Shown: piece after piece, positions 1 through 59,080 of the stretch
Layout: each line of letters starts with the position of its first letter
Position numbering within the stretch: position 1 is the first letter of the stretch
From: Sphaerobacteraceae bacterium
GTDB taxonomy: Bacteria; Chloroflexota; Chloroflexia; Thermomicrobiales; Thermomicrobiaceae
NCBI GenBank assembly: GCA_007695115.1
Contig: REEK01000128.1
Span: forward strand, 1-59,080
Length of the DNA stretch: 59,080 bases
Direction: 5' to 3'
Position numbers and translations under genes: made by a program
Notes under the pieces: generated by a model
Database searches by the model: none
The model's input: only the letters and a program-made list of their open reading frames with translations
Told to the model about the DNA's origin: nothing

Positions 1-54
1 GCATTAGGCACGCCGCCAGCGTTGTTCCTGAGCCAGGATCAAACTCTCCATCAA
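1..54 (-). rRNA. rrs: 16S ribosomal RNA, 5' end (partial, runs off left edge)
   Basis: Read on the minus strand, this segment contains the universal 16S 5' primer site (AGAGTTTGATCCTGGCTCAG, positions 47-28) followed by the conserved helix sequence AACGCTGGCGGCGTGCCTAA. By alignment to the E. coli 5' end, the mature rRNA should begin near position 54. The rest of the gene, and presumably the rrn operon, lies to the left of the window. Confidence 0.96.
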
Positions 55-61
55 GTTTTTT

Positions 62-100
62 CCGCGAATAATCGCGGTCATGTTGCTCTATGAGCACATG
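62..100 (-). other. rRNA leader hairpins just upstream of 16S
   Basis: Two inverted repeats precede the 16S 5' end: CCGCGA-ATAA-TCGCGG (62-77) and an imperfect repeat at 78-100 (CATGTTGCTC against TGAGCACATG). Structured elements at this position often form part of the pre-16S processing stem or antitermination region. The structure is seen in the sequence; the role is inferred. Confidence 0.5.
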
Positions 101-204
101 GTACCTGCAAGCATCATAAAGATGCCGACAGAAACCAAAGGAATCGTTAAGGACCTCTGACTGTACGAACTACACTTCAATTGTAAAGGTGCTGGTTTCC
201 TGGG

Positions 205-231
205 AGAAGAAAACCCGCCGTATCTGGCGGG
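205..231 (-). terminator. Terminator-like hairpin inside the rRNA leader
   Basis: On the minus strand the stem CCCGCC / GGCGGG (226-231 with 214-219, six-base loop) is followed immediately by TTTTCTTCT. This has the shape of an intrinsic terminator. It lies between the nearest rRNA promoter and 16S, so it could act as an attenuator that antitermination must overcome, or as a block to transcription arriving from upstream. Confidence 0.5.
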
Positions 232-315
232 CGGCACGAAGACTAAGCTGTAGTAGCTACTGTCTCTGGATCGTGCTCACACCTCCCATTGTTGCCATTT
301 GTTGGCGTGACTACT

Positions 316-330
316 GATCTCGTCGAGATC
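316..330. repeat. Perfect 15-bp palindrome in the rRNA leader
   Basis: GATCTCG-T-CGAGATC is a perfect inverted repeat lying about 20 bases downstream of the promoter-proximal -10 element for rRNA. It could be an operator or a leader hairpin; nothing in the sequence identifies a binding protein. Confidence 0.4.
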
Positions 331-348
331 GTGTATGTCAGCCTGAGT

Positions 349-378
349 ATCTTACCCGAAAACGCCACCTCTTGTCAA
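349..378 (-). promoter_or_regulatory. rRNA promoter P1 (closest to 16S)
   Basis: On the minus strand, -35 TTGACA (378-373) and -10 TAAGAT (354-349) are separated by 18 bases. The same two hexamers with the same spacing recur at 458-487, which supports a genuine tandem rRNA promoter array. Confidence 0.75.
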
Positions 379-457
379 GAGTCTCCGTTTTCGGACCCGA
401 GCCACTCTTTCGTGGCTCACCGGCTCGCGGCCGGGCCGGTTCAACCGGCGGAAATCT

Positions 458-487
458 ATCTTACTCGCTCACGGGGCTTTCTGTCAA
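458..487 (-). promoter_or_regulatory. rRNA promoter P2
   Basis: On the minus strand, TTGACA (487-482), an 18-base spacer, then TAAGAT (463-458). The architecture is identical to P1, about 109 bases further upstream of 16S. Confidence 0.75.
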
Positions 488-508
488 GACCATTTTCCAG
501 CAACTCAG

Positions 509-574
509 CGATCTCATTTCGATCCGTTTTTGCTGGGGCCGGCTCCCGGGCGAAGCACCGATCTCGTTTTGATC
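509..574 (-). repeat. Direct repeat of a 16-base motif between rRNA promoters P2 and P3
   Basis: CGATCTCATTTCGATC (509-524) and CGATCTCGTTTTGATC (559-574) differ at two positions and start exactly 50 bases apart, between the two distal rRNA promoters. They could be a duplicated activator site or a relic of promoter duplication; the function is unknown. Confidence 0.5.
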
Positions 575-585
575 AGCGGCTAGTA

Positions 586-614
586 ATACTACTGACAAGG
601 CAGGCCTGTGTCAA
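586..614 (-). promoter_or_regulatory. rRNA promoter P3 (distal)
   Basis: On the minus strand, TTGACA (614-609), a 17-base spacer, then TAGTAT (591-586). Its -10 is less like the other two. The rest of the roughly 400-base gap between the leader and the first plus-strand gene holds only these promoters and repeats; I see no gene there. Confidence 0.6.
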
Positions 615-724
615 GGCGACTTTCAGTAACACTCTCTACTCCTTCTATATAGAGACACTGCACCGGATCAGCTTCGCGGTAAGATGTCATTGGGCGAAGA
701 CCACTCCACGTATGTAGTTCATTC

Positions 725-2374
725 ATGAAGGGTCAAAGGCTGCCAATGGGCAGGTCACGTTGCGCCATACTACTGCTGATATCCGTCTTCGTTCTCGCAT
801 CATCGATCGTGGCTCCGCTGGCACAATCCGTGTCGGCATCGAGCGTTCGTGCCTCCCACTGGATCATCTACGATGTCACCCACGATGCGATGCTCGACAG
901 CACCGGGGCACACCAGCAGATCCCGATGGCGAGCCTTACCAAGGTGATGACCGGACTCCTGGTGGTTGAGACGCTCTCGATGAACCAGCAGATCACCATC
1001 GTTCCCGGAGATCTGGTCGGCGAATCTTCCATATGGGTGCAACCCGGCGATACCTATACAGTGCGCACACTCCTGCACGGGCTGATGATGCGAAGCGGCA
1101 ACGATGCCGCCGCCGCACTGGCGCGAGCTGCCGGAGGAAGTCCCCATCATGAGAGCAGTGCTGCCAGAGACGTATTCATTGACATGATGAACGCGCGCGC
1201 CATGGAACTGGAGATGCAGAACTCCAGCTTCCGTAACCCGCATGGACTGGACGAACCAGGTCACTACGCGTCGGCCCACGATCTCATGCTCCTGACAAAG
1301 GAAGTCATGAACCATCCTTTATTGATGCTACCGTTCGGAGCTACCACGTTCAGAGGCGAGGGATTTACCTTCGAGCACAGCAACCAGCTTCCAAAGCAAT
1401 ACGATGGCGTGCTCGGTGGGAAGACCGGCTGGACCAACAACGCCGGCCTCTGTCTCATCCAGCTGGTTGAGCGGGACGGCCGGACGTTGATCGTCGTCCT
1501 CCTCGGGTCGACGTTCGAGCGCTGGTATCCCGACGCCATCGATCTCCTGGATTACGGCTGGTCGATCCCACCTCCGGCCACCGATGCAGCCAGAGCCGCT
1601 GACACATTCGAGTGGTGGCGAACGCGCACTGATGGCCCGATCGAGCGTGGACTGGATGTCCGGAGCTGGTTCTGGGGCCCCGAACCAGCCAGCGGGGTGC
1701 GCCCAGAGCCGTATCGGGATGCCCCCGATGGGGAACGTCTTGTCCAGTATTTCGACAAGGGACGGATGGAAATCAACGATCCGGACGGATTGATTACCTC
1801 TGGCTGGTATGTGACGGGTGGGCACCTTGCGCGAGAACTGATCAGCGGCAACCGGCAAGTCGGCGATGCCGCATTCATCGACCGTGGACCAGCCCGCGTC
1901 GCCGTTGCCGGAGATGCAGTCTCGGACACGCCGACCTACGCAGACATGGCTGCGCTTCAGGACACGTCACACCAGGTGCCCGGGGCAACTATCAGCCTCG
2001 CATTCACCGCTGAAAACGCAATCCAGCACCGGGCGCGGTTCACCAAACACGATGTCCAGCTACGTGAAATTGCGGCATCAACCGGGCATGGAATCGCGGA
2101 TGTGTTCGATGATTTCCTCGATCGTGAAGGGATCGTGATAGAGCGCGGCCAGGAAGTCGAAGGACCGCTGTTCTCGCCACGCTATGCGATCATCGGATTG
2201 CCGATCACTGAGCCGGTCTGGATGCGGGTTCCCGTTGGCGGAGAATCACAGGATGTGCTGGTGCAATGTTTCGAACGACGCTGCCTGACCTACACCCCAT
2301 CGAATCCCGAGAACTGGCGCGTAGAAATGGGGAATATTGGCCGGCACTATCTGGAGTGGCAACGGCAAAGCTGA
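725..2374 (+). CDS. D-alanyl-D-alanine carboxypeptidase (peptidase S11) with C-terminal extracellular module
   Basis: Penicillin-binding-protein-type D,D-carboxypeptidase that trims peptidoglycan stem peptides outside the membrane. All three active-site motifs are present: SLTK (residues 70-73), SGN (124-126) and KTG (233-235). A hydrophobic signal segment covers about residues 13-36. An ATG eight codons in (749) is an alternative start. The S11 domain ends near residue 280. The last 260 residues form a different module (VQYFDKGRMEIN, PITEPVW, LTYTPSNPENW, GRHYLEW) that recurs in the secreted protein at 10.5-12.2 kb. Total length of 549 aa is longer than usual for the family because of this module. 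The catalytic call is firm; the role of the second module is unknown. Confidence 0.9.
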   Translation: MKGQRLPMGRSRCAILLLISVFVLASSIVAPLAQSVSASSVRASHWIIYDVTHDAMLDSTGAHQQIPMASLTKVMTGLLVVETLSMNQQITIVPGDLVGESSIWVQPGDTYTVRTLLHGLMMRSGNDAAAALARAAGGSPHHESSAARDVFIDMMNARAMELEMQNSSFRNPHGLDEPGHYASAHDLMLLTKEVMNHPLLMLPFGATTFRGEGFTFEHSNQLPKQYDGVLGGKTGWTNNAGLCLIQLVERDGRTLIVVLLGSTFERWYPDAIDLLDYGWSIPPPATDAARAADTFEWWRTRTDGPIERGLDVRSWFWGPEPASGVRPEPYRDAPDGERLVQYFDKGRMEINDPDGLITSGWYVTGGHLARELISGNRQVGDAAFIDRGPARVAVAGDAVSDTPTYADMAALQDTSHQVPGATISLAFTAENAIQHRARFTKHDVQLREIAASTGHGIADVFDDFLDREGIVIERGQEVEGPLFSPRYAIIGLPITEPVWMRVPVGGESQDVLVQCFERRCLTYTPSNPENWRVEMGNIGRHYLEWQRQS

Positions 2375-2614
2375 GTAGGCTCCCTGAACGAACACCTCCG
2401 GCCGTTGCCATCTCGTCACATATCCACCCCTGTACGAACGACAGGCGCAGGTCTGGCGTCGTGCAGTTACGCACTCTCCGCAGAAATCCGCGCATAAAAT
2501 CACTGTACATGTCGCCGCTATCCTGTTAGGCTAGGGAACGTCTCGGGACTCATGCGCGTTCCTGAGACACAGGGGGACTGAAACGTACAGGGGTTGGGCC
2601 AGGGGAGCACCAGG

Positions 2615-3508
2615 GTGCCAATAGTGTCGCGACTTCCGGGGCGCGTACGCGTGGTCGAAGTCGGCCCGCGGGATGGCTTGCAGAACGAGCCGATCCACGT
2701 TGCCACGGAACACAAAACCGCATTTGTCGACAGTTTGTCTGTCGCCGGCTGTCCCGTTGTCGAAGTTACTAGCTTCGTCAGCCCGAAAGCCGTACCTGCG
2801 ATGGCAGACGCAAGCGACGTCTGCCGATCCATCACCCACCACGCAAATGTCCGCTACCCCGTGCTGGTTCCGAACGAGCGCGGTTACGATCGCGCCCGTG
2901 AGGCCGGATGCCGCGCAATCGCGCTCTTCACGTCTGCCTCGGAAACGTTCAGTCAGAACAACGTGAACGCCACCATCGATGAAACATTCGCGCGCTTTCG
3001 TCCCATTGTGGAACGCGCGCAGCTGGATGGTGTCTGGATCAGGGGCTACGTGTCCACGGCAACCAACTGCCCATACACCGGCGATGTTGAACCGGAAGAC
3101 GCAGTGCGCGTTGCCGAGCGATTGTTCGAGATCGGCTGCCACGAAGTGGCCCTGGCGGATACGCTCGGCCGGGCAACGCCACTCCAGATGAACGCACTTC
3201 TGGAGCTGGCCTGCCAGCGCATGCCCGTGGAACGGCTGGCCCTGCACCTGCACGATACCGATGGCCTGGCCATCGCCAATGTCATGATCGGCCTGGATCA
3301 TGGCATCACGACGTTCGATGCCGCGGCCGGCGGCCTCGGTGGTTGTCCGTTTGCTCCTGGAGCAGCCGGAAACCTGGCAACAGAGAAACTCCTCAAGCTC
3401 GTACACGGGCTGGGAATTGAAACAGGAATTGATGAAATCGGCGTATTGAACGCAATAGCTCAGCTTCGCGCGGTTTATCCGGAGATCGGATATCGACATG
3501 CCGCGTGA
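2615..3508 (+). CDS. mvaB: Hydroxymethylglutaryl-CoA lyase
   Basis: TIM-barrel lyase of the HMGL family that splits HMG-CoA into acetyl-CoA and acetoacetate, the last step of leucine degradation. Family hallmarks are visible: VGPRDGLQNE near the N terminus (substrate and metal Arg-Asp), the metal-binding LALHLHDTDG, and the Cys-containing signature GGLGGCPFAPGAAGN. I chose GTG 2615, which has AGGGGAG seven bases upstream and gives 297 aa, the usual length. A TTG at 2594 is in frame but has no better ribosome site. No other leucine-pathway genes are adjacent. A related aldolase specificity cannot be fully excluded. Confidence 0.88.
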   Translation: MPIVSRLPGRVRVVEVGPRDGLQNEPIHVATEHKTAFVDSLSVAGCPVVEVTSFVSPKAVPAMADASDVCRSITHHANVRYPVLVPNERGYDRAREAGCRAIALFTSASETFSQNNVNATIDETFARFRPIVERAQLDGVWIRGYVSTATNCPYTGDVEPEDAVRVAERLFEIGCHEVALADTLGRATPLQMNALLELACQRMPVERLALHLHDTDGLAIANVMIGLDHGITTFDAAAGGLGGCPFAPGAAGNLATEKLLKLVHGLGIETGIDEIGVLNAIAQLRAVYPEIGYRHAA

Positions 3509-3607
3509 ATGTGCCTGCCCGGACGTTCGAGACCGCATGTTCAATGATGAACACGAATGGGTCACGAACCGTGTCGGCTCCGGGCGAGCAGCAGAAAGGA
3601 TGCAGCG

Positions 3608-4303
3608 TTGACCTTCTTCCCGTACCTGAAGCCAGAAGGCCGCACGGGATCCATTGACGATCGTCTTGGAGATAGCCGGACGAGCCGATGGTTCTCGCCG
3701 GAGACGTCTGACAACCGGCCTGCGGAGCGTCCCCAGATAGACCTGATCGGTGAGGCCGTGGCACTGGGACCACTCAATGCCGATTTGCTCGACAAATATC
3801 AGAACTGGTTGAGCTATTACGGCGAAGATCGTGAGCTTCCCGGCGCAGCGTTCGACTCGGTCGACATCGAATTCGAGTTCTCGCCAGATTTCGGCGATAG
3901 TGAAGATATCTACTTCACGGTCTACGAACTCGGTAGCTGGCGAGCGATCGGCGGCGCCGCGCTGACCGAGATCGACTACGGTGATCAGGTTGCTGAATTC
4001 TCGCTGATTATCGGAGAGTCGGACTGCCGTGGCAGAGGCTATGGCAGCGAATCGACCCGGCTCGTGCTCGATTACGCATTTAACGCGCTTGGCCTGCATC
4101 ACGTGATGCTGAGCGTGTTCGAGTACAACTACTCCGCCCGCGGGGCCTTTCAGCGCGCGGGATTCCGGGAGTTCAGCCGACGACGGGACTGCCATCTCGA
4201 AGGTGCCCGGCTATGGGACGAGATCTACATGGGCTGTGTGGCTGGAGATTTCAACCAGCTCCTCGGCGAGGGACTGCGTTCCACCGGCGATCTCAACGCC
4301 TGA
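3608..4303 (+). CDS. GNAT family N-acetyltransferase
   Basis: The C-terminal half is a GNAT acyl-CoA-binding fold. It contains the acetyl-CoA loop CRGRGYG, a following helix LVLDYAF, and the typical NYSARGAFQRAGFREFSRRR segment of the RimJ/RimL-like group. The substrate (small molecule or protein N terminus) cannot be told. A TTG at 3608 preceded by GAAAGGA is the favoured start. An upstream ATG at 3557 is in frame but lacks a ribosome site. It ends just before a strong bidirectional terminator. Confidence 0.8.
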   Translation: MTFFPYLKPEGRTGSIDDRLGDSRTSRWFSPETSDNRPAERPQIDLIGEAVALGPLNADLLDKYQNWLSYYGEDRELPGAAFDSVDIEFEFSPDFGDSEDIYFTVYELGSWRAIGGAALTEIDYGDQVAEFSLIIGESDCRGRGYGSESTRLVLDYAFNALGLHHVMLSVFEYNYSARGAFQRAGFREFSRRRDCHLEGARLWDEIYMGCVAGDFNQLLGEGLRSTGDLNA

Positions 4304-4331
4304 TCCGAACCAGAATTCAGAAGAGCTAAGA

Positions 4332-4363
4332 AAGCCCGGCGACTAATTCATGTCGCCGGGCTT
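4332..4363. terminator. Bidirectional intrinsic terminator
   Basis: Perfect 12-bp stem AAGCCCGGCGAC / GTCGCCGGGCTT with an eight-base loop. It sits between the convergent acetyltransferase and HTH genes, so it can serve both strands. Confidence 0.8.
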
Positions 4364-4371
4364 CTGCGTCA

Positions 4372-4617
4372 CTAGACCACCTGATGACGCTCGTGTTGAC
4401 CGACGTTCGCTGGCTCCCGTGTGGCTAGCCATTCGAGCACGGCCGCTCGAGGGATATCGATCGTTGATCCACCGAACTTCCGTGCCTTCAACCGATTGCT
4501 GGACACTTCGTGGTTGATGAAGCCCACACTGGTTCCAAGCAGATCTGCCAGTTCCCGCGGCCGGTAATATTGCTGACGCAACAGCTCCTCGGCTCGCTTT
4601 CGACGAAGTCGAACCAT
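4372..4617 (-). CDS. Small excisionase-like helix-turn-helix protein A
   Basis: 81-aa DNA-binding protein of the excisionase/MerR-like HTH_17 type. It contains YYRPRELADLLGTSVGFINHEV as the HTH and wing, followed by IDIPRAAVLEWLATRE. ATG 4617 is chosen because AAAGGAGG lies just upstream on the minus strand. A longer reading from 4659 has no ribosome site. It is a paralogue of the next gene upstream, with which it shares pattern xLAxLLxxSxxFIxxEV and DIPRxxVLxWL. No integrase or phage gene is nearby, so it is more likely a stand-alone regulator than a prophage excisionase. Confidence 0.75.
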   Translation of the reverse strand: MVRLRRKRAEELLRQQYYRPRELADLLGTSVGFINHEVSSNRLKARKFGGSTIDIPRAAVLEWLATREPANVGQHERHQVV

Positions 4618-4733
4618 GACTGGCCTCCTTTCAGAGACCGGAGGCAAGTGCCTCCACAACTGGATGAGCTGAATAACGTTATGTCTATAATAGTCCGGTC
4701 GCGGGTGATTGTCCAGATGGAATTATGGAAACT

Positions 4734-4949
4734 CTACTCTGACGCTTCCTCACGGCGCTTCAGCCATGCCAGGACGGAATCCCGCGGGATATCCACGATG
4801 TCATTACCTATCTTCAGACCATCGAGCTCACCCTTGTGGACTTCCTGTGCGATGAACGCCTCGCTCATATTGAGCAGCTCGGCCAGCTCGGCCGGAGTGA
4901 ACGTCTCCTGATGCATGAGCCTCGCGGCCCAGTTCTCGTGTGCAGTCAT
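4734..4949 (-). CDS. Small excisionase-like helix-turn-helix protein B
   Basis: 71-aa paralogue of the gene at 4372-4617, with the HTH TPAELAELLNMSEAFIAQEV followed by IVDIPRDSVLAWLKRREE. The ATG at 4949 is used because the similarity to the paralogue begins right after it; upstream in-frame sequence is unrelated. It sits 58 bases downstream of a small membrane protein gene on the same strand, so the three may form one transcript. Target and function are unknown. Confidence 0.7.
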   Translation of the reverse strand: MTAHENWAARLMHQETFTPAELAELLNMSEAFIAQEVHKGELDGLKIGNDIVDIPRDSVLAWLKRREEASE

Positions 4950-5007
4950 AGCGATGGTTGCTCTTTCTTGATCAAACGAAACTCCGGAGCGACACCGCTG
5001 CCGCCCA

Positions 5008-5190
5008 TTAGCCAGAGTTTCGCGATTCCCATGCCGTAAACAGGAGTTCACGTGCGGTATCCTCCGACAAATCACCGTACAGCAGTGTTAGCGTGAACAT
5101 GGCCAGACAGCTCAAGACCACGCAGACCAACACAATCCCGGCAATAGCAGCAACCCAGATCCACGGATTCTTCTTGATGTCTTCGGGCAT
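5008..5190 (-). CDS. Small single-span membrane protein
   Basis: 60-aa protein with one clear hydrophobic segment (WVAAIAGIVLVCVVLSCLAMF) after a short polar N terminus, and a charged C-terminal tail. ATG 5190 is preceded by GAGGAGG on the minus strand. Unrecognised family. It heads a possible operon with the two small HTH genes. Confidence 0.55.
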   Translation of the reverse strand: MPEDIKKNPWIWVAAIAGIVLVCVVLSCLAMFTLTLLYGDLSEDTARELLFTAWESRNSG

Positions 5191-5305
5191 CCCGGCCTCC
5201 TCGATCAACGCGCGGATCGCACCCGCATGAAATGACTATCTGTCTCCAATCTAGCGATTGACGGGGAACAGGCTGGTTCCCGGGCGCGAACAGTCCGGAG
5301 AATAG

Positions 5306-5333
5306 TTCGACTGCTTCGAATCTCTGCTATCCT
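5306..5333 (+). promoter_or_regulatory. Candidate promoter of the MFS gene
   Basis: TTCGAC (5306-5311), a 16-base spacer, then TATCCT (5328-5333) preceded by TGC, about 25 bases upstream of the GTG start. TATCCT is also seen upstream of the HMG-CoA lyase gene near 2519. It is a moderate match only. Confidence 0.35.
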
Positions 5334-5357
5334 GTTTCGGCCATACCGACACTGTGG

Positions 5358-6662
5358 GTGGTTCCGATCGGGAATGGAGCGTTCAGGATCTCGTCGAACA
5401 GCGATTCACCAGAACAGAAACCCGCGCGGGCAGCCGAGCAAGTCGTGGTCCGGGCTGGCTGGCGGCAGATGTTCTCTGCTCTCAGCCACCGGGAATTCCG
5501 GGTGCTCTGGTTCGGCATGCTTCCAAGCATGTTCGCGCTGCAGATGGGGTCTGTGGTCATCGGGTTCGTCGCCTATGACATCTCCGGAATCGCTGCCGTA
5601 CTGGGCATCATTGCCGCCGGGATGGGCATCCCGATGTTCAGCCTCTCGCTCATCGGCGGGGTGGTGGCCGATCGAGTCCGCAAGCGGAACGTCATTCTCT
5701 TCAGTCAGCTTGCGATCGGAATCGCTGTCACGCTGATAGGCGTCCTGATCCTGACCGATCTCATCGAGATATGGCATCTGGTGGTGATGGCGCTCATCCA
5801 GGGCACAGCCTTCGCCTTCAATATGCCCGCCAGACAGGCCTACATTGCTGAAGTGGTCCCGCGTGATGCACTGATGAACGCGGTAGCGCTCAACAACGCC
5901 GGGATGAGTATGTCCCGTATCGCCGGCCCGGCCGCAGCCGGACTGCTGATGAGTATTCCGGCGATCGGCTCCGGTGGTGTCTTCCTGCTGATGGGCTCGA
6001 TGTACGCCATCGCGATCACCGCCCTTTTCTGGGTACCACCCGGGACTGCCCACCCAAGCAGACATTCCGGCATTCATCAACTCAAGGACGGCCTGAGCTA
6101 CGTCAAGAACCATCCGGTGCTGCGAATTCTCCTGCTGCTGGCGCTGGCACCGATCGTTCTGGGAATGCCATATGTCCAGATCATGCCGGTCTTCGCGGAA
6201 GACGTTTTCGACGTCGGAGCATCCGGCCTCGGGACATTGATGGCCCTCAACGGAGTCGGCGCATTGATCGGCTCGCTGATCATCGCCTCAGCCGGCAATG
6301 TCGAGCGCCGCGGGTTACTGCAACTCGGACTGGGCGTCACTTTCGGGGTCAGTCTGGCGATCTTCGCCTTCAGCCCGTCATACATTCTGGCGCTGGTGGC
6401 GATCGTGGTAGTCGGCGGAGCTGGTTCCGGCTACATGACGCTGAACAACACATTGCTGATCATGAATGCTGGTCCGGAGTATCACGGGCGGGTGATGAGT
6501 CTGGGGATGATGTCGTTCTCGATGATGCCGCTCGGCAGCGTGCCGGTATCCTGGATCGTCGACCAGGTTGGTGCGCCGATCACCATCGGTGTTGCCGGAA
6601 TCGGGCTTGCTGTGGTGGTCGGAATCGTCGCCATATTGAGCGAGAACTATCGAAAGATCTAG
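5358..6662 (+). CDS. MFS transporter, MFS_3/EntS-like exporter
   Basis: 434-aa inner-membrane protein with about 12 hydrophobic segments. The first half carries the MFS signature loop (GGVVADRVRKRNVIL) between helices 2 and 3, followed by the helix-4 region with FNMPARQAYIAEVVPRDALMNAVALN, typical of the TCR/EntS-like MFS_3 exporters. The N-terminal about 30 residues are polar and may be mis-started. A GTG at 5358 is the longest start. Proton-driven export of a small molecule (siderophore or drug) is the family expectation; the substrate is unknown. No biosynthetic cluster adjoins it. Confidence 0.85.
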   Translation: MVPIGNGAFRISSNSDSPEQKPARAAEQVVVRAGWRQMFSALSHREFRVLWFGMLPSMFALQMGSVVIGFVAYDISGIAAVLGIIAAGMGIPMFSLSLIGGVVADRVRKRNVILFSQLAIGIAVTLIGVLILTDLIEIWHLVVMALIQGTAFAFNMPARQAYIAEVVPRDALMNAVALNNAGMSMSRIAGPAAAGLLMSIPAIGSGGVFLLMGSMYAIAITALFWVPPGTAHPSRHSGIHQLKDGLSYVKNHPVLRILLLLALAPIVLGMPYVQIMPVFAEDVFDVGASGLGTLMALNGVGALIGSLIIASAGNVERRGLLQLGLGVTFGVSLAIFAFSPSYILALVAIVVVGGAGSGYMTLNNTLLIMNAGPEYHGRVMSLGMMSFSMMPLGSVPVSWIVDQVGAPITIGVAGIGLAVVVGIVAILSENYRKI

Positions 6663-6823
6663 GCAGCACGACTGTCGGAGGGTCAGCTCTGCAGCGTTCG
6701 CGACTTTGCTATGCTCCATGGTCAGGCCGGTTCGGCAACAACATCTGTGATGACTGACAAAAAGTCCGTAGAATCACTCCGAGTCCTCGATCATCTTTCA
6801 TGCTGGAAAGGTCAATACGGAAA

Positions 6824-7129
6824 ATGACTGCTATTCCTTCAATGCTCAAGAACCTGATCGGCTCCGGCCAATCGTCAGATCAGAACGAAGATCTCGTCCT
6901 CGGCCTTCCACTGGAAGCCGAAGACAGGACGATCTATCCCGTCTTTCGACAGGCTGTTGCCCCGGGAGATGAAAGAACCTCGCCGCGGCAGGTCGGATAT
7001 CTGGAAGTCTCCGACGAACGCAGCGATTACACCTCGCTCGAACCGGATCCGAAACCGATGCTGCTGATTCCAGTGGTGGCAGTGCTGATCCTGATTGCCC
7101 TGTTTCTGATCCGTCGCGCATCACGGTAG
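6824..7129 (+). CDS. Hypothetical C-terminal-anchored membrane protein
   Basis: 101-aa protein of unrecognised family: a polar, acidic N-terminal domain and one C-terminal transmembrane segment (LLIPVVAVLILIALFLI) ending in RRASR, i.e. a tail-anchored layout with the bulk in the cytoplasm. The start is uncertain: ATG 6824 follows GGAAAGG at some distance, and ATG 6800 is also in frame. Confidence 0.5.
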   Translation: MTAIPSMLKNLIGSGQSSDQNEDLVLGLPLEAEDRTIYPVFRQAVAPGDERTSPRQVGYLEVSDERSDYTSLEPDPKPMLLIPVVAVLILIALFLIRRASR

Positions 7130-7210
7130 ACGCGCATCTGGCGGCTATATCTGGTAGTCTGCTCACGTTATTACGATGGCGCGCCACCTCGGAAGGAACC
7201 AGCAGCACTG

Positions 7211-7603
7211 ATGCTCGATGCCAAAATACGGGACATTCTGGAGAAGACCTACTTCGGTGTTCTCGCCACGATTAACAAAGATGGAACACCTCAGCAGACA
7301 GTGATGTGGTACGAACTGATTGGCGACCGCATCATGATGAACACGGAAGCAGGGCGGCTCAAGGAGCACAACCTGAACCGTGATCCCAGGGTCTCGGTCT
7401 GCATCGAAGACAAGTACAACTACGTCACGCTGTCTGGCCGGGCAACCCTCGATTATGATCCAGAACGCTCCCAGGCTGACATCGCTCGACTGGCTCGCCG
7501 GTACCATCAACCAGAGAAAGCCGAACAACTCGTCGACAGTTTCCAGAAGGAAAAGCGGATTACGATCTGGATCGACATCGAGAACGTGGTCACGAAGTTC
7601 TGA
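7211..7603 (+). CDS. PPOX-class F420-dependent oxidoreductase
   Basis: 130-aa split-barrel flavin/F420-binding protein. The opening FGVLATINKDGTPQQTVMWYELIGDRIMMNT and the later YVTLSGRATL match the Rv1155-type PPOX family that uses reduced F420. It lies 41 bases upstream of the F420 ligase gene cofE, which supports F420 rather than FMN as cofactor. The physiological substrate is unknown. A GGAAGGA ribosome site is 13 bases upstream. Confidence 0.82.
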   Translation: MLDAKIRDILEKTYFGVLATINKDGTPQQTVMWYELIGDRIMMNTEAGRLKEHNLNRDPRVSVCIEDKYNYVTLSGRATLDYDPERSQADIARLARRYHQPEKAEQLVDSFQKEKRITIWIDIENVVTKF

Positions 7604-7644
7604 TCCCCGACCGGGCAGACACAGGTGAGGAGACGACCGCTGTC

Positions 7645-8403
7645 ATGGCAGCAGATATTCGAGTTCTCGGAGTTGATGGTATTCCGGAGGCACGCGCCGG
7701 AGACGATAGCGCCCAGCTGGTGATCGATGGCCTGAACCATTCCGGCATCACGCTGGAAGATAACGACGTCGTGGTTGTCACGCACAAGCTGGTCTCCAAA
7801 GCGGAGGACCGGCTGGTCGATCTGCGCACCATTACTCCATCGGCCTTTGCAGAACGGCTGGCCAGCCAGTACGAAAAAGACCCCCGGCAGATCGAGGTCG
7901 TGCTTCAGCAGAGCACCCGGATCGTCAAGATGGATCGGGGCGTGATTATCGCCGAGACGCCCCACGGGTTCATCTGCGCTAACGCCGCGGTGGATGCCTC
8001 CAACGCGCCGGAGTCCGAGCATGTAGTCTTGCTACCGCTCGATCCAGATGCCACTGCTCAACAGATTCGAACCCGACTCCAGCAGGAAAGCGGCAAACAG
8101 ATCGCCGTGATCATCACTGACTCCTTCGGTCGACCCTGGCGAGCCGGGATCATCAATATCGCCATCGGCGTGGCCGGGATGTCGCCATTTCATGACTATC
8201 GTGGCGAGTACGACGAGCACGGCTACGAGCTGCGGGCAACCGTTATCGCCGCGGCCGACGAACTCGCCTCTGCCGCAGAGCTGGTGATGGGCAAGCTCGA
8301 CCGGCGGCCAGTTGCTGTTGTCCGGGGGTATGATTACGCACACAGCGATACCGCAAGCGGCCGGGAACTGGTAATGGATCCAGCCAAGGATCTCTTCCGA
8401 TAG
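7645..8403 (+). CDS. cofE: Coenzyme F420:L-glutamate ligase CofE
   Basis: Adds the first gamma-linked glutamates to F420-0 using GTP. The 252-aa length is typical. Family features include VVVTHKLVSKAEDR near the N terminus, ITDSFGRPWRAGIINIAIGVAGMSP in the centre, and the C-terminal ELASAAELVMGKLDRRPVAVVRGY. There is no FbiB-type nitroreductase extension. It follows a PPOX gene closely, and two more F420-type reductases are encoded in the window, so the cofactor is clearly used here. Other F420 biosynthesis genes are not in the window. Confidence 0.92.
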   Translation: MAADIRVLGVDGIPEARAGDDSAQLVIDGLNHSGITLEDNDVVVVTHKLVSKAEDRLVDLRTITPSAFAERLASQYEKDPRQIEVVLQQSTRIVKMDRGVIIAETPHGFICANAAVDASNAPESEHVVLLPLDPDATAQQIRTRLQQESGKQIAVIITDSFGRPWRAGIINIAIGVAGMSPFHDYRGEYDEHGYELRATVIAAADELASAAELVMGKLDRRPVAVVRGYDYAHSDTASGRELVMDPAKDLFR

Positions 8404-8436
8404 CTGGCCCGGTTGAACCGCAGGAGGTGACGTTCC

Positions 8437-8775
8437 GTGCCATTGATCATGCGCCGAACCGGTTTCGATTTCTTCCCCGCTGCCCGTTGTACACACTGCG
8501 GTACTGAGTTCGATCGAGCCAATGCCGGCTACGCAGCCTGGCCGGTCGACGTCCTCACCAATCCCCCATTCGTTGATGTCCAGTTGCTCTGTTGCGATGA
8601 CTGTCTCGACGCTTTTAGCGCCGAACATGAGGACGAAGGCGAGTGGATCGCCACTCCGTTTTCCGTCTATCTGGCAAACCTCATCGTCACGCTGGGGATC
8701 GATATCGATGCCGTGCTCGACACCGAGCAGGCCAGTGTGGCGGCGGAGAACACTCGCGATCAAGCCCCGGACTGA
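8437..8775 (+). CDS. Zinc-ribbon-like hypothetical protein
   Basis: 112-aa protein with two cysteine pairs (CTHCG near residue 18 and CCDDC near residue 52) that could form a zinc ribbon, an acidic middle and a C-terminal helix. GTG 8437 is preceded by AGGAGGTGA. It follows cofE by 33 bases in the same direction and precedes the selenoprotein gene, so it may belong to the F420/redox operon. The function is unknown. Confidence 0.6.
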   Translation: MPLIMRRTGFDFFPAARCTHCGTEFDRANAGYAAWPVDVLTNPPFVDVQLLCCDDCLDAFSAEHEDEGEWIATPFSVYLANLIVTLGIDIDAVLDTEQASVAAENTRDQAPD

Positions 8776-8865
8776 TTCTTGCGGAAGCCTCTCAAGCGAC
8801 CTACTTTATGGTTGGTCGTAACGAACTAATTGTCAGCCAGGTCTTTCGTACATGAGAGGGTCCAC

Positions 8866-9342
8866 ATGACGACCACTTCCCCGGGCGCCCAGGCACCATC
8901 GCTCAACATGCTCGACGCCGCTGGGCAAACCCACAATCTTCGCGACTACGTCGGTCACAAGAACGTTGTCCTCGTGATGCTTCGGGGCCTCTGGTGACCA
9001 GTCTGCCGCGGGCATCTGACGCAGTTGCGTCAGGATTATGACAAGTTTGTCCAGCGTGACACCGAAGTCATCGCGATTGGCACAGACAAACCGGACAAAA
9101 TGGCCAGCTTCTGGGAAAAAGAACAACTCCCCTTCCCGGGCATCCCTGATCCAGACAAAGAGCATCTGGACATCCTCGGTCAGGAATTCAAACTCCTGAA
9201 GTTCGGACGCATGCCGGGCGTGATCACCATCGGCAAAGACGGGGTGATCCATAATGCGCACTACGGCAACCACGCCGGTGACATTCCTTCCAATGAGGAT
9301 GTCCTGGCGATGATCGACGAGATGAATCAGGCGGCCGACTAG
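8866..9342 (+). CDS. Peroxiredoxin-like (AhpC/TSA) selenoprotein, UGA-encoded Sec at codon 44
   Basis: A 158-aa thioredoxin-fold AhpC/TSA-type protein if the in-frame TGA at 8995-8997 is read as selenocysteine. Reading gives APSLNMLDAAGQTHNLRDYV, then VVLVMLRGLW-U-PVCRGHL, the spot where relatives have WCPxC. The frame continues without interruption to TAG 9342 through DTEVIAIGTDKPDKM and FGRMPGVITIGKDGVI, all normal family features. ATG 8866 has GAGAGGG upstream. A perfect hairpin begins 18 bases after the TGA. Expected role: peroxide or thiol-disulfide reduction with a Sec-Cys (UxxC) pair. Without recoding the gene would be a pseudogene, but the TGA position, intact frame and hairpin argue otherwise. 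Confidence 0.85.
8995..9036 (+). promoter_or_regulatory. Sec UGA codon and bacterial SECIS hairpin
   Basis: TGA at 8995-8997 is followed by CTGACGC-AGTT-GCGTCAG (9016-9033), a perfect 7-bp stem. The stem extends by two pairs around a bulged G (to 9014-9036). The loop starts 25 bases after the UGA and has G as its second base. Both the spacing and the loop G fit the usual bacterial SECIS rules for SelB binding. Confidence 0.75.
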
Positions 9343-9449
9343 CGCAATCTGTCAACCGACAGGTGACACCAGCCACCGTCCGTGGTTTAACGAAACAGTA
9401 ATTCTGGGATCGTTGTCCGCGCAACAGCGCGGGAGAGGAGCACGAACGG

Positions 9450-10406
9450 GTGGCAGGTGTCGTCGTCGGAAGCAGTAACGCACGCATCGGTATTCAGGCC
9501 GCAATCGACATTCTCGGCAACGGAGGAACGGCGCTCGATGCCGCCGTGGCCGCCGTAAAGCTGATCGAAGATTCGCTGGACGACAACAGCGTCGGAACCG
9601 GAGGCATCCCCAACCTGCTTGGTCAGGTGGAGCTGGATGCCAGCATCATGCACGGCAAGAACCTCGCATCAGGCGCAGTCGGAGCGATCAAGGGTTATCC
9701 CAATCCGATCGAAATCGCCCGCAAGGTGATGGAAGTCACCCCACACGTCATGCTGGCCGGTGAGGGCGCCGAGCTCTTCGCGAAGCATCACGGGTTCAGC
9801 ACCGCTGAGCTGCTCACTGATGAAGCTCGCGATATCTGGAAAAGTCGCATCGAGAGCGGCGGCCCGGGCGAGCAGAAAATCGACGAAGATCGCTTCGAGC
9901 TCTTCAACAAGGCGGTCGCCGACTGGGCGAAACTCCTCCACAAAGAGATCTACGGCACCACCAACGTCATTGTGCGGGACGACAACGGCGATATCGTCAC
10001 CGCCGTCTCCACCAGTGGCTGGGGATTCAAATGGCCAGGCCGACTCGGCGACTCCCCAATCATCGGTGCCGGCAACTACGCCGACAACCGCTTCGGTGGC
10101 GCAGCCTGCACCGGCCGTGGCGAGATGGCAATCCGGAGTGCAACCGCTCACAGCGTCATCATGTATCTCCGTCACGGAAAATCACTCGATGCTGCCGTTC
10201 GTGAAGCGATGGAAGACCTCAACCAGCTTGCCGATCCATTTGCCGAACGCTCGAACACCATGAACATCGTGGCCATGGATCGTGAAGGACAGGTCACCGC
10301 CGCATCCACCGGTGACACCGCTACCTACGTCTACCAGACCACCGACATGAACGCGTTCGAGGAGCGAACCCGGACTCACGTCCCGCTCGAGGGGCTGGGC
10401 AGCTAG
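9450..10406 (+). CDS. N4-glycosylasparaginase / isoaspartyl peptidase family Ntn-hydrolase
   Basis: 318-aa asparaginase-2 family enzyme made as an autocleaving precursor. The expected nucleophile is Thr171 in GTTNVIVRDDNGDIVTAVST, giving alpha and beta chains of about 170 and 148 residues. Other hallmarks are IDILGNGGTALDAAVAAV at the start and the substrate-site SGWGFKWPGRLGDSPIIGAGNYAD. The GTG start at 9450 follows GGGAGAGGAG. It probably cleaves Asn-linked glycans or beta-aspartyl peptides. It ends 14 bases before a strong terminator. Confidence 0.85.
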   Translation: MAGVVVGSSNARIGIQAAIDILGNGGTALDAAVAAVKLIEDSLDDNSVGTGGIPNLLGQVELDASIMHGKNLASGAVGAIKGYPNPIEIARKVMEVTPHVMLAGEGAELFAKHHGFSTAELLTDEARDIWKSRIESGGPGEQKIDEDRFELFNKAVADWAKLLHKEIYGTTNVIVRDDNGDIVTAVSTSGWGFKWPGRLGDSPIIGAGNYADNRFGGAACTGRGEMAIRSATAHSVIMYLRHGKSLDAAVREAMEDLNQLADPFAERSNTMNIVAMDREGQVTAASTGDTATYVYQTTDMNAFEERTRTHVPLEGLGS

Positions 10407-10420
10407 ACCTCAGAACGGCG

Positions 10421-10455
10421 GACGCCCCGCGGTTTGACCGCGGGGCGTCGTCTTT
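10421..10455 (+). terminator. Strong intrinsic terminator
   Basis: 12-bp perfect stem GACGCCCCGCGG / CCGCGGGGCGTC with a five-base loop, followed by GTCTTTTT. It ends the glycosylasparaginase transcript. Confidence 0.92.
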
Positions 10456-10522
10456 TTCCTCTTACCGGCTTCTATCCGACTTCCGGTAAACTGGGCACCT
10501 TATCTACCAGAAAGCGAACATC

Positions 10523-12235
10523 TTACAGAACGTTGACGCTCGTTATCGTTTTCGAGTCCAGTTCCACGCCGTGGGCGGATGCGGTTACCGTGTACTGGTC
10601 GATACTGATCAATCCTCCAACGTCCCGATCGAAACTGTAACTGGTGGACTGTCCGGGCCCGAGCGTGACCGTCGTTTCGTCGCTCCAGTCGCTGTGATCA
10701 GTTGCCTCCAGTGTGACCTCAAGATCAACATCGCTCTCGTTTGTCAGGGTTCCGTTGAGCGTTAGCAGGTTCGAACCAATGAGATTGACTTCAAGAGCCC
10801 CCTCCAGTCCGAGATCCACGTTGAGCACGTCTCCGAGATTCGGGAGGATATCCACAACGACAATCGTTCCGGAGTCGACCACCGTGTCGCCGATCAGCGC
10901 AGTTACGGTGCATACATCGATTGACAACAGACCACTCGTCTGATGCTCGAGCTCCACTTCCAGGTTGCCACTTGCATCGATGTTGACCAGTGCGTCGTCG
11001 ACTTCAGCACCGTCGCAGGTCATGACCAGCTGAACGTCACCGGCCCAGGCACTCGGGTTGTTGAGGTTGACTGTGGCGGTCAGTGTCGGGGAGCCAAGCA
11101 GAGAGACGTCTGCATGGATTCCCAGTCCGAGGTTGTCGGGAGGTGAAACGCCATTTCCATTGTCACCGTCGTCGATGCCATTTCCATTGTCGTCGTCGAT
11201 GCCATTGCCGTTATCGTCGTCGACACCGTTCCCGTTGTCATCGTCGGCGCTGTCATCGCCGGTTCCTGGTGGCGGTGCACCGTTGCCGGGTCCACCATTT
11301 CCTGGCCCGCCGGTACCATCATCAGCAGAGTCGTCGGACGGTGGCGGATCGTGATCCACCGGATAGCCGTAGCGCCACTCGAAGTAGTGTCGGCCAACGT
11401 TGCCAGCTTCGACCTTCCAGCCCTCATCGTTACCTGGGGTGTAGGTCAGAACTCGACGCTCGAACGCTTGCAGCAGCACCCACTGATGATCCCCACCGAC
11501 CGGAACATGTGCCCAGTACGGTTCGGTAATCGGGCGGCCAGTGGCATACACCGGGTTCAGAAACATCGCGCCCTGAACATACTCACCAGATTCGTAGACG
11601 AGCCCGGAGGATGTCATGAACTCCCAGAACGGCTCGGCCACGTTGTGCCCCGTAATGTCATCGAAGTGGGCCGTGTAGACGCCCTGATCGGCGAGGCCGG
11701 GGTCTTCACTGATCTCGCCGTGTTGATCGACGATCTGGGTGATCGCATCCTGTCCACGGTCATCTACCGGATCGAGCAACCCGGCAAGATCGGCATAGCT
11801 CGGTCCGGTTTCCCCGTCCCGATCGCCAGCCACATTGTTGGTCTCGGCTTCATGCGGCTCCCAGGAATCTTCACCGATCTGCATACGACCGGTCACCATC
11901 TCGACAACCAGCAGACCGTTGGTGACATACCAGACGGAATCCTCTGGCTCGCCAGTCAGATTAATCTCCATACGGGATTTGTCGTAGTACTGTACTTCTC
12001 GCTGGCCGTCGGGAGACTCAAGATACTGTTCCCACATCGGCCCGGTATTGGCGCCAGGGCCCCACATCCACGTTCGATCCACCTGATCGGTATCCACCGG
12101 CCGATCCGTGCGTTCCCACGTTCGTTCGAAGTGCTCATTTGCGGGATCGACCGTATCCGCCTGAACGGCGAAGACCGGTATCATGAGCGCCAGAAGCGCA
12201 AAAATCGATATCAGCGTGCGTCGGCTTGCTCCCAT
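10523..12235 (-). CDS. Large secreted protein: shared extracellular module, acidic repeat linker, two beta-sandwich-like domains
   Basis: 570-aa exported protein. A signal peptide (LISIFALLALMIPVFAVQA) is followed by a roughly 270-residue module with VQYYDKSRMEIN, VWYVTNGLL, PITEPYW, VPVGG, ERRVLTYTPGN and GRHYFEW. This module also forms the C-terminal half of the D,D-carboxypeptidase at 0.7-2.4 kb. A Pro/Gly/Asp linker then carries four NGNG-(I/V)-D repeats reminiscent of calcium-binding acidic linkers. The C terminus has two copies of an Ig/CARDB-like unit, each ending around SIDxCTVTA or SIDQYTVTA. ATG 12235 is preferred on ribosome-site spacing (GGGATGG); ATG 12244 is also possible. It is probably a cell-surface or wall protein of unknown ligand. 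Confidence 0.8.
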   Translation of the reverse strand: MGASRRTLISIFALLALMIPVFAVQADTVDPANEHFERTWERTDRPVDTDQVDRTWMWGPGANTGPMWEQYLESPDGQREVQYYDKSRMEINLTGEPEDSVWYVTNGLLVVEMVTGRMQIGEDSWEPHEAETNNVAGDRDGETGPSYADLAGLLDPVDDRGQDAITQIVDQHGEISEDPGLADQGVYTAHFDDITGHNVAEPFWEFMTSSGLVYESGEYVQGAMFLNPVYATGRPITEPYWAHVPVGGDHQWVLLQAFERRVLTYTPGNDEGWKVEAGNVGRHYFEWRYGYPVDHDPPPSDDSADDGTGGPGNGGPGNGAPPPGTGDDSADDDNGNGVDDDNGNGIDDDNGNGIDDGDNGNGVSPPDNLGLGIHADVSLLGSPTLTATVNLNNPSAWAGDVQLVMTCDGAEVDDALVNIDASGNLEVELEHQTSGLLSIDVCTVTALIGDTVVDSGTIVVVDILPNLGDVLNVDLGLEGALEVNLIGSNLLTLNGTLTNESDVDLEVTLEATDHSDWSDETTVTLGPGQSTSYSFDRDVGGLISIDQYTVTASAHGVELDSKTITSVNVL

Positions 12236-12549
12236 CGGACCCATCCCTTCGAGGGTATAACCTGTCAGATCATCCAGAATTCGACTCTGGGCCTGACATT
12301 GCACCTGTTCGTAATCGTTACTGTTTGGTTACGCACAATACGTACCCTTATCCTACCTTTTAGCCCGAATACCCTATACATGGGTACAATCGTACTTATT
12401 TGCACAATTCATTGCGGTAGCACGTGCAATTCCCCTCGGCCTGACAACTGCGGAGCTACCACGCCTGACTCGCCAGCACTGGAACAATGGCTGATAATCT
12501 TGTGAGAAGAGGTGGCAATGAATCACTACCATGCAGAGAGCGATCAGAC

Positions 12550-13575
12550 ATGCGACGAACGCGAGAACAGGTAAGCCATCTATCCCCGTCTTCATTCCCG
12601 GGCGCAGTCCTTTGTCGGGATCTGACACTCCAGACGGATAACGGGCGGGTCTCACTCAGACGTGGCACGCCACTCACTGAAGCACTAGGCCGCATTCCCC
12701 AGAGCGCCGGGGATACCGAGCTCCACCTTCTGGTTCCCGACGAAGACGACATCACCCAGGAGGCGGCCTCCGAACAGATCGCCCGCGCGCTGGTCGGCTC
12801 CGGGTTGCAGTCGACCGAGCCCCATCAGGGACAGGTAGATCTCAGAACTGCCACCACAGGTGTGCTAAGGATCGATGCCGAGGCCGTGATCCGTCTCAAC
12901 GAGACCGGCCTGACCCTGATCGCCACCGCACTGGATGGGCGAGTCGTCGAGCCAGATGAGACGGTAGCGATCATCAAAGCGAGCGAACTGCTGGTCTCCT
13001 CGGCCGCAGTTCAGCAGGCACTGCAGGGTATCGATCGATCCCCGGTGATTCAGGTCCGCCCATTCGCCAGAAAACGCGTCGCGCTTCTGGCCGGAGATCG
13101 CATCCGGGAGCAGAACCTGAACGTCTCCTCGAAGCATCTGGCGGCCGGGCTGGAGCGTTACGGCGCGGAACTCAGCGAGGTTCGGAAGATCCCGGACGAC
13201 CCGGCCGGCATCGCGGCCACGTATCGGGAATTGCTGGACGCTGGGATCGAACTGATTCTGGTGGCCGGCTCGATCGTGCTGGATCCGGAAGATCCGTTTC
13301 TGATCGCGCTCGAGCAGATCAACGCCACCCTGGTTCGACGCGGCGCCCCGATCGACCCCGGCACCATGTTCTGGGTTGCCCGGAGAGACGATGTCCATTT
13401 CTTCGGGCTGGCCTCCTGTGAGATGTACGGCAAATTGTCGATCATCGACCTCTTCCTGCCCTACGCGCTCGCCGGGGAGACGATCGACAATGCGCTGATC
13501 AGCCGACTCGGGTATGGTGGATTACTGAACGACACGCACATTGCCCGTCGTCCCGCAGCCTGGCGTCAGGAATAA
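12550..13575 (+). CDS. Molybdopterin-binding (MoCF-like) protein
   Basis: About 341 aa. The C-terminal half resembles the molybdopterin-binding MoeA/MogA fold: VALLAGDRIREQNLNVSSKHLAAGLERYGAEL, then DPAGIAATYRELLDAGIELILVAGSIVLDPEDPF, then PGTMFWVARRDDVHFFGL. The N-terminal part is a MoeA-like linker region. Similar stand-alone proteins are annotated as MoeA-related or xanthine-dehydrogenase accessory proteins. No molybdoenzyme is adjacent, so the role is unclear. The start is uncertain: ATG 12550 is used with GAGAG upstream, and ATG 12487 is in frame. Confidence 0.68.
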   Translation: MRRTREQVSHLSPSSFPGAVLCRDLTLQTDNGRVSLRRGTPLTEALGRIPQSAGDTELHLLVPDEDDITQEAASEQIARALVGSGLQSTEPHQGQVDLRTATTGVLRIDAEAVIRLNETGLTLIATALDGRVVEPDETVAIIKASELLVSSAAVQQALQGIDRSPVIQVRPFARKRVALLAGDRIREQNLNVSSKHLAAGLERYGAELSEVRKIPDDPAGIAATYRELLDAGIELILVAGSIVLDPEDPFLIALEQINATLVRRGAPIDPGTMFWVARRDDVHFFGLASCEMYGKLSIIDLFLPYALAGETIDNALISRLGYGGLLNDTHIARRPAAWRQE

Positions 13576-13611
13576 ACCGGCAGAGGCAGAGATCTATTGG
13601 GGAGGATTCCG

Positions 13612-14052
13612 ATGACGACTGACCACGAAACGTTCATGCGAGTTGCACTGGAAGAAGCGGAAAAGGCAAAAGTCGAAGGAAACAGCGCCGTCGGCTCGGT
13701 GATTGTCCGGGACGGAGAGATCATCGGGCGGGGACGCAACCTGGTCTACACGGACAACGACATCACCGCCCACGCCGAGACCGTGGCGCTCCGGGTTACC
13801 GGGGACGAATTGAAGCTGATCGACTTCCACGGGTGTGCGCTCTACACCACCTTCGAACCGTGCCCGATGTGCTGTGGCGCAATTCTGCTGAGCGGGGTCA
13901 GCACCCTGGTAATGGGCGCCCGGAACGATCCGAAGTCAACGTCCTGGCAGGACTATCGGGTCGAAGATCTTATCGCCCAGTTCGGACGCGCCGGAGAGAT
14001 CGAGATCGTCAATGGGATCCTCGTCGAGGAATGCCACGCGGTGCGAGAGTAG
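13612..14052 (+). CDS. CMP/dCMP-deaminase family nucleoside deaminase
   Basis: 146-aa zinc-dependent deaminase with both signatures: HAE (residues 54-56, zinc His and catalytic Glu) and PCPMC (83-87, zinc cysteines). ATG 13612 is preceded by GGAGG. The size and the sequence CALYTTFEPCPMCCGAILLSGVSTLVMGARND fit the TadA/guanine-deaminase group. tRNA adenosine or free-base deamination cannot be separated here. Confidence 0.88.
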   Translation: MTTDHETFMRVALEEAEKAKVEGNSAVGSVIVRDGEIIGRGRNLVYTDNDITAHAETVALRVTGDELKLIDFHGCALYTTFEPCPMCCGAILLSGVSTLVMGARNDPKSTSWQDYRVEDLIAQFGRAGEIEIVNGILVEECHAVRE

Positions 14053-14085
14053 TTTCTCGAGGTCACTTCGAACGCCCACCACCAC

Positions 14086-14192
14086 GTCATTCCGAGCTTG
14101 TCGAGGAATCTCTGACGTCGGTCGCGTACACGTCTGTTCGGAGGCGGACAGCGTCGGAACCCTCAGATCCTTCGACTCCGCTCAGGATGACA
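14086..14192. repeat. Palindromic intergenic element, family B, copy 1
   Basis: Roughly 107-bp element with terminal inverted repeats. The left end reads GTCATTCCGAGC and the right end, reverse-complemented, reads GTCATCCTGAGC. It resembles a non-autonomous MITE-like element. It lies in the 586-base gene-free stretch after the deaminase gene, which holds only copies of families A and B. Confidence 0.65.
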
Positions 14193-14210
14193 ATGTTTGC
14201 AAACGAATGC

Positions 14211-14251
14211 TTCTCCCTCTCCCAGCATTGGGAGAGGGCAGGGGTGAGGGC
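14211..14251. repeat. Palindromic intergenic element, family A, copy 1
   Basis: Core inverted repeat CCCTCTCCCA-GCA-TTGGGAGAGGG followed by the fixed flank GGGGTGAGGGC. The same core and flank recur at 14518, 22843, 49979, 50136, 50288 and 54009. Confidence 0.8.
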
Positions 14252-14322
14252 CGTCGTACAACGTAGAAACAACGTTCCCGCAAGCCCTCCAACCACCGTG
14301 TCACCGCGAGCCCACCCCCTAC

Positions 14323-14425
14323 GTCATCTCGAGCTTGTCGAGAGATCTCTGACGCCCAATGCGTATCCGTCTCTCCAGAGGCCGCCCGCGAAGATCCGAG
14401 ATCCTTCGACCTCGCTCAGGATAAC
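14323..14425. repeat. Palindromic intergenic element, family B, copy 2
   Basis: Left end GTCATCTCGAGCTTGTCGAG and right end GATCCTTCGACCTCGCTCAGG. It has the same layout and nearly the same length as copy 1, with a diverged centre. Confidence 0.6.
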
Positions 14426-14517
14426 GTGGGGATAGTGTTGCTGGACGCAGGTCAGGATAGCGCAGGGGAACCGGGTTGCGGTGAATCGGCTTCACTCTGC
14501 CTGGTACGCGCAAAACC

Positions 14518-14558
14518 TTCTCCCTCTCCCAGCATTGGGAGAGGGTCGGGGTGAGGGC
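14518..14558. repeat. Palindromic intergenic element, family A, copy 2
   Basis: CCCTCTCCCAGCATTGGGAG core with the GGGGTGAGGGC flank, nearly identical to copy 1 about 300 bases away. Confidence 0.8.
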
Positions 14559-14585
14559 TCTTGTCCTGGAACGCGTGAACCCATC

Positions 14586-14612
14586 AGATCCTTCGACTTC
14601 GCTCAGGATAAC
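14586..14612. repeat. Family B right-end fragment
   Basis: A solitary right end (GATCCTTCGACTTCGCTCAG) without a matching left end, adjoining the end of the Ddn-like gene. Confidence 0.5.
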
Positions 14613-14638
14613 GTGTGGGCTCCGTCGGGCGAATCCAC

Positions 14639-15070
14639 CTACACCACCAGCCGGAAGACCGCCTTGCGTGGCGCTTCAGCTTCGAAATGTGCCAGGGATG
14701 AGTCTTTGTCGGCATCGAAATACGGCCGGACGATCGGCACCTCATGCACATACTGCTTGAGGATCGGCGCAGCATCAGCCGGCTCCAGTTCGATAATGTC
14801 GACATGCTCCTGGACACGTCCCCGGGAGAGGGTGACCTTCCCGGCCGCACGGGCATTGTGCACCCAGTCGACGATCCCATACGGCGCCACCAGATAGCGC
14901 TCGCCATCCCGCTCGACGAGGGTGACGGGCGTACTGTGCAGTTCTCCCGTCTTACGTCCCGGTACGGTCAACAGATAGTTATTGCCCATCGGAACGCCGA
15001 GCCGGAGAAGCCGGGCGACGGACCAGTTGGCGAATTGTCTCCATGGTGCTATTTCGAAAGTTCGGGCCAT
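14639..15070 (-). CDS. Deazaflavin (F420)-dependent nitroreductase family protein (Ddn-like)
   Basis: 143-aa split-barrel protein of the nitroreductase/DUF385 family. Diagnostic stretches are LLTVPGRKTGELHSTPVTLVERDG and YLVAPYGIVDWVHNARAAG, typical of F420H2-using Ddn relatives. ATG 15070 is chosen because AGGAGG lies five bases upstream on the minus strand. It is the third F420-type gene in the first 15 kb. Its likely role is reduction of quinones or xenobiotics; the substrate is unknown. Confidence 0.85.
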   Translation of the reverse strand: MARTFEIAPWRQFANWSVARLLRLGVPMGNNYLLTVPGRKTGELHSTPVTLVERDGERYLVAPYGIVDWVHNARAAGKVTLSRGRVQEHVDIIELEPADAAPILKQYVHEVPIVRPYFDADKDSSLAHFEAEAPRKAVFRLVV

Positions 15071-15146
15071 GATTCCTCCTGATTGCTGTAACGACACGCC
15101 TGAGACTAACACAGCAATCGGAAAACCTCTGCATCCACGTCGCCCG

Positions 15147-16040
15147 TTAGCCGGTCGATGGCGACCGCTCCTGCTCTGGAGCAACAGCTCCGATTGCCGG
15201 GACGTCAGTCGTTCCATAGTTGCGAGCAATCAGCCAGAACGTCGCCCCGAAGTAGACCATCGTCCCCACCACCAGCATGATCACGCCACCAACCCGCTGA
15301 TCTGCCTGCTGGCTCATTCCCCAGAGTGTTTCGGTACCGAGATAGAACGGATAGATCACCTCCGGTGCGAAGATCAGATACAGCGCAACGAGGTCTCCCA
15401 CTGCTCCAGAGATGAACAGCAGAACGATCGCCAGATCTGGTCGAACCCGGTGATGTCGCGGCACCGGATCGATGATCACCCACCAGAAGAGCAGCGCTGT
15501 CCCCATAAAGAGGATGTGCTCGATCTCATGAATCAGCGTGCTTTCCAGCGCTGCAACGTAAAAGGCCGGGAGGTGCCAGATCACCAGATTGACGTTGAGG
15601 AGCAGCAAAACGACGATCGGGTTGGTTACCACCGTCAACAGGCTACGAACCCAGCCCTGGCGGAGCACCGGTCTCATCACGGCACCGCTCCGTGACGGAG
15701 AGATCGCCATCAACGCCACCTGCACTGGGCGTCCCAGCACCAGCAGCGGGGCCGCAATCAGCATCATCACCACATGCTGGGCCATGTGCAGCGAAAACGA
15801 GTTCTCGTTGTAGGTATGGAGCGGCCCGGCGAGCGCAAATGCGAAGAACGCCAGGCCCGCGTAGAACGATACCGGCCAGGATCGCGGCACCGAGCGCGTG
15901 CCCTGCGAAGAAATTCTCCGCAACGCCAGCGCATAGAGCCCGGCCGAAAAGATCAACCCGAGCGCAATGTACGGTTCGATATCCCACGCCAGCAGAAACG
16001 GTCCGTCGTAGAAGCGGTGCAAGAGCACGCCAGTAGTCAT
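15147..16040 (-). CDS. ctaG: CtaG-type cytochrome c oxidase assembly membrane protein
   Basis: 297-aa protein with about seven transmembrane helices and the caa3_CtaG pattern. This includes the conserved helix FSLHMAQHVVMMLIAAPLLVLGRPV with histidines, IWHLPAFYVAAL, and HEIEHILFMGTALLFWWVIIDP. It assists copper insertion or assembly of heme-copper enzymes in the cytoplasmic membrane. ATG 16040 has GGAGGAAC upstream. It is divergent from the oxidase-like operon across about 170 bases that contain a Crp-type palindrome, which ties its regulation to that operon. Confidence 0.87.
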   Translation of the reverse strand: MTTGVLLHRFYDGPFLLAWDIEPYIALGLIFSAGLYALALRRISSQGTRSVPRSWPVSFYAGLAFFAFALAGPLHTYNENSFSLHMAQHVVMMLIAAPLLVLGRPVQVALMAISPSRSGAVMRPVLRQGWVRSLLTVVTNPIVVLLLLNVNLVIWHLPAFYVAALESTLIHEIEHILFMGTALLFWWVIIDPVPRHHRVRPDLAIVLLFISGAVGDLVALYLIFAPEVIYPFYLGTETLWGMSQQADQRVGGVIMLVVGTMVYFGATFWLIARNYGTTDVPAIGAVAPEQERSPSTG

Positions 16041-16100
16041 CGCTGTTCCTCCGCCAGACATCACGCTGATGAGATCTTAATCCGGCCGGTACCCGCCAGG

Positions 16101-16116
16101 TGTGACCTGAGTCACA
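16101..16116. promoter_or_regulatory. Crp/Fnr-type operator between ctaG and the CuA reductase operon
   Basis: TGTGACCTGAGTCACA has perfect TGTGA-N6-TCACA half-sites, the Crp consensus. It sits 60 bases upstream of ctaG and about 100 upstream of the plus-strand operon. A Crp-family regulator is encoded 2.8 kb away, so it is the natural candidate ligand. Confidence 0.65.
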
Positions 16117-16213
16117 TCCTCGTTTCTGCGCACCGAGTACAGTGTGCAGCACGCATCACGTTCCACATTCAAATGCGCGGCTGAATCACTGTCACACGAA
16201 TCGGGGGAGTGCG

Positions 16214-16393
16214 ATGGATGCCGAAAACACGACCGGCGAAAACGCTCAGCCGGAACAGGAACGCCCACGCTGGCAACAGATCGTATTCGATGACATCTTC
16301 CTCATCCTCATGCTGGGACTCGTTGTCCCAACGCTTTTCTACCTTGTCTGGGGACTGATGGATCTCGCCAGCGTGCCGATCTACGAGCCATAG
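16214..16393 (+). CDS. Small single-span subunit of the heme-copper enzyme (subunit IIa-like)
   Basis: 59-aa protein with a polar N terminus and one transmembrane helix (IFLILMLGLVVPTLFYLVWGLM). ATG 16214 is preceded by GGGGGAG. It is the first gene of the operon, 19 bases before subunit II, matching the place and shape of the small subunit IIa of ba3-type enzymes. No sequence motif confirms it, so the name is positional. Confidence 0.6.
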   Translation: MDAENTTGENAQPEQERPRWQQIVFDDIFLILMLGLVVPTLFYLVWGLMDLASVPIYEP

Positions 16394-16412
16394 CGGGGGA
16401 AGGGGACCACGA

Positions 16413-16958
16413 ATGGTAGAGACAAGCAGTCCACTCGTTGCGCCGCCACCTAACTGGTGGAAACCAGCTGGACGCGAAGAAAAACTGTGGATCGGCATTG
16501 CGGCCGTCTGGGCTGTCAGCATGTTCGTGATGATGGTCATTATCTGGCCAGCAATCGGCGGGCAGCAAAACCAGATTCACAGTTACCGGGTCGATCCATC
16601 CGAGTTTCAGGCCTACACTGCAGCATTCATCGAAGAGCACCAGACCGGCGAGCTCGAAGGAGTGCCGGTAGTGTCACCACCACCCGATACCGATATCTTC
16701 CTTCAGGCTTCACAGTTTCAGTGGACGCCAGTGCTGGAGCTCCAGCGTGGCGAGACCTACCGGATCTTGATGTCGTCCATCGATGTCCAGCACGGCTTTT
16801 CGCTCCAGCCAGACAACGTCAACTTTCAGGTGCTGCCTGACTTCATCACCGGACTGGAGATGACACCGAACGAGACCGGTGAATACACCATCGTCTGCAA
16901 CGAATTCTGCGGCCTTGGCCACCATCTGATGGTCGGGCAGATCATCGTTGTCGACTAG
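16413..16958 (+). CDS. Heme-copper oxidase/NO reductase subunit II with CuA site
   Basis: 181-aa membrane-anchored cupredoxin. One N-terminal helix (about residues 25-47) is followed by a periplasm-side domain. The CuA ligands are complete: His127, Cys162, Cys166, His170 and Met173 (CNEFCGLGHHLM). It accepts electrons from cytochrome c or another carrier and passes them to subunit I. The short single-helix form is typical of B-family (ba3) enzymes. The partner subunit has an altered active site, so the complex may reduce NO rather than oxygen. Confidence 0.9.
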   Translation: MVETSSPLVAPPPNWWKPAGREEKLWIGIAAVWAVSMFVMMVIIWPAIGGQQNQIHSYRVDPSEFQAYTAAFIEEHQTGELEGVPVVSPPPDTDIFLQASQFQWTPVLELQRGETYRILMSSIDVQHGFSLQPDNVNFQVLPDFITGLEMTPNETGEYTIVCNEFCGLGHHLMVGQIIVVD

Positions 16959-17036
16959 CGCTCCATCGTCCACTACGCCGCGGCGGGTGGATCAGGATAT
17001 CGATCCATTCGCCCTGATCGTGATTCCGGGGGAAAC

Positions 17037-18791
17037 ATGACGGCACAGGCAGCAAACAGTACGAACGACTCTATCCTCGCCGGCTTGATGCGCCGCTGCA
17101 ACATCACCAATCTGGCGATTGACCGAAACGCCGAAAAACTGATCATGGTCAACGCAGTGGTCTCCGTGGTGTTTCTGGCACTCGGCGGCATCATGGCCAT
17201 GCTGATCGCACTGACTCGATGGGAAATGGTCCATCTGCTCAGCGCAGACTGGTATTACCGGGTAACCGGTGCCCACGGCGCAGCGATGCTTATCTTCTGG
17301 ATTCTCTTCTTCGAGGTTGCCGGGCTGATCTTCAGCATCACCGTGATCCTCAATCGCCGGTTGTTGATGCCGAAGGTCTGGTGGATCGCATTCGGCACAA
17401 TGCTGGTGAGCGCGCTGGCGCTGATCATCATTATGCTCAGCGGTGAAGCCACCGTGATGTTCACGGCCTACCCGCCACTCGAAGCGACATCCTGGTTCTA
17501 TCTGTTCTTCATCACCTTCGCCGTTGGCGCACTGATCGCGGTGATCGCCTTCTTCATCGAGCTCGTCAATGCCCGCTATCGCGGCCAGGTCGGCCCGTTG
17601 CCATTGTTCACATTCGCCATGCTCGCCGCTGCGGTCCTGGCACTCTGGACGCTGGTCTCCGGTGCCGCCGCGCTGATCCCGACCTATCTGTGGTCGATCG
17701 GCCTGATTGGCCATATCGATGCCGGCGTCTATCGCCTGCTGTTCTGGGGCTTCGGCCACGGTGCTCAACAGATCAACCTCGTGGCGATGGTCGGGGTCTG
17801 GTACGTCCTGGCGGCACTGACCGTCGGCGCACGACCCGTCAACGAAGGCGTGAGCCGTTTTGCGTTCCTGCTGATCATTCTCTTCATCCACATGGGAGCG
17901 ATCCACCACATTCTGGTCGATCCCGGCTTCAGCCAGCTCAGCCGAGCCATCAACACCAGCTACTTCATTTACGGGGCGACGATCGGCAGTATGATTCACG
18001 CACTCTCGATCCCGGCAGCCATCGAGATGGCTCAGCGTCGCAAGGGCTTCGGTCAGGGAATATTCACCTGGCTCAAGAAAGCGCCGTGGAAAGAACCCGG
18101 GTTCTCATCTCTGGTTCTCAGTTTCTGGCTCTTCGGGGTGATGGGCGGCATCAGCGGCGTCATCATGGGAACCGTGCAGATCAACATGATCCAGCACAAC
18201 ACGCTGATCGTTCCGGCCCACTTCCACATGACCGTGGTTGCCGGTACAACGCTCGCCTTCATGGGCCTGAGCTACTACCTGATCCCGCTGATTTTCCGAC
18301 GAGACAATGTCTTCCCGGGTATGGCGAAGGTTCAGCCATATGTCTTCGCAATCGGTATGACGATCTGGGGACTCGGAACCGGTTTTGCCGGACACGCTGG
18401 CATGTCCCGACGCCACTGGGATTCGACCTTTGGCGATATGCCGCTGGCAACCGATATCTTCCAGAGCGCTCAGATCGATATCTCGCTGGTCGGACTCGGA
18501 CTCGGGGCACTGATCGCCGGTATCGGTGGAGCGATGTACATCGTCAACGCCGTAGCCACGGTATTCCTCGGCAAGAAGACCGACACTCCGCACCTGCCCG
18601 GAATCGACAAGGACGCGCTGACACCAGCCGACATATCGGCCCGTGAAGCAGCCCGCGAAGGTCACGGCCACCATCGAGGGTTCGAGTTCCCGGGGACGCT
18701 GATCCTCGTCTTCGCCTTCCTGGTGCTATTCATGATTCTCTACGCCACGTCCTGGTTCGAGCTCAGCACCATTACCTGGACGATCGAGTAG
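17037..18791 (+). CDS. B-family heme-copper reductase subunit I lacking the active-site Tyr (possible CuA-type NO reductase)
   Basis: 584-aa protein with 12 or more helices. Heme and CuB ligands are present: His80, His241 (CuB, helix VI), His290-His291 and the His394-x-His396 pair (PAHFHM). The HHILVDPG stretch aligns with the ba3-type HHQFADPG, placing it in family B. The helix-VI motif, GHPxxY in oxygen reductases, reads GHGAQQ: Gln245 replaces the Tyr that is crosslinked to the CuB histidine, and no Tyr is seen near the helix-VII histidines either. Absence of this Tyr is what distinguishes NO reductases derived from this superfamily. It lies in one operon with a CuA subunit. An oxygen reductase cannot be formally excluded. 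Confidence 0.85.
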   Translation: MTAQAANSTNDSILAGLMRRCNITNLAIDRNAEKLIMVNAVVSVVFLALGGIMAMLIALTRWEMVHLLSADWYYRVTGAHGAAMLIFWILFFEVAGLIFSITVILNRRLLMPKVWWIAFGTMLVSALALIIIMLSGEATVMFTAYPPLEATSWFYLFFITFAVGALIAVIAFFIELVNARYRGQVGPLPLFTFAMLAAAVLALWTLVSGAAALIPTYLWSIGLIGHIDAGVYRLLFWGFGHGAQQINLVAMVGVWYVLAALTVGARPVNEGVSRFAFLLIILFIHMGAIHHILVDPGFSQLSRAINTSYFIYGATIGSMIHALSIPAAIEMAQRRKGFGQGIFTWLKKAPWKEPGFSSLVLSFWLFGVMGGISGVIMGTVQINMIQHNTLIVPAHFHMTVVAGTTLAFMGLSYYLIPLIFRRDNVFPGMAKVQPYVFAIGMTIWGLGTGFAGHAGMSRRHWDSTFGDMPLATDIFQSAQIDISLVGLGLGALIAGIGGAMYIVNAVATVFLGKKTDTPHLPGIDKDALTPADISAREAAREGHGHHRGFEFPGTLILVFAFLVLFMILYATSWFELSTITWTIE

Positions 18792-18808
18792 CCACGAACC
18801 CCGGCACA

Positions 18809-18845
18809 GAGAAACCGGGAGCCTGTTGCGGGCTCCCGGTTTCTC
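18809..18845 (+). terminator. Intrinsic terminator after the heme-copper operon
   Basis: 15-bp perfect stem GAGAAACCGGGAGCC / GGCTCCCGGTTTCTC with a seven-base loop, followed by GTTCGTCTCTTTG. It lies between the convergent subunit I and Crp-family genes. Confidence 0.85.
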
Positions 18846-18885
18846 GTTCGTCTCTTTGTCAATCCCGTATTTCGGGCATTCGGGC

Positions 18886-19857
18886 TCAGGTGAACGACTC
18901 CAGCAACTCGACATCGAGAATCTGCACGTCACCACGATGCACGGTCACCGCACCAGCCCGCTCCATCTTCTTCAGGGCCCGGGCAACGACCTCGCGAGCC
19001 GTTCCCGCCATCTCGGCGATCTCACGCTGGGTCAGACGACGGCCGGTCTTGACGCCCGCACCAACACCAACCGTCGGTTGCTGCACCTGCAGGAGAATCT
19101 TGGCCACCCGGCCGGTGACATCGCGCATCGAAACGTCTTCGATCATCGCCAGCATGTGGCGCAGGCGCTGGCTCATGATCCGGATGATGACCGAGGCGAA
19201 CTCGGAACTACGCTCCACCAGCTCCTGAACTTCCCGTTTTGGCACCACGATCACGCACGTCTCATCCAGTGCTTCGACGGTGACCGGGTTAACTCCGCCA
19301 TCGAACACCGGAACTTCGTTGAACGAATCCCCCGGACCCATCAACCTGATCGTCTGCTCACGCCCGAACCCGAACGCGCTACTGCTCGACGCCTTGCTAA
19401 GCCGAACCGTCCCGTGTTCCACGATATACATTGCCTGGCACTGATCGCCTTCGAGCAATAGCACTTCTCCGGGGGCAAGGCACTGCGTTCGCGAGACCCT
19501 CGCCAGCCACTGCAGTTCGTCACAGGGAAGCACCTCGAATAGCGGATCCTGGCGCAAGCGGTTGAGGCGAACGGTATAGCTCCCGTTCTCTCGCAACGGC
19601 GGCGCATAGCCACTCCGGTTCAGTCCGGACGTCGAGACCTCGAGAATAATTCGATGTGCTTCCGGTAGCAGTTCGCAGTGGTCGGATTGGCTCGTGCAGT
19701 TGACTGCACCTAGCATGGAAAGACGCTGTAATCGTTCCCGGATGATGCTCGAATCGACCTCGAGATCCTGCGCGATGTCATCGACTGCCGTCGAACCGTT
19801 TGTCAACTTCAGCATTAGAGCCACACAGAGTGGATCCAGCGGATGCGGACATGCCAT
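18886..19857 (-). CDS. Crp/Fnr-family regulator with an extra N-terminal winged-helix domain
   Basis: 323 aa, about 100 longer than a standard Crp/Fnr. Residues 1-75 form an MarR/ArsR-like winged helix (LTNGSTAVDDIAQDLEVDSS then IRERLQRLSMLGAV). Residues about 100-225 are the cyclic-nucleotide-fold sensor (PGEVLLLEGDQC, GTVRLSKA). Residues 245-320 are the usual Crp HTH (RLTQREIAEMAGTAREVVAR). It has no Fnr-type N-terminal cysteine cluster, and the Arg/Ser of the cAMP pocket are not evident, so the ligand (heme/NO, redox or other) is open. It is the last gene of a three-gene minus-strand unit beside the heme-copper operon, and is the likely ligand of nearby TGTGA-N6-TCACA sites. Confidence 0.85.
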   Translation of the reverse strand: MACPHPLDPLCVALMLKLTNGSTAVDDIAQDLEVDSSIIRERLQRLSMLGAVNCTSQSDHCELLPEAHRIILEVSTSGLNRSGYAPPLRENGSYTVRLNRLRQDPLFEVLPCDELQWLARVSRTQCLAPGEVLLLEGDQCQAMYIVEHGTVRLSKASSSSAFGFGREQTIRLMGPGDSFNEVPVFDGGVNPVTVEALDETCVIVVPKREVQELVERSSEFASVIIRIMSQRLRHMLAMIEDVSMRDVTGRVAKILLQVQQPTVGVGAGVKTGRRLTQREIAEMAGTAREVVARALKKMERAGAVTVHRGDVQILDVELLESFT

Positions 19858-19919
19858 ACGCTCCCAACCTTTCAGCGAGACTCCAGCGCACCGCCTGCCA
19901 GCCAGCGGAAATGCCAGAG

Positions 19920-20375
19920 CTACGTCGATTCACGGTTCTTTCGCCGCACAGGACGTGGAGTTACACGACCCCACAGCTGTACAACGACGATGCCGATCGC
20001 CCCGACGTGCGCAATTGCCGATACGATCAGCATCTCATCGATCCCACTCGACATGTACCCGATTCGCGGGGCTGGTTCGGCCACCACGCGAATCACCAAT
20101 CCGATGTTCAGAAAAATGAAGCTCAGGAATGCAGTGCGCTCATTATAGCCTAGCGGCGCAATATCAGTCCGTTTGCGAGGCAAGAGCCAGTAGGCAACGC
20201 CTACGGCGAACTGGAGAAACCAGCCAACGAAGAGGACGTGTCCATGGGTTGGAGCGAACCAGGCGCGCCAGTTTCCGGGCACAGATGCATCGGCCAGCAT
20301 CAGTCCACCAAATGTGAACCCGATTGCCAGCCAGATCAATGCAGCGCGGACCATCCGGACGCTTATCGGGTCCAC
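19920..20375 (-). CDS. Short four-helix membrane protein resembling heme-copper subunit I
   Basis: 151-aa integral membrane protein with four hydrophobic segments. The second begins PTHGHVLFVGWFLQFAVGVAYWLLPRK. The His-x-His followed by a glycine/tryptophan helix is like the low-spin heme helix of cbb3/NorB-type subunits. It is far too short to be a catalytic subunit, so it could be a heme-binding accessory or sensor. It is flanked by an ScdA_N-like gene upstream and the Crp-family gene 62 bases downstream, all on one strand. Function unassigned. Confidence 0.65.
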   Translation of the reverse strand: MDPISVRMVRAALIWLAIGFTFGGLMLADASVPGNWRAWFAPTHGHVLFVGWFLQFAVGVAYWLLPRKRTDIAPLGYNERTAFLSFIFLNIGLVIRVVAEPAPRIGYMSSGIDEMLIVSAIAHVGAIGIVVVQLWGRVTPRPVRRKNREST

Positions 20376-20452
20376 TGTCTGACACCCGATGGCGCACGAA
20401 CGGTCCGCCTGCTATCGGTTCGATAAACGATCGTGCGACGCCGCTTCATCAG

Positions 20453-20683
20453 CTACTGTCGCCTGCCTGTTCGAATTGCGTGGGCAACCTCATCCAGCAT
20501 CGGACCGGACTCATATCCCCGGATACGAGCAACCTCAGCCAGTGTTCTGTTCTCCAGACCTTCGAAGTTGATGTCCATCCGATCGAGAATCGGCATCAGG
20601 TCAGGATATCGCTCCATCAGATCTCGCAACAGCTCTTCTTCAACCATTTCGCGGGGATCACGGGGGATGTATTCGCGCGTCAT
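20453..20683 (-). CDS. ScdA_N/DUF1858-like small protein lacking the cysteines
   Basis: 76 aa. The helical pattern LLRDLMERYPDLMPILDRMDINFEGLENRTLAEVARIRGYE follows the ScdA_N (DUF542/DUF1858) domain. In di-iron repair proteins the loop after the second helix is IDFCCGG; here it reads INFEGLE, so the metal- or substrate-facing cysteines are absent. ScdA/RIC proteins repair iron centres after NO damage, which suits the neighbouring NO-reductase-like operon. It is the first gene of a unit ending in the Crp-family regulator. Confidence 0.6.
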   Translation of the reverse strand: MTREYIPRDPREMVEEELLRDLMERYPDLMPILDRMDINFEGLENRTLAEVARIRGYESGPMLDEVAHAIRTGRRQ

Positions 20684-20780
20684 CGTGTGCCTCCCGTCTG
20701 ATTGTCACCACTGGCAAACCGCCAGCTCAGGGAGTGTCAGACCCCTTACTCTCATCTTAGCGACGAACTCGTTGGGGAGC

Positions 20781-20796
20781 CGTAACGTTGGTCACA
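20781..20796. promoter_or_regulatory. Candidate Crp/Fnr-type operator upstream of the ScdA-like/Crp unit
   Basis: CGTAACGTTGGTCACA matches TGTGA-N6-TCACA at eight of ten half-site positions, about 100 bases upstream of the minus-strand unit that includes the Crp-family gene. This would allow autoregulation. I see no gene in the rest of the roughly 300-base divergent gap. Confidence 0.4.
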
Positions 20797-20980
20797 TGAG
20801 CGCGACAATTGCATGACATCGCACCAGCGACAGGGTTTTCCGGCAAAAGTATCGGAGAAGTCGTGGCGCGGCACATCACTCCCGAGGTGCATACTTTCCA
20901 GAACACCCGTGTGGCGCCGAATGGCCCACGCTATCGATGGCCAGGCATCTGACAATTCCCAACAGAAAGGGGTTCGCACG

Positions 20981-21385
20981 ATGAACACTGCTGATCAGCT
21001 ACCCGGGATCGTGACTCGGCCAGGTCTTACCTGGGCGTTTCTGGTGGTTGGAGCGATCTTCGCGGTCGGCTCAGTGATTCAACTCTTTCTCGCCGGATTG
21101 AGCACCTTCGACACTGGCCTCTACTGGAGCGACCATGTCTTCTTTGGCCGGATCGTCTCGCTGTTCGCGCTGATCCTGCCGGTACTGGCGATCATTGCCC
21201 GCCTGAGTCGGCCGTTCATCGTCCTCTCTGCAATTGCGGCTGCGCTGTACATCGCCCAGGTTATGTTGACTTACATCGATATCGGCCCGCTGGCCGCTCT
21301 GCACGCCATCAATTCGCTGCCGCTGATCGCGATTCCCGCTCTGGTGACCCTGCGTGCCTGGGAGATCCTGCGCGCCCGAAAATAG
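20981..21385 (+). CDS. Four-helix membrane protein (DUF6220-like)
   Basis: 134-aa integral membrane protein with four helices and short loops (PGLTWAFLVVGAIFAVGSVI, SLFALILPVLAIIARL, IVLSAIAAALYIAQVMLTYI, LIAIPALVTLRAWEIL). It resembles small membrane proteins annotated DUF6220. ATG 20981 follows AAAGGGG. It is divergent from the ScdA-like unit and may share its operator. The function is unknown. Confidence 0.65.
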   Translation: MNTADQLPGIVTRPGLTWAFLVVGAIFAVGSVIQLFLAGLSTFDTGLYWSDHVFFGRIVSLFALILPVLAIIARLSRPFIVLSAIAAALYIAQVMLTYIDIGPLAALHAINSLPLIAIPALVTLRAWEILRARK

Positions 21386-21559
21386 CTCACTCGACCGAAC
21401 TGGCTGCTCTCCGGTTCGTGCAGTCAGTTCGCCCGACTCGACGTGCGCACCTCCTCGACTCGTGGTACAAGGATTCATACACCCGACAATCATCCATGCC
21501 GTGAACCTGACGCTCATTCTCGTGTCAGCTGATCGGCACCACGGGAAGGATCGCCACCT

Positions 21560-22780
21560 ATGTCGAGCAACGCGGGCTCGCGTCAAGACCTCCGGATCTC
21601 AGAGATGATCGTCACACCGGTCGCCTGTCCGGATCCACCATTGCTGAATCACCACGGTGTCCACGAATCGACATTCCTGCGGGCAGTCGTCCGAATCCGG
21701 ACTGAAGACGGGCTGGAAGGGCTCGGCGAAGGTCCGGGAGGCGGCCTCTACGTGCAGGAACTCCGGGCCGCAGCGAAGCATGTAGTCGGGGCAGATCCGT
21801 ACCACCTCGAAGCACTGCGTGTGCTGGTCGGCGAGCGAAACCCGCGGGTCTTTGCCGCGATCGAGACTGCCTGCCTGGACCTCATCGGAAAAGCCACCGG
21901 CCGGCCGGTCTACGAACTGCTCGGCGGCCCGGTTCGTCGAAAAGTTCCGTTCTCGGCCTATCTCTTCTACAAGGAGGCCGGCGACGATGAATGGGGCGAA
22001 GCGCTGACGCCGGAGCAGCTGGTCAAACAGGCCGAGATGTTTCACGAACGCTACGGGATGACGGTTTTCAAGGTAAAAGGTGGCGTGCTCGACCCGTTCG
22101 AAGAGGTCGAGACCGTCCGACAACTCCGGAATCGGTTCGGCCCGAAAGCCGGTCTGCGGCTCGATCCCAATGCCTGCTGGTCGGTCGAGACATCGATCCG
22201 GGTCGCCGAGGCGCTCCGGGATCTGGACATCGAGTATCTCGAGGATCCAACATTGGGCATCGAGGGCATGGCACAGGTCGCCCGCCATACACCGATCCCG
22301 TTGAGCACGAACATGTGTGTCACGGCATTCGATCACATCCCGGTGGCCTTCCGGGAACGCGCCGTCCAGGTCGTCCTCGGGGACCATCATGGCTGGGGCG
22401 GAATGCTGGCCTTCCGGGATGTCGGCAAGATCTGCCAGACACTGAGATGGGGCTACTCGCAGCACTCTAACAATCACCTGGGGATCTCCTTCGCAGCGAT
22501 GATCCACCTGGGAGCGACGGTGCCGAACATGGTCTATCACAGCGACACCCACTATCCGTGGAACCCGAATGATGTGGTGAACGAGACCGACATCTTCCAG
22601 TTCCGGGACGGCCATGTGACCCTGAGCGATGCGCCCGGGCTCGGCGTCACGATCAACGAAGACAAGCTCGCCGAAGCGGCCGAACTCTATACCAACCGCG
22701 GCGATAACCTGGCCCGCGATGACGTCGCCGCTATGCGTGAGCGCGATCCAGATTTCCTGCCAACCTGGCCGAAGTGGTAG
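21560..22780 (+). CDS. Enolase-superfamily sugar-acid dehydratase (glucarate dehydratase-like)
   Basis: 406-aa muconate-cycloisomerase-type barrel. It has the two-lysine motif KVKGG (Lys171/Lys173), metal ligands Asp202 (LDPN), Glu228 (LEDP) and Asn251 (STNM), and the general base region YSQHSNNHLGIS. The Asn ligand and the HSNNHLGIS stretch are those of the glucarate dehydratase branch, which abstracts the proton next to a carboxylate of an aldaric acid. ATG 21560 is used. No other aldarate-degradation gene is adjacent, so the exact sugar acid is uncertain. Confidence 0.85.
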   Translation: MSSNAGSRQDLRISEMIVTPVACPDPPLLNHHGVHESTFLRAVVRIRTEDGLEGLGEGPGGGLYVQELRAAAKHVVGADPYHLEALRVLVGERNPRVFAAIETACLDLIGKATGRPVYELLGGPVRRKVPFSAYLFYKEAGDDEWGEALTPEQLVKQAEMFHERYGMTVFKVKGGVLDPFEEVETVRQLRNRFGPKAGLRLDPNACWSVETSIRVAEALRDLDIEYLEDPTLGIEGMAQVARHTPIPLSTNMCVTAFDHIPVAFRERAVQVVLGDHHGWGGMLAFRDVGKICQTLRWGYSQHSNNHLGISFAAMIHLGATVPNMVYHSDTHYPWNPNDVVNETDIFQFRDGHVTLSDAPGLGVTINEDKLAEAAELYTNRGDNLARDDVAAMRERDPDFLPTWPKW

Positions 22781-22806
22781 CGAAAACATCCGATGTCCGC
22801 GTTCGT

Positions 22807-22833
22807 TCTCCCCTCTACCAGCATTGAGGGTGA
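22807..22833. repeat. Degenerate family A element
   Basis: TCTCCCCTCTACCAGCATTG and the following GAGGGTGAC match half of the family A core with several substitutions, immediately left of an intact copy. Confidence 0.4.
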
Positions 22834-22842
22834 CCTAATTCA

Positions 22843-22884
22843 CTCCCCTCTCCCAAAATTGGGAGAGGGGCCGGGGGTGAGGGC
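22843..22884. repeat. Palindromic intergenic element, family A, copy 3
   Basis: CCCCTCTCCCAAAATTGGGAGAGGGG-type core followed by GGGGGTGAGGGCC. It ends eight bases before the ATG of the next gene, so it may affect that gene's translation or supply its leader. Confidence 0.8.
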
Positions 22885-22892
22885 CTGCCACA

Positions 22893-23777
22893 TTGACCAG
22901 CCCACTAACGCAACTCATCGAGGCCATCGATCCCCGTGCAACGCTGATCCACCACTGGCCACTGACCGGTGGCGTTTCGGCCCAGACCACAGCCTTCGAG
23001 ATCGAGACGCCAGATGGCGAGCGAGAACGCTTCGTCCTGCGCCAGCACGGTGACCGGGATCGCGCCCGTGACCCCGACATCGCCCGGCATGAGTTTCAGT
23101 TGCTCACCACGCTGCATGCAGCCGGCATTCCGGTCCCGGCGCCGATCTTCGTCGATCCTGCCGTCGGAATCGTCGTCGAATTCGTCGAGGGAGACATCCG
23201 GATCACCAGTGAATCGCCACCCACTGACCGGGAACTCATTGAGATGGCCCACTGGCTGACGCAGATTCATCAACTGGACCTCGAATCAGCCGATTTGTCG
23301 TTCCTGATCTCGGTCGATTATCAGTCCGCCGATCGGCTGGAACACCGACCGGGAGATTCGGCACTGGTTCGCGAGATATGCAAGGTCCTGCAGCGAGTCA
23401 CGCCGATCCCCACCGTCAACCAGCCCACGTTGCTCCACGGCGACTACTGGCGCGGCAACCTGCTCTGGGAAGGTTCCCGGATCGTCTCCATCATCGACTG
23501 GGAAGACGCGATGATCGCCGATCCGGTCATCGAACTGGCTCGAGCCCGGCTGGAGCTTTACTGGATATGGGGAGCAATGTTCTGCGAGGAATTCACCCGG
23601 CAGTACGTTGCGAGAAACACGATCGACCTCGCGACACTTCCCCAATGGGATCTGGCAATGGCACTGACTTTCGCCCGAGCTGTGCGCGGCTGGGGTCTCC
23701 CCGAGGAGCGGGAACTCGAGATGCTGGGGAAGCTGGAGCAATTCGTGGATCAGGCAATCGAGCAACTGTCTGATTGA
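22893..23777 (+). CDS. Aminoglycoside phosphotransferase (APH)-family kinase
   Basis: 294-aa kinase-like protein. The N-terminal ATP lobe contains HHWPLTGGVSAQTTAFEIE. The catalytic loop LLHGDYWRGNLLWE supplies the base Asp and metal Asn, and IIDWEDAMIADP supplies the second metal Asp. Motifs are complete, so it should be active. APH-family members outside resistance islands usually phosphorylate small metabolites such as homoserine, choline or fructosamine; the substrate is unknown. There is a family A repeat right at the start. Confidence 0.82.
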   Translation: MTSPLTQLIEAIDPRATLIHHWPLTGGVSAQTTAFEIETPDGERERFVLRQHGDRDRARDPDIARHEFQLLTTLHAAGIPVPAPIFVDPAVGIVVEFVEGDIRITSESPPTDRELIEMAHWLTQIHQLDLESADLSFLISVDYQSADRLEHRPGDSALVREICKVLQRVTPIPTVNQPTLLHGDYWRGNLLWEGSRIVSIIDWEDAMIADPVIELARARLELYWIWGAMFCEEFTRQYVARNTIDLATLPQWDLAMALTFARAVRGWGLPEERELEMLGKLEQFVDQAIEQLSD

Positions 23778-23782
23778 GACTG

Positions 23783-23930
23783 GCCCTCACCCTCGGAGTC
23801 ATCATGCAAAAATCTATGTAGGGGTCGACGCCTCTGTCGACCCGGTTCCTCGGTGCGAACACCGGGCTGGCAGGGGCGCCAGCCCCTACATCGAGCGGGA
23901 GAGACACCGGGGGGCCGGGGGTGAGGGCCG
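23783..23930. repeat. Composite intergenic repeat: family C element flanked by family A ends
   Basis: A 74-bp family C element (23817-23890) begins TGTAGGGGTCGACGCC and ends GCGCCAGCCCCTACA, so its ends are inverted copies of TGTAGGGG. It is bracketed by GGCCCTCACC on the left and GGTGAGGGCC on the right, the inverted ends of family A. This suggests one repeat family inserted into another. The gene-free stretch contains nothing else. Confidence 0.7.
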
Positions 23931-23938
23931 TTGCCTGC

Positions 23939-24355
23939 CTACCCCCGAATCTCCTCCGGCAACCGCTCGATGATCGCCTGCATCAACGAATGGGTGATGT
24001 TCAACGCGTCACTCGTTTCCTCGCGCGTTGGCTCCTCCGGCCCACCCGGATAGCGAAATACCCAGACATACCCGCTCAATGGAGCGGCCTGCTTCACCAG
24101 GTCAGCCAGCGTGGGATCGAGCGCCACACACTCTTCGCCGATCTCCGCCAGATCGTGCGTCTCCCGGAACGGAATTCCGTGCCAGATCAGAAACGCCCGC
24201 ATCGCTTTCTCACAGGCTTGCTGGCAGTGGAACGCCACATCATCCAGAAGGGGTGGCTCGGCCTTCAGTCCATGCGCAGCAGCACGCATATCCTGACCGG
24301 TGCGGTGCAGCCAGGCGCTCGTTTCTGCGAGTCGGTTCGGCTCTGGCGTAGACAT
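23939..24355 (-). CDS. HEPN-domain protein (solitary)
   Basis: 138-aa helical protein of the HEPN family (PF05168 type): DVAFHCQQACEKAMRAFLIWHGIPFRETHDLAEIGEEC. It is closely similar in pattern to the HEPN protein at 54.2 kb (FHCQQAxEKAxxxxLxWHxxPFRxTHxL). Unlike that copy it has no nucleotidyltransferase partner next to it. HEPN proteins of this type usually act as toxin or RNA-binding partner of MNT antitoxins, so this one may be an orphan. Confidence 0.8.
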   Translation of the reverse strand: MSTPEPNRLAETSAWLHRTGQDMRAAAHGLKAEPPLLDDVAFHCQQACEKAMRAFLIWHGIPFRETHDLAEIGEECVALDPTLADLVKQAAPLSGYVWVFRYPGGPEEPTREETSDALNITHSLMQAIIERLPEEIRG

Positions 24356-24494
24356 CTGGCAACCATCCTCATCTGTTTATTCGACATCGGACAGATTCTC
24401 TATCACAATGACCGGAAACGCAGACCATTCTGCTTCACCGATCGCAGTGACATTCTACGTGACAGCCTGAAATCCTGTATCAGAAAGGGAGCCA

Positions 24495-26273
24495 ATGGCA
24501 CCGGCGCGTATCTCCGATCAGGAACAGACGATCCTCGATGCCGTATCCACCGATCGCCTCATGCACGCCACTGAATCGATCGCGCAGTGGGAACGTCTTT
24601 CGGGCACAGAAGACGAAAAGAAGGCGTTCGACTGGATCGAATCCCAGCTCCGCGAATCCGGACTGGAGCCGGTGCGCTACGAACACCCGGCACTCGTCTC
24701 CTGGCCAGAATCGGCCACGCTGACCCTCACAACAGGCGATGCGGAGATCATCGAGATCCCCTGTGCAACCCACGCCTTCGGGCTTTCCACTCCGGAAGAC
24801 GGCATCAGCTCGATGCTCGTCGATGCCGGTAGCGGCGACGTCGAAGATCTCACCGGTGAAGATCTCCGGGGCCGGATTGTCCTGGTTGACGGCATCATTG
24901 CGCCAAACCGCAACCTGACCGTGGAATCTGCCGGCGTTGCCGCCTCTATCTGGGTTGCCGGAAGCCGGCTGCACGAGCGTGGGCTCTCGCCGATCTGGGG
25001 AACACCGACGCCGGAGACCGCCAATCTGCTGCCGCGTACCCCGTCCGTCTCGGTTCTGGCCGAACACGGCGAACGGATCAAAGCATTGCTCGAGCAGGGT
25101 CCGGTGACGGCCACCATTCACACACAGGTCTATACCGCATGGCGATATCTCCCGTTGCTCACCGCGGACATCAAACCGGCCCGGCAAGACGCCGATGCAA
25201 ACACCTTCGTTCTTTTCAGCGGACACGTCGATTCCTGGTACTACGGCGCGATGGACAACGGCACCGCCAATGCCACCATGCTCGAAGTTGCCGCCATCCT
25301 CGCCAACCGGATTGATGATCTCCGGCGTGGCGTTCGACTCGCCTTCTGGTCAGGTCACTCCCACGCCCGCTACGCCGGCTCTGCCTGGTATGCCGACGAA
25401 TTCTGGCTCGAGCTGCACGACCGCTGCGTGGCCCACATCAACGTCGATTCTGTCGGTGCTAAAGACGCCACGGTACTCTCTGAAGGCAACAATATGGCCG
25501 AGTTGCGTGACTTCGTCAGTGATGCGATCGAGCCGATCGCCGGGCAGCGCCTGAACCGTCGTCGATTCGGTCGGGCCGGCGATCAATCCTTCTGGGGAGT
25601 TGGAATCCCGGCTGCGTTGATGTCGCTTTCCGCCCAGCCTCCCGAGAATGCTGACCCGGTTCTGCTTGCGTTGCACGATCAGATCGCGGGTGGCAAGAGC
25701 GCCAGTGGTGGTCTCGGCTCATGGTGGCATACCCCGGAGGACACGATCGACAAGATCGATCCGGACAACCTGCACCGTGATGCCTCGATCTATACGCTCC
25801 TGCTCTATCGCCTGACGACCACTCCGGTGCTGCCTTTCGACTTCCGGTTGACCGTTGCCGAACTCCGGGAGCGTATCGAAGAACTCCAGGAGGCCGGCGG
25901 AAACCGGATCAGTCTTGGTCGGCTCATCGCCGAGGTCGATTCGCTGGCTGATCGACTCCAGCGACTGCAAACGGTTGCGGATGATGAGTCAGACGACGAG
26001 CGCGCTCGCCGGATCAACCAGTGCCTGATGGAAGTCGGCCACGCGTTGATTCCGGTGGATTACACCGCGCTCGGTCAGTTCGATCACGATCTCGCCGTGC
26101 CGACATCTCCGCTGCCTGGCCTTTCCCGAATTCCCGAGCTATCCAGCCTGGACACCAGCGGCAGTGACTACCAGCTCCTGGTCACACGGCTTCGTCGAGA
26201 ACGAAACCGGGCGATTCATGGGGTGCGTCTGGCCCGGAGAGCCATTGAAGATGCACTCCGGGATCTGAGTTAG
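24495..26273 (+). CDS. M28-family peptidase homologue with altered active site
   Basis: 592 aa with a PA-like insert at about residues 95-200 and an M28 zinc aminopeptidase fold. Visible zinc ligands are His244 (FSGHVD), Asp254 (AMDNG), Asp318 (INVDSVG) and the late His in WWHTPEDTID. The usual Glu-Glu pair (catalytic base plus ligand, normally in WxGEExGLxGS) reads WSGHSHARYAGS here: His288-Ser289. It has no signal peptide, so it is probably cytoplasmic. ATG 24495 follows AAAGGGAG. The gene ends four bases before psuG, so the two are co-transcribed. Activity is uncertain. Confidence 0.8.
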   Translation: MAPARISDQEQTILDAVSTDRLMHATESIAQWERLSGTEDEKKAFDWIESQLRESGLEPVRYEHPALVSWPESATLTLTTGDAEIIEIPCATHAFGLSTPEDGISSMLVDAGSGDVEDLTGEDLRGRIVLVDGIIAPNRNLTVESAGVAASIWVAGSRLHERGLSPIWGTPTPETANLLPRTPSVSVLAEHGERIKALLEQGPVTATIHTQVYTAWRYLPLLTADIKPARQDADANTFVLFSGHVDSWYYGAMDNGTANATMLEVAAILANRIDDLRRGVRLAFWSGHSHARYAGSAWYADEFWLELHDRCVAHINVDSVGAKDATVLSEGNNMAELRDFVSDAIEPIAGQRLNRRRFGRAGDQSFWGVGIPAALMSLSAQPPENADPVLLALHDQIAGGKSASGGLGSWWHTPEDTIDKIDPDNLHRDASIYTLLLYRLTTTPVLPFDFRLTVAELRERIEELQEAGGNRISLGRLIAEVDSLADRLQRLQTVADDESDDERARRINQCLMEVGHALIPVDYTALGQFDHDLAVPTSPLPGLSRIPELSSLDTSGSDYQLLVTRLRRERNRAIHGVRLARRAIEDALRDLS

Positions 26274-26277
26274 ACCG

Positions 26278-27204
26278 ATGAAGATCGACCGCCGATACAT
26301 ACAACCTGGGCCCGAGGTCGAACAGGCACTGCTCGCCAATCAGCCGGTGGTGGCGCTGGAGAGCACCCTGATTACCCACGGGCTCCCGTATCCCCTGAAT
26401 CTCCAGACCGCACAGGAGATGGAGCAGGAGGTACGCAACGCGGGAGCCACCCCGGCCACGATCTGCCTGCTAGACGGCATGATCCGGGTCGGCCTGAACG
26501 ATGATGAGCTCTCCCGGCTGGCGGAACCCGGCGATACCGTCAAGATCTCCAGCCGCGGGATCGGCTGGGCGCTCCCCACGAAGCAGACCGCCGGCACAAC
26601 TGTCAGCGGCACGATGTGGATAGCCGCGAAGGTCGGGATCGAGCTCTTCGGAACCGGTGGCACCGGTGGAGTTCACGTCGGCGCATCCGAAACGGGCGAT
26701 ATCTCCACTGACCTGTTCGAGCTCGCCCGGACGCCAGTGGCAGTGGTCAGTTCAGGGGTAAAGAGCATCCTCGATATCGGCCGAACCCTGGAGTATCTGG
26801 AATCGGTGGGCGTGCCGGTCTTCGGGTTCCAGACCGATCAGTTTCCAGCCTTCTTCTCCGGAACCAGCGGCCACAGCGCACCGATGCGACTCGAGAACGC
26901 GGCCGATGCCGCCCGGACCTGGCAGGTTCACCGCGATCTCGGCATAAACACCGGCATGCTCATCGCCTGTCCCCCACCGATCACACTTGATGACGCCGGA
27001 ATGCTCCAACAGGCCGTGGATCAGGCCAACCGGGAAGCCCGGGAGTCCGGCATCTCCAGCGGCGCGGTGACACCGTTCGTGCTCGGAAGAATTGCCGAGC
27101 TCACCGACGGTGAGAGTCTGCGGATCAATACAGCGCTCCTCAGACATAATGCCGGAGTCGCCGGCAGCATTGCCAGTGCCCTGCATACGATCCGCAATCA
27201 ATAA
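26278..27204 (+). CDS. psuG: Pseudouridine-5'-phosphate glycosidase
   Basis: 308-aa PsuG that cleaves pseudouridine 5'-phosphate to uracil and ribose 5-phosphate. The family opening VVALESTLITHGLPYPLN and the stretches TVKISSRGIGWAL, TTVSGTMWIAAKVGIELFGTGGTGGVH and VVSSGVKSILDIGRTLEYLE are all present. The usual kinase partner PsuK is not adjacent; the upstream neighbour is a peptidase four bases away. Confidence 0.93.
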   Translation: MKIDRRYIQPGPEVEQALLANQPVVALESTLITHGLPYPLNLQTAQEMEQEVRNAGATPATICLLDGMIRVGLNDDELSRLAEPGDTVKISSRGIGWALPTKQTAGTTVSGTMWIAAKVGIELFGTGGTGGVHVGASETGDISTDLFELARTPVAVVSSGVKSILDIGRTLEYLESVGVPVFGFQTDQFPAFFSGTSGHSAPMRLENAADAARTWQVHRDLGINTGMLIACPPPITLDDAGMLQQAVDQANREARESGISSGAVTPFVLGRIAELTDGESLRINTALLRHNAGVAGSIASALHTIRNQ

Positions 27205-27224
27205 ACAGAGAGAAGTCCACGAGG

Positions 27225-27998
27225 ATGTTCGATTTCACCGATAAACACGTACTGATCACCGGCGCAGCAGCGGGAATCGGCTTTGGAATCACAAAATGCT
27301 TCCATGATGCCGGAGCAAAGGTCAGCCTCGGAGATTACCGGTCCGAGGCGCTCGACAGTGCCCTGGCACAGCTTCAACCGGAGCGAGGTTACGGCTACAC
27401 GGTTGATGTTCGGCACGAACAGCAGGTCGAGAATTTCATCCACGCGGCCGAGCAGGAGTTCGGACCAGTCGACATTGTTGTCGCCAACGCTGGCGTCGTC
27501 CCGACGGCATCGGTTGTCGACATGACCGTTGAAGACTGGGATCAGGTGATGGACACCAACGCACGAGGATGTTTCCTCACCTGTCGAGCTGGCGCCCGCA
27601 GTATGCTGGCGAACCAGACCCGCGGCAAAATCATCACCGTTTCCTCGATCTCTGCCGATTCCGCCCGCATGGGGGCCTCACACTATTGCGCCTCGAAAGC
27701 TGCCGTCGCCCAGTTCACGAAGTCACTGGCCCTGGAGATGGCAAAGCATCAGATCAACGTCAACATCATCAAGCCAGGCTACGTGGAAGTCGGTAGATAC
27801 ACCTCACCGGAGTCGGAAGCCTACACAAGAGCTACCGTTCAGGGAATCCCGCTCGGTCGGGCCGGAAGACCGGACGATATCGGCAACGTGGCGATGTTTC
27901 TGGCGTCGGAGTATGCCGGGCACATTACCGGGGAGTCGTTCGTGGTGGCTGGTGGTGCATCAGCCGGACGGGCAAACCTGCCACCAGCCCAGCCGTAG
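27225..27998 (+). CDS. SDR-family oxidoreductase, tandem copy 1
   Basis: 257-aa NAD(P)-dependent short-chain dehydrogenase with a Rossmann motif TGAAAGIGFG, NAG loop and catalytic Ser/Tyr/Lys (VSSIS, HYCASK). It is nearly identical in length and highly similar in sequence to the next gene; both end in the same GGASAGRANLPPAQP. It starts 21 bases after psuG. The substrate is unknown, probably a sugar or polyol given the neighbours. Confidence 0.9.
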   Translation: MFDFTDKHVLITGAAAGIGFGITKCFHDAGAKVSLGDYRSEALDSALAQLQPERGYGYTVDVRHEQQVENFIHAAEQEFGPVDIVVANAGVVPTASVVDMTVEDWDQVMDTNARGCFLTCRAGARSMLANQTRGKIITVSSISADSARMGASHYCASKAAVAQFTKSLALEMAKHQINVNIIKPGYVEVGRYTSPESEAYTRATVQGIPLGRAGRPDDIGNVAMFLASEYAGHITGESFVVAGGASAGRANLPPAQP

Positions 27999-28122
27999 TC
28001 ACATCAGAGTGTCACGGACGTAGTGGACGGGTACATCTACTTGCACGCAACACCCCGGTCGGACAGAATGGATGCCCGGACACACTGACAACGTAGATCA
28101 ACGGACAGGGAGGTCCACAGCG

Positions 28123-28896
28123 ATGTTTGATTTCACAGGCAAGCATGTGCTGATCACCGGCGCCGCAGCCGGTATCGGATTCGGGATTACAAAATGCTTC
28201 CACGATGCCGGAGCAAATGTCAGTCTCGGCGATTTCCGCCCCGAAGCGCTGGATAGCGCACTGTCGCAACTGGAGCCGGGACGCAGCTACGGCTACACGG
28301 TGGATGTACGGGACGAAGAGCTGGTGGACAACTTCGTCCATGCCGCTGAGCAGGAGTTCGGCCCGGTCGATATCGTCATCGCCAATGCCGGAGTGATCCC
28401 GAGCGTCTCGGTCGTAAACATGACGGTGGAGGACTGGGATCGCGTGATGGACACCAACGCCCGGGGCTGTTTTCTCACCTGCCGGGCCGGCGCCCGAAGC
28501 ATGCTAGCCAACGAGACTCGCGGCAAGATCATCACCGTCTCCTCGATTGCCGCCGACGCTGCCCGGACGGACGCCTCACACTACTGCGCCTCGAAAGCGG
28601 CCATCGTGCAGTTCTCGAAATCGCTGGCGCTCGAAATGTCGAAGCACCGGATCAACGTCAACATCATCAAACCGGGATACGTGGAAGTCGAGAGCGACGT
28701 CTCACCACTCTCGGAGGAATACAAAGAGATTACCCGGCAGGGAATCCCGCTGGGTCGGCCCGGTCGGCCAGACGATATCGGCAACATGGCGCTGTTCCTG
28801 GCGTCTGAGTATGCCGAGCACATTACGGGGGAATCGTTCGTGGTGGCTGGTGGTGCATCAGCCGGACGGGCAAACCTGCCCCCGGCCCAGCCGTAG
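28123..28896 (+). CDS. SDR-family oxidoreductase, tandem copy 2
   Basis: 257 aa, paralogous to the preceding gene along its whole length (TGAAAGIGFG, VSSIA, HYCASK). It is a recent tandem duplication with clustered differences between residues about 180 and 210, the substrate-binding loop (VEVESDVSPLSEEYKEI against VEVGRYTSPESEAYTRA), hinting at different substrates. ATG 28123 with GGGAGG upstream aligns with copy 1; the longer in-frame reading is not shared. Confidence 0.9.
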   Translation: MFDFTGKHVLITGAAAGIGFGITKCFHDAGANVSLGDFRPEALDSALSQLEPGRSYGYTVDVRDEELVDNFVHAAEQEFGPVDIVIANAGVIPSVSVVNMTVEDWDRVMDTNARGCFLTCRAGARSMLANETRGKIITVSSIAADAARTDASHYCASKAAIVQFSKSLALEMSKHRINVNIIKPGYVEVESDVSPLSEEYKEITRQGIPLGRPGRPDDIGNMALFLASEYAEHITGESFVVAGGASAGRANLPPAQP

Positions 28897-28920
28897 TCTA
28901 TCCGTCTGTATCATCCATGC

Positions 28921-28943
28921 GAGACCCGGTTGATCCGGGTCTC
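28921..28943 (+). terminator. Hairpin after the SDR pair
   Basis: Perfect 9-bp stem GAGACCCGG / CCGGGTCTC with a five-base loop. There is no T-run, so it may be a weak or factor-assisted terminator. Confidence 0.5.
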
Positions 28944-29048
28944 GTCAGGGAATCGAACCAGCCTTTTCGGGATAATTCCGCATGGCAGTTATCCCTGGAT
29001 GGCGATAAGCTTTGCATAAGGCAACGTTTTCTGGATCAAACGAGACTG

Positions 29049-29576
29049 ATGCAAAGCAAAACAACTGGTAAATCATTGATAATGTTAGTCTGGGCACGTC
29101 GCGGAACACGCGCGCTCCCTCTACTGTTGATCGCGCTGGCGGTGCTCCTGGTACCAGTGGCTCATCCGATTGCCACCGCATCACCACAAGGAAATCTGCT
29201 TGCCTCATCGGCGGCGAGTGCGCTCGATCCCCTCGAGGTCGAGTCCGCGCCCGTCTTCCACGCGACTCTGATGCGTGGTGAAATCCAGCCAGCTGCGTTC
29301 CAACTGCTTACCAGACAATCACTGGTTCTCGGTGTCGACGGTGAGTGCTGGACGTGGAATGAAGACGGCACCCCAGCTCAGGCCGCGTTTGATACCCAGG
29401 ACTCGTCAACCGCTAACTCTGTCCCCGGTTCATCGGTCGCGCATCCTTTCACCGGGATGTCTCACACGATGATCAGCTTCCCACTGGTCGATCGCTTCAT
29501 GGTTGCGCTTCCAGGTATCCCGGTACTCACCGGCGTTGCTAACCTGCCTGAATCCCCGCCCCCACGGTCACACTAG
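29049..29576 (+). CDS. Hypothetical secreted protein
   Basis: About 175 aa. A basic segment (WARRGTRA) is followed by a hydrophobic signal (LPLLLIALAVLLVPVAHPIA) and then a low-complexity, weakly conserved-looking exported region. ATG 29049 is one option; ATG 29082, closer to the signal, is another. No recognised domain. It precedes the copper gene cluster but is separated from it by about 165 bases of palindromes. Confidence 0.45.
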   Translation: MQSKTTGKSLIMLVWARRGTRALPLLLIALAVLLVPVAHPIATASPQGNLLASSAASALDPLEVESAPVFHATLMRGEIQPAAFQLLTRQSLVLGVDGECWTWNEDGTPAQAAFDTQDSSTANSVPGSSVAHPFTGMSHTMISFPLVDRFMVALPGIPVLTGVANLPESPPPRSH

Positions 29577-29593
29577 ACAGCCTGATACAGATT

Positions 29594-29643
29594 CCCGGGT
29601 AACCCGGGTCCGCAGAATCCGGTGGATCGATGATTCATCGATC
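29594..29643. promoter_or_regulatory. Palindromes upstream of the copper operon
   Basis: Two perfect inverted repeats lie in the leader region: CCCGGGT-A-ACCCGGG (29594-29608) and GATCGATGATTCATCGATC (29625-29643). A shorter one, GATTCCGGAATC, is found near 29685. They are candidate operators for the copper genes that begin at 29743; the first could also act as a terminator hairpin for the gene before. Confidence 0.45.
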
Positions 29644-29742
29644 GCCGCTGAGCGCTTTGCCCCGTGGCAGCGCCCAGAATGCCCGGATTCCGGAATCAGG
29701 CAGATCACCTGTCCCTGTCTGTGTGACCACAAGGAGAGCAAA

Positions 29743-30255
29743 TTGAATCGCATAGCGTTCATCACGTTGACGCTCGCTACCCTGCTCATGGCAGGAACGC
29801 TGGCCGGTTGCATCGCGGATTCCCGCGACTCTGTCTCGGTCGAAGATCATTGGGGGCGACCCGGGTTTGAGGGCGACAACGCCGCCGCCTACATGGAAAT
29901 CCGCAATGATGGTGATGACGATGTCGCACTCATCGGCGCGAGCAGCGATATCGCCGAGACGATCGAGATCCACCAGACGCGCATGGAATCACCTGAAGAT
30001 CAGAACAGTCACGATGACGACGCTGATGACAGCGAACACGGGCAGGACAGCCACGGTCACGGCATGATGATCATGGAGGAAGTCCAGTCTATCGTCGCTT
30101 CAGCCGGATCGTCGGTACTGCTCGAGCCAGGTGGCTATCATGTGATGTTCATGGGGCTAACACGAGATCTGGAACCTGGGGACACCTTCTCGCTGACTCT
30201 TCACTTCGAGGAGATCGATGATCAGACTATCGAGATCACCGTGGAGGAGCGATGA
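29743..30255 (+). CDS. PCu(A)C-type copper chaperone lipoprotein
   Basis: 170-aa exported copper chaperone for CuA/CuB sites. A lipobox LAGC follows a hydrophobic signal. The PCuAC fold is shown by AAAYMEIRNDGDDDVALIGASSDIAETIEIHQTRM and LLEPGGYHVMFMGLTRDLEPGD. A His/Asp-rich insert (about 25 residues, HDDDADDSEHGQDSHGHG) sits between the metal motifs and could bind extra copper. TTG 29743 is chosen, with AGGAGAG four bases upstream. Its stop overlaps the sco start (ATGA), so the two are coupled. Confidence 0.85.
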   Translation: MNRIAFITLTLATLLMAGTLAGCIADSRDSVSVEDHWGRPGFEGDNAAAYMEIRNDGDDDVALIGASSDIAETIEIHQTRMESPEDQNSHDDDADDSEHGQDSHGHGMMIMEEVQSIVASAGSSVLLEPGGYHVMFMGLTRDLEPGDTFSLTLHFEEIDDQTIEITVEER

Positions 30256-30911
30256 ACCTGACCACCCAGAATGCCAGAGGGTTTCCAGCCCTGATTGTGA
30301 TCATCGCACTCGGGTTGCTAGTGACAGCCTGTAGTAGTTCAGATGAGATCGAACCGGAACCGACACCCGTTGCGACCGCGGAGAAAGGAGACGGACCACG
30401 CGGCATGGTCCTCGGTGATTCGGCGCAGGCCCCGGACTTTGAATTGATCGATGATGAAGGAAATCCGTTTCGTCTCTCGGATCATCATGGCCGTGTGATC
30501 GCCATGTTCTTCGGCTATACCTTCTGTCCGGATATCTGCCCACTAACGCTCATGCACATGAGCCACGCCAAGGAAGTCCTTGGCGATCAGGCCGACGACG
30601 CACTGTTCCTGTTCGTGACCGTTGATCCAGAACGGGACACGCCGGAACAGCTCCACCGCTACATGGCGCGCGCCGATCATAACGCGATCGGGCTCACCGG
30701 CGATCCGGATACGCTTGCGCAGGTTTGGGAAGACTACAGCATCGCCGTAGACGTCGAACCTCGGGATGATGGCTCATACCTTATCGGACATTCAGCGCAG
30801 GTCTGGTTGATCGATCCGGATGGCCACCTGGCGATGATCCTGCCACCGAGTGCCGATGGTGATGATCTGGCCAACGATGTCCGCTGGCTCATCAACGGGT
30901 CATCGTCATGA
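30252..30911 (+). CDS. SCO1/SenC-family copper-delivery lipoprotein
   Basis: 219-aa membrane-anchored thioredoxin-fold protein. It has a lipobox VTAC and the copper ligands Cys-x3-Cys in FCPDICP plus His in LIGHSAQ. It delivers copper to, or reduces, the CuA cysteines of subunit II, probably working with the upstream PCuAC protein. The CuA enzyme at 16.4 kb is a possible client. It overlaps the previous gene by four bases. Confidence 0.92.
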   Translation: MNLTTQNARGFPALIVIIALGLLVTACSSSDEIEPEPTPVATAEKGDGPRGMVLGDSAQAPDFELIDDEGNPFRLSDHHGRVIAMFFGYTFCPDICPLTLMHMSHAKEVLGDQADDALFLFVTVDPERDTPEQLHRYMARADHNAIGLTGDPDTLAQVWEDYSIAVDVEPRDDGSYLIGHSAQVWLIDPDGHLAMILPPSADGDDLANDVRWLINGSSS

Positions 30912-30924
30912 ACTGTGAATCCCG

Positions 30925-33162
30925 ATGATCTGGCTGATTCACCAGAGGCCGGTTCGCTTGCTTACGCTGCTTGTTCTGTATCTGGCCCTCCTGATGGTGC
31001 CATCAACCGCCCATGCGGCGGAGAGCATTCGCCTGGATGTCAGCCAGCCAGGTCATGACGAAATCATCGAGGAATCGCCTGAAACAGTCAGGCTCCGGTT
31101 CAACACCGATGTTGCGGTGGACACCAGCGAGTTTCTCGTTCTCAACGAAGCGGCTGAGCCAATCGTCACCGGCCAGCCAAGATCCGGCTCCAACGATCGA
31201 GAGCTTGTCCTGCCCATCGGCACCAGGCTTCCCGATGGCCTGTACACCGTGCAGTGGCGCGTGCAGTCGGATTCCGGAGATCAGCGCGCCGCCAGTTTCT
31301 TCACGTTCCAGGTCGGCAATGCAGCAGCCGCTCTTGCTGCGATGCCCCCGGAAGCGGTGTTCGAGGATGAATCGGCCTGGGTCACCGTCACGGGGACCTG
31401 GCTGCAGCTTCTGGGAACTTCCCTGTCGGCCGGAATCGTCATCGTCTGGCTCCTGCTGGTGCGGCCGCTGGTGGCCGATTTACGCTACGGACGATGGCTG
31501 CGCAGACTGGCGTTACTCGGAATCGGGATTGCACTGACCGGCATCGGAGTACACACCGTCGCAGGCATGTCATCTGGAGGCGCACCGCTCGAGCTGGCGA
31601 TGACCAATGGTGATGGGCCTGGCTGGATTCTCTTGCTCGGGCACCTCATGTTGCTCGGGGCACTGATTCTGACCCCCGCGCTCTGGCGCAAGAAGAGGCT
31701 CTCCCGACTCGGTATGCTGGGGGTATTCGTTGCCGCAGCAACCCTGGTCCCACTGGCTATGTCGGGATCACTTTCCGGCGAGCAATTCGGGTATGCAGCG
31801 GCCTTGGCCAGCCAGTGGCTCCGGTTACTGGCAATCAGCCTCTGGCTCGGTGGGATCCTCGTCCTCGGTGTACTGATGTATCTCCAGATTCACCGAGAGC
31901 GACAAGACGCATTCCTCCAGCTTGTTTCCCGAGCGACTACTGGAGCTATCGTTTCAACCATTATTCTGCTGCTAACCAGTCTTTACCTGGCAGATCTCAC
32001 CATTGGGCGAAGCCTCTCCGGAATCGAGACAGACTTCGGGCAACGCATGGTCACCGCCGGGATTATCGGTGCGATTGCCGTCGGCTTCGGCGGAGTTGCA
32101 CTGGTACGGGTTCATCGATCAAGGGATCAGGGAAAGACCGAACCAGGGCTGCGAGTCATCCTGTTCCTGGTCCCAGTGCTCATGGCAGCGGCTCTGTTCG
32201 CCGAAGCATCAGTTTCCAGCATTCCAAACGCCCGGGAGCAGATACTGGCATCCCAGGAACGTGTGACGCTGAACGTAGACGCGGACACCTACCAGGCAGC
32301 TATCCATATCGCTCCGGGCATTACCGGAACCAACCGCATCACTGCCGATATCGCCGGACGTGATACACCGGTATCAGACTCAACCCAGGCACTGATTCGC
32401 GTTTCTCAGCCTGGAACGCTGGAAGGGCAACGCGACATCCTGCTCTCCCCATTGGCCGTTTGTACTGCCGATGGCGAGGTGATCGACACCGATGTTGCCC
32501 GGTTCGATTCCACGGCGGCGTTGTTGGGTGTCCCGGGTAACTGGCGCTTCGATCTCGTCATCCACGACCTCGAACTCGGAGCAATCGAGGAGTCATTCGA
32601 ACTGAGTGTTTCCGACCAGCGTCAGGCCGGATCGATCCCTCCTCCCCCGCTCCGCTTCTCGGGCTTGCAATCAGCAATCGGAATTTTCACCGGTGCACTC
32701 GTTATCGCGCTGGGGGTCGGCCTCTACCGGATACGCCAGATAGATCAGGAGCAGGGTCCGCAGAAACTGGCGCTTCTTGCCCTGACGGTCTTCACCGTGC
32801 TAGCGCTCTGGCAGGGACGGATCTCCCATACGCCAGAAGCCCAAGCCTGGAACCCGATACCTCGAACAGTCGAGTCGGTTGAAATCGGCCAGGCCGTATT
32901 TCGGGAGCATTGCATAGCCTGTCACGGAGAAGACGGCTCCGGGGCCGGAGATCTGGCTTCCAGCCTCGACCGCCGTCCGTCCGATCTGACCGATAGCCAC
33001 ATGGATACACATCCGGCCGGAGACATCGCATGGTGGATTCGTGAGGGAATCGATCCAGCAATGCCTGGATTCGCCAACTCACTCGATGAGGAAGAAGTCT
33101 GGCATCTGGTGAATTACCTGCGGAGCTTGCGGCATCCAGTTGATGACGAGCCAGATCGCTAG
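30925..33162 (+). CDS. CopC-CopD-cytochrome c fusion protein
   Basis: 745 aa with three parts. A signal peptide and CopC-like beta domain (about residues 30-130, LDVSQPGHDEIIEESPETVRLRFN) lead into a CopD-like membrane region of eight or more helices. A periplasmic segment and one more helix follow. The C terminus is a cytochrome c domain with Cys663-x2-Cys666-His667 and likely axial Met713. CopC-CopD fusions import copper in Bacillus (YcnJ); the added heme domain is unusual and suggests redox handling of copper or electron transfer. It is the third gene of the copper operon. The stop codon shares CTAG with the convergent gene. Confidence 0.88.
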   Translation: MIWLIHQRPVRLLTLLVLYLALLMVPSTAHAAESIRLDVSQPGHDEIIEESPETVRLRFNTDVAVDTSEFLVLNEAAEPIVTGQPRSGSNDRELVLPIGTRLPDGLYTVQWRVQSDSGDQRAASFFTFQVGNAAAALAAMPPEAVFEDESAWVTVTGTWLQLLGTSLSAGIVIVWLLLVRPLVADLRYGRWLRRLALLGIGIALTGIGVHTVAGMSSGGAPLELAMTNGDGPGWILLLGHLMLLGALILTPALWRKKRLSRLGMLGVFVAAATLVPLAMSGSLSGEQFGYAAALASQWLRLLAISLWLGGILVLGVLMYLQIHRERQDAFLQLVSRATTGAIVSTIILLLTSLYLADLTIGRSLSGIETDFGQRMVTAGIIGAIAVGFGGVALVRVHRSRDQGKTEPGLRVILFLVPVLMAAALFAEASVSSIPNAREQILASQERVTLNVDADTYQAAIHIAPGITGTNRITADIAGRDTPVSDSTQALIRVSQPGTLEGQRDILLSPLAVCTADGEVIDTDVARFDSTAALLGVPGNWRFDLVIHDLELGAIEESFELSVSDQRQAGSIPPPPLRFSGLQSAIGIFTGALVIALGVGLYRIRQIDQEQGPQKLALLALTVFTVLALWQGRISHTPEAQAWNPIPRTVESVEIGQAVFREHCIACHGEDGSGAGDLASSLDRRPSDLTDSHMDTHPAGDIAWWIREGIDPAMPGFANSLDEEEVWHLVNYLRSLRHPVDDEPDR

Positions 33163-33884
33163 CTACCCTGCTGCACATCCCAGACGCGTTGCAAGTACTC
33201 CCGGGCATCAGCCACCGTCGCTGGCGCGATCGATTCCGGATCCCGGATCTGCACATCGGCGGATTCAAACGCCTCACGCTGCATGTCCGTCCAGCTCTCG
33301 CCAGCTTCAGCCGTGGCTATCTGGAATTGCTGAACAGCCTGCTGCTGCTCAATGACCTGCGGGAAGAATTCATCCCAGTAGACGTCGTCGCCTCCGGCCT
33401 CATCGATCGACTCACGATACTGCTCAACCGCGGAGACCTCGAACCCGAGCTGCTCCGGATTCTCCTCGATCATCTCGAAGAGCATTCGCTCCTGTTCCAC
33501 CTGCTGAGCCACCAGTTCTTCGTCGGGCAGATGTCCCCGGGCCTCCGCTTCCTGGAAAATCGCCATGTCGACGATCAGCGAAGCCAGCGCAATCGTCTCC
33601 GGGCTGGTTGACTCAATAATCTCCCGCACTTCCGGGGGGATCATCGGATCACCGAGCGGATCTTCTGAATCCGCACCAAGGTTCATCACGTTCTGCTGGA
33701 TACTCGCCACGCGGGAGCGAAAATCGGACTCCAGCACCTCATCGCCATTCACCAGTGCAAATGCATCGATGTCGGCCGCGGTGGTCGTTCGATTCTCGCT
33801 ATCTGCCGAGAGTGCCGTGAACGCGCCAGTCATCAGAATCAGCGCAAACACGGTGAGGAACACGGTGAATTTACTACGCAGCAT
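33159..33884 (-). CDS. SurA_N-like exported protein
   Basis: 241 aa with an N-terminal hydrophobic anchor (VFLTVFALILMTGAFTALSA) followed by a domain opening ALVNGDEVLESDFRSRVASIQ, the typical start of SurA/trigger-factor-like peptide-binding domains. There is no parvulin isomerase domain, so it is probably a periplasmic-side chaperone only. The rest is helical and acidic. It ends on a CTAG shared with the copper fusion gene, so the stop codons overlap. Confidence 0.7.
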   Translation of the reverse strand: MLRSKFTVFLTVFALILMTGAFTALSADSENRTTTAADIDAFALVNGDEVLESDFRSRVASIQQNVMNLGADSEDPLGDPMIPPEVREIIESTSPETIALASLIVDMAIFQEAEARGHLPDEELVAQQVEQERMLFEMIEENPEQLGFEVSAVEQYRESIDEAGGDDVYWDEFFPQVIEQQQAVQQFQIATAEAGESWTDMQREAFESADVQIRDPESIAPATVADAREYLQRVWDVQQGS

Positions 33885-33982
33885 TGTCCTGTTTCTTGCC
33901 TTCCGTATTCGTATGTTACTCCGCTGACCATACCACCAGCGTCTACTTCCGGGCGGGGAAAACGGGCATAATCGAGCGCGGG

Positions 33983-34411
33983 TTAGATCCCCCAGGTCGC
34001 GATACGGTCGGGCTCGACAACGATCAACGGAGCATTCTCCAGACGCATCTCCCGGTATTGCTGATACCGCTGTCGAAGCGCGGCAACAGCCCCGGCATGT
34101 CGCGAATCCTCTGGCCCCATGATCCTGGCGGTTCCCCGGAGCATGAGCCAGCAGAGCCTGGACCAGTCGTCATCATCGTAATGATCGAAGATCACCGTTG
34201 CCCGGCCGGTCTCTTCAATATTACGGACACGCTTCATCGGCCGATCACGGCGCTTCGGCTTCTCGTCGATCGGTGTCACTAGCGCCGAATCGACAACTGC
34301 GTAACAGATCGGCACCGCGTAGGCTTCTCCTGACGAGTCCACTGTGGCGAGACGGCCAACCCGGCATCGCTCGATAAACGCGAGATACTCTTCGTTCCAT
34401 TCAAAGGTCAC
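33983..34411 (-). CDS. PPOX-class F420-dependent oxidoreductase (Rv0121-like)
   Basis: 142-aa split-barrel flavin/F420 protein: FIERCRVGRLATVDSSGEAYAVPICYAV near the N terminus, then KPKRRDRPMKRVRNIEETGRATVIFDHY and LMLRGTARIM, the pattern of the TIGR03668 group. It is divergent from the ArsR gene. The specific substrate is unknown. Confidence 0.82.
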   Translation of the reverse strand: MTFEWNEEYLAFIERCRVGRLATVDSSGEAYAVPICYAVVDSALVTPIDEKPKRRDRPMKRVRNIEETGRATVIFDHYDDDDWSRLCWLMLRGTARIMGPEDSRHAGAVAALRQRYQQYREMRLENAPLIVVEPDRIATWGI

Positions 34412-34424
34412 TGATCAGAACTCC

Positions 34425-34454
34425 TTGACATTGCCGGGTCACTCAACGTAAATA
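34425..34454 (+). promoter_or_regulatory. Promoter of the ArsR-family gene
   Basis: TTGACA (34425-34430), an 18-base spacer, then TAAATA (34449-34454), 24 bases before the ATG. The hexamer and spacing match the rRNA promoters of this genome, giving confidence in the local consensus. Confidence 0.6.
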
Positions 34455-34477
34455 GACGATGAGATGGAGGTGCGCCA

Positions 34478-34768
34478 ATGAAGTCAATCGAACTCCCCAG
34501 CACAACAGATGAACGCCTGCTCACGATGCTCCGGGCCGTGGCCAATCCGATCCGCTACCGTATTCTGCAGATTCTCAGAGAACGCGGCGAATGTCAGTGT
34601 GGGCCGCTCGGAGATACCTTGCCAATTGCCCAGTCAACATTATCCCAGCATCTCAAGGTCCTCCGTGAAGCTGGATTGATCCAGGGAACCCTTACCTCCT
34701 CATCGGTCTGCTACTGCCGTGACGAGGAGAACATCGCCTGGCTGAAGCAGTTCGTTCAGGAACTCTGA
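34478..34768 (+). CDS. ArsR-family winged-helix repressor
   Basis: 96 aa with the ArsR winged helix (ANPIRYRILQILRERG then PIAQSTLSQHLKVLREAGLI). The recognition-helix region carries Cys-x-Cys (ECQCGPL), the position of metal-binding cysteines in ArsR/SmtB sensors, so it may respond to metal, arsenic or thiol oxidation. GGAGG precedes ATG 34478. It is followed at 14 bases by a flavin reductase gene. Confidence 0.87.
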   Translation: MKSIELPSTTDERLLTMLRAVANPIRYRILQILRERGECQCGPLGDTLPIAQSTLSQHLKVLREAGLIQGTLTSSSVCYCRDEENIAWLKQFVQEL

Positions 34769-34782
34769 TAATTCAACCACCG

Positions 34783-35322
34783 ATGACCCGGCATACTGGA
34801 AAGGTTACGTGCTCTGTGACCACAGATCAGCACAATGATTCACTTGATCCCGCCGCGAAGAAGACCGTTCTGCGATGGTTCACCTACGGCATGTACGTCG
34901 TCACCACACGAGATGGCGAAGAGACGGGAGCCTTTACCGCCAACTGGCTCAGTCAGGCCTCGTTCGATCCGCCGCTGGTGATGGTCTCGGTGGAGAAAGA
35001 TTCCCACTCCCTGCCGATCATCAGATCCAGTCAGGTCTTCACCGTCAACGTGCTGGAATCCGGACAGAGACGCCTGGCAGGGCATTTCGGCAAGAAAGCG
35101 GCGAAGGTCGGCGATAAACTGGCCGATATCGAGCACTATCAGACCGGTAGCGGCCTGCCGGTGCTCAACGACGCACTCGGCTATGTCGTCTGCCGGGTTA
35201 CCGACGAAATGGATGCTGGCGATTCAGTGGTCGTCCTCGGCGAGGTCGTTGAAGCTGTTGTCCATCGAGAAGAAGGCGACCCTCTGACGATGGCCGAAGC
35301 GGGATTTCGTCACTCCGGGTAG
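34783..35322 (+). CDS. Flavin reductase-family (FMN-binding split barrel) protein
   Basis: 179 aa. The flavin reductase pattern is GMYVVTTRDGEETGAFTANWLSQASFDPPLVMVSVEKDSHSLPIIRSSQVFTVNVLE. The N-terminal 12 residues are uncertain; GTG 34816 with GGAAAGG upstream is an alternative start. Probably co-transcribed with the ArsR gene. Confidence 0.85.
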   Translation: MTRHTGKVTCSVTTDQHNDSLDPAAKKTVLRWFTYGMYVVTTRDGEETGAFTANWLSQASFDPPLVMVSVEKDSHSLPIIRSSQVFTVNVLESGQRRLAGHFGKKAAKVGDKLADIEHYQTGSGLPVLNDALGYVVCRVTDEMDAGDSVVVLGEVVEAVVHREEGDPLTMAEAGFRHSG

Positions 35323-35339
35323 TCTGGAGAGGATCGCCG

Positions 35340-35822
35340 ATGCCCTTCGATGTTCGCGACGAACTGCTCGATGTCTATCGTCACAACCTGACGACGCTTC
35401 GCGCACTGATACGGGACCTGCCGGACGACGTGATCCGCCTGCAAGGGGAGGGCACCGAGCGATGGTCGATTCTGGATGTCGTCTGTCACCTCCGGGATAC
35501 CGAGCAGGACGCATTCGAGCGGGTCACCCGAATGGTCAGGGAAGATCGCCCATCTCTACCCGAATTCGATCCGGAAGCTGTCGAACGAGAGTCCGATTAT
35601 CGGTCCGAATCGCTGGAAGATGCACTCGGTGCTTTTGAACGAGTGCGACGAGCGCAGCTCGAATTCCTGGCTGAGTTGACCGATGAACAGTGGGATCGGG
35701 TAGCTGACGATGACTACTTTGGTGAGATCACGGTGCAGTCACTGACGACTCACATGGCTGCCCACGATTGTGTGCATATGGCTCAGATCAGTCGGAGAAT
35801 CCAGGAGACCCGGCCCAGCTAG
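35340..35822 (+). CDS. DinB-family protein
   Basis: 160-aa four-helix DinB/YfiT-like protein with the expected histidine metal ligands: one in VVCHLRDTEQDAF and two in HMAAHDCVHMAQI. Members are often thiol-dependent S-transferases (bacillithiol or mycothiol). No thiol pathway gene is adjacent. The stop overlaps the convergent gene through CTAG. Confidence 0.82.
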   Translation: MPFDVRDELLDVYRHNLTTLRALIRDLPDDVIRLQGEGTERWSILDVVCHLRDTEQDAFERVTRMVREDRPSLPEFDPEAVERESDYRSESLEDALGAFERVRRAQLEFLAELTDEQWDRVADDDYFGEITVQSLTTHMAAHDCVHMAQISRRIQETRPS

Positions 35823-36157
35823 CGAACCCGCCGGTGACGATCCGGCCGCGGGTTCATCTGCGATGCCCCACCGGAACGCCTGCCAACGTTCTCCTGCGGG
35901 ATCAGCCGGCCTCGCGGCTCAGCATTCGGGTCGGCGCCGGCAGGGAGTGTCAACGTCGCTGATCTCCGGATCGTCGGGCCATCGCCCGGACCCAGAATCC
36001 GCTTCAGCCAGACCTCCAGCGCAGCAGTAAACAGCACCACCCCAGCCAGCATTGCCAGTGACGAGAGCAATACGGTCGCCCAGTTATCGGGAAATTGAGT
36101 CCCGGAAGAGACAGCTGCAGAATCGAGAAGCGTCAAGAGCTCCAAAAGCAGTATCAC
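35819..36157 (-). CDS. Small membrane protein, unrecognised
   Basis: 112 aa with one clear hydrophobic segment (LLSSLAMLAGVVLFTAALEVWL) and a basic, low-complexity C-terminal tail. The last codons share CTAG with the DinB gene. No recognised family; it might be spurious. Confidence 0.4.
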   Translation of the reverse strand: MILLLELLTLLDSAAVSSGTQFPDNWATVLLSSLAMLAGVVLFTAALEVWLKRILGPGDGPTIRRSATLTLPAGADPNAEPRGRLIPQENVGRRSGGASQMNPRPDRHRRVR

Positions 36158-36365
36158 CTTTTGCTGATTTTCACCCTGGATACTACGATATCCGTAATAC
36201 CACTTGTCAGCATTCTGAGTTCGCCGAACCCACCCCGCAGCTGCCAGCCCGTATGGTATTCTCTTGCCTGCCCGGAGCAGGGGCCGGGCAACTTCAATAC
36301 GCTCTGTTGATTCTAGCGATTTCTGGCAGAGCCATCAGCAAGGTAACCTGTTGTCTCCACAACTG

Positions 36366-37091
36366 ATGGACCAGCTTCGCCGTATTCCTGGTCTCTGGCT
36401 GCATGGCGTAGTCGTGCTACTACTCACCGCATTCGGGATCTGGGCGATACAGGTCGAAAACGATTTCAGCTTCTACTGGCGTGATCCGGCCGCAATCGTC
36501 GAGACCAGTCCATGGATCGGCCTCTTCTCCAACATCGGAAACTTCATCTGGTGGATCGCCTGCATACCGGCGCTTTTTACTGCCGCGTTGCTCTATCGAG
36601 TATCGGGATACAGACGTGAATCGATGTTTCTGCTGTCCTGGGGCATCCTGACCGCGTTTCTGGCGCTCGATGACTTCTTCATGTTTCATGAATGGGTCGT
36701 TCCGACGTACCTGCCGGTGTCGGAAGATGCGCTGGTCGGCGTCTACTTGGTTATCGCGCTCGGATTGCTGATCATCTTCCGGGACGAACTGAGGCGCACC
36801 CCGTTTCTGTTGTTCTTCTTTGCACTCACCTGTTTCGCAGGCTCGATCATCATCGACGTGATCGGCCCCGCCCGATTTCAGGACTGGGGGCTCTCCGTGC
36901 GATATGTCTGGAATCTTGAGTACATCATTGAGGATGGGCTGAAGCTGACCGGAATCATCGCCTGGGCGCACTACTTCGTACTCACCACCAATGGTTATCT
37001 TCGGCCATTTCTCAAACCGGAATCATCAAAGTTGCCACCCGAGACGAACACGTCACCCAAAAAGCGCGGCAAACGATCGAAGGTCCGGTAG
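36366..37091 (+). CDS. Multi-span membrane protein, unrecognised
   Basis: 241-aa integral membrane protein with about seven helices (VVVLLLTAFGIWAIQ, IGNFIWWIACIPALFTAALLY, FLLSWGILTAFLALDDFFMFHE, VYLVIALGLLIIF and others). The acidic pair in LDDFFMFHEW is striking for a membrane-embedded site. ATG 36366 is used; the frame is open further upstream but without hydrophobic content. The roughly 200 bases before it hold no gene I can support. Confidence 0.6.
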   Translation: MDQLRRIPGLWLHGVVVLLLTAFGIWAIQVENDFSFYWRDPAAIVETSPWIGLFSNIGNFIWWIACIPALFTAALLYRVSGYRRESMFLLSWGILTAFLALDDFFMFHEWVVPTYLPVSEDALVGVYLVIALGLLIIFRDELRRTPFLLFFFALTCFAGSIIIDVIGPARFQDWGLSVRYVWNLEYIIEDGLKLTGIIAWAHYFVLTTNGYLRPFLKPESSKLPPETNTSPKKRGKRSKVR

Positions 37092-37748
37092 TTCGAGATC
37101 AGGGACCGCGCTGGCAGGAGGGGTGGCCCCGAGCCCCGATTTGTTGTGCCGGCGATTGATCCAGACTGTGGTCAGGTCGAGTTCCTTGGCGGGCTCATGG
37201 TCATGAAACATGCTCTGCGCCACATGCAGCAACCGGCTTGAATCCCCACCGATACGCTCGATCGTCATATGAAATGGGCGAAGATCCGGCTTGTAGACTC
37301 CGGCCTGCTCCGCCGTCACCACAACATCGAACGCAACGCCCAGCTTCCGGTTCGATTCCGCGAACAGATCGTCGTCACAGTTGGTGATCACGGCCAGAGA
37401 GAAATGCTGACTCAGCGTCTGGAGCGCTTCCGCGGAGTCCGGGAACGCTGGCCAATCCGGAACCGAGCCAGAAAATGCAGCGAGTTCATCAGCCTCCGGA
37501 GTAAACCCGTGCTGCTCCCCGATCTGCTTCAGCACGCTGGTCAGTACCTCACGATAGGTGCTGTACGGAGGGCGCTGAGCCACGGACTCCGTGGCGGCAA
37601 ACGCATCGAGAATCTGATCATCGCTCCAGTGGAGTTGGTGTCGCTCGAGGATGGGCCTTAGCGACTGGACGATGCCGGTCTCCCAGTCGATCAGCGTTCC
37701 ATAGACATCAAAACTGAGATAGTCGAACCGTTCAAAATCAAGAGGCAT
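37053..37748 (-). CDS. HAD-superfamily hydrolase, haloacid dehalogenase type II-like
   Basis: 231 aa. HAD motifs are complete: SFDVYGTLIDWETG (nucleophile Asp), ITNCDDD (motif II), the Lys in VYKPDLRPF and the acidic end region VAQSMFHDHEPAKELDL. The VYGTLIDWE opening is the type II haloacid dehalogenase pattern. ATG 37748 is preferred because homology begins there, although the frame is open upstream. It overlaps the stop of the EAL gene by 11 bases and the convergent membrane protein by 39. Confidence 0.85.
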   Translation of the reverse strand: MPLDFERFDYLSFDVYGTLIDWETGIVQSLRPILERHQLHWSDDQILDAFAATESVAQRPPYSTYREVLTSVLKQIGEQHGFTPEADELAAFSGSVPDWPAFPDSAEALQTLSQHFSLAVITNCDDDLFAESNRKLGVAFDVVVTAEQAGVYKPDLRPFHMTIERIGGDSSRLLHVAQSMFHDHEPAKELDLTTVWINRRHNKSGLGATPPASAVPDLELPDLRSFAALFG

Positions 37749-38829
37749 TGAGCGAGGTCCTCGGAGTCGGGCCGGGCCGGGCAATATAGTAGCCCTGCGC
37801 GTATCTGGCACCGTGATCCCGTGCCCAGTCGAATTCTCCCTTTGTCTCGATACCTTCAACGATCGATTCGATGCCGAGTTCGTTTGCCATCTCCAGAAGC
37901 TTCGAGACGACCATCGCCTTGTACGGATCCTGATCGACGTCGCGGGTCAGTTCCATATCGAGCTTGATGTAGTCCGGTCTGAGGCGATTCATCAGATTCA
38001 GGTTGCCGTACCCCGCGCCAACATCGTCCAGCGCAACCTTGAATCCTGCAGCGCGATAGTGATCCAGAATGTTCTGGAGATGCTGTGGATCATCCGCTTT
38101 ATCGGACTCGACGACCTCGAAGACCACTTTGCTCCGGTCGAGGCCACCTTCCCGGATTGCCCCAACAGTCGTTCGCAGGCAATAGACCGGATCATAGATC
38201 GCCGACGGTGAGAAATTCACGAACAAACGACTGGTGACCCCTTGACGAACCGCGTTGATGATCGCCGAACGCCTGGCTGCCAGATCCAGCTGGAACAGCA
38301 ACCCCGCCTGGCGCGCCTGGTGAAACAGCCCGGCCGGCGAAAGATGGTTGCCATCATTGTCGATGCCCCGCAGCAGCGCTTCGTGCGCGAAGATCTCAGT
38401 CGGATCCTGCAGAGACACGATTGGCTGGAAGTGCGAGGTCAGTCGCTCGTCAGTCAACACCTGGCGAAGTGAATCAGATCTGATCAGTTCAGCGAACTCG
38501 GTGAAGGACCGCACCCGGCCCATATCGGCAACGCTCGGCGATCCGTTCTGCAGCGGCAATACCCGGGTATCGTCCTGTTCCCGGCTCGTCAGCACAGGCT
38601 CGATAACCCCGACAACCTTTTCAGCCTTGAATCGCTCCAGATCAACACCAACATATCCACCATCACGGTAAATGGCGGCATCGATCTGATTCTCACCGAA
38701 TGCCGATGTAACTTTCCCAAACGTGTGACCAATTGGAAACCAGAAATACGCCGTCCCATGTGAAGCCTCAGCTTCAGAGACACGACCGCAGCGGTCACAT
38801 CCCACAAGAAGACGACTATCGGTTGACAT
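37738..38829 (-). CDS. EAL-domain cyclic-di-GMP phosphodiesterase-like protein
   Basis: 363 aa. The C-terminal about 250 residues form an EAL domain with HEALLR, NFSPSA, EVVESD, DDVGAGYGNLNL, KLD and EGIE, so the metal ligands and catalytic Glu appear intact. The N-terminal about 110 residues form an uncharacterised input domain that begins with CDRCG, a possible zinc or redox site. It probably hydrolyses cyclic-di-GMP to pGpG; no GGDEF partner is in the window. Confidence 0.85.
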   Translation of the reverse strand: MSTDSRLLVGCDRCGRVSEAEASHGTAYFWFPIGHTFGKVTSAFGENQIDAAIYRDGGYVGVDLERFKAEKVVGVIEPVLTSREQDDTRVLPLQNGSPSVADMGRVRSFTEFAELIRSDSLRQVLTDERLTSHFQPIVSLQDPTEIFAHEALLRGIDNDGNHLSPAGLFHQARQAGLLFQLDLAARRSAIINAVRQGVTSRLFVNFSPSAIYDPVYCLRTTVGAIREGGLDRSKVVFEVVESDKADDPQHLQNILDHYRAAGFKVALDDVGAGYGNLNLMNRLRPDYIKLDMELTRDVDQDPYKAMVVSKLLEMANELGIESIVEGIETKGEFDWARDHGARYAQGYYIARPGPTPRTSLNAS

Positions 38830-38955
38830 GCAGAAGCCCTTCGTATTGGTTCATTTCGTGAACTCCGTGCCCGCAATCCTTACTATACCAGCAGGATTCA
38901 GCCATCGGATGTACACAAATGATCAGTACGGGCCCTATCGGGACGAATATCCTAA

Positions 38956-40230
38956 TTACGCGGAAACAGTGTCCAGCGCGAGGTTCACATCCCATTCCCG
39001 AGGGTTACCGGAATAATGGATCTGTCGCTCCAGAGAACGCAAGACCATCTGGCTGACATCCATTCCGGCCTCGGCTCGAAGGCATTCTTCGATCGTGGCA
39101 TGTGTGGTCGGATGCTGCGGAACGAAGACGGTGCAGCAATCGTCATCGGGCACGCTGGAGATCACGTCCGTACCGAGCTGGCGCCCTTCTTCCATGATCT
39201 CGGCTTTGTCGAAGCCAATCAACGGTCGGAGAATCGGCAGATCCGTGGCGGAGCCAATCGCATGGATGTTCTCCAGCGTCTGTGAACTGACCTGCCCGAC
39301 ACTCTCGCCGGTCACCAGTGCGGCAGCGCCTTCGGATTCCGCCACTGCCGTGGCGATGCGTATCATCAGGCGCCGGTACAGCACCACGCGCAGGGCCGGA
39401 TCACTGGCTATCGCAATCGCCTGCTGCGCCTCCCCAATCGGCACGGTGAGCAGCCTGAGGTCTCGCTGGTGCTCACCCAGCATCTGGGCCAGCTCAACGA
39501 CTTTCTCGATCGATGTCGACCGGACAAATGGATGGGCATGACAATGGACCATCGTGACATGACAGCCCCGTTTCATCATCCGGTAGACGGCGATTGGTGA
39601 ATCGAACCCGCCAGACATCAGCACCACCACCCGGCCGCTGACGCCTACCGGCAACCCGCCAGGACCCTGGATCGAATCACTGCTCACGTAGGCCGCTTCG
39701 TGCAGCACTTCGACCCGATAGGTGCGGTCCGGATGGCGAAGATTGACCGGTGCATCGCTGCGCCGCTGAATGTAGGAACCCAGTTCTCGTTCGATTTCTG
39801 GCGACGACTTGGAGAAATTCTTGTTGGCTCGCCGAGCACGCACGCAGAAACTCCCGGTGGGAAGGCCCTCGACCTTGAACAACGCGTGGAGTGCCGACCG
39901 AATCGATCGCATCCGGGCACGGCACTGGATGGCCAGCGAGAAATTTGCAATGCCGAAGACGTGTCTGAGCCGCTCGCGCACTTCATGCCATTGCGACAGG
40001 TCATTGAGATCGATAAACGTTCGACTGCTGCGGGACCGGGGATTGGCCACGTCGAGCCCTCGCAGGGCGAACATCAGGTTCTCACGCAGGATCTGCATGA
40101 ACCAGCGACGATTCAACCCTTTCAGGGCAATCTCATGCACCCGAAGAACAATAACGGGCTGCAAGCGTGTTGTCTCGAAATCCACTGCATCGACATCCAA
40201 CGCAGTAAGATCATCCGTGGTCCTCGACAT
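38956..40230 (-). CDS. thiI: tRNA 4-thiouridine synthase ThiI (no rhodanese domain)
   Basis: 424 aa: N-terminal ferredoxin-like and THUMP regions, then the PP-loop LMSGGFDSPIAVYRMMKRG, TGESVGQVSSQTLENI and the conserved Cys-containing DDCCTVFVPQHP. It ends without the rhodanese domain of E. coli ThiI, as in Bacillus-type enzymes, so a separate sulfur donor is needed. It makes s4U8 in tRNA and may support thiamine biosynthesis. Confidence 0.92.
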   Translation of the reverse strand: MSRTTDDLTALDVDAVDFETTRLQPVIVLRVHEIALKGLNRRWFMQILRENLMFALRGLDVANPRSRSSRTFIDLNDLSQWHEVRERLRHVFGIANFSLAIQCRARMRSIRSALHALFKVEGLPTGSFCVRARRANKNFSKSSPEIERELGSYIQRRSDAPVNLRHPDRTYRVEVLHEAAYVSSDSIQGPGGLPVGVSGRVVVLMSGGFDSPIAVYRMMKRGCHVTMVHCHAHPFVRSTSIEKVVELAQMLGEHQRDLRLLTVPIGEAQQAIAIASDPALRVVLYRRLMIRIATAVAESEGAAALVTGESVGQVSSQTLENIHAIGSATDLPILRPLIGFDKAEIMEEGRQLGTDVISSVPDDDCCTVFVPQHPTTHATIEECLRAEAGMDVSQMVLRSLERQIHYSGNPREWDVNLALDTVSA

Positions 40231-40312
40231 GCGTATCTCCCCGAAAGGCTCCTGCCCGAGCCAGAACGTTATCGCTCACCCTGTACAGGGGGGCGGGTCG
40301 TTCACATGACCA

Positions 40313-40342
40313 ATTGACTATTCTATCAGCCGACGTTGATAG
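40313..40342. promoter_or_regulatory. Inverted repeat between thiI and the response regulator
   Basis: CTATCA-N8-TGATAG (40323-40342) sits in the divergent gap about 60 bases before the response regulator. TTGACT at 40315 and the TGATAG half-site could also serve as weak promoter hexamers. It is a modest signal. Confidence 0.25.
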
Positions 40343-40399
40343 TCATACTCAAGTTACGCACGTGTTATATCTGGTCCCGATCGAATGTGAGTCTCACCA

Positions 40400-40804
40400 A
40401 TGGCCAGAATTCTCGTGGTGGATGACGACAGCTCTATTGCGACCATGCTCATCGATTTCCTGACGGTCTCAGGCTTTCAGGCGGCATCGGAACCGGATGG
40501 GCTCAGGGCACTCCAGCATGTTGATCTCCGCCAACCTGATCTTGTTCTCCTGGACCTGATGCTCCCGGTTGTCACCGGGGTTGAAGTTGCCAAGCGCTTG
40601 CGACAGGATCCGTCAAGCCGGCATATCCCGATTCTGGCAATCACAGCACTGGACCAGCCAGACGAGTTTGCTGATATTCTGATGGTCGATTCGATCATCA
40701 GAAAGCCGATCGATCTTGAGCATCTGGGCCAGAGAATCACTGAACTACTCAGAACAACCGATGATTCACCAGGTCCGCCATGGATAATCGCCAACGCATT
40801 CTGA
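40400..40804 (+). CDS. Single-domain response regulator
   Basis: 134-aa receiver domain with no output domain: acidic pocket Asp8-Asp9, phosphoacceptor Asp52 (LLDLMLP), switch Thr in AITALD and the conserved Lys in IRKPID. It ends in a short tail. No histidine kinase is adjacent. It likely works by protein-protein contact or as a phosphate relay. Confidence 0.9.
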   Translation: MARILVVDDDSSIATMLIDFLTVSGFQAASEPDGLRALQHVDLRQPDLVLLDLMLPVVTGVEVAKRLRQDPSSRHIPILAITALDQPDEFADILMVDSIIRKPIDLEHLGQRITELLRTTDDSPGPPWIIANAF

Positions 40805-40830
40805 TCGTTCGGCCGCACCAGAACACGAAG

Positions 40831-40864
40831 ACGCCCGGGATGTTGATTCATCCCGGGCGTTTTT
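40831..40864. terminator. Bidirectional intrinsic terminator
   Basis: Perfect 12-bp stem ACGCCCGGGATG / CATCCCGGGCGT with a six-base loop, followed by TTTT. It serves the response regulator and the convergent SelW-like gene. Confidence 0.9.
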
Positions 40865-40895
40865 CGTTCAGCGCAGAAGCAACCAGACAGAGCTT

Positions 40896-41144
40896 CTAGT
40901 TGGCGCCAATCTCCTTGGCAACCAGCTCCACCACTTCATCGTCCTCCGGGAATCGATCAGACTCCAGCTTAGAGAAGACGGTGTTGCTATTGACAATGAC
41001 CTCGAAACGGCCACCGTCGGTTGGTTTCAGGGTAATCTCGGAGAAGTGCTTGTCGTACTTATCTACCAGCAGTTCCACCGCACGGGTGGCTTTCTTTGAG
41101 TAGCCTCAAGAAGTGCAATACTCAAGCACAAGCTTGTTATTCAT
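40896..41144 (-). CDS. SelW/Rdx-family selenoprotein (CTSU motif, UGA-encoded Sec at codon 13)
   Basis: 82-aa thioredoxin-like-fold protein of the SelT/SelW/SelH (Rdx) family if TGA at 41108-41106 is read as selenocysteine. Translation from ATG 41144 gives LVLEYCTS-U-GYSKKATRAVELL, then FSEITLKPTDGGRFEVIV, SNTVFSKL and DRFPEDDEVVELV, which match the family from end to end. GGAGG lies five bases before the ATG. Starting after the TGA would require a GTG with no ribosome site and would remove the whole CxxU redox motif. A hairpin follows the TGA at the right distance. The likely role is thiol redox in the cytoplasm. Confidence 0.87.
41075..41108 (-). promoter_or_regulatory. Sec UGA codon and candidate bacterial SECIS of the SelW-like gene
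   Basis: Sixteen bases after the TGA, CCACC-CGTGC-GGTGG forms a five-pair stem whose loop begins 21 bases after the UGA and has G at position two. A second possible pairing, CTAC right after the UGA with GTAG beyond the stem, could lengthen the structure. Confidence 0.65.
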
Positions 41145-41346
41145 CAATACCTCCATATTTACCCGGGAGCCGATCAGCCCCCAAAACGACTCAGCACTTC
41201 ATCCTAACATATGATCAGGCACTCGAAGCTTCAGTCCAACCAAGAACAACGGTGTCAGACACTGGACAAGTCCAGTATTCTTGAACGCCTGAACGACAGG
41301 GTTAGGTCACCCACTGCATGACGAACGGGAACGGGGATCACGAACA

Positions 41347-42756
41347 ATGAAAATCATGAAGTTCGGCGGAACATCGGTTGGTACGGCAGACGCAATCCGG
41401 CAATCTGCACGTATCATGGTTGATTCCTACAATGAAGACCCGACTGATCCCCCGGTAGCCGTCGTATCAGCGATGGGCGGTATCACCAACCTCCTGCTGA
41501 GTCACGCCACCTCGGCGGCCAGTGGTGACCGGCAGGCCGGAATGGATCTCTATCAGGTCTTGCTCGATCGCCACCTCAGCACGCTCCATGAACTGGTCCC
41601 AGATGAATCTCTCCGCACCGATGCGGTGGAAGACATCCAGCAACACATCGACCGATGTGTGCAACTGATCGACTCGGTCGGGGTGCTGCGTGATCTCTCA
41701 CCACGGGCGCAAGACTGGATCGTCTCATTCGGAGAACGGCTCAGCAGCATCCTCATGGCGACCACTATCCAGCAACTCGGTGTGCGGTCGGTGCCGGTCG
41801 AATCCGACCACTACCTGGTGACTGATGGCGTTTTCAACGGTTCTACCCCATTGATGGATGAATCCCGGCGCAAGGCGCAGGAGGTGTTCGCCCCGATCTT
41901 TGCCGAGCGCACCATCCCGGTCGTGACCGGTTTCTTCGGGGCCAGCGAGGCCGGGGTAGTCACCACGCTTGGCCGCGGTGGATCAGACTACGCCGCCACA
42001 ATCCTCGGCGCGCTGCTCGATGCCAAGGAAGTGTTCATCTGGACAGATGTCGATGGGGTGCTGTCGGCCGATCCCCGTCTCGTTCCGGATGCCAGAACGC
42101 TGCCGGAGATCTCCTTTGCCGAAGCAGCCGAACTCGCCTATTTCGGGGCCAAAGTTATTCACCCGCGCACCGTTCAGCCAGCCATCGAGCATGGCATGGC
42201 CGTCTGGATCAAGAACACCTTCAACCCGTCTCATCCGGGGACTCGCATCGGCCCGGAACCCGCCCGGAATGGCTCAGTGAAAGCCATTACCTCGATTAAT
42301 GGCGTCAGCGTGGTTACGGTCGAAGGTGCCGGACTGCTGGGCGTCGCCGGAGTAACCGCACGCGTCTTCGCCGCAATCGGGCGAAGCGGTTTCAACGTGT
42401 TCATGATCTCCCAGGCATCATCTCAGCAGAGCCTGAGCTTTGTGGTTCAGGGTGAGGATGCGCCGGAAGTCATCCGGATGCTCGAAAACGAGTTCGAGCT
42501 CGATCTGATTCGCCAGCGCTTGCTCCGCATCTGGGAGGATCCAGGCGTCGCCGTAGTGGCAATCGTTGGAGCCGGAATGCGCGGCATGCCTGGGGTCTCC
42601 GGGCGACTCTTCATGACACTCGGTGATGCCCGGATCAACATCGTGACCATTGCCCAGGGTTCATCCGAGCTGAATATTTCCTGCGTGATCAATGAATCGG
42701 AGATCGCCCGAGCGGTTCCGTTGCTCCATGAAGAGTTCGGCCTGGCTACTCCATAA
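41347..42756 (+). CDS. lysC: Aspartate kinase
   Basis: 469-aa kinase that opens the aspartate pathway (Lys, Thr, Met). The N-terminal kinase domain has MKFGGTSVGTADAI and the later GRGGSDYAATILGA. The C terminus has two ACT-like domains (SVVTVEGAGLLGVAGVTARVF, VAIVGAGMRGMPGVSGRLF) for feedback control by an amino acid. Length and layout match the monofunctional LysC type. I see no lysine riboswitch-like leader in the 200 bases upstream. Confidence 0.94.
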   Translation: MKIMKFGGTSVGTADAIRQSARIMVDSYNEDPTDPPVAVVSAMGGITNLLLSHATSAASGDRQAGMDLYQVLLDRHLSTLHELVPDESLRTDAVEDIQQHIDRCVQLIDSVGVLRDLSPRAQDWIVSFGERLSSILMATTIQQLGVRSVPVESDHYLVTDGVFNGSTPLMDESRRKAQEVFAPIFAERTIPVVTGFFGASEAGVVTTLGRGGSDYAATILGALLDAKEVFIWTDVDGVLSADPRLVPDARTLPEISFAEAAELAYFGAKVIHPRTVQPAIEHGMAVWIKNTFNPSHPGTRIGPEPARNGSVKAITSINGVSVVTVEGAGLLGVAGVTARVFAAIGRSGFNVFMISQASSQQSLSFVVQGEDAPEVIRMLENEFELDLIRQRLLRIWEDPGVAVVAIVGAGMRGMPGVSGRLFMTLGDARINIVTIAQGSSELNISCVINESEIARAVPLLHEEFGLATP

Positions 42757-42774
42757 CCGTGCAAGCGTTCAGGA

Positions 42775-43398
42775 TCACCCTCGTGATCGACGGATGAGTT
42801 GCCGGCGGTCCAGTGGGGTCATTCGCTTGACGACACCACCAGACCGACCCGCGTACTGAACCGGATAGTAGCGCCGCCTGACCGGTGGACCATACGATGG
42901 GGGCTGCTGTGCGTTATCCGGAGCCGGTTGTTCCGGCGCCGGAGGCGGTATCGGCGGAGCAGCAGCGGGTACGCTCACCGTCTCCTGTTCGGCAGCCGGT
43001 GCCTGTTCCGGTGGCATCATGCCATCAGCGATCACCGGCAACTCCTGCGTTGTCCCGGATTGACCGTAATCCACCGGCTCTGGGGGAGCTGGTTCAGGTG
43101 GAGCCGCTACCGCTACTGGCGGTGGCTGGGCAGCCGGAGCCTGCATGGTCTCCTGACTGGCGCCAAACTGGGCAGCTGGATACTGCGCGGTTGGCTGGGC
43201 TGGTTGAGGATCAGGCTTCAGCTGTCTTTGCCGGCGGCGTGCCGGAGGGGGAGCTTCTTCCACTGGTTGTTCCGGGCGCGCACTCCTGGCCGGTGGACGC
43301 CGGCGCTTGAGCTCACTGCGGCTCATGATTGCCCAGATACCGAAAGCAATCGGCAAACCGATGAATGCAATGATGAATAGCAGATTGGCTGGATCCAT
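42775..43398 (-). CDS. Proline-rich membrane-anchored protein
   Basis: 207 aa. An N-terminal transmembrane helix (LLFIIAFIGLPIAFGIWAIM) is followed by a basic stop-transfer stretch, then a long Pro/Ala/Gln-rich cytoplasmic tail (PAPPPARRR, EPAPPEPVD, PPIPPPAPEQPA). No recognised domain; low-complexity tails of this type often act as linkers or scaffolds. Confidence 0.55.
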   Translation of the reverse strand: MDPANLLFIIAFIGLPIAFGIWAIMSRSELKRRRPPARSARPEQPVEEAPPPARRRQRQLKPDPQPAQPTAQYPAAQFGASQETMQAPAAQPPPVAVAAPPEPAPPEPVDYGQSGTTQELPVIADGMMPPEQAPAAEQETVSVPAAAPPIPPPAPEQPAPDNAQQPPSYGPPVRRRYYPVQYAGRSGGVVKRMTPLDRRQLIRRSRG

Positions 43399-43579
43399 CT
43401 GGTGCCCGCGTTTCCAGAACGATTGAACAGAAACCCATTGTCTGACTGACTCGATCAGACACGTTTGCCGCGATCAGGTCCGGCTGAGATTCCTGATGTA
43501 GACTCTTGGAGTTAGTAGCACTCCGTCTTCTGAGTTTAACACCGTGGCGCGATCGCTCGCGCATCTGGAGCCAGCCCAC

Positions 43580-43786
43580 ATGATAGACACCACATTCATG
43601 CTCTTCGGCGCCGCAATCCTCGGCAGTGCTGTGCTTCTGACTATGCTGGTTGAACGACTGACCCACCGCCTCGGCGCAACACCAGCGGACCCGGATGACA
43701 AGTCCCGTGGCTTCGGCGATGTGCTGTCAAAGTTAGGCCAATGGGCCAGAAATCGCTCGAAATCTGACCATTCGAACAGGTCGTAA
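43580..43786 (+). CDS. Small single-span membrane protein
   Basis: 68 aa: an N-terminal transmembrane helix (FMLFGAAILGSAVLLTMLV) followed by a basic and polar tail. ATG 43580 is chosen as the first Met of the hydrophobic segment; a longer reading from 43544 adds 12 residues. It is upstream of the ABC exporter genes by about 90 bases. The function is unknown. Confidence 0.5.
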   Translation: MIDTTFMLFGAAILGSAVLLTMLVERLTHRLGATPADPDDKSRGFGDVLSKLGQWARNRSKSDHSNRS

Positions 43787-43876
43787 CCGCCCAGCAGAAC
43801 AGGGACTCCAGACACCACCTGCGGTAGCCTCTCGGTTGACGGCATTCGTCCTACTGGTACAGGAAAACGCAACTGA

Positions 43877-44809
43877 ATGACTGACTCCATCATCGATGTC
43901 CAGAACCTCACAAAGCGATATGGTCAGACCATGGCCGTGGATGATGTTTCTCTTCGCGTTGAAGCGGGCGAAATTTTCGGCATTCTGGGCCCCAACGGCG
44001 CCGGAAAAACGACGACCCTTGAGATGATCGAGGGATTGCGCCAGCCTGACGGCGGAACGATCACCGTGGCGGGGTTCGACGTCGTGCGAGATGCCGAGAA
44101 CGTCAAGCGCAGAATCGGCATACAGCTTCAGAGCACGTCCCTGTTCGATCACCTCACCGTTGGCGAACTTGTCAGCCTGTTTGCCGAGCTCTACGGGGCC
44201 GATGGCTCGCCCGGACGCACCCAGGATCTGCTCGGGATGGTCTCCCTCACCGAAAAAGCGGACGATCACGCGCAGACGCTCTCCGGCGGACAGCAGCAAC
44301 GCCTGTCGATTGCCCTCGCCCTGGTCAACGATCCGGAAATTGTGTTTCTGGACGAACCGACCACCGGTCTCGATCCGCAGGCCCGTCGCAACCTCTGGGA
44401 TCTCATCCGGAGCATTCGCGATCAGGGTAAGACCATCGTACTGACCACGCACTACATGGAAGAAGCCGAGTTGCTCTGCGACCGGATTGCGGTGATGGAC
44501 ACCGGCACGATCATTCTCTGCGATACCCCCGATAACCTGATCGCCACCCTGGAGGCGACCGGGAGTATCTCGGCAGACTTCACCGGGGTTCAGCCAGACG
44601 AGGCACTCTTCGCCCAGCTTCCCGGTGTTCAGAACGCCAGCCTCAGCGGTCACCGGTTGACGCTGCAGACGTCCAATCTGAACCAGACTCTGATCGCCTT
44701 TATCGAGACAACCCGGGCACACCGCATGGAGTTCGACCAGCTCATCACCACCAGACCAACCCTCGAAGATGTCTTTCTGCACTACACCGGAAAGGCGCTA
44801 CGCGAATGA
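43877..44809 (+). CDS. ABC transporter ATP-binding protein (DrrA-type)
   Basis: 310-aa ATPase with Walker A (GPNGAGKTT), signature LSGGQQQRLSIA, Walker B (IVFLDEPTTGLD) and switch His (TTHYM). The C-terminal extension after residue 230 is typical of DrrA-type drug or polymer exporters. The last codon overlaps the permease start by four bases (ATGA). Confidence 0.93.
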   Translation: MTDSIIDVQNLTKRYGQTMAVDDVSLRVEAGEIFGILGPNGAGKTTTLEMIEGLRQPDGGTITVAGFDVVRDAENVKRRIGIQLQSTSLFDHLTVGELVSLFAELYGADGSPGRTQDLLGMVSLTEKADDHAQTLSGGQQQRLSIALALVNDPEIVFLDEPTTGLDPQARRNLWDLIRSIRDQGKTIVLTTHYMEEAELLCDRIAVMDTGTIILCDTPDNLIATLEATGSISADFTGVQPDEALFAQLPGVQNASLSGHRLTLQTSNLNQTLIAFIETTRAHRMEFDQLITTRPTLEDVFLHYTGKALRE

Positions 44810-45885
44810 CCTCGTTCTTGGCGATGACCGTGGCCAACTTCAAGATGATCGTGCGCAACCGGACCGCGATGTTCTTCCTGCTCGGCTTCCCGGTCATCTT
44901 CATGGTCCTGTTCGGGTTTCTCTTTGGTGAGGGCGAAACCCGGCTGCACATCGGCATCGCCGGAGAGGATTCATCCCCGATCGCCACCGCGATTGCCGAG
45001 CAGATGGAGCAGACCGATGGGTTCATGGTCTACCGCAACGATGGCGACCACGAACTGAGTGCGATCGACGATGGCGACCGCCTGGTGGTGATTGTCTTCA
45101 GCGACGGAACCGGATCAGCGGAACTCGACGCCGACATTTACGTCAACCAGAGCAACCCCACCTTCAGCCAGATCGGCCTCAGCGCCGTCGAGCAGTTCCT
45201 GCTGCAGGCAGAGATGGAGATCACCGGGCAACCGCGGATGATTCAACCAACCGTGGCTGATGTCGAGGGCGACAGTTTCGGCTTCATCGAGTTTTTCCTT
45301 CCCGGCGTCATCGGCATCGCCCTGATGACCAACGGCGTTCAGGCACTCTCGTCGACGTTCGTTGCCTTCCGCGAAAAGGGCATCCTTCGACGGATCAAGG
45401 GCACGCCGTTCCCGCTCTGGCAGTTCATCTTGTCTCGAATCACCACACAGGTCGTCATTTCCGTGTTCCAGATCGTTATCCTCATCGCCATCGCGATCAT
45501 GCTGTTCGACGTCCAGATATCGAGCAGTTATCTGGCGATGGCGGTCCTTGTGGTGATCGGCGCCTTCACATTCCTGTCGATCGGCTTCATCGTCAGCGCC
45601 TTTGCCGGAAACACCGATGTGGCCGATGCCGCCGGCACGCTAATCACACTGCCGATGATGTTCCTGAGCGGGGTATTCTTCCCGACCGATGACGCCCCGG
45701 GATGGCTCCAGCCGATCATTGGGCTCTTGCCGCTAACCTATCTGGTGAATGGCCTGCGTGATGTGATGATCCGGGGTGCCGGGGTCGATGCGGTGATGCT
45801 AGAGATACTGGTACTGGTCGGCACTGCGGTGGCCGGGTTCCTGATCAGTGTTTACTTCTTCCGCTGGGAATCGCGCGGCGCCTGA
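44806..45885 (+). CDS. ABC-2 type transporter permease
   Basis: 359 aa. One helix near the N terminus, a large extracytoplasmic loop (about residues 40-165), then five helices (FLPGVIGIALMTNGVQALS through LEILVLVGTAVAGFLISVYFF), the ABC-2 layout. It partners with the ATPase that overlaps its start. The substrate is unknown. The 3' end overlaps the convergent nucleotidyltransferase gene by 34 bases. Confidence 0.92.
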   Translation: MTSFLAMTVANFKMIVRNRTAMFFLLGFPVIFMVLFGFLFGEGETRLHIGIAGEDSSPIATAIAEQMEQTDGFMVYRNDGDHELSAIDDGDRLVVIVFSDGTGSAELDADIYVNQSNPTFSQIGLSAVEQFLLQAEMEITGQPRMIQPTVADVEGDSFGFIEFFLPGVIGIALMTNGVQALSSTFVAFREKGILRRIKGTPFPLWQFILSRITTQVVISVFQIVILIAIAIMLFDVQISSSYLAMAVLVVIGAFTFLSIGFIVSAFAGNTDVADAAGTLITLPMMFLSGVFFPTDDAPGWLQPIIGLLPLTYLVNGLRDVMIRGAGVDAVMLEILVLVGTAVAGFLISVYFFRWESRGA

Positions 45886-47087
45886 TCCGGGGCCGTTTCC
45901 TCAGACTCAGGAGCCGACTCAGTATCCCCACTGGCATGAGCCTCGATGTTGAGGTGCCGGTGAAGCGCATCCAGCGAATCGAAGCTGGTGAACTCGACCC
46001 CCTCATTGCTGAGCAACGTCTGAAAGCGTTCATCCAGTTCCCCGGCGGCAGCCGATAGCCGGGGAAGGTCCCCATCGATGGCGATGGCCGTGATGTCGGG
46101 CAATCCGGCTCGATCATATGCCGTCCGGAAATGCGACACCGGCGTCATCTCCCCGGGAACCGAACTTTCTTCCACCCGAGCCAGTTGCCAAGCGATCTCG
46201 TGTTGCAGTCGGGCGGAGACAGCGCGCGCCAGCGAGTGATCTCCGACGTCACAGGCATGCAGGACCTTGTTGATGCTGCTCTTGATCTCTTCGTAGAAGC
46301 CAGCAAAATGCTCCGGGTAGTCCCCCGGTATTCGCGCTCTGAAGAGTTTCCTGAACTGCCAGCAGGCCTCGACCAGATCACGGCAGGACTCCCGGATTTC
46401 CTCATCACTCGACGCCTTGAGAAAACGATCCAGAAAATCTGGCAACCCGTCTGGCTGAAGTCGAAACTGCCTGATCTGCGGCCGGCACTGCACCCAGTTC
46501 CGCGGCAGATACTCCCCGTTCAGAAGCGCCAGCCCGGCCACGATCTCAGCCACCAGGGCATTGGCTTCCATCAGGCTCGTCGATGGCGTGCTCGTCGCAT
46601 CAGCACCGAGCAGGTTCCCAAGGTGTCCGGTGGCCGACTCCAGAATCTGATCGAACCGGTGCAGCTTGACCGGAAGATCGCTGGAATGGAGCTGGTCTCG
46701 CATCCGTGCCTGCAACGCAGCAAACCGCATAGTGTCCGGCTTCGCTCGGGAATAAAGGATCAGAGCATCGACCACCGCGGCGATCATCGGAAGCTCGTTC
46801 AGCCTGACGATTCCTTCCAGACGTTCCCAGCCAAGCGGCCAGAAATCGTAGCCGATCCCATCCAGAATGAACTGCAGGCTCGCCTCTCGCCCCCGTTCGG
46901 TAGCAGGGACGAAATAGATATCGAGGTCTGACCGGTCGTGCGGTGTCCCCGAAACGTGGGATCCATAAGCAACCACCAGCGCCACGTCTTCCGGATAGCT
47001 GGTGCGCACATGTTCCACGAACGTGTTCGCGATGGCCCACGGCTCGATCATTCCTGCGAACTCCTCAGGCAATTTCAAGATCTTCAT
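45852..47087 (-). CDS. Nucleotidyltransferase-domain protein
   Basis: 411 aa. The N terminus holds a Pol-beta-type nucleotidyltransferase motif VVAYGSHVSGTPHDRSDLDIYFVP, with GS and the Asp-x-Asp metal pair. The remaining 300 residues are mostly helical and unrecognised, with an acidic tail. The start ATG 47087 lies inside the end of the upstream serine-hydrolase gene (23-base overlap), so the two are likely translationally coupled. It is probably a nucleotide- or antibiotic-modifying enzyme; the target is unknown. Confidence 0.72.
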   Translation of the reverse strand: MKILKLPEEFAGMIEPWAIANTFVEHVRTSYPEDVALVVAYGSHVSGTPHDRSDLDIYFVPATERGREASLQFILDGIGYDFWPLGWERLEGIVRLNELPMIAAVVDALILYSRAKPDTMRFAALQARMRDQLHSSDLPVKLHRFDQILESATGHLGNLLGADATSTPSTSLMEANALVAEIVAGLALLNGEYLPRNWVQCRPQIRQFRLQPDGLPDFLDRFLKASSDEEIRESCRDLVEACWQFRKLFRARIPGDYPEHFAGFYEEIKSSINKVLHACDVGDHSLARAVSARLQHEIAWQLARVEESSVPGEMTPVSHFRTAYDRAGLPDITAIAIDGDLPRLSAAAGELDERFQTLLSNEGVEFTSFDSLDALHRHLNIEAHASGDTESAPESEETAPDQAPRDSQRKK

Positions 47088-48174
47088 AGATCGCGTTGCA
47101 GATGGCCCGAAGTCTCGGTTGATGGGCCGCTTCACCCGGCATTCCATTGAACACCAGCGCCACCACGAGCTCGTTCTCGGGATCAGCGAATCCGGTCGAC
47201 GACTGCGCTCCGGCGTGGCCGAACGTTGAACGCCCACAGTATCGCCCGAAACCATATGGGACAGTCTCTTCGCCGTGGTGCTTCGAATCGACCATGAAAC
47301 CGGCCGCCCAGTCCATCGTGTGATTGAAGGTGCGATCAAACATGTTGATCCGGCTGCGTGTCGTCAATGTTCTCAACGTGTCGAGCGTGACGATTCCCGA
47401 TTTACCGGCGATGATCGCCAGAAGATGTTCGTAGAATGTACCCAGCTCCCGGATCGGGCCACGCCCGCTCCCACCCGGGCGACATATCGCTGCCCCGGCC
47501 GATGTGCTCCAGACCGGATTGGCAAACTCTTCTCCAGATTCGGTCTGGAACGTCGGCGCAATACGGTCTCCGTAGATATCGTATCGATCTTCCGGCATCG
47601 CCAGCCACGAGTCATCCATGCCGAGCGGTTCGAATATCTCTTCCCGGACGTACTGATCGACCGGTCGACCATCGACCCGCCGGACGATTTCCCCCAATAC
47701 GTACCAGCTCGAAGCAACGTGATAGCCGGCTCGTTCACCGGGAACCCAGTCCTTCTCCAGTTTCGCCTGACAGATCGTCTGGATGATCTCGTCCCATGGG
47801 TCGAACGACCAGCGTGCAGCCACGAACCGGAACCCGGCGGTGTGTTCCAGCAGATGCCGAACGGTGACTGATTCCTTGCCGCGCTGGCCGAATTCCGGGA
47901 TCCAGCTCACCACCGGTTGATCGATCTCAACCTGTCCACGATCAACCAGTTGACCAATTGCAACCGTCGTCACCGGTTTCACGGCTGACAGCCACATGGT
48001 GATCGAGTCCGCGGTCATCGGCACACCAGGCCAGCCATCACCATACCCGGCATCGAAGAATCGCTCCCCGCGTCTGGAAACATAGAGCTGAACGCCCGGG
48101 TTCTGACCCCGTGCGATCGACGCCTGAATCACCTGTTCCGTTCGCGGGAACGAATGCCACGCTGGCTCAGTCAT
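47065..48174 (-). CDS. Serine hydrolase of the beta-lactamase class C/esterase family
   Basis: 369 aa. The nucleophile motif is SAVK in MWLSAVKPVTTVAIGQLVDRG. The second-motif Tyr lies in AGYHVASSWYVLGEIVRR, which lacks the Asn of true class C beta-lactamases (YxN) and is more like the EstB-type esterases. The late HAGAQSSTGFADPE region supplies the third motif. No signal peptide is seen, so it is probably cytoplasmic. Its ATG overlaps the thrC stop by eight bases. Confidence 0.84.
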   Translation of the reverse strand: MTEPAWHSFPRTEQVIQASIARGQNPGVQLYVSRRGERFFDAGYGDGWPGVPMTADSITMWLSAVKPVTTVAIGQLVDRGQVEIDQPVVSWIPEFGQRGKESVTVRHLLEHTAGFRFVAARWSFDPWDEIIQTICQAKLEKDWVPGERAGYHVASSWYVLGEIVRRVDGRPVDQYVREEIFEPLGMDDSWLAMPEDRYDIYGDRIAPTFQTESGEEFANPVWSTSAGAAICRPGGSGRGPIRELGTFYEHLLAIIAGKSGIVTLDTLRTLTTRSRINMFDRTFNHTMDWAAGFMVDSKHHGEETVPYGFGRYCGRSTFGHAGAQSSTGFADPENELVVALVFNGMPGEAAHQPRLRAICNAIYEDLEIA

Positions 48175-49387
48175 GGTTGGCGTTGACGATCGATCGAACC
48201 TGCTCCAGATCGGCATCGATCTCGAACGGCTTGGTGAACGCCCGGCCAAATCCCATGTTCTTGAACAGCGTGCCCGTCATAAGCACCGCCACGCGCTCAT
48301 TCCGGTCGATCTTCCCGGCCTCAACTGCGGCAAGCAGACCAGCAAATCCCGCGGCACCGGCTGGTTCCGCCAGAAGACCTGCATTGGCGGCCATCGTGTT
48401 GATTGCCTCCAGCAACGCGCTATCTGGCACCGCCACGAAATCGCCACCCGATTCGCGGACGTCCCGTAGCACCGAAGGGCCGCTGACCGGCATTTCCACC
48501 GCAATACCGTCGGCCAGCGTATCCGGCTTGCTCGGCTCGATCGCCCGACCACTCTGCCAAGCCGTCACCAGCGGCTGGCAGCCTTCGGCCTGAACACCGA
48601 TGATCCGTGGAACCCGATTGGCAACCCCGCAAGCCACCAGCTCCCGGAATCCTTTGGCCAGGGCCGCGAGCGTCGGGCCGTCGCCAACCGGTGAGACGAT
48701 CACATCCGGCATCTCCCGACCCAGCTGTTCCCAGATCTCCAGCGCAACGGTCTTCTTCGCCTCGGTCGTCAAGGGGTTGTAGCCCGTGTTCCGGTCGTAC
48801 CAGCCAAACTCACGAGCGGCCTGGCGGGAGAGCTTGAACGCCGCATCGTATCCCTGCCGAACCTGCAACACCGTTGCACCAGCCAGGCGCATCAGCCGCA
48901 GTTTGGTGTCGGACGTCGTCGACGGCACGAAAATCACTGCTTTCCGGCCGCAGGATGCGGCGCCGATTGCCAGCGAGGCCGCGACGTTACCGGTGGACGC
49001 GCAACTCACCACCGGCCGATCATCCCGGATGGCGTGCTCCAGCACCAGGGCCGTCGCGCGGTCTTTGTTCGACCCGGTTGGTGTGCGGGTTTCATCCTTG
49101 ATCCAGAGATCAGGCATCCCCAGCATCTCTCGCAGTGCGGGAACCGGATGCAGTGGCGTACCACCGATCTGCAAGGGATAGGAGATCGGGCCATCCGGCA
49201 GCGGCAGAAGATTGCGGTATCGCCACAGACTCAAATCCCCCGTCGGCTCCGGCAGCAGTTCAGGGCTGTAGTCATATCGATACTCGGCAATCCCGTGCTG
49301 CGCGTGTTCGAGCACCGCATCCGGATCATCGATGTACGTCTCGGTCCCGTCAGCTGAAACGATGTTCGCTCCGACTGGAAATCCCAC
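48167..49387 (-). CDS. thrC: Threonine synthase
   Basis: 406-aa PLP enzyme converting O-phosphohomoserine to threonine. The PLP lysine is in TPTGSNKDRA; the phosphate-binding loop and other family stretches are present (SCASTGNVAASLAI, VSPVGDGPTLAALAKGF). Ends with GTLFKNMGF. It leads an operon with serine hydrolase and nucleotidyltransferase. Aspartokinase for the same pathway is encoded 7 kb away in the opposite direction. Confidence 0.88.
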   Translation of the reverse strand: MGFPVGANIVSADGTETYIDDPDAVLEHAQHGIAEYRYDYSPELLPEPTGDLSLWRYRNLLPLPDGPISYPLQIGGTPLHPVPALREMLGMPDLWIKDETRTPTGSNKDRATALVLEHAIRDDRPVVSCASTGNVAASLAIGAASCGRKAVIFVPSTTSDTKLRLMRLAGATVLQVRQGYDAAFKLSRQAAREFGWYDRNTGYNPLTTEAKKTVALEIWEQLGREMPDVIVSPVGDGPTLAALAKGFRELVACGVANRVPRIIGVQAEGCQPLVTAWQSGRAIEPSKPDTLADGIAVEMPVSGPSVLRDVRESGGDFVAVPDSALLEAINTMAANAGLLAEPAGAAGFAGLLAAVEAGKIDRNERVAVLMTGTLFKNMGFGRAFTKPFEIDADLEQVRSIVNANHD

Positions 49388-49388
49388 G

Positions 49389-49961
49389 TTATCCCTCTCC
49401 TGAATCGCTAATTGTTCGAATGACCCGGCACGGGTTTCCGACTGCTACCACGTTGCCCGGAATATCTTTCGTCACGACACTCCCCGCGCCGATCACTGCG
49501 TTCTCACCAATCTGCACGCCTGGACAGACAATCACCCCACCGCCAAGCCAGGCTCCATCTGCAATATTAATCGGTTCGCCATACTCCCACCCGGCCCGTC
49601 GTGAGGCGGCATCCAGCGGATGTGTCGCGGTGAGCAGTTGCACGCTATTGGCGATCTGAACCTGATCACCAATGCTGATGCGGGCGACATCGAGCATGAT
49701 CGCGCCATAGTTGACGAACGACTCCCGGCCAATCTCGATCTGATAACCATAGTCACACCGGAACGGAGACATGACCTCGGAGCCTGTCCCGAGCTTCCCG
49801 AGCAGAGAAGTCAGTGTCTCACGGCGACGCTCGGTCTCCCGCAACGACAACTGATTGAACTGATCCAGCAGATCCTGACAATGCAGGCGTTCAGCAACCA
49901 GTTCCGGATCACCGGCCTGATACAGCTCTCCACGGAGCATCCGGACTTTCTGATCAGTCAT
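49389..49961 (-). CDS. Maltose O-acetyltransferase-like hexapeptide acetyltransferase
   Basis: 190-aa trimeric left-handed beta-helix acetyltransferase: an N-terminal Mac domain (KVRMLRGELYQAGDPELVAER) followed by hexapeptide repeats (CDYGYQIEIGRESFVNYGAIML, IADGAWLGGGVIVCPGVQIG, GAGSVVTKDIPGNVVAVGNP). It acetylates a sugar or similar acceptor using acetyl-CoA. It ends one base before the start of the thrC coding strand, so it is probably co-transcribed. Confidence 0.9.
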   Translation of the reverse strand: MTDQKVRMLRGELYQAGDPELVAERLHCQDLLDQFNQLSLRETERRRETLTSLLGKLGTGSEVMSPFRCDYGYQIEIGRESFVNYGAIMLDVARISIGDQVQIANSVQLLTATHPLDAASRRAGWEYGEPINIADGAWLGGGVIVCPGVQIGENAVIGAGSVVTKDIPGNVVAVGNPCRVIRTISDSGEG

Positions 49962-49978
49962 TTTCCCACCTCGAAATC

Positions 49979-50022
49979 ACTCCCCTCTCCCAGTAATGGG
50001 AGAGGGGCCGGGGGTGAGGGCC
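49979..50022. repeat. Palindromic intergenic element, family A, copy 4
   Basis: CCCCTCTCCCAGTAATGGGA core followed by GAGGGGCCGGGGGTGAGGGCC. It is next to the 153-bp tandem repeat but has a different loop from the two copies inside it. Confidence 0.8.
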
Positions 50023-50024
50023 AC

Positions 50025-50330
50025 TACCGCCCCACCGTCGATGTAGGGGCGCACGACCCTGTGCGCCCGTTGTTCGCCCGGGGAACCGGGTCGGCAGAGA
50101 CGGCGACCCCTACAGAGATCATCCGGGTAGTTCCCCCCTCTCCCAATATTGGGAGAGGGACTGGGGGTGAGGGCCGCTACCGCCCCACCGTCGATGTAGG
50201 GGCGCACGACCCTGTGCGCCCGTTGTTCGCCCGGGGAACCGGGTCGGCAGAGACGGCGACCCCTACAGAGATCATCCGGGTAGTTCCCCCCTCTCCCAAT
50301 ATTGGGAGAGGGACTGGGGGTGAGGGCCGC
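50025..50330. repeat. Perfect tandem duplication, two 153-bp units (family C + family A)
   Basis: Two copies (50025-50177 and 50178-50330) read as identical base for base. Each unit carries a 73-bp family C element (TGTAGGGGCGCACGACC to GGCGACCCCTACA, at 50042-50114 in unit 1) and a family A palindrome with loop AATATT (from 50136 in unit 1 and about 50289 in unit 2). The 153-base period is a multiple of three, so open reading frames through it are artefacts. This stretch of about 370 bases between the acetyltransferase and hyuB holds only repeats. Confidence 0.88.
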
Positions 50331-50335
50331 CACGC

Positions 50336-51919
50336 CTACCCCTTCTCCCCCCAGCCACCGCCACCCGGCGACTGAATCGACAACCGATCACCCGGCTCCA
50401 CACTGATCGTTTTCTTGCCCCCGAGCTGTGTTTGCACACCGTCCCGAATCAGAATGTTCTCTCCGGTCTGACCCGGTTCGCCTCCCTGGACGCCCCATGG
50501 CTGAATCCGGCGTCGCTCAGACAGCAGCGTGACCTCAGTCTCGACCTGGAAGCTCAGCTCTCGCACCAGACCATCTCCACCCTGGGCCGCACCGTCGCCA
50601 CCGGAGCCATCGCGCAAGCGATACTCGGTGATGCGCATCGGATAGGCGAACTCGAACGCTTCCACCGGCGTGTTGAGCGTGTTGCTCATGTGAACGTGAA
50701 CGCCAGAGAGACCATTCAGCCCTTTTCGAGCACCCATACCGCCACCCATCGTCTCGTAATAGGCGAACGGCTGCCCGTTTCGCGGATCTACCCCACCAGC
50801 TGTCACGTTGTTCATGGTGCCCTGACTGGCCGCCGGAATGATCTCCGGCAACGCTTTGGCCATCGCTCCGAACACCGCATCGGTAATCCGCTGGGACGTC
50901 TCAACATTGCCGCCAGCCACCGGCCGCGGTGGTCGGGCATTAACCACCGTGCCAGACGGCGCGACGACCGTCACCGGAGCGAACGTTCCGGCATTCGACG
51001 GCGCTTCATCCGGCATCAGACAGCGGATGATGTAGTACACCGCCGATTTCGCCACACTGGCTACCGCGTTGATACTGCCCCGCGCTTCGGGATCGCTCCC
51101 GGTGAAATCGACCGTCAACTCGGTGCCTTCGATGATCACCGTCGCCTTGATAGCAATCGGCTCCATCTTGACGCCATCATCGTCAAGGTAGTCGGTGAAT
51201 TCATAGGTGCCATCCGGGATCTGCTCGATCGCCGATCGAGTCATCCGCTCGGCATAGTTGATCAACTCATCAATATGTTCATCAACACTTGCTCGGCCAG
51301 CCCGTTCCACCAGCTCGGCGATGCGTCGATCCGCCGTCCGGTTGGCCGCCACCTGGGCCGCCAGATCACCGCGACGCTCGTCCGGGGTGCGCACATTCCG
51401 GAGAATCAGCGCCAGCGCTGCCCGGTTTGGTTCGCCCGCCTCCCAGAGCTTGATCGGCGGTATGATCAACCCCTCTTGATAGATCTCTGTGGCCACTGGC
51501 ATTGAGCCGGCAGACATGCCACCAACGTCGGCATGATGCGCCCGGTTGGCCGCAAACCCGAAGTGCTCGTTACCCACGAAGATCGGCGAAACCAGTGTGA
51601 TATCCGGCAGGTGAGTTCCACCCATGAACGGATCGTTGATGGCGATCACATCACCCGGTGCGAAGGTGTCGAACTCGGAGAGCGCAATCGCTACAGAGTC
51701 CGGCATCGAGCCGAGATGCACCGGAATGTGTGCTGCCTGAGCCACCATTCGACCATGTATATCGAAGAGTGCGCAGGAGAAATCGCGTCGTTCTTTGATG
51801 TTCGGCGAGTAGCTGGAACGGGTCAGCACCGCTCCCATCTCTTCGGCGATTGCGGTCAATGAGCTTCGAAAGATCTCCAGACTGACCGCATCAACGCCAC
51901 TTTGCGCGTTACGAGACAT
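50336..51919 (-). CDS. hyuB: Hydantoinase B / oxoprolinase subunit (HyuB)
   Basis: 527-aa HyuB-family subunit that works with HyuA in ATP-dependent opening of hydantoins or 5-oxoproline. The opening VSLEIFRSSLTAIAEEMGAVLTRSSYSPNIKERRDFSCALFD and NDPFMGGTHLPDI are diagnostic, as is the Gly-rich GAAQGGDGLVRELSFQ near the end. ATG 51919 overlaps the hyuA stop by 11 bases, so the pair is coupled. The exact substrate is unknown. Confidence 0.93.
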   Translation of the reverse strand: MSRNAQSGVDAVSLEIFRSSLTAIAEEMGAVLTRSSYSPNIKERRDFSCALFDIHGRMVAQAAHIPVHLGSMPDSVAIALSEFDTFAPGDVIAINDPFMGGTHLPDITLVSPIFVGNEHFGFAANRAHHADVGGMSAGSMPVATEIYQEGLIIPPIKLWEAGEPNRAALALILRNVRTPDERRGDLAAQVAANRTADRRIAELVERAGRASVDEHIDELINYAERMTRSAIEQIPDGTYEFTDYLDDDGVKMEPIAIKATVIIEGTELTVDFTGSDPEARGSINAVASVAKSAVYYIIRCLMPDEAPSNAGTFAPVTVVAPSGTVVNARPPRPVAGGNVETSQRITDAVFGAMAKALPEIIPAASQGTMNNVTAGGVDPRNGQPFAYYETMGGGMGARKGLNGLSGVHVHMSNTLNTPVEAFEFAYPMRITEYRLRDGSGGDGAAQGGDGLVRELSFQVETEVTLLSERRRIQPWGVQGGEPGQTGENILIRDGVQTQLGGKKTISVEPGDRLSIQSPGGGGWGEKG

Positions 51920-53918
51920 CGGTATCCTCCCCTTCCACCGGCTCCGCCACCAGAATACCTGCCTGATCGACCAGCGCCTGCCAGCCGGGTGGGAGCACCG
52001 TTGTCGTATCGTACTGAGTAATGATCGCCGGACCGTTGATCCGGGCACCGGCGACAAGGTTCTCACGTTCGAAGATGCCGGTCTCGCGGGTCTCGGCACC
52101 ATCGGCACCGGCGAAGACCACGTCTCGGGTGCGATCCGGTGTGGCGATCGACTCCTGATCGTATGGCGTCAACGGGATCTCCGGTCGCTCGGCACGCCCG
52201 AACGCCTTCACCCGGGCATTGACGATCTGCACCGGCTCGTCCGGGTCGCTATAGCCGAACCGGACGTGATGCGCCGCATGAAACTCCAGCGTGGCATCGG
52301 TTATCGATCCCGTGAACGGCACCGTCAGTTCGTAGGACTGGCCCAGATAGCGCATATCGAGGTATTGCTCGACATCGACGCGCGCTTCATCTACCCCTTC
52401 GGCCAGAATCTCTCGTCGGCCCTGGCCAGAAAGGTCTTCGAACAACGGCTTCAAGCCACTGGTGTCAGCGTCCGGGGCCAGCATGATCGTCTGCACGTAG
52501 TCCTTCCGGAGATCGGCCGCCAGCATTCCGTAAGCCGAGAGGACGCCCGGGATCGCCGGAACCAGAACCCTCGGAATCCGCATCGCCGCGGCCAGTTCAC
52601 AGGAGTGCAACGGACCTGCACCACCGAAGGCAACCAGCGAGAATCCCCGTGGGTCGTAACCTTTCTCTACCGAGATCACCCGGATGGCAGCTTCCATATT
52701 GGCATTGGTTACCCTGGCGATCCCCAGCGCGGCATCTTCCAGACTGCTACCCAGCTGTTCGGCGACTTTGCCGACGACTGACCGGGCGGCCTCGACATCG
52801 AGGTTCATGCCGCCACCGAGAAAGTCATCGGCGCTCAATCGACCCAGCACCACATTGGCGTCGGTCACCGTCGCTTCGGTTCCGCCATTGCCGTAGGCAG
52901 CTGGCCCCGGCGAGGCACCGGCTGAATACGGGCCGACCTTCAGCGCGCCACCGGCATCAAACCAGGCGATACTGCCGCCACCAGCGCCGACCGTATGAAT
53001 ATCGATCATCGGCAACCGGCAGGGATGACCACCAACGCGGCCGTCAGTCGTTTCCGTTAGATTGCCATCGATGAGGGCGACATCGCTGGAGGTTCCTCCC
53101 ATATCGAAGCTGATCGTCTGCCGGAACCCGGACGCCTCGGCGACATATGCGGCACCGACCGCCCCGGCAGCCGGGCCAGAGAGGAGCGTTCGAGCTGCTT
53201 CCCGACGAGCCACCGCAGCCGAGATCGACCCACCGTTGGACTGCATGATCCGGAACGGGGTTTCGGAGGGGATCGATCGCTCCAGATTGCCGAGGTACCG
53301 ATCCATCAACGGCGCCACGTAGGCGTTGAGCACCACCGTGCTGGTGCGCTCGTACTCGCGGAACTCCGGCAATACCTCGTGCGAAGCCGACGCCGAAAGC
53401 CCGGCCTGTCGAAGCTGCTCGGTGACAATTCGTTCGTGTTCCGGATTGGCGAAGCTGAACAGCAGGCAGACCGCCACGGATTCCACTCCGGCCTCACGCA
53501 CGGCAGTCACCGCAGCCTCGACCGAATCCTGATCGAGCCCGATCAATACTGAGCCACGCTCATTGAGTCGTTCGGTGATTTCCAGCCGCAGATCTCGCGG
53601 CACCAGCGGTGGATCGCGTTCGACCCGCAGATCGTAGAGCGTCGGACGGGTCTGCCGGCCGATCTCCAGGACATCCCGAAATCCGGCCGTGGTAATCAAC
53701 GCCGTGCGGGCGCCCTTCTGCTCCAGCACCGCGTTCGTCGCCACCGTCGAGCCATGAATCAGCGCTCGTGCGGCCGTGACGCCCAGCTCATCGAGCCCCT
53801 GCAGAATCGCCCGGGCCGGATCGTCCGGAGTCGAAAGCACCTTGTGAACACGTAAAGACGTGCCATCCTGAACCACGAAGTCGGTAAACGTTCCTCCGGT
53901 ATCGACACCAACCAGCAC
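51909..53918 (-). CDS. hyuA: Hydantoinase A / oxoprolinase subunit (HyuA)
   Basis: 669-aa ASKHA-fold ATPase subunit of the hydantoinase/oxoprolinase family. It opens LVGVDTGGTFTDFVVQDG (phosphate 1 motif), then IHGSTVATNAVLEQKGARTALITT and FDMGGTSSDVALIDG, with VAFGGAGPLHSCELAAAMRIPRVLVP later. Its partner HyuB overlaps its stop. It probably acts on a cyclic imide or lactam imported for nitrogen. Confidence 0.95.
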   Translation of the reverse strand: MLVGVDTGGTFTDFVVQDGTSLRVHKVLSTPDDPARAILQGLDELGVTAARALIHGSTVATNAVLEQKGARTALITTAGFRDVLEIGRQTRPTLYDLRVERDPPLVPRDLRLEITERLNERGSVLIGLDQDSVEAAVTAVREAGVESVAVCLLFSFANPEHERIVTEQLRQAGLSASASHEVLPEFREYERTSTVVLNAYVAPLMDRYLGNLERSIPSETPFRIMQSNGGSISAAVARREAARTLLSGPAAGAVGAAYVAEASGFRQTISFDMGGTSSDVALIDGNLTETTDGRVGGHPCRLPMIDIHTVGAGGGSIAWFDAGGALKVGPYSAGASPGPAAYGNGGTEATVTDANVVLGRLSADDFLGGGMNLDVEAARSVVGKVAEQLGSSLEDAALGIARVTNANMEAAIRVISVEKGYDPRGFSLVAFGGAGPLHSCELAAAMRIPRVLVPAIPGVLSAYGMLAADLRKDYVQTIMLAPDADTSGLKPLFEDLSGQGRREILAEGVDEARVDVEQYLDMRYLGQSYELTVPFTGSITDATLEFHAAHHVRFGYSDPDEPVQIVNARVKAFGRAERPEIPLTPYDQESIATPDRTRDVVFAGADGAETRETGIFERENLVAGARINGPAIITQYDTTTVLPPGWQALVDQAGILVAEPVEGEDTDVS

Positions 53919-54008
53919 CGTCGCGCCTCACCTCATTTAATCGATCAAATTCACGTCATTGCGGTAAACCGGGCAAAACAGCTGTCCGAAGTCAACCACC
54001 CCCTGACT

Positions 54009-54076
54009 TCTCCCCTCTCCCAGTCCTGTCCTGAGCGGAGCCGAAGGAACTGGAGAGGGGCCGGGGGTGAGGGCCA
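54009..54076. repeat. Family A element with a family B end in its loop
   Basis: The arms CCCCTCTCCCAGT and ACTGGAGAGGGG enclose GTCCTGAGCGGAGCCGAAGGA, the family B right-end sequence in reverse, and are followed by CCGGGGGTGAGGGCC. This looks like a B end inserted into an A palindrome. It lies in the roughly 280-base gap upstream of hyuA, where I see no gene. Confidence 0.7.
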
Positions 54077-54202
54077 AACGCAGAACGCCCCACCACAGAC
54101 CCCACCCGAGAGCATGGCGGAGCAGCATTGAAAGTGCAAGGGGGATCGTCTCCGGAGAACTGTGCGACTCTCAACTCGTAGCAATGATCTAAATGAAAGA
54201 GA

Positions 54203-54628
54203 CTATCCCGATGTCATTGGTGTAGTCACGACATCAGGCAGGCGACCTCTGACAAACGCGAGCGCACTGGTCACCATGCGCTGGGAATCTGCCAGCGCTT
54301 CTCGTGACATGTCGAGTTCGGTGTCGGGGTAACGAGCCTCGGTCGCATAAGGGGTCAGAGATTCCGCTATTTCCTTCAATTCGATAAAAGATCCATCATG
54401 AGTCGAACATTGCTCAACCAGTTCGAGGAGGTTATGTGTCTTTCGAAATGGGGTGTCATGCCACATCAGATAACCCTTGAGGGCTTTCTCCACTGCCTGT
54501 TGGCAATGAAACGCGGCAAGCGCGGTCAGAGGAGGATCCTGCAATAGACGAGACACCGCCAACAGATCATTGTTGGCAGCCACCAGCCACTCCCGCGTGA
54601 ACCTGATCTTGTTCTCGTCAATGCTCAT
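54203..54628 (-). CDS. HEPN-domain toxin-like protein (HEPN-MNT pair)
   Basis: 141-aa HEPN protein (PF05168-like): ALAAFHCQQAVEKALKGYLMWHDTPFRKTHNLLELVEQC. ATG 54628 lies within the end of the nucleotidyltransferase gene (overlap 11 bases, ATGAGCATTGA), a coupled arrangement typical of MNT-HEPN toxin-antitoxin or abortive-infection pairs. The orphan HEPN at 23.9 kb is a paralogue. Confidence 0.87.
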   Translation of the reverse strand: MSIDENKIRFTREWLVAANNDLLAVSRLLQDPPLTALAAFHCQQAVEKALKGYLMWHDTPFRKTHNLLELVEQCSTHDGSFIELKEIAESLTPYATEARYPDTELDMSREALADSQRMVTSALAFVRGRLPDVVTTPMTSG

Positions 54629-54953
54629 AGAGGATTCTGCCTTCTCGCTGCACGGTCGCAGCGAGTGATGCAACGACAGATGACTGACGATCGAACTGTT
54701 CACGCGTGAATACGATCACTTCTACTGGAATACCAACTCCCCAGAGCACTGAGTAAGCTTTCTGCGCTCGTCGGTAGGATGGTTGATCGGACTCAGGGAC
54801 AACGACCATGACATCGTAGTCACTGTCGCCGCTCGCATCCCCGCGAGCCTGAGAGCCGAACAGATAGATTCGCTCAGGCTCGAAAAGCTCGACCAGACGG
54901 CGCACCACTTCCTGGAGAGCAGGGTTAGCCTTTGCATTTATCGCAGTTGTCAT
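54618..54953 (-). CDS. MNT-type minimal nucleotidyltransferase (antitoxin-like)
   Basis: 111 aa with the minimal nucleotidyltransferase motif LFGSQARGDASGDSDYDVMVVV (GS then Asp-x-Asp), as in MntA antitoxins that AMPylate or otherwise modify a HEPN toxin. It is the first gene of the pair; the HEPN gene starts inside its 3' end. Confidence 0.87.
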   Translation of the reverse strand: MTTAINAKANPALQEVVRRLVELFEPERIYLFGSQARGDASGDSDYDVMVVVPESDQPSYRRAQKAYSVLWGVGIPVEVIVFTREQFDRQSSVVASLAATVQREGRILYEH

Positions 54954-55066
54954 GCTGACTGCACCTCACTCCCACTTTCGCGATACTCCAACCGGCCAGC
55001 TATTCGTCATCAGCTTCGGCGTATTTTATCAAGCGGGTTTCCCGACATTTCGAGCAGGATTCCCCT

Positions 55067-56383
55067 CTACCCATCCCTCTTCCGCTCCAGGGCCAGCCAG
55101 GCTTGCATCCCGATGCTTCGGGCCAGTTCTGGCGGAACGGCAGGATGCTCGCTGGCCGGGCTGAGCATTCCCATATCCTGGTGAGATTTTCCGAGCATCT
55201 GATGCGCCAGAATGTGCCCGAAGTAGTGCGTGGCCATCACCCCATTGCCGTTGAATCCGGCAGCAATCGAGACTCCTTCATCGATCTGTCCGGCAACTGG
55301 CCAGCGATCTCGCGTCCGGGCCGTCACTCCATGCCATTCATAATCGATCGGAATTCCCTCGGCCCACGGATACCGGCGCAGCAGCGATTCCTGCCCGTAG
55401 GCGATGTCGTCTGCGGTGAAGGTCCAGTCGGTTCGCTCGTAGGCACGGTGTCCCAGCAGGTGCCGGAAGAAGAGTCGCCGATCGGCCGTTCGTCGCGTTG
55501 TGTGGGTGTAGAACGTGCCGTGCTCCAGTCGATAGGGAAACTGCTCCAGCCGACTCGCGTCCCACTCATCGTCCGTCAGTGGACGGGTCACGATCACCCG
55601 ATGATGCAGCGCGAACATTCGATCGGCGGCGAATCCCATACCGGGGGTATAGGCATTGGTGGCCAGGGCGACCTGTCCGGCAATCACCCGGTTGGCGGCA
55701 GTATGCAACCAGACCGGTTTACCCGGTTGCACCTGGACGATCGGCGAGTGCTCATACAGTTCGACGCCCGCCTGCCGGTTCGCCTCGATCAATCCGGCGA
55801 TGAGCTTCCCGGGATGCAGCCGGTTGGAGATCCCCGACACCGCCGCATCGTAGTACGGAGAGTTCAGCTCAGATCGCAACGCATCACCCGTCAGGAACGG
55901 ATCGGTTGCGGTGTCCTGATGTCGATGCAGCGTGATCATCGGCGCCTGCTCTTCCAGCTCGACATCCAGGCCGTTGTCGATGCAGAACTGGCGCAGCAGA
56001 TCGTATCCGCGCTGAGCTTCTTCGGTCTGACCATGCCCCCGGAAGTAGTTCGGCGCCCCGCCAGAGTTACGGGAGCTCGAACCGGAGCCGAAGCGCTGAG
56101 CCTCAAGCACCGCCACACGAAGGGATGGGTCGAACCGCTTCAGGTAGTAGCCGATCGCCAGCCCGGTGAAGCCGCCGCCAACCACGGCAACATCGACATT
56201 GATGTTCTCATCCAGTGGTCGAAATCGCGGCAATTCCGGAATCGTGTCCATCCAGTAGGCAGGCAGGCGCTCGGGTTCCTCAACCACCGGCGCAGGTTTG
56301 CGAACGATTCGATTGCCGATGAACAGCGGTAGCGTCGAGAGCGCCCCGGCAACTCCAGCAGCAATCCAGCGGCCACGTCCCAT
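55067..56383 (-). CDS. FAD-dependent amine/D-amino acid oxidase (DAO family) with N-terminal anchor
   Basis: 438 aa. An N-terminal hydrophobic segment (WIAAGVAGALSTLPLFIG) suggests export or anchoring. The dinucleotide motif is VAVVGGGFTGLAIGYYLKR, followed by SGSSSRNSGGAPNYFRG, the flavin-contact region of the glycine oxidase/gamma-glutamylputrescine oxidase branch, and a C-terminal GFNGNGVMATHYFGHILA. It oxidises an amine or amino acid; the substrate is unknown. Confidence 0.87.
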   Translation of the reverse strand: MGRGRWIAAGVAGALSTLPLFIGNRIVRKPAPVVEEPERLPAYWMDTIPELPRFRPLDENINVDVAVVGGGFTGLAIGYYLKRFDPSLRVAVLEAQRFGSGSSSRNSGGAPNYFRGHGQTEEAQRGYDLLRQFCIDNGLDVELEEQAPMITLHRHQDTATDPFLTGDALRSELNSPYYDAAVSGISNRLHPGKLIAGLIEANRQAGVELYEHSPIVQVQPGKPVWLHTAANRVIAGQVALATNAYTPGMGFAADRMFALHHRVIVTRPLTDDEWDASRLEQFPYRLEHGTFYTHTTRRTADRRLFFRHLLGHRAYERTDWTFTADDIAYGQESLLRRYPWAEGIPIDYEWHGVTARTRDRWPVAGQIDEGVSIAAGFNGNGVMATHYFGHILAHQMLGKSHQDMGMLSPASEHPAVPPELARSIGMQAWLALERKRDG

Positions 56384-56505
56384 ACGGTCTCCTTCGTGAT
56401 CATCGTCTAATCAGCTAGTTAGTATGCTCTGCCCATCCTACCTGCCCGCCTGCTATTCTGCATGGCATCGGACCATCGTTCTGAACACAGAAAGCATGGA
56501 AAATC

Positions 56506-57327
56506 GTGAGCAACCTGATGCGTGTCGGCCTCTGTCAGATCAACTCGCGAGACGACAAAGCCGCCAATATCGACCGCGCGCTGGAACTCGTCGACGAAGC
56601 CGCCGAGCGTGGCGCTCGACTGGTGGCGCTGCCGGAGTACGTTGACTACCTCGGTCCGAAATCTCGCAAGTACGACATCTCCGAACCGATCCCTGGCCCA
56701 ACCAGCCAGCGATTTGCCGAACGGGCCCGCCAGCACGGAATCTACCTGCTCGGCGGCTCATACAATGAAACCTCGGACGTCCCCGGCAAGTGCTACAACA
56801 CTAGCCTGCTGTTCGATCCATCCGGGGAGATCATCGCTACCTATCGCAAGGTTCACCTCTTCGATTCGCAGATCTCGGGCAATGAATCCGACTACATCCT
56901 GCCCGGCAATGAGGTGATGACCGTGGAGATCGATGGCCACACCTTCGGCATCGCGATCGCCTACGACTACCGCTTTCCGGAGATGTTCCGGATGCTCGCC
57001 CTGGCCGGTGCCGAGGCGATCCTGGTCCCCAGCAACAACACCGTGACCACGGGCAAGGATTACTGGCACGTCATGCTCCGGGGACGAGCGGTGGAGAACC
57101 ACCTGTTCATCCTGGCTCCGGCGCAGGTTGGCCCGCACGAGCCAGACACCATCGCCTACGGCCACAGCCTGGTCGTCCATCCCACCGGTACCTGTCTGGT
57201 CGATGCTCCGGAGAAAGAGTGTGTGGTGCTGACTGACATCGATTTCGACGATGTCCAGACTGCCCGGAATCGCATCCCCTCGCTGGCAAACCGCCGGCCA
57301 GACGTCTATTCGGGACTACATAGCTGA
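56506..57327 (+). CDS. Nitrilase-superfamily protein lacking the catalytic cysteine
   Basis: 273 aa with the C-N hydrolase fold. Catalytic Glu44 (ALPEYVDYLG) and Lys115 (YRKVHLFD) are present. The third residue of the triad, normally Cys in ICYDxRFPE, is Ala152 (IAIAYDYRFPE, codon GCC at 56959-56961). Everything else (VPSNNTVTTGKDYWHVMLRGRAVENHLF) is well kept, so this looks like a catalytically dead or altered relative rather than a decaying gene. The likely start is GTG 56506. Confidence 0.85.
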   Translation: MSNLMRVGLCQINSRDDKAANIDRALELVDEAAERGARLVALPEYVDYLGPKSRKYDISEPIPGPTSQRFAERARQHGIYLLGGSYNETSDVPGKCYNTSLLFDPSGEIIATYRKVHLFDSQISGNESDYILPGNEVMTVEIDGHTFGIAIAYDYRFPEMFRMLALAGAEAILVPSNNTVTTGKDYWHVMLRGRAVENHLFILAPAQVGPHEPDTIAYGHSLVVHPTGTCLVDAPEKECVVLTDIDFDDVQTARNRIPSLANRRPDVYSGLHS

Positions 57328-57431
57328 TTCAGGGACCAGAAGATACTAGTCCTGAAGTACCGGTTTCCTCAGCAAACCCTTATGGTACTATCCGTCCACA
57401 ATAGTCAGTTCTTGTGGAACAGGAAGGCATT

Positions 57432-58061
57432 ATGTTTACGCAAAGGAAAACCGGGCGCTCGCCACTCGACGAATATTCGATGGATCGACGCCGATTCATG
57501 ACGCTGGCCACCGGGGCACTGGCGACAGCGGCACTCGTCCCAGCGCTTGCTGCCTGCGATGATGACGACGACCAGGACGACGCTCCCGCCGATCCGGACA
57601 CCGAATCCGCCGGGGCAGCTGACACCACTGACGACTCCGAAGATTCCGACGAACTCGAAGAAGCGATGGAGCAGGCCGAGGAAGAGACCGGTGGCGAGCT
57701 CGACGCCCTCGATGACAGTGACGACGAAGAGCGCACCTTCCCGGACGATTTTCCGGAGAACATCCCCGTACCGGATGATGCCGAGATCATCCTGGACATG
57801 TCTTTCTCACGGGACGATGAGCGAGAAATCTACCTCGCCTTCGTCAGCAATGAAGATCGCGTGGACTGGCTCGACACCTATGACACCGAGATCGAAGAAA
57901 CCTACGAGCTGGATTCCGACCATCGAAACGATGAGTTGCACACTGGACAGTGGGATTTCAACGGCCACGGCTGGGAATGGGCCCGAGTCGAACTCTCCAG
58001 CGCCCAGGATGAACACAACGCCGAATTCCAGGTGCTCACGATCTTCCGCAACTACGACTGA
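57432..58061 (+). CDS. Tat-exported lipoprotein, acidic
   Basis: 209 aa. A twin-arginine signal (MDRRRFMTLATGALATAALVPALAAC) ends in a lipobox Cys, so the protein should be exported folded and lipid-anchored. An approximately 60-residue Asp/Glu-rich linker follows (DDDDDQDDAP, EDSDELEEAMEQAEEE), then a C-terminal domain of about 95 residues with PVPDDAEIILDMSFSRDD and GWEWARVELSS. Unrecognised family. ATG 57432 has AGGAAGG upstream. Confidence 0.72.
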   Translation: MFTQRKTGRSPLDEYSMDRRRFMTLATGALATAALVPALAACDDDDDQDDAPADPDTESAGAADTTDDSEDSDELEEAMEQAEEETGGELDALDDSDDEERTFPDDFPENIPVPDDAEIILDMSFSRDDEREIYLAFVSNEDRVDWLDTYDTEIEETYELDSDHRNDELHTGQWDFNGHGWEWARVELSSAQDEHNAEFQVLTIFRNYD

Positions 58062-58084
58062 TCTAACGCCCTGGAGAGCCCACG

Positions 58085-58113
58085 CTGGGCCGGTGATCCA
58101 TGAACCGGCCCAG
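58085..58113. terminator. Hairpin between convergent genes
   Basis: Perfect 10-bp stem CTGGGCCGGT / ACCGGCCCAG with a nine-base loop, between the lipoprotein gene and the second hyuB. It has no T-run, so it may act as a weak bidirectional terminator. Confidence 0.5.
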
Positions 58114-58130
58114 ACCTGACGCTCCTGGAG

Positions 58131-59080
58131 CTAGTAGATCTCCCACGCAACCTCATCAGTGATCTTCCCGTCCTTCAGATCAGCGGCAACCTGATCCCGA
58201 TCGCGCTCTTTCGGACTGCCATAGCCACCCGAGCCGGCGGTGATCACCGAGGCGACCTGTCCGGGTTGCAACAGGAACTGGCCACGGGTTGAAGGGTCCG
58301 CACGTTCACCGTCGATGCGGATTTCGGCTTTGCCGCCGTCCAGACCGCCGAACAATCCCCAGGGAGCGCTCAGCCGGCGACTGGTCGAACCCCGGAACGC
58401 TGCTTCATGATCGAGCACGCGCACATCTCGCCGGATACCCATCCCGCCTCGCCAGGTTCCGGGTCCCCCAGAATCGGGCACCAGCTCGTAGCGTTCGACG
58501 AGCAATGGATACTCCACTTCCAGGCTTTCGACCGGCAGGTTGGAGGTATTGGTAATGTGCGTCTGCACACCATCCAGCCCGTCTTTCGTTGCCCGGGCAC
58601 CGAACCCGCCACCGATCGTCTCCAGGTAGCTGTAATACTGACCAAGCCGCGGATCAACCCCGGAGAACGTGATCGAAGTATTGGCCCCGGTACAGGCGCC
58701 GATAACCCGATCCGGCACCGCCTGGGCAAAGGCACCCAGGATCAGGTCGACAACTCGCTGGGCGGTCTGGGTTCGACTATTGATCGCTGCCGGTTCGTCG
58801 CAGTTGAGGATCGTGCCGGAGTCAGCAGTAACGTGGATCGGTCGATACATGCCGGCGTTCGGCAGAATGGTTGGATCGACGACGATCTTCACCCCGTAGT
58901 AGCTCGTCGCCAGCAACGCGGTCCAGACCATATTGAGGCCAGCCCGAACCTGCGGCGGATTTCCAGAGAAATCGAGGGTGATCTCATCTCCGGAGACAGT
59001 GATCGAGGTCCGCAAGACCATCTCATCGTTCCCGAGGTCGTCAGCGTCGAAACGATCCTCGAAGGAATAGGTGCCGTCCG
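58131..59080 (-). CDS. Second hydantoinase B (HyuB) family subunit, 5' part beyond window
   Basis: C-terminal 316 residues or so of a HyuB-family protein; the frame stays open to the right edge. DGTYSFEDRFDADDLGNDE at the edge matches the first HyuB's DGTYEFTDYLDDDG, so the true start lies outside. Family features continue: TLDFSGNPPQVRAGLN, GLDGVQTHITNTSNLPVES, YELVPDSGGPGTWRGGMGIRR. It is diverged from the complete hyuB at 50.3 kb, suggesting a different substrate. Confidence 0.9.
   Translation of the reverse strand, partial: DGTYSFEDRFDADDLGNDEMVLRTSITVSGDEITLDFSGNPPQVRAGLNMVWTALLATSYYGVKIVVDPTILPNAGMYRPIHVTADSGTILNCDEPAAINSRTQTAQRVVDLILGAFAQAVPDRVIGACTGANTSITFSGVDPRLGQYYSYLETIGGGFGARATKDGLDGVQTHITNTSNLPVESLEVEYPLLVERYELVPDSGGPGTWRGGMGIRRDVRVLDHEAAFRGSTSRRLSAPWGLFGGLDGGKAEIRIDGERADPSTRGQFLLQPGQVASVITAGSGGYGSPKERDRDQVAADLKDGKITDEVAWEIY

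Follow-up and report, generated by a model that had tools for sequence, protein, structure and literature searches.

A predicted selenocysteine codon in a peroxiredoxin-like gene of a Thermomicrobiaceae genome

An in-frame UGA in a peroxiredoxin (Prx)-like gene of a Sphaerobacteraceae bacterium is very probably decoded as selenocysteine (Sec), with a probability that we put at about 0.96. The gene lies at 8866..9342 on the forward strand of the window, which is the whole 59,080-nucleotide stretch of DNA analysed here (contig REEK01000128.1), and the UGA is its codon 44. We infer insertion in the cell from computed evidence, namely the open frame, its conservation, a hairpin downstream of the UGA, the covariation of this hairpin, the decoding machinery in the genome and the predicted fold. 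SelB with Sec-tRNA(Sec), bound at the AGUU hairpin 18 nt downstream, would decode UGA44 as Sec and would thereby place a U44-P-V-C47 motif where the first long helix of a thioredoxin/peroxiredoxin fold begins.

The gene and its conservation

The frame starts with ATG 8866, which is preceded by a purine-rich, ribosome-site-like stretch as the original prediction had held, and runs through the TGA at 8995..8997 and a further 114 sense codons to the stop codon TAG at 9340-9342. With TGA translated as Sec, the product has 158 residues and the active site RGLW-U-PVC, in which Sec44 is the first position of the UPVC motif, and it matched PF00578 (AhpC-TSA) in a profile search with 84.4 bits (E 7.8e-24, cut-off 26 bits). 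Its UxxC partner Cys47, encoded by TGC at 9004..9006 of the same strand, is an invariant Cys in the alignment and would have the resolving role. No signal peptide was seen by eye in the selenoprotein, which is probably a single-domain, cytosolic protein.

Homologues were found in most genomes of the same family and across the phylum. In a search of 60 relatives, genomes of the same genus and family yielded homologues whose TGA occupies this very position. With a cut-off of E <= 1e-18, homologues turned up in 46 of 400 sampled genomes of the phylum, and almost all had one TGA. Codon 44 is TGA in 52 of the 53 core loci that form the close homologue group and TGC in the remaining one, counts that include duplicates of the same gene and are not independent as the homologues are related, and the partner codon for Cys47 is always TGC or TGT. 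The claim that the TGA occupies the codon where relatives have the first Cys of the motif, for which a look at the homologous residue had been proposed, is thus borne out. The TGA and the hairpin recur in dozens of homologues with protein identities down to 33-45%, and the frame upstream of the UGA is conserved in the homologue alignment as well.

For the part after the UGA, comparison with a 96% homologue from a named Thermomicrobiaceae metagenome assembly gave a dN of 0.015 and a dS of 0.118, and comparison with a 62% homologue gave a dN of 0.26 and a saturated dS of 2.8. Judged from these sequence comparisons, this part is under purifying selection, which together with the recurrent TGA and hairpin indicates that the arrangement is not a chance one. 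The core homologue bearing TGC instead of TGA (L087 1092-1565) is located in a genome, G288, in which selA was matched in two overlapping pieces and is perhaps frameshifted; since these selA matches are retained, G288 does not qualify as a clear-cut loss of Sec. At L047, L081, L082 and L083, same-order relatives have PF00578-like proteins with two in-frame TGAs in a WUPTU (UxxU) motif; their AGTT hairpin keeps the same distance, and the frame stays open for >200 further codons.

The Thermomicrobium roseum orthologue (L118 3001-3129; NC_011961.1 545266-545394) is recorded in RefSeq as WP_012643006.1, a 42-residue hypothetical protein ending at the Sec UGA, and the 113 codons of conserved frame past this UGA are without a listed gene in the gene table used, which is incomplete. 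The predicted selenoprotein is a clean and well-conserved one, and T. roseum exemplifies how standard gene calling can cut such genes at the UGA.

The SECIS hairpin and the selenocysteine machinery

A 7-bp stem with an AGTT loop had been predicted to begin 18 bases past the TGA, and it was found exactly there on the forward strand, as CUGACGC-AGUU-GCGUCAG with its stem at 9016-9022 / 9027-9033 and its loop at 9023-9026. Bacterial SECIS elements are described by a loop of 3-9 nt, a stem of 4-16 bp, a G in the first two loop positions, a distance of 16-37 nt from the UGA and an MFE <= -7.5 (PMC13188914). All of these constraints accommodate the present hairpin, which has the 4-nt loop AGUU (G second, then U), a stem of 7-8 bp, a distance of 25 nt between UGA and loop and an MFE of -12.0 kcal/mol. 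An Rfam scan of the window gave no match at the gathering score.

The hairpin also covaries, so the proposed SECIS check came out in its favour on both counts. Among 44 sequences in the 25-nt register, distant relatives included, 93.2% of the cells pair, a percentage inflated because the sequences were selected for forming 4 or more stem pairs here. The double changes are free of this inflation: five of the seven stem pairs have changes on both sides, and 24 double-change cells were observed versus 5.3 in shuffles, with 0 of 500 shuffles reaching 24. Controls with slid partners destroyed the signal and gave far lower values.

As the protein is conserved across the hairpin too, the stability of a 36-nt stretch in each gene was compared with synonymous recodings following the codon usage of that gene. 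The hairpin stretch was more stable than its recodings, with a mean z of -1.81 in 49 genes, all below zero, versus a mean z of -0.17 in 243 control windows taken from these genes. For the Leu codon that bridges loop and stem, 42 of 48 genes use TTG, compared with 99 of 790 Leu codons elsewhere in those genes, a choice explained by the hairpin. The Cys homologues L087, L042, L045 and L051 have no hairpin.

A second register places the AGTT loop 9 nt closer to the UGA (+17), with the stem formed from other codons; the resulting spacing of 16 nt is the smallest that the published range allows. It occurs in L065, L066, L070-L072, L074, L075, L089, L093 and L094 and in the distant L039-L041 and L043, family f16 included. 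The RNA element is kept while its place in the protein shifts, and the covarying AGUU hairpin, present in dozens of homologues, offers a natural data set on the reading of SECIS elements by SelB in this phylum.

The Sec machinery, on which the original prediction had made its reading depend, is complete in the source assembly (3.68 Mb, 98.5% complete). Profile searches matched selA (E 1.3e-128), selB (E 5.8e-108) and selD (E 7.7e-110), the last carrying an in-frame TGA of its own, and selC was found as a tRNA-Sec of 74.7 bits with the anticodon TCA (UCA). The genome also encodes a second Prx-like protein (L078 950-1435, contig C107, minus strand) with an in-frame TGA at a WUPPC motif; the TGA is likewise present in a same-genus genome (L079 of G002). 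The hairpins of this gene and of selD differ in sequence from the SECIS of the UPVC gene. When the SECIS covariance model was run against the genome, the UPVC gene scored 71 bits and the other matches were weak, at 19.6 bits and below; the in-frame TGA contexts read among these were without a long open protein, and the matches were taken as chance.

Readings of the UGA that dispense with Sec fare poorly against these data. That an ordinary Cys gene has been hit by a nonsense mutation or misread in sequencing would be in line with the TGC at codon 44 of L087, but dozens of independent assemblies, as well as the reference record of T. roseum, keep the TGA and the SECIS covaries, so that conservation of the TGA refutes this reading in practice and leaves it a very slight probability. 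Plain readthrough, or a restart at TTG 9025 that yields a 105-residue ORF without Sec insertion, is scarcely more probable: the mechanical ORF list does start at this TTG, but the product would be devoid of the active site, the conserved frame extends to the part before the UGA, and the TTG is accounted for by the hairpin. Least probable, to the point of being negligible, is an alternative code with TGA read genome-wide as Trp or another residue, for which no support was found. The window ORFs 725-2374, 2594-3508 and 8437-8775 end in TGA and contain TGG, and TGA being the ordinary stop of neighbouring ORFs, the code is not reassigned; the presence of tRNA-Sec and selB and a homologous residue that is Cys rather than Trp argue in the same direction.

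Active site and gene neighbourhood

An AlphaFold2 model based on 34 homologues, with Cys in place of Sec, reached a pLDDT of 94.1 and a pTM of 0.90 and positioned U44 directly before the first long helix (45-63). The closest solved folds are those of Bcp/PrxQ and AhpE (TM 0.82-0.87), followed at a lower level by ResA (TM 0.70-0.77). In profile alignments, the P, T, C and R of peroxiredoxins correspond to R40, U44, C47 and P117, which means that three of the four catalytic residues of the classical signature (PxxxT/SxxC plus Arg) are replaced. The CxxC of ResA and of the thioredoxin-family protein 3hdc aligns to U44-x-x-C47, and the RLP of 3hdc aligns to R115-M-P117. The motif is of the UxxC kind rather than TxxU/TxxC, with U44 and C47 in invariant columns; the residues invariant across the group further include R40, P89, D95, G114, P117 and D139.

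The loss of the peroxiredoxin P, T and R, combined with the alignment of U44 and C47 to the CxxC of ResA and 3hdc, favours a UxxC cycle with Sec as the nucleophile. Thiol:disulfide rather than peroxidase chemistry, following a ResA/thioredoxin-like UxxC mechanism, is therefore the likelier prediction from sequence and model, although this assignment is weaker than that of Sec itself because the closest folds are peroxidases and not ResA. Sec44 would most likely be the attacking nucleophile and Cys47 the resolving residue in a selenenylsulfide cycle, the substrate may be a disulfide, with a peroxide as another possibility, and regeneration would be carried out by a thioredoxin-type donor.

A true peroxidase selenoprotein, in which Cys47 is peroxidatic as in PxxxTxxC and Sec44 is resolving, or in which Sec44 itself reduces peroxide, is possible but distinctly less probable. 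The best folds and profile matches, both Bcp/PrxQ and AhpE, speak for it, as do the alignment of C47 with the peroxidatic Cys of 2ywn and an OsmC gene nearby in T. roseum; it is at odds with the replaced active-site Pro, Thr and Arg, and the more reactive Sec would be unusual at a resolving position.

Upstream of the gene and on the same strand, the window contains cofE for F420-0:gamma-glutamyl ligase at 7645..8403 (PF01996, E 3.9e-76) and a PNPOx-type gene at 7211..7603 (PF01243, E 1.9e-18), a relative of which in T. roseum is annotated 'PPOX class F420-dependent oxidoreductase'. One or both of these genes lie close to the selenoprotein gene throughout the genus and also in T. roseum and several further genomes of the family. 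Such neighbours occur in many Thermomicrobia, in varying orientation, and an asparaginase-2 family gene follows the selenoprotein gene in some genera. A functional tie to the cofE and F420-type neighbours is a lead only. It enters a broader and rather improbable proposal, according to which a phylum-wide UxxC Prx-like subgroup has a nearly fixed AGUU loop in either register (25 or 16 nt past the UGA, on different codons) and the Thermomicrobia gene, near cofE and an F420-type oxidoreductase, may have an F420-linked redox partner. Elsewhere in the window, the two large ORFs 725-2374 and 10523-12304 have a similar C-terminal stretch (VWMRVPVGGESQDVLVQCFERRCLTYTP / YWAHVPVGGDHQWVLLQAFERRVLTYTP).

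Comparison with known redox proteins

Prx-like selenoproteins with a UxxC motif have been described since 2005 (PMC1088965, PMC1794560, PMC13188914), termed 'Prx-like protein' (PMC1088965) or 'Prx-like 1' (PMC2398784). Prx-like thiol:disulfide oxidoreductase selenoproteins are assigned to PF00578 with UxxC/UxxU motifs (Table 1 of PMC13188914; PMC1794560), and PMC13188914 marks the family as predicted. The UPVC gene fits these known Prx-like UxxC selenoproteins, a placement made by fold and motif rather than by alignment to the published reference WP_010940744.1: the Pfam fold, the Sec-first UxxC and the occurrence in Sec-decoding bacteria are shared, whereas the gene is part of a subgroup that extends across the Chloroflexota/Thermomicrobiota phylum. 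Discussion of this subgroup was not found in the papers searched, nor were papers on Thermomicrobia selenoproteins in the open-licence literature; the supplementary legend to an AhpC Sec figure includes a protein identifier from Sphaerobacter thermophilus (PMC5330540).

The best NCBIfam match is the SelL-related redox protein NF040769 (E 3.4e-21), but its 75.7 bits fall below the curated cut-off of 120 and its best stretch covers only residues 9-100. PrxQ/Bcp and AhpE share the overall fold and have their peroxidatic Cys at Cys47, and differ in retaining the catalytic Pro, Thr and Arg that are replaced in the UPVC protein. ResA-type thiol-disulfide oxidoreductases and 3hdc, in contrast, bear their CxxC at the position of the UxxC, and the Pro of 3hdc coincides with P117; the fold match to ResA is lower than that to the peroxidases, and the UPVC protein has Sec in place of the first Cys.
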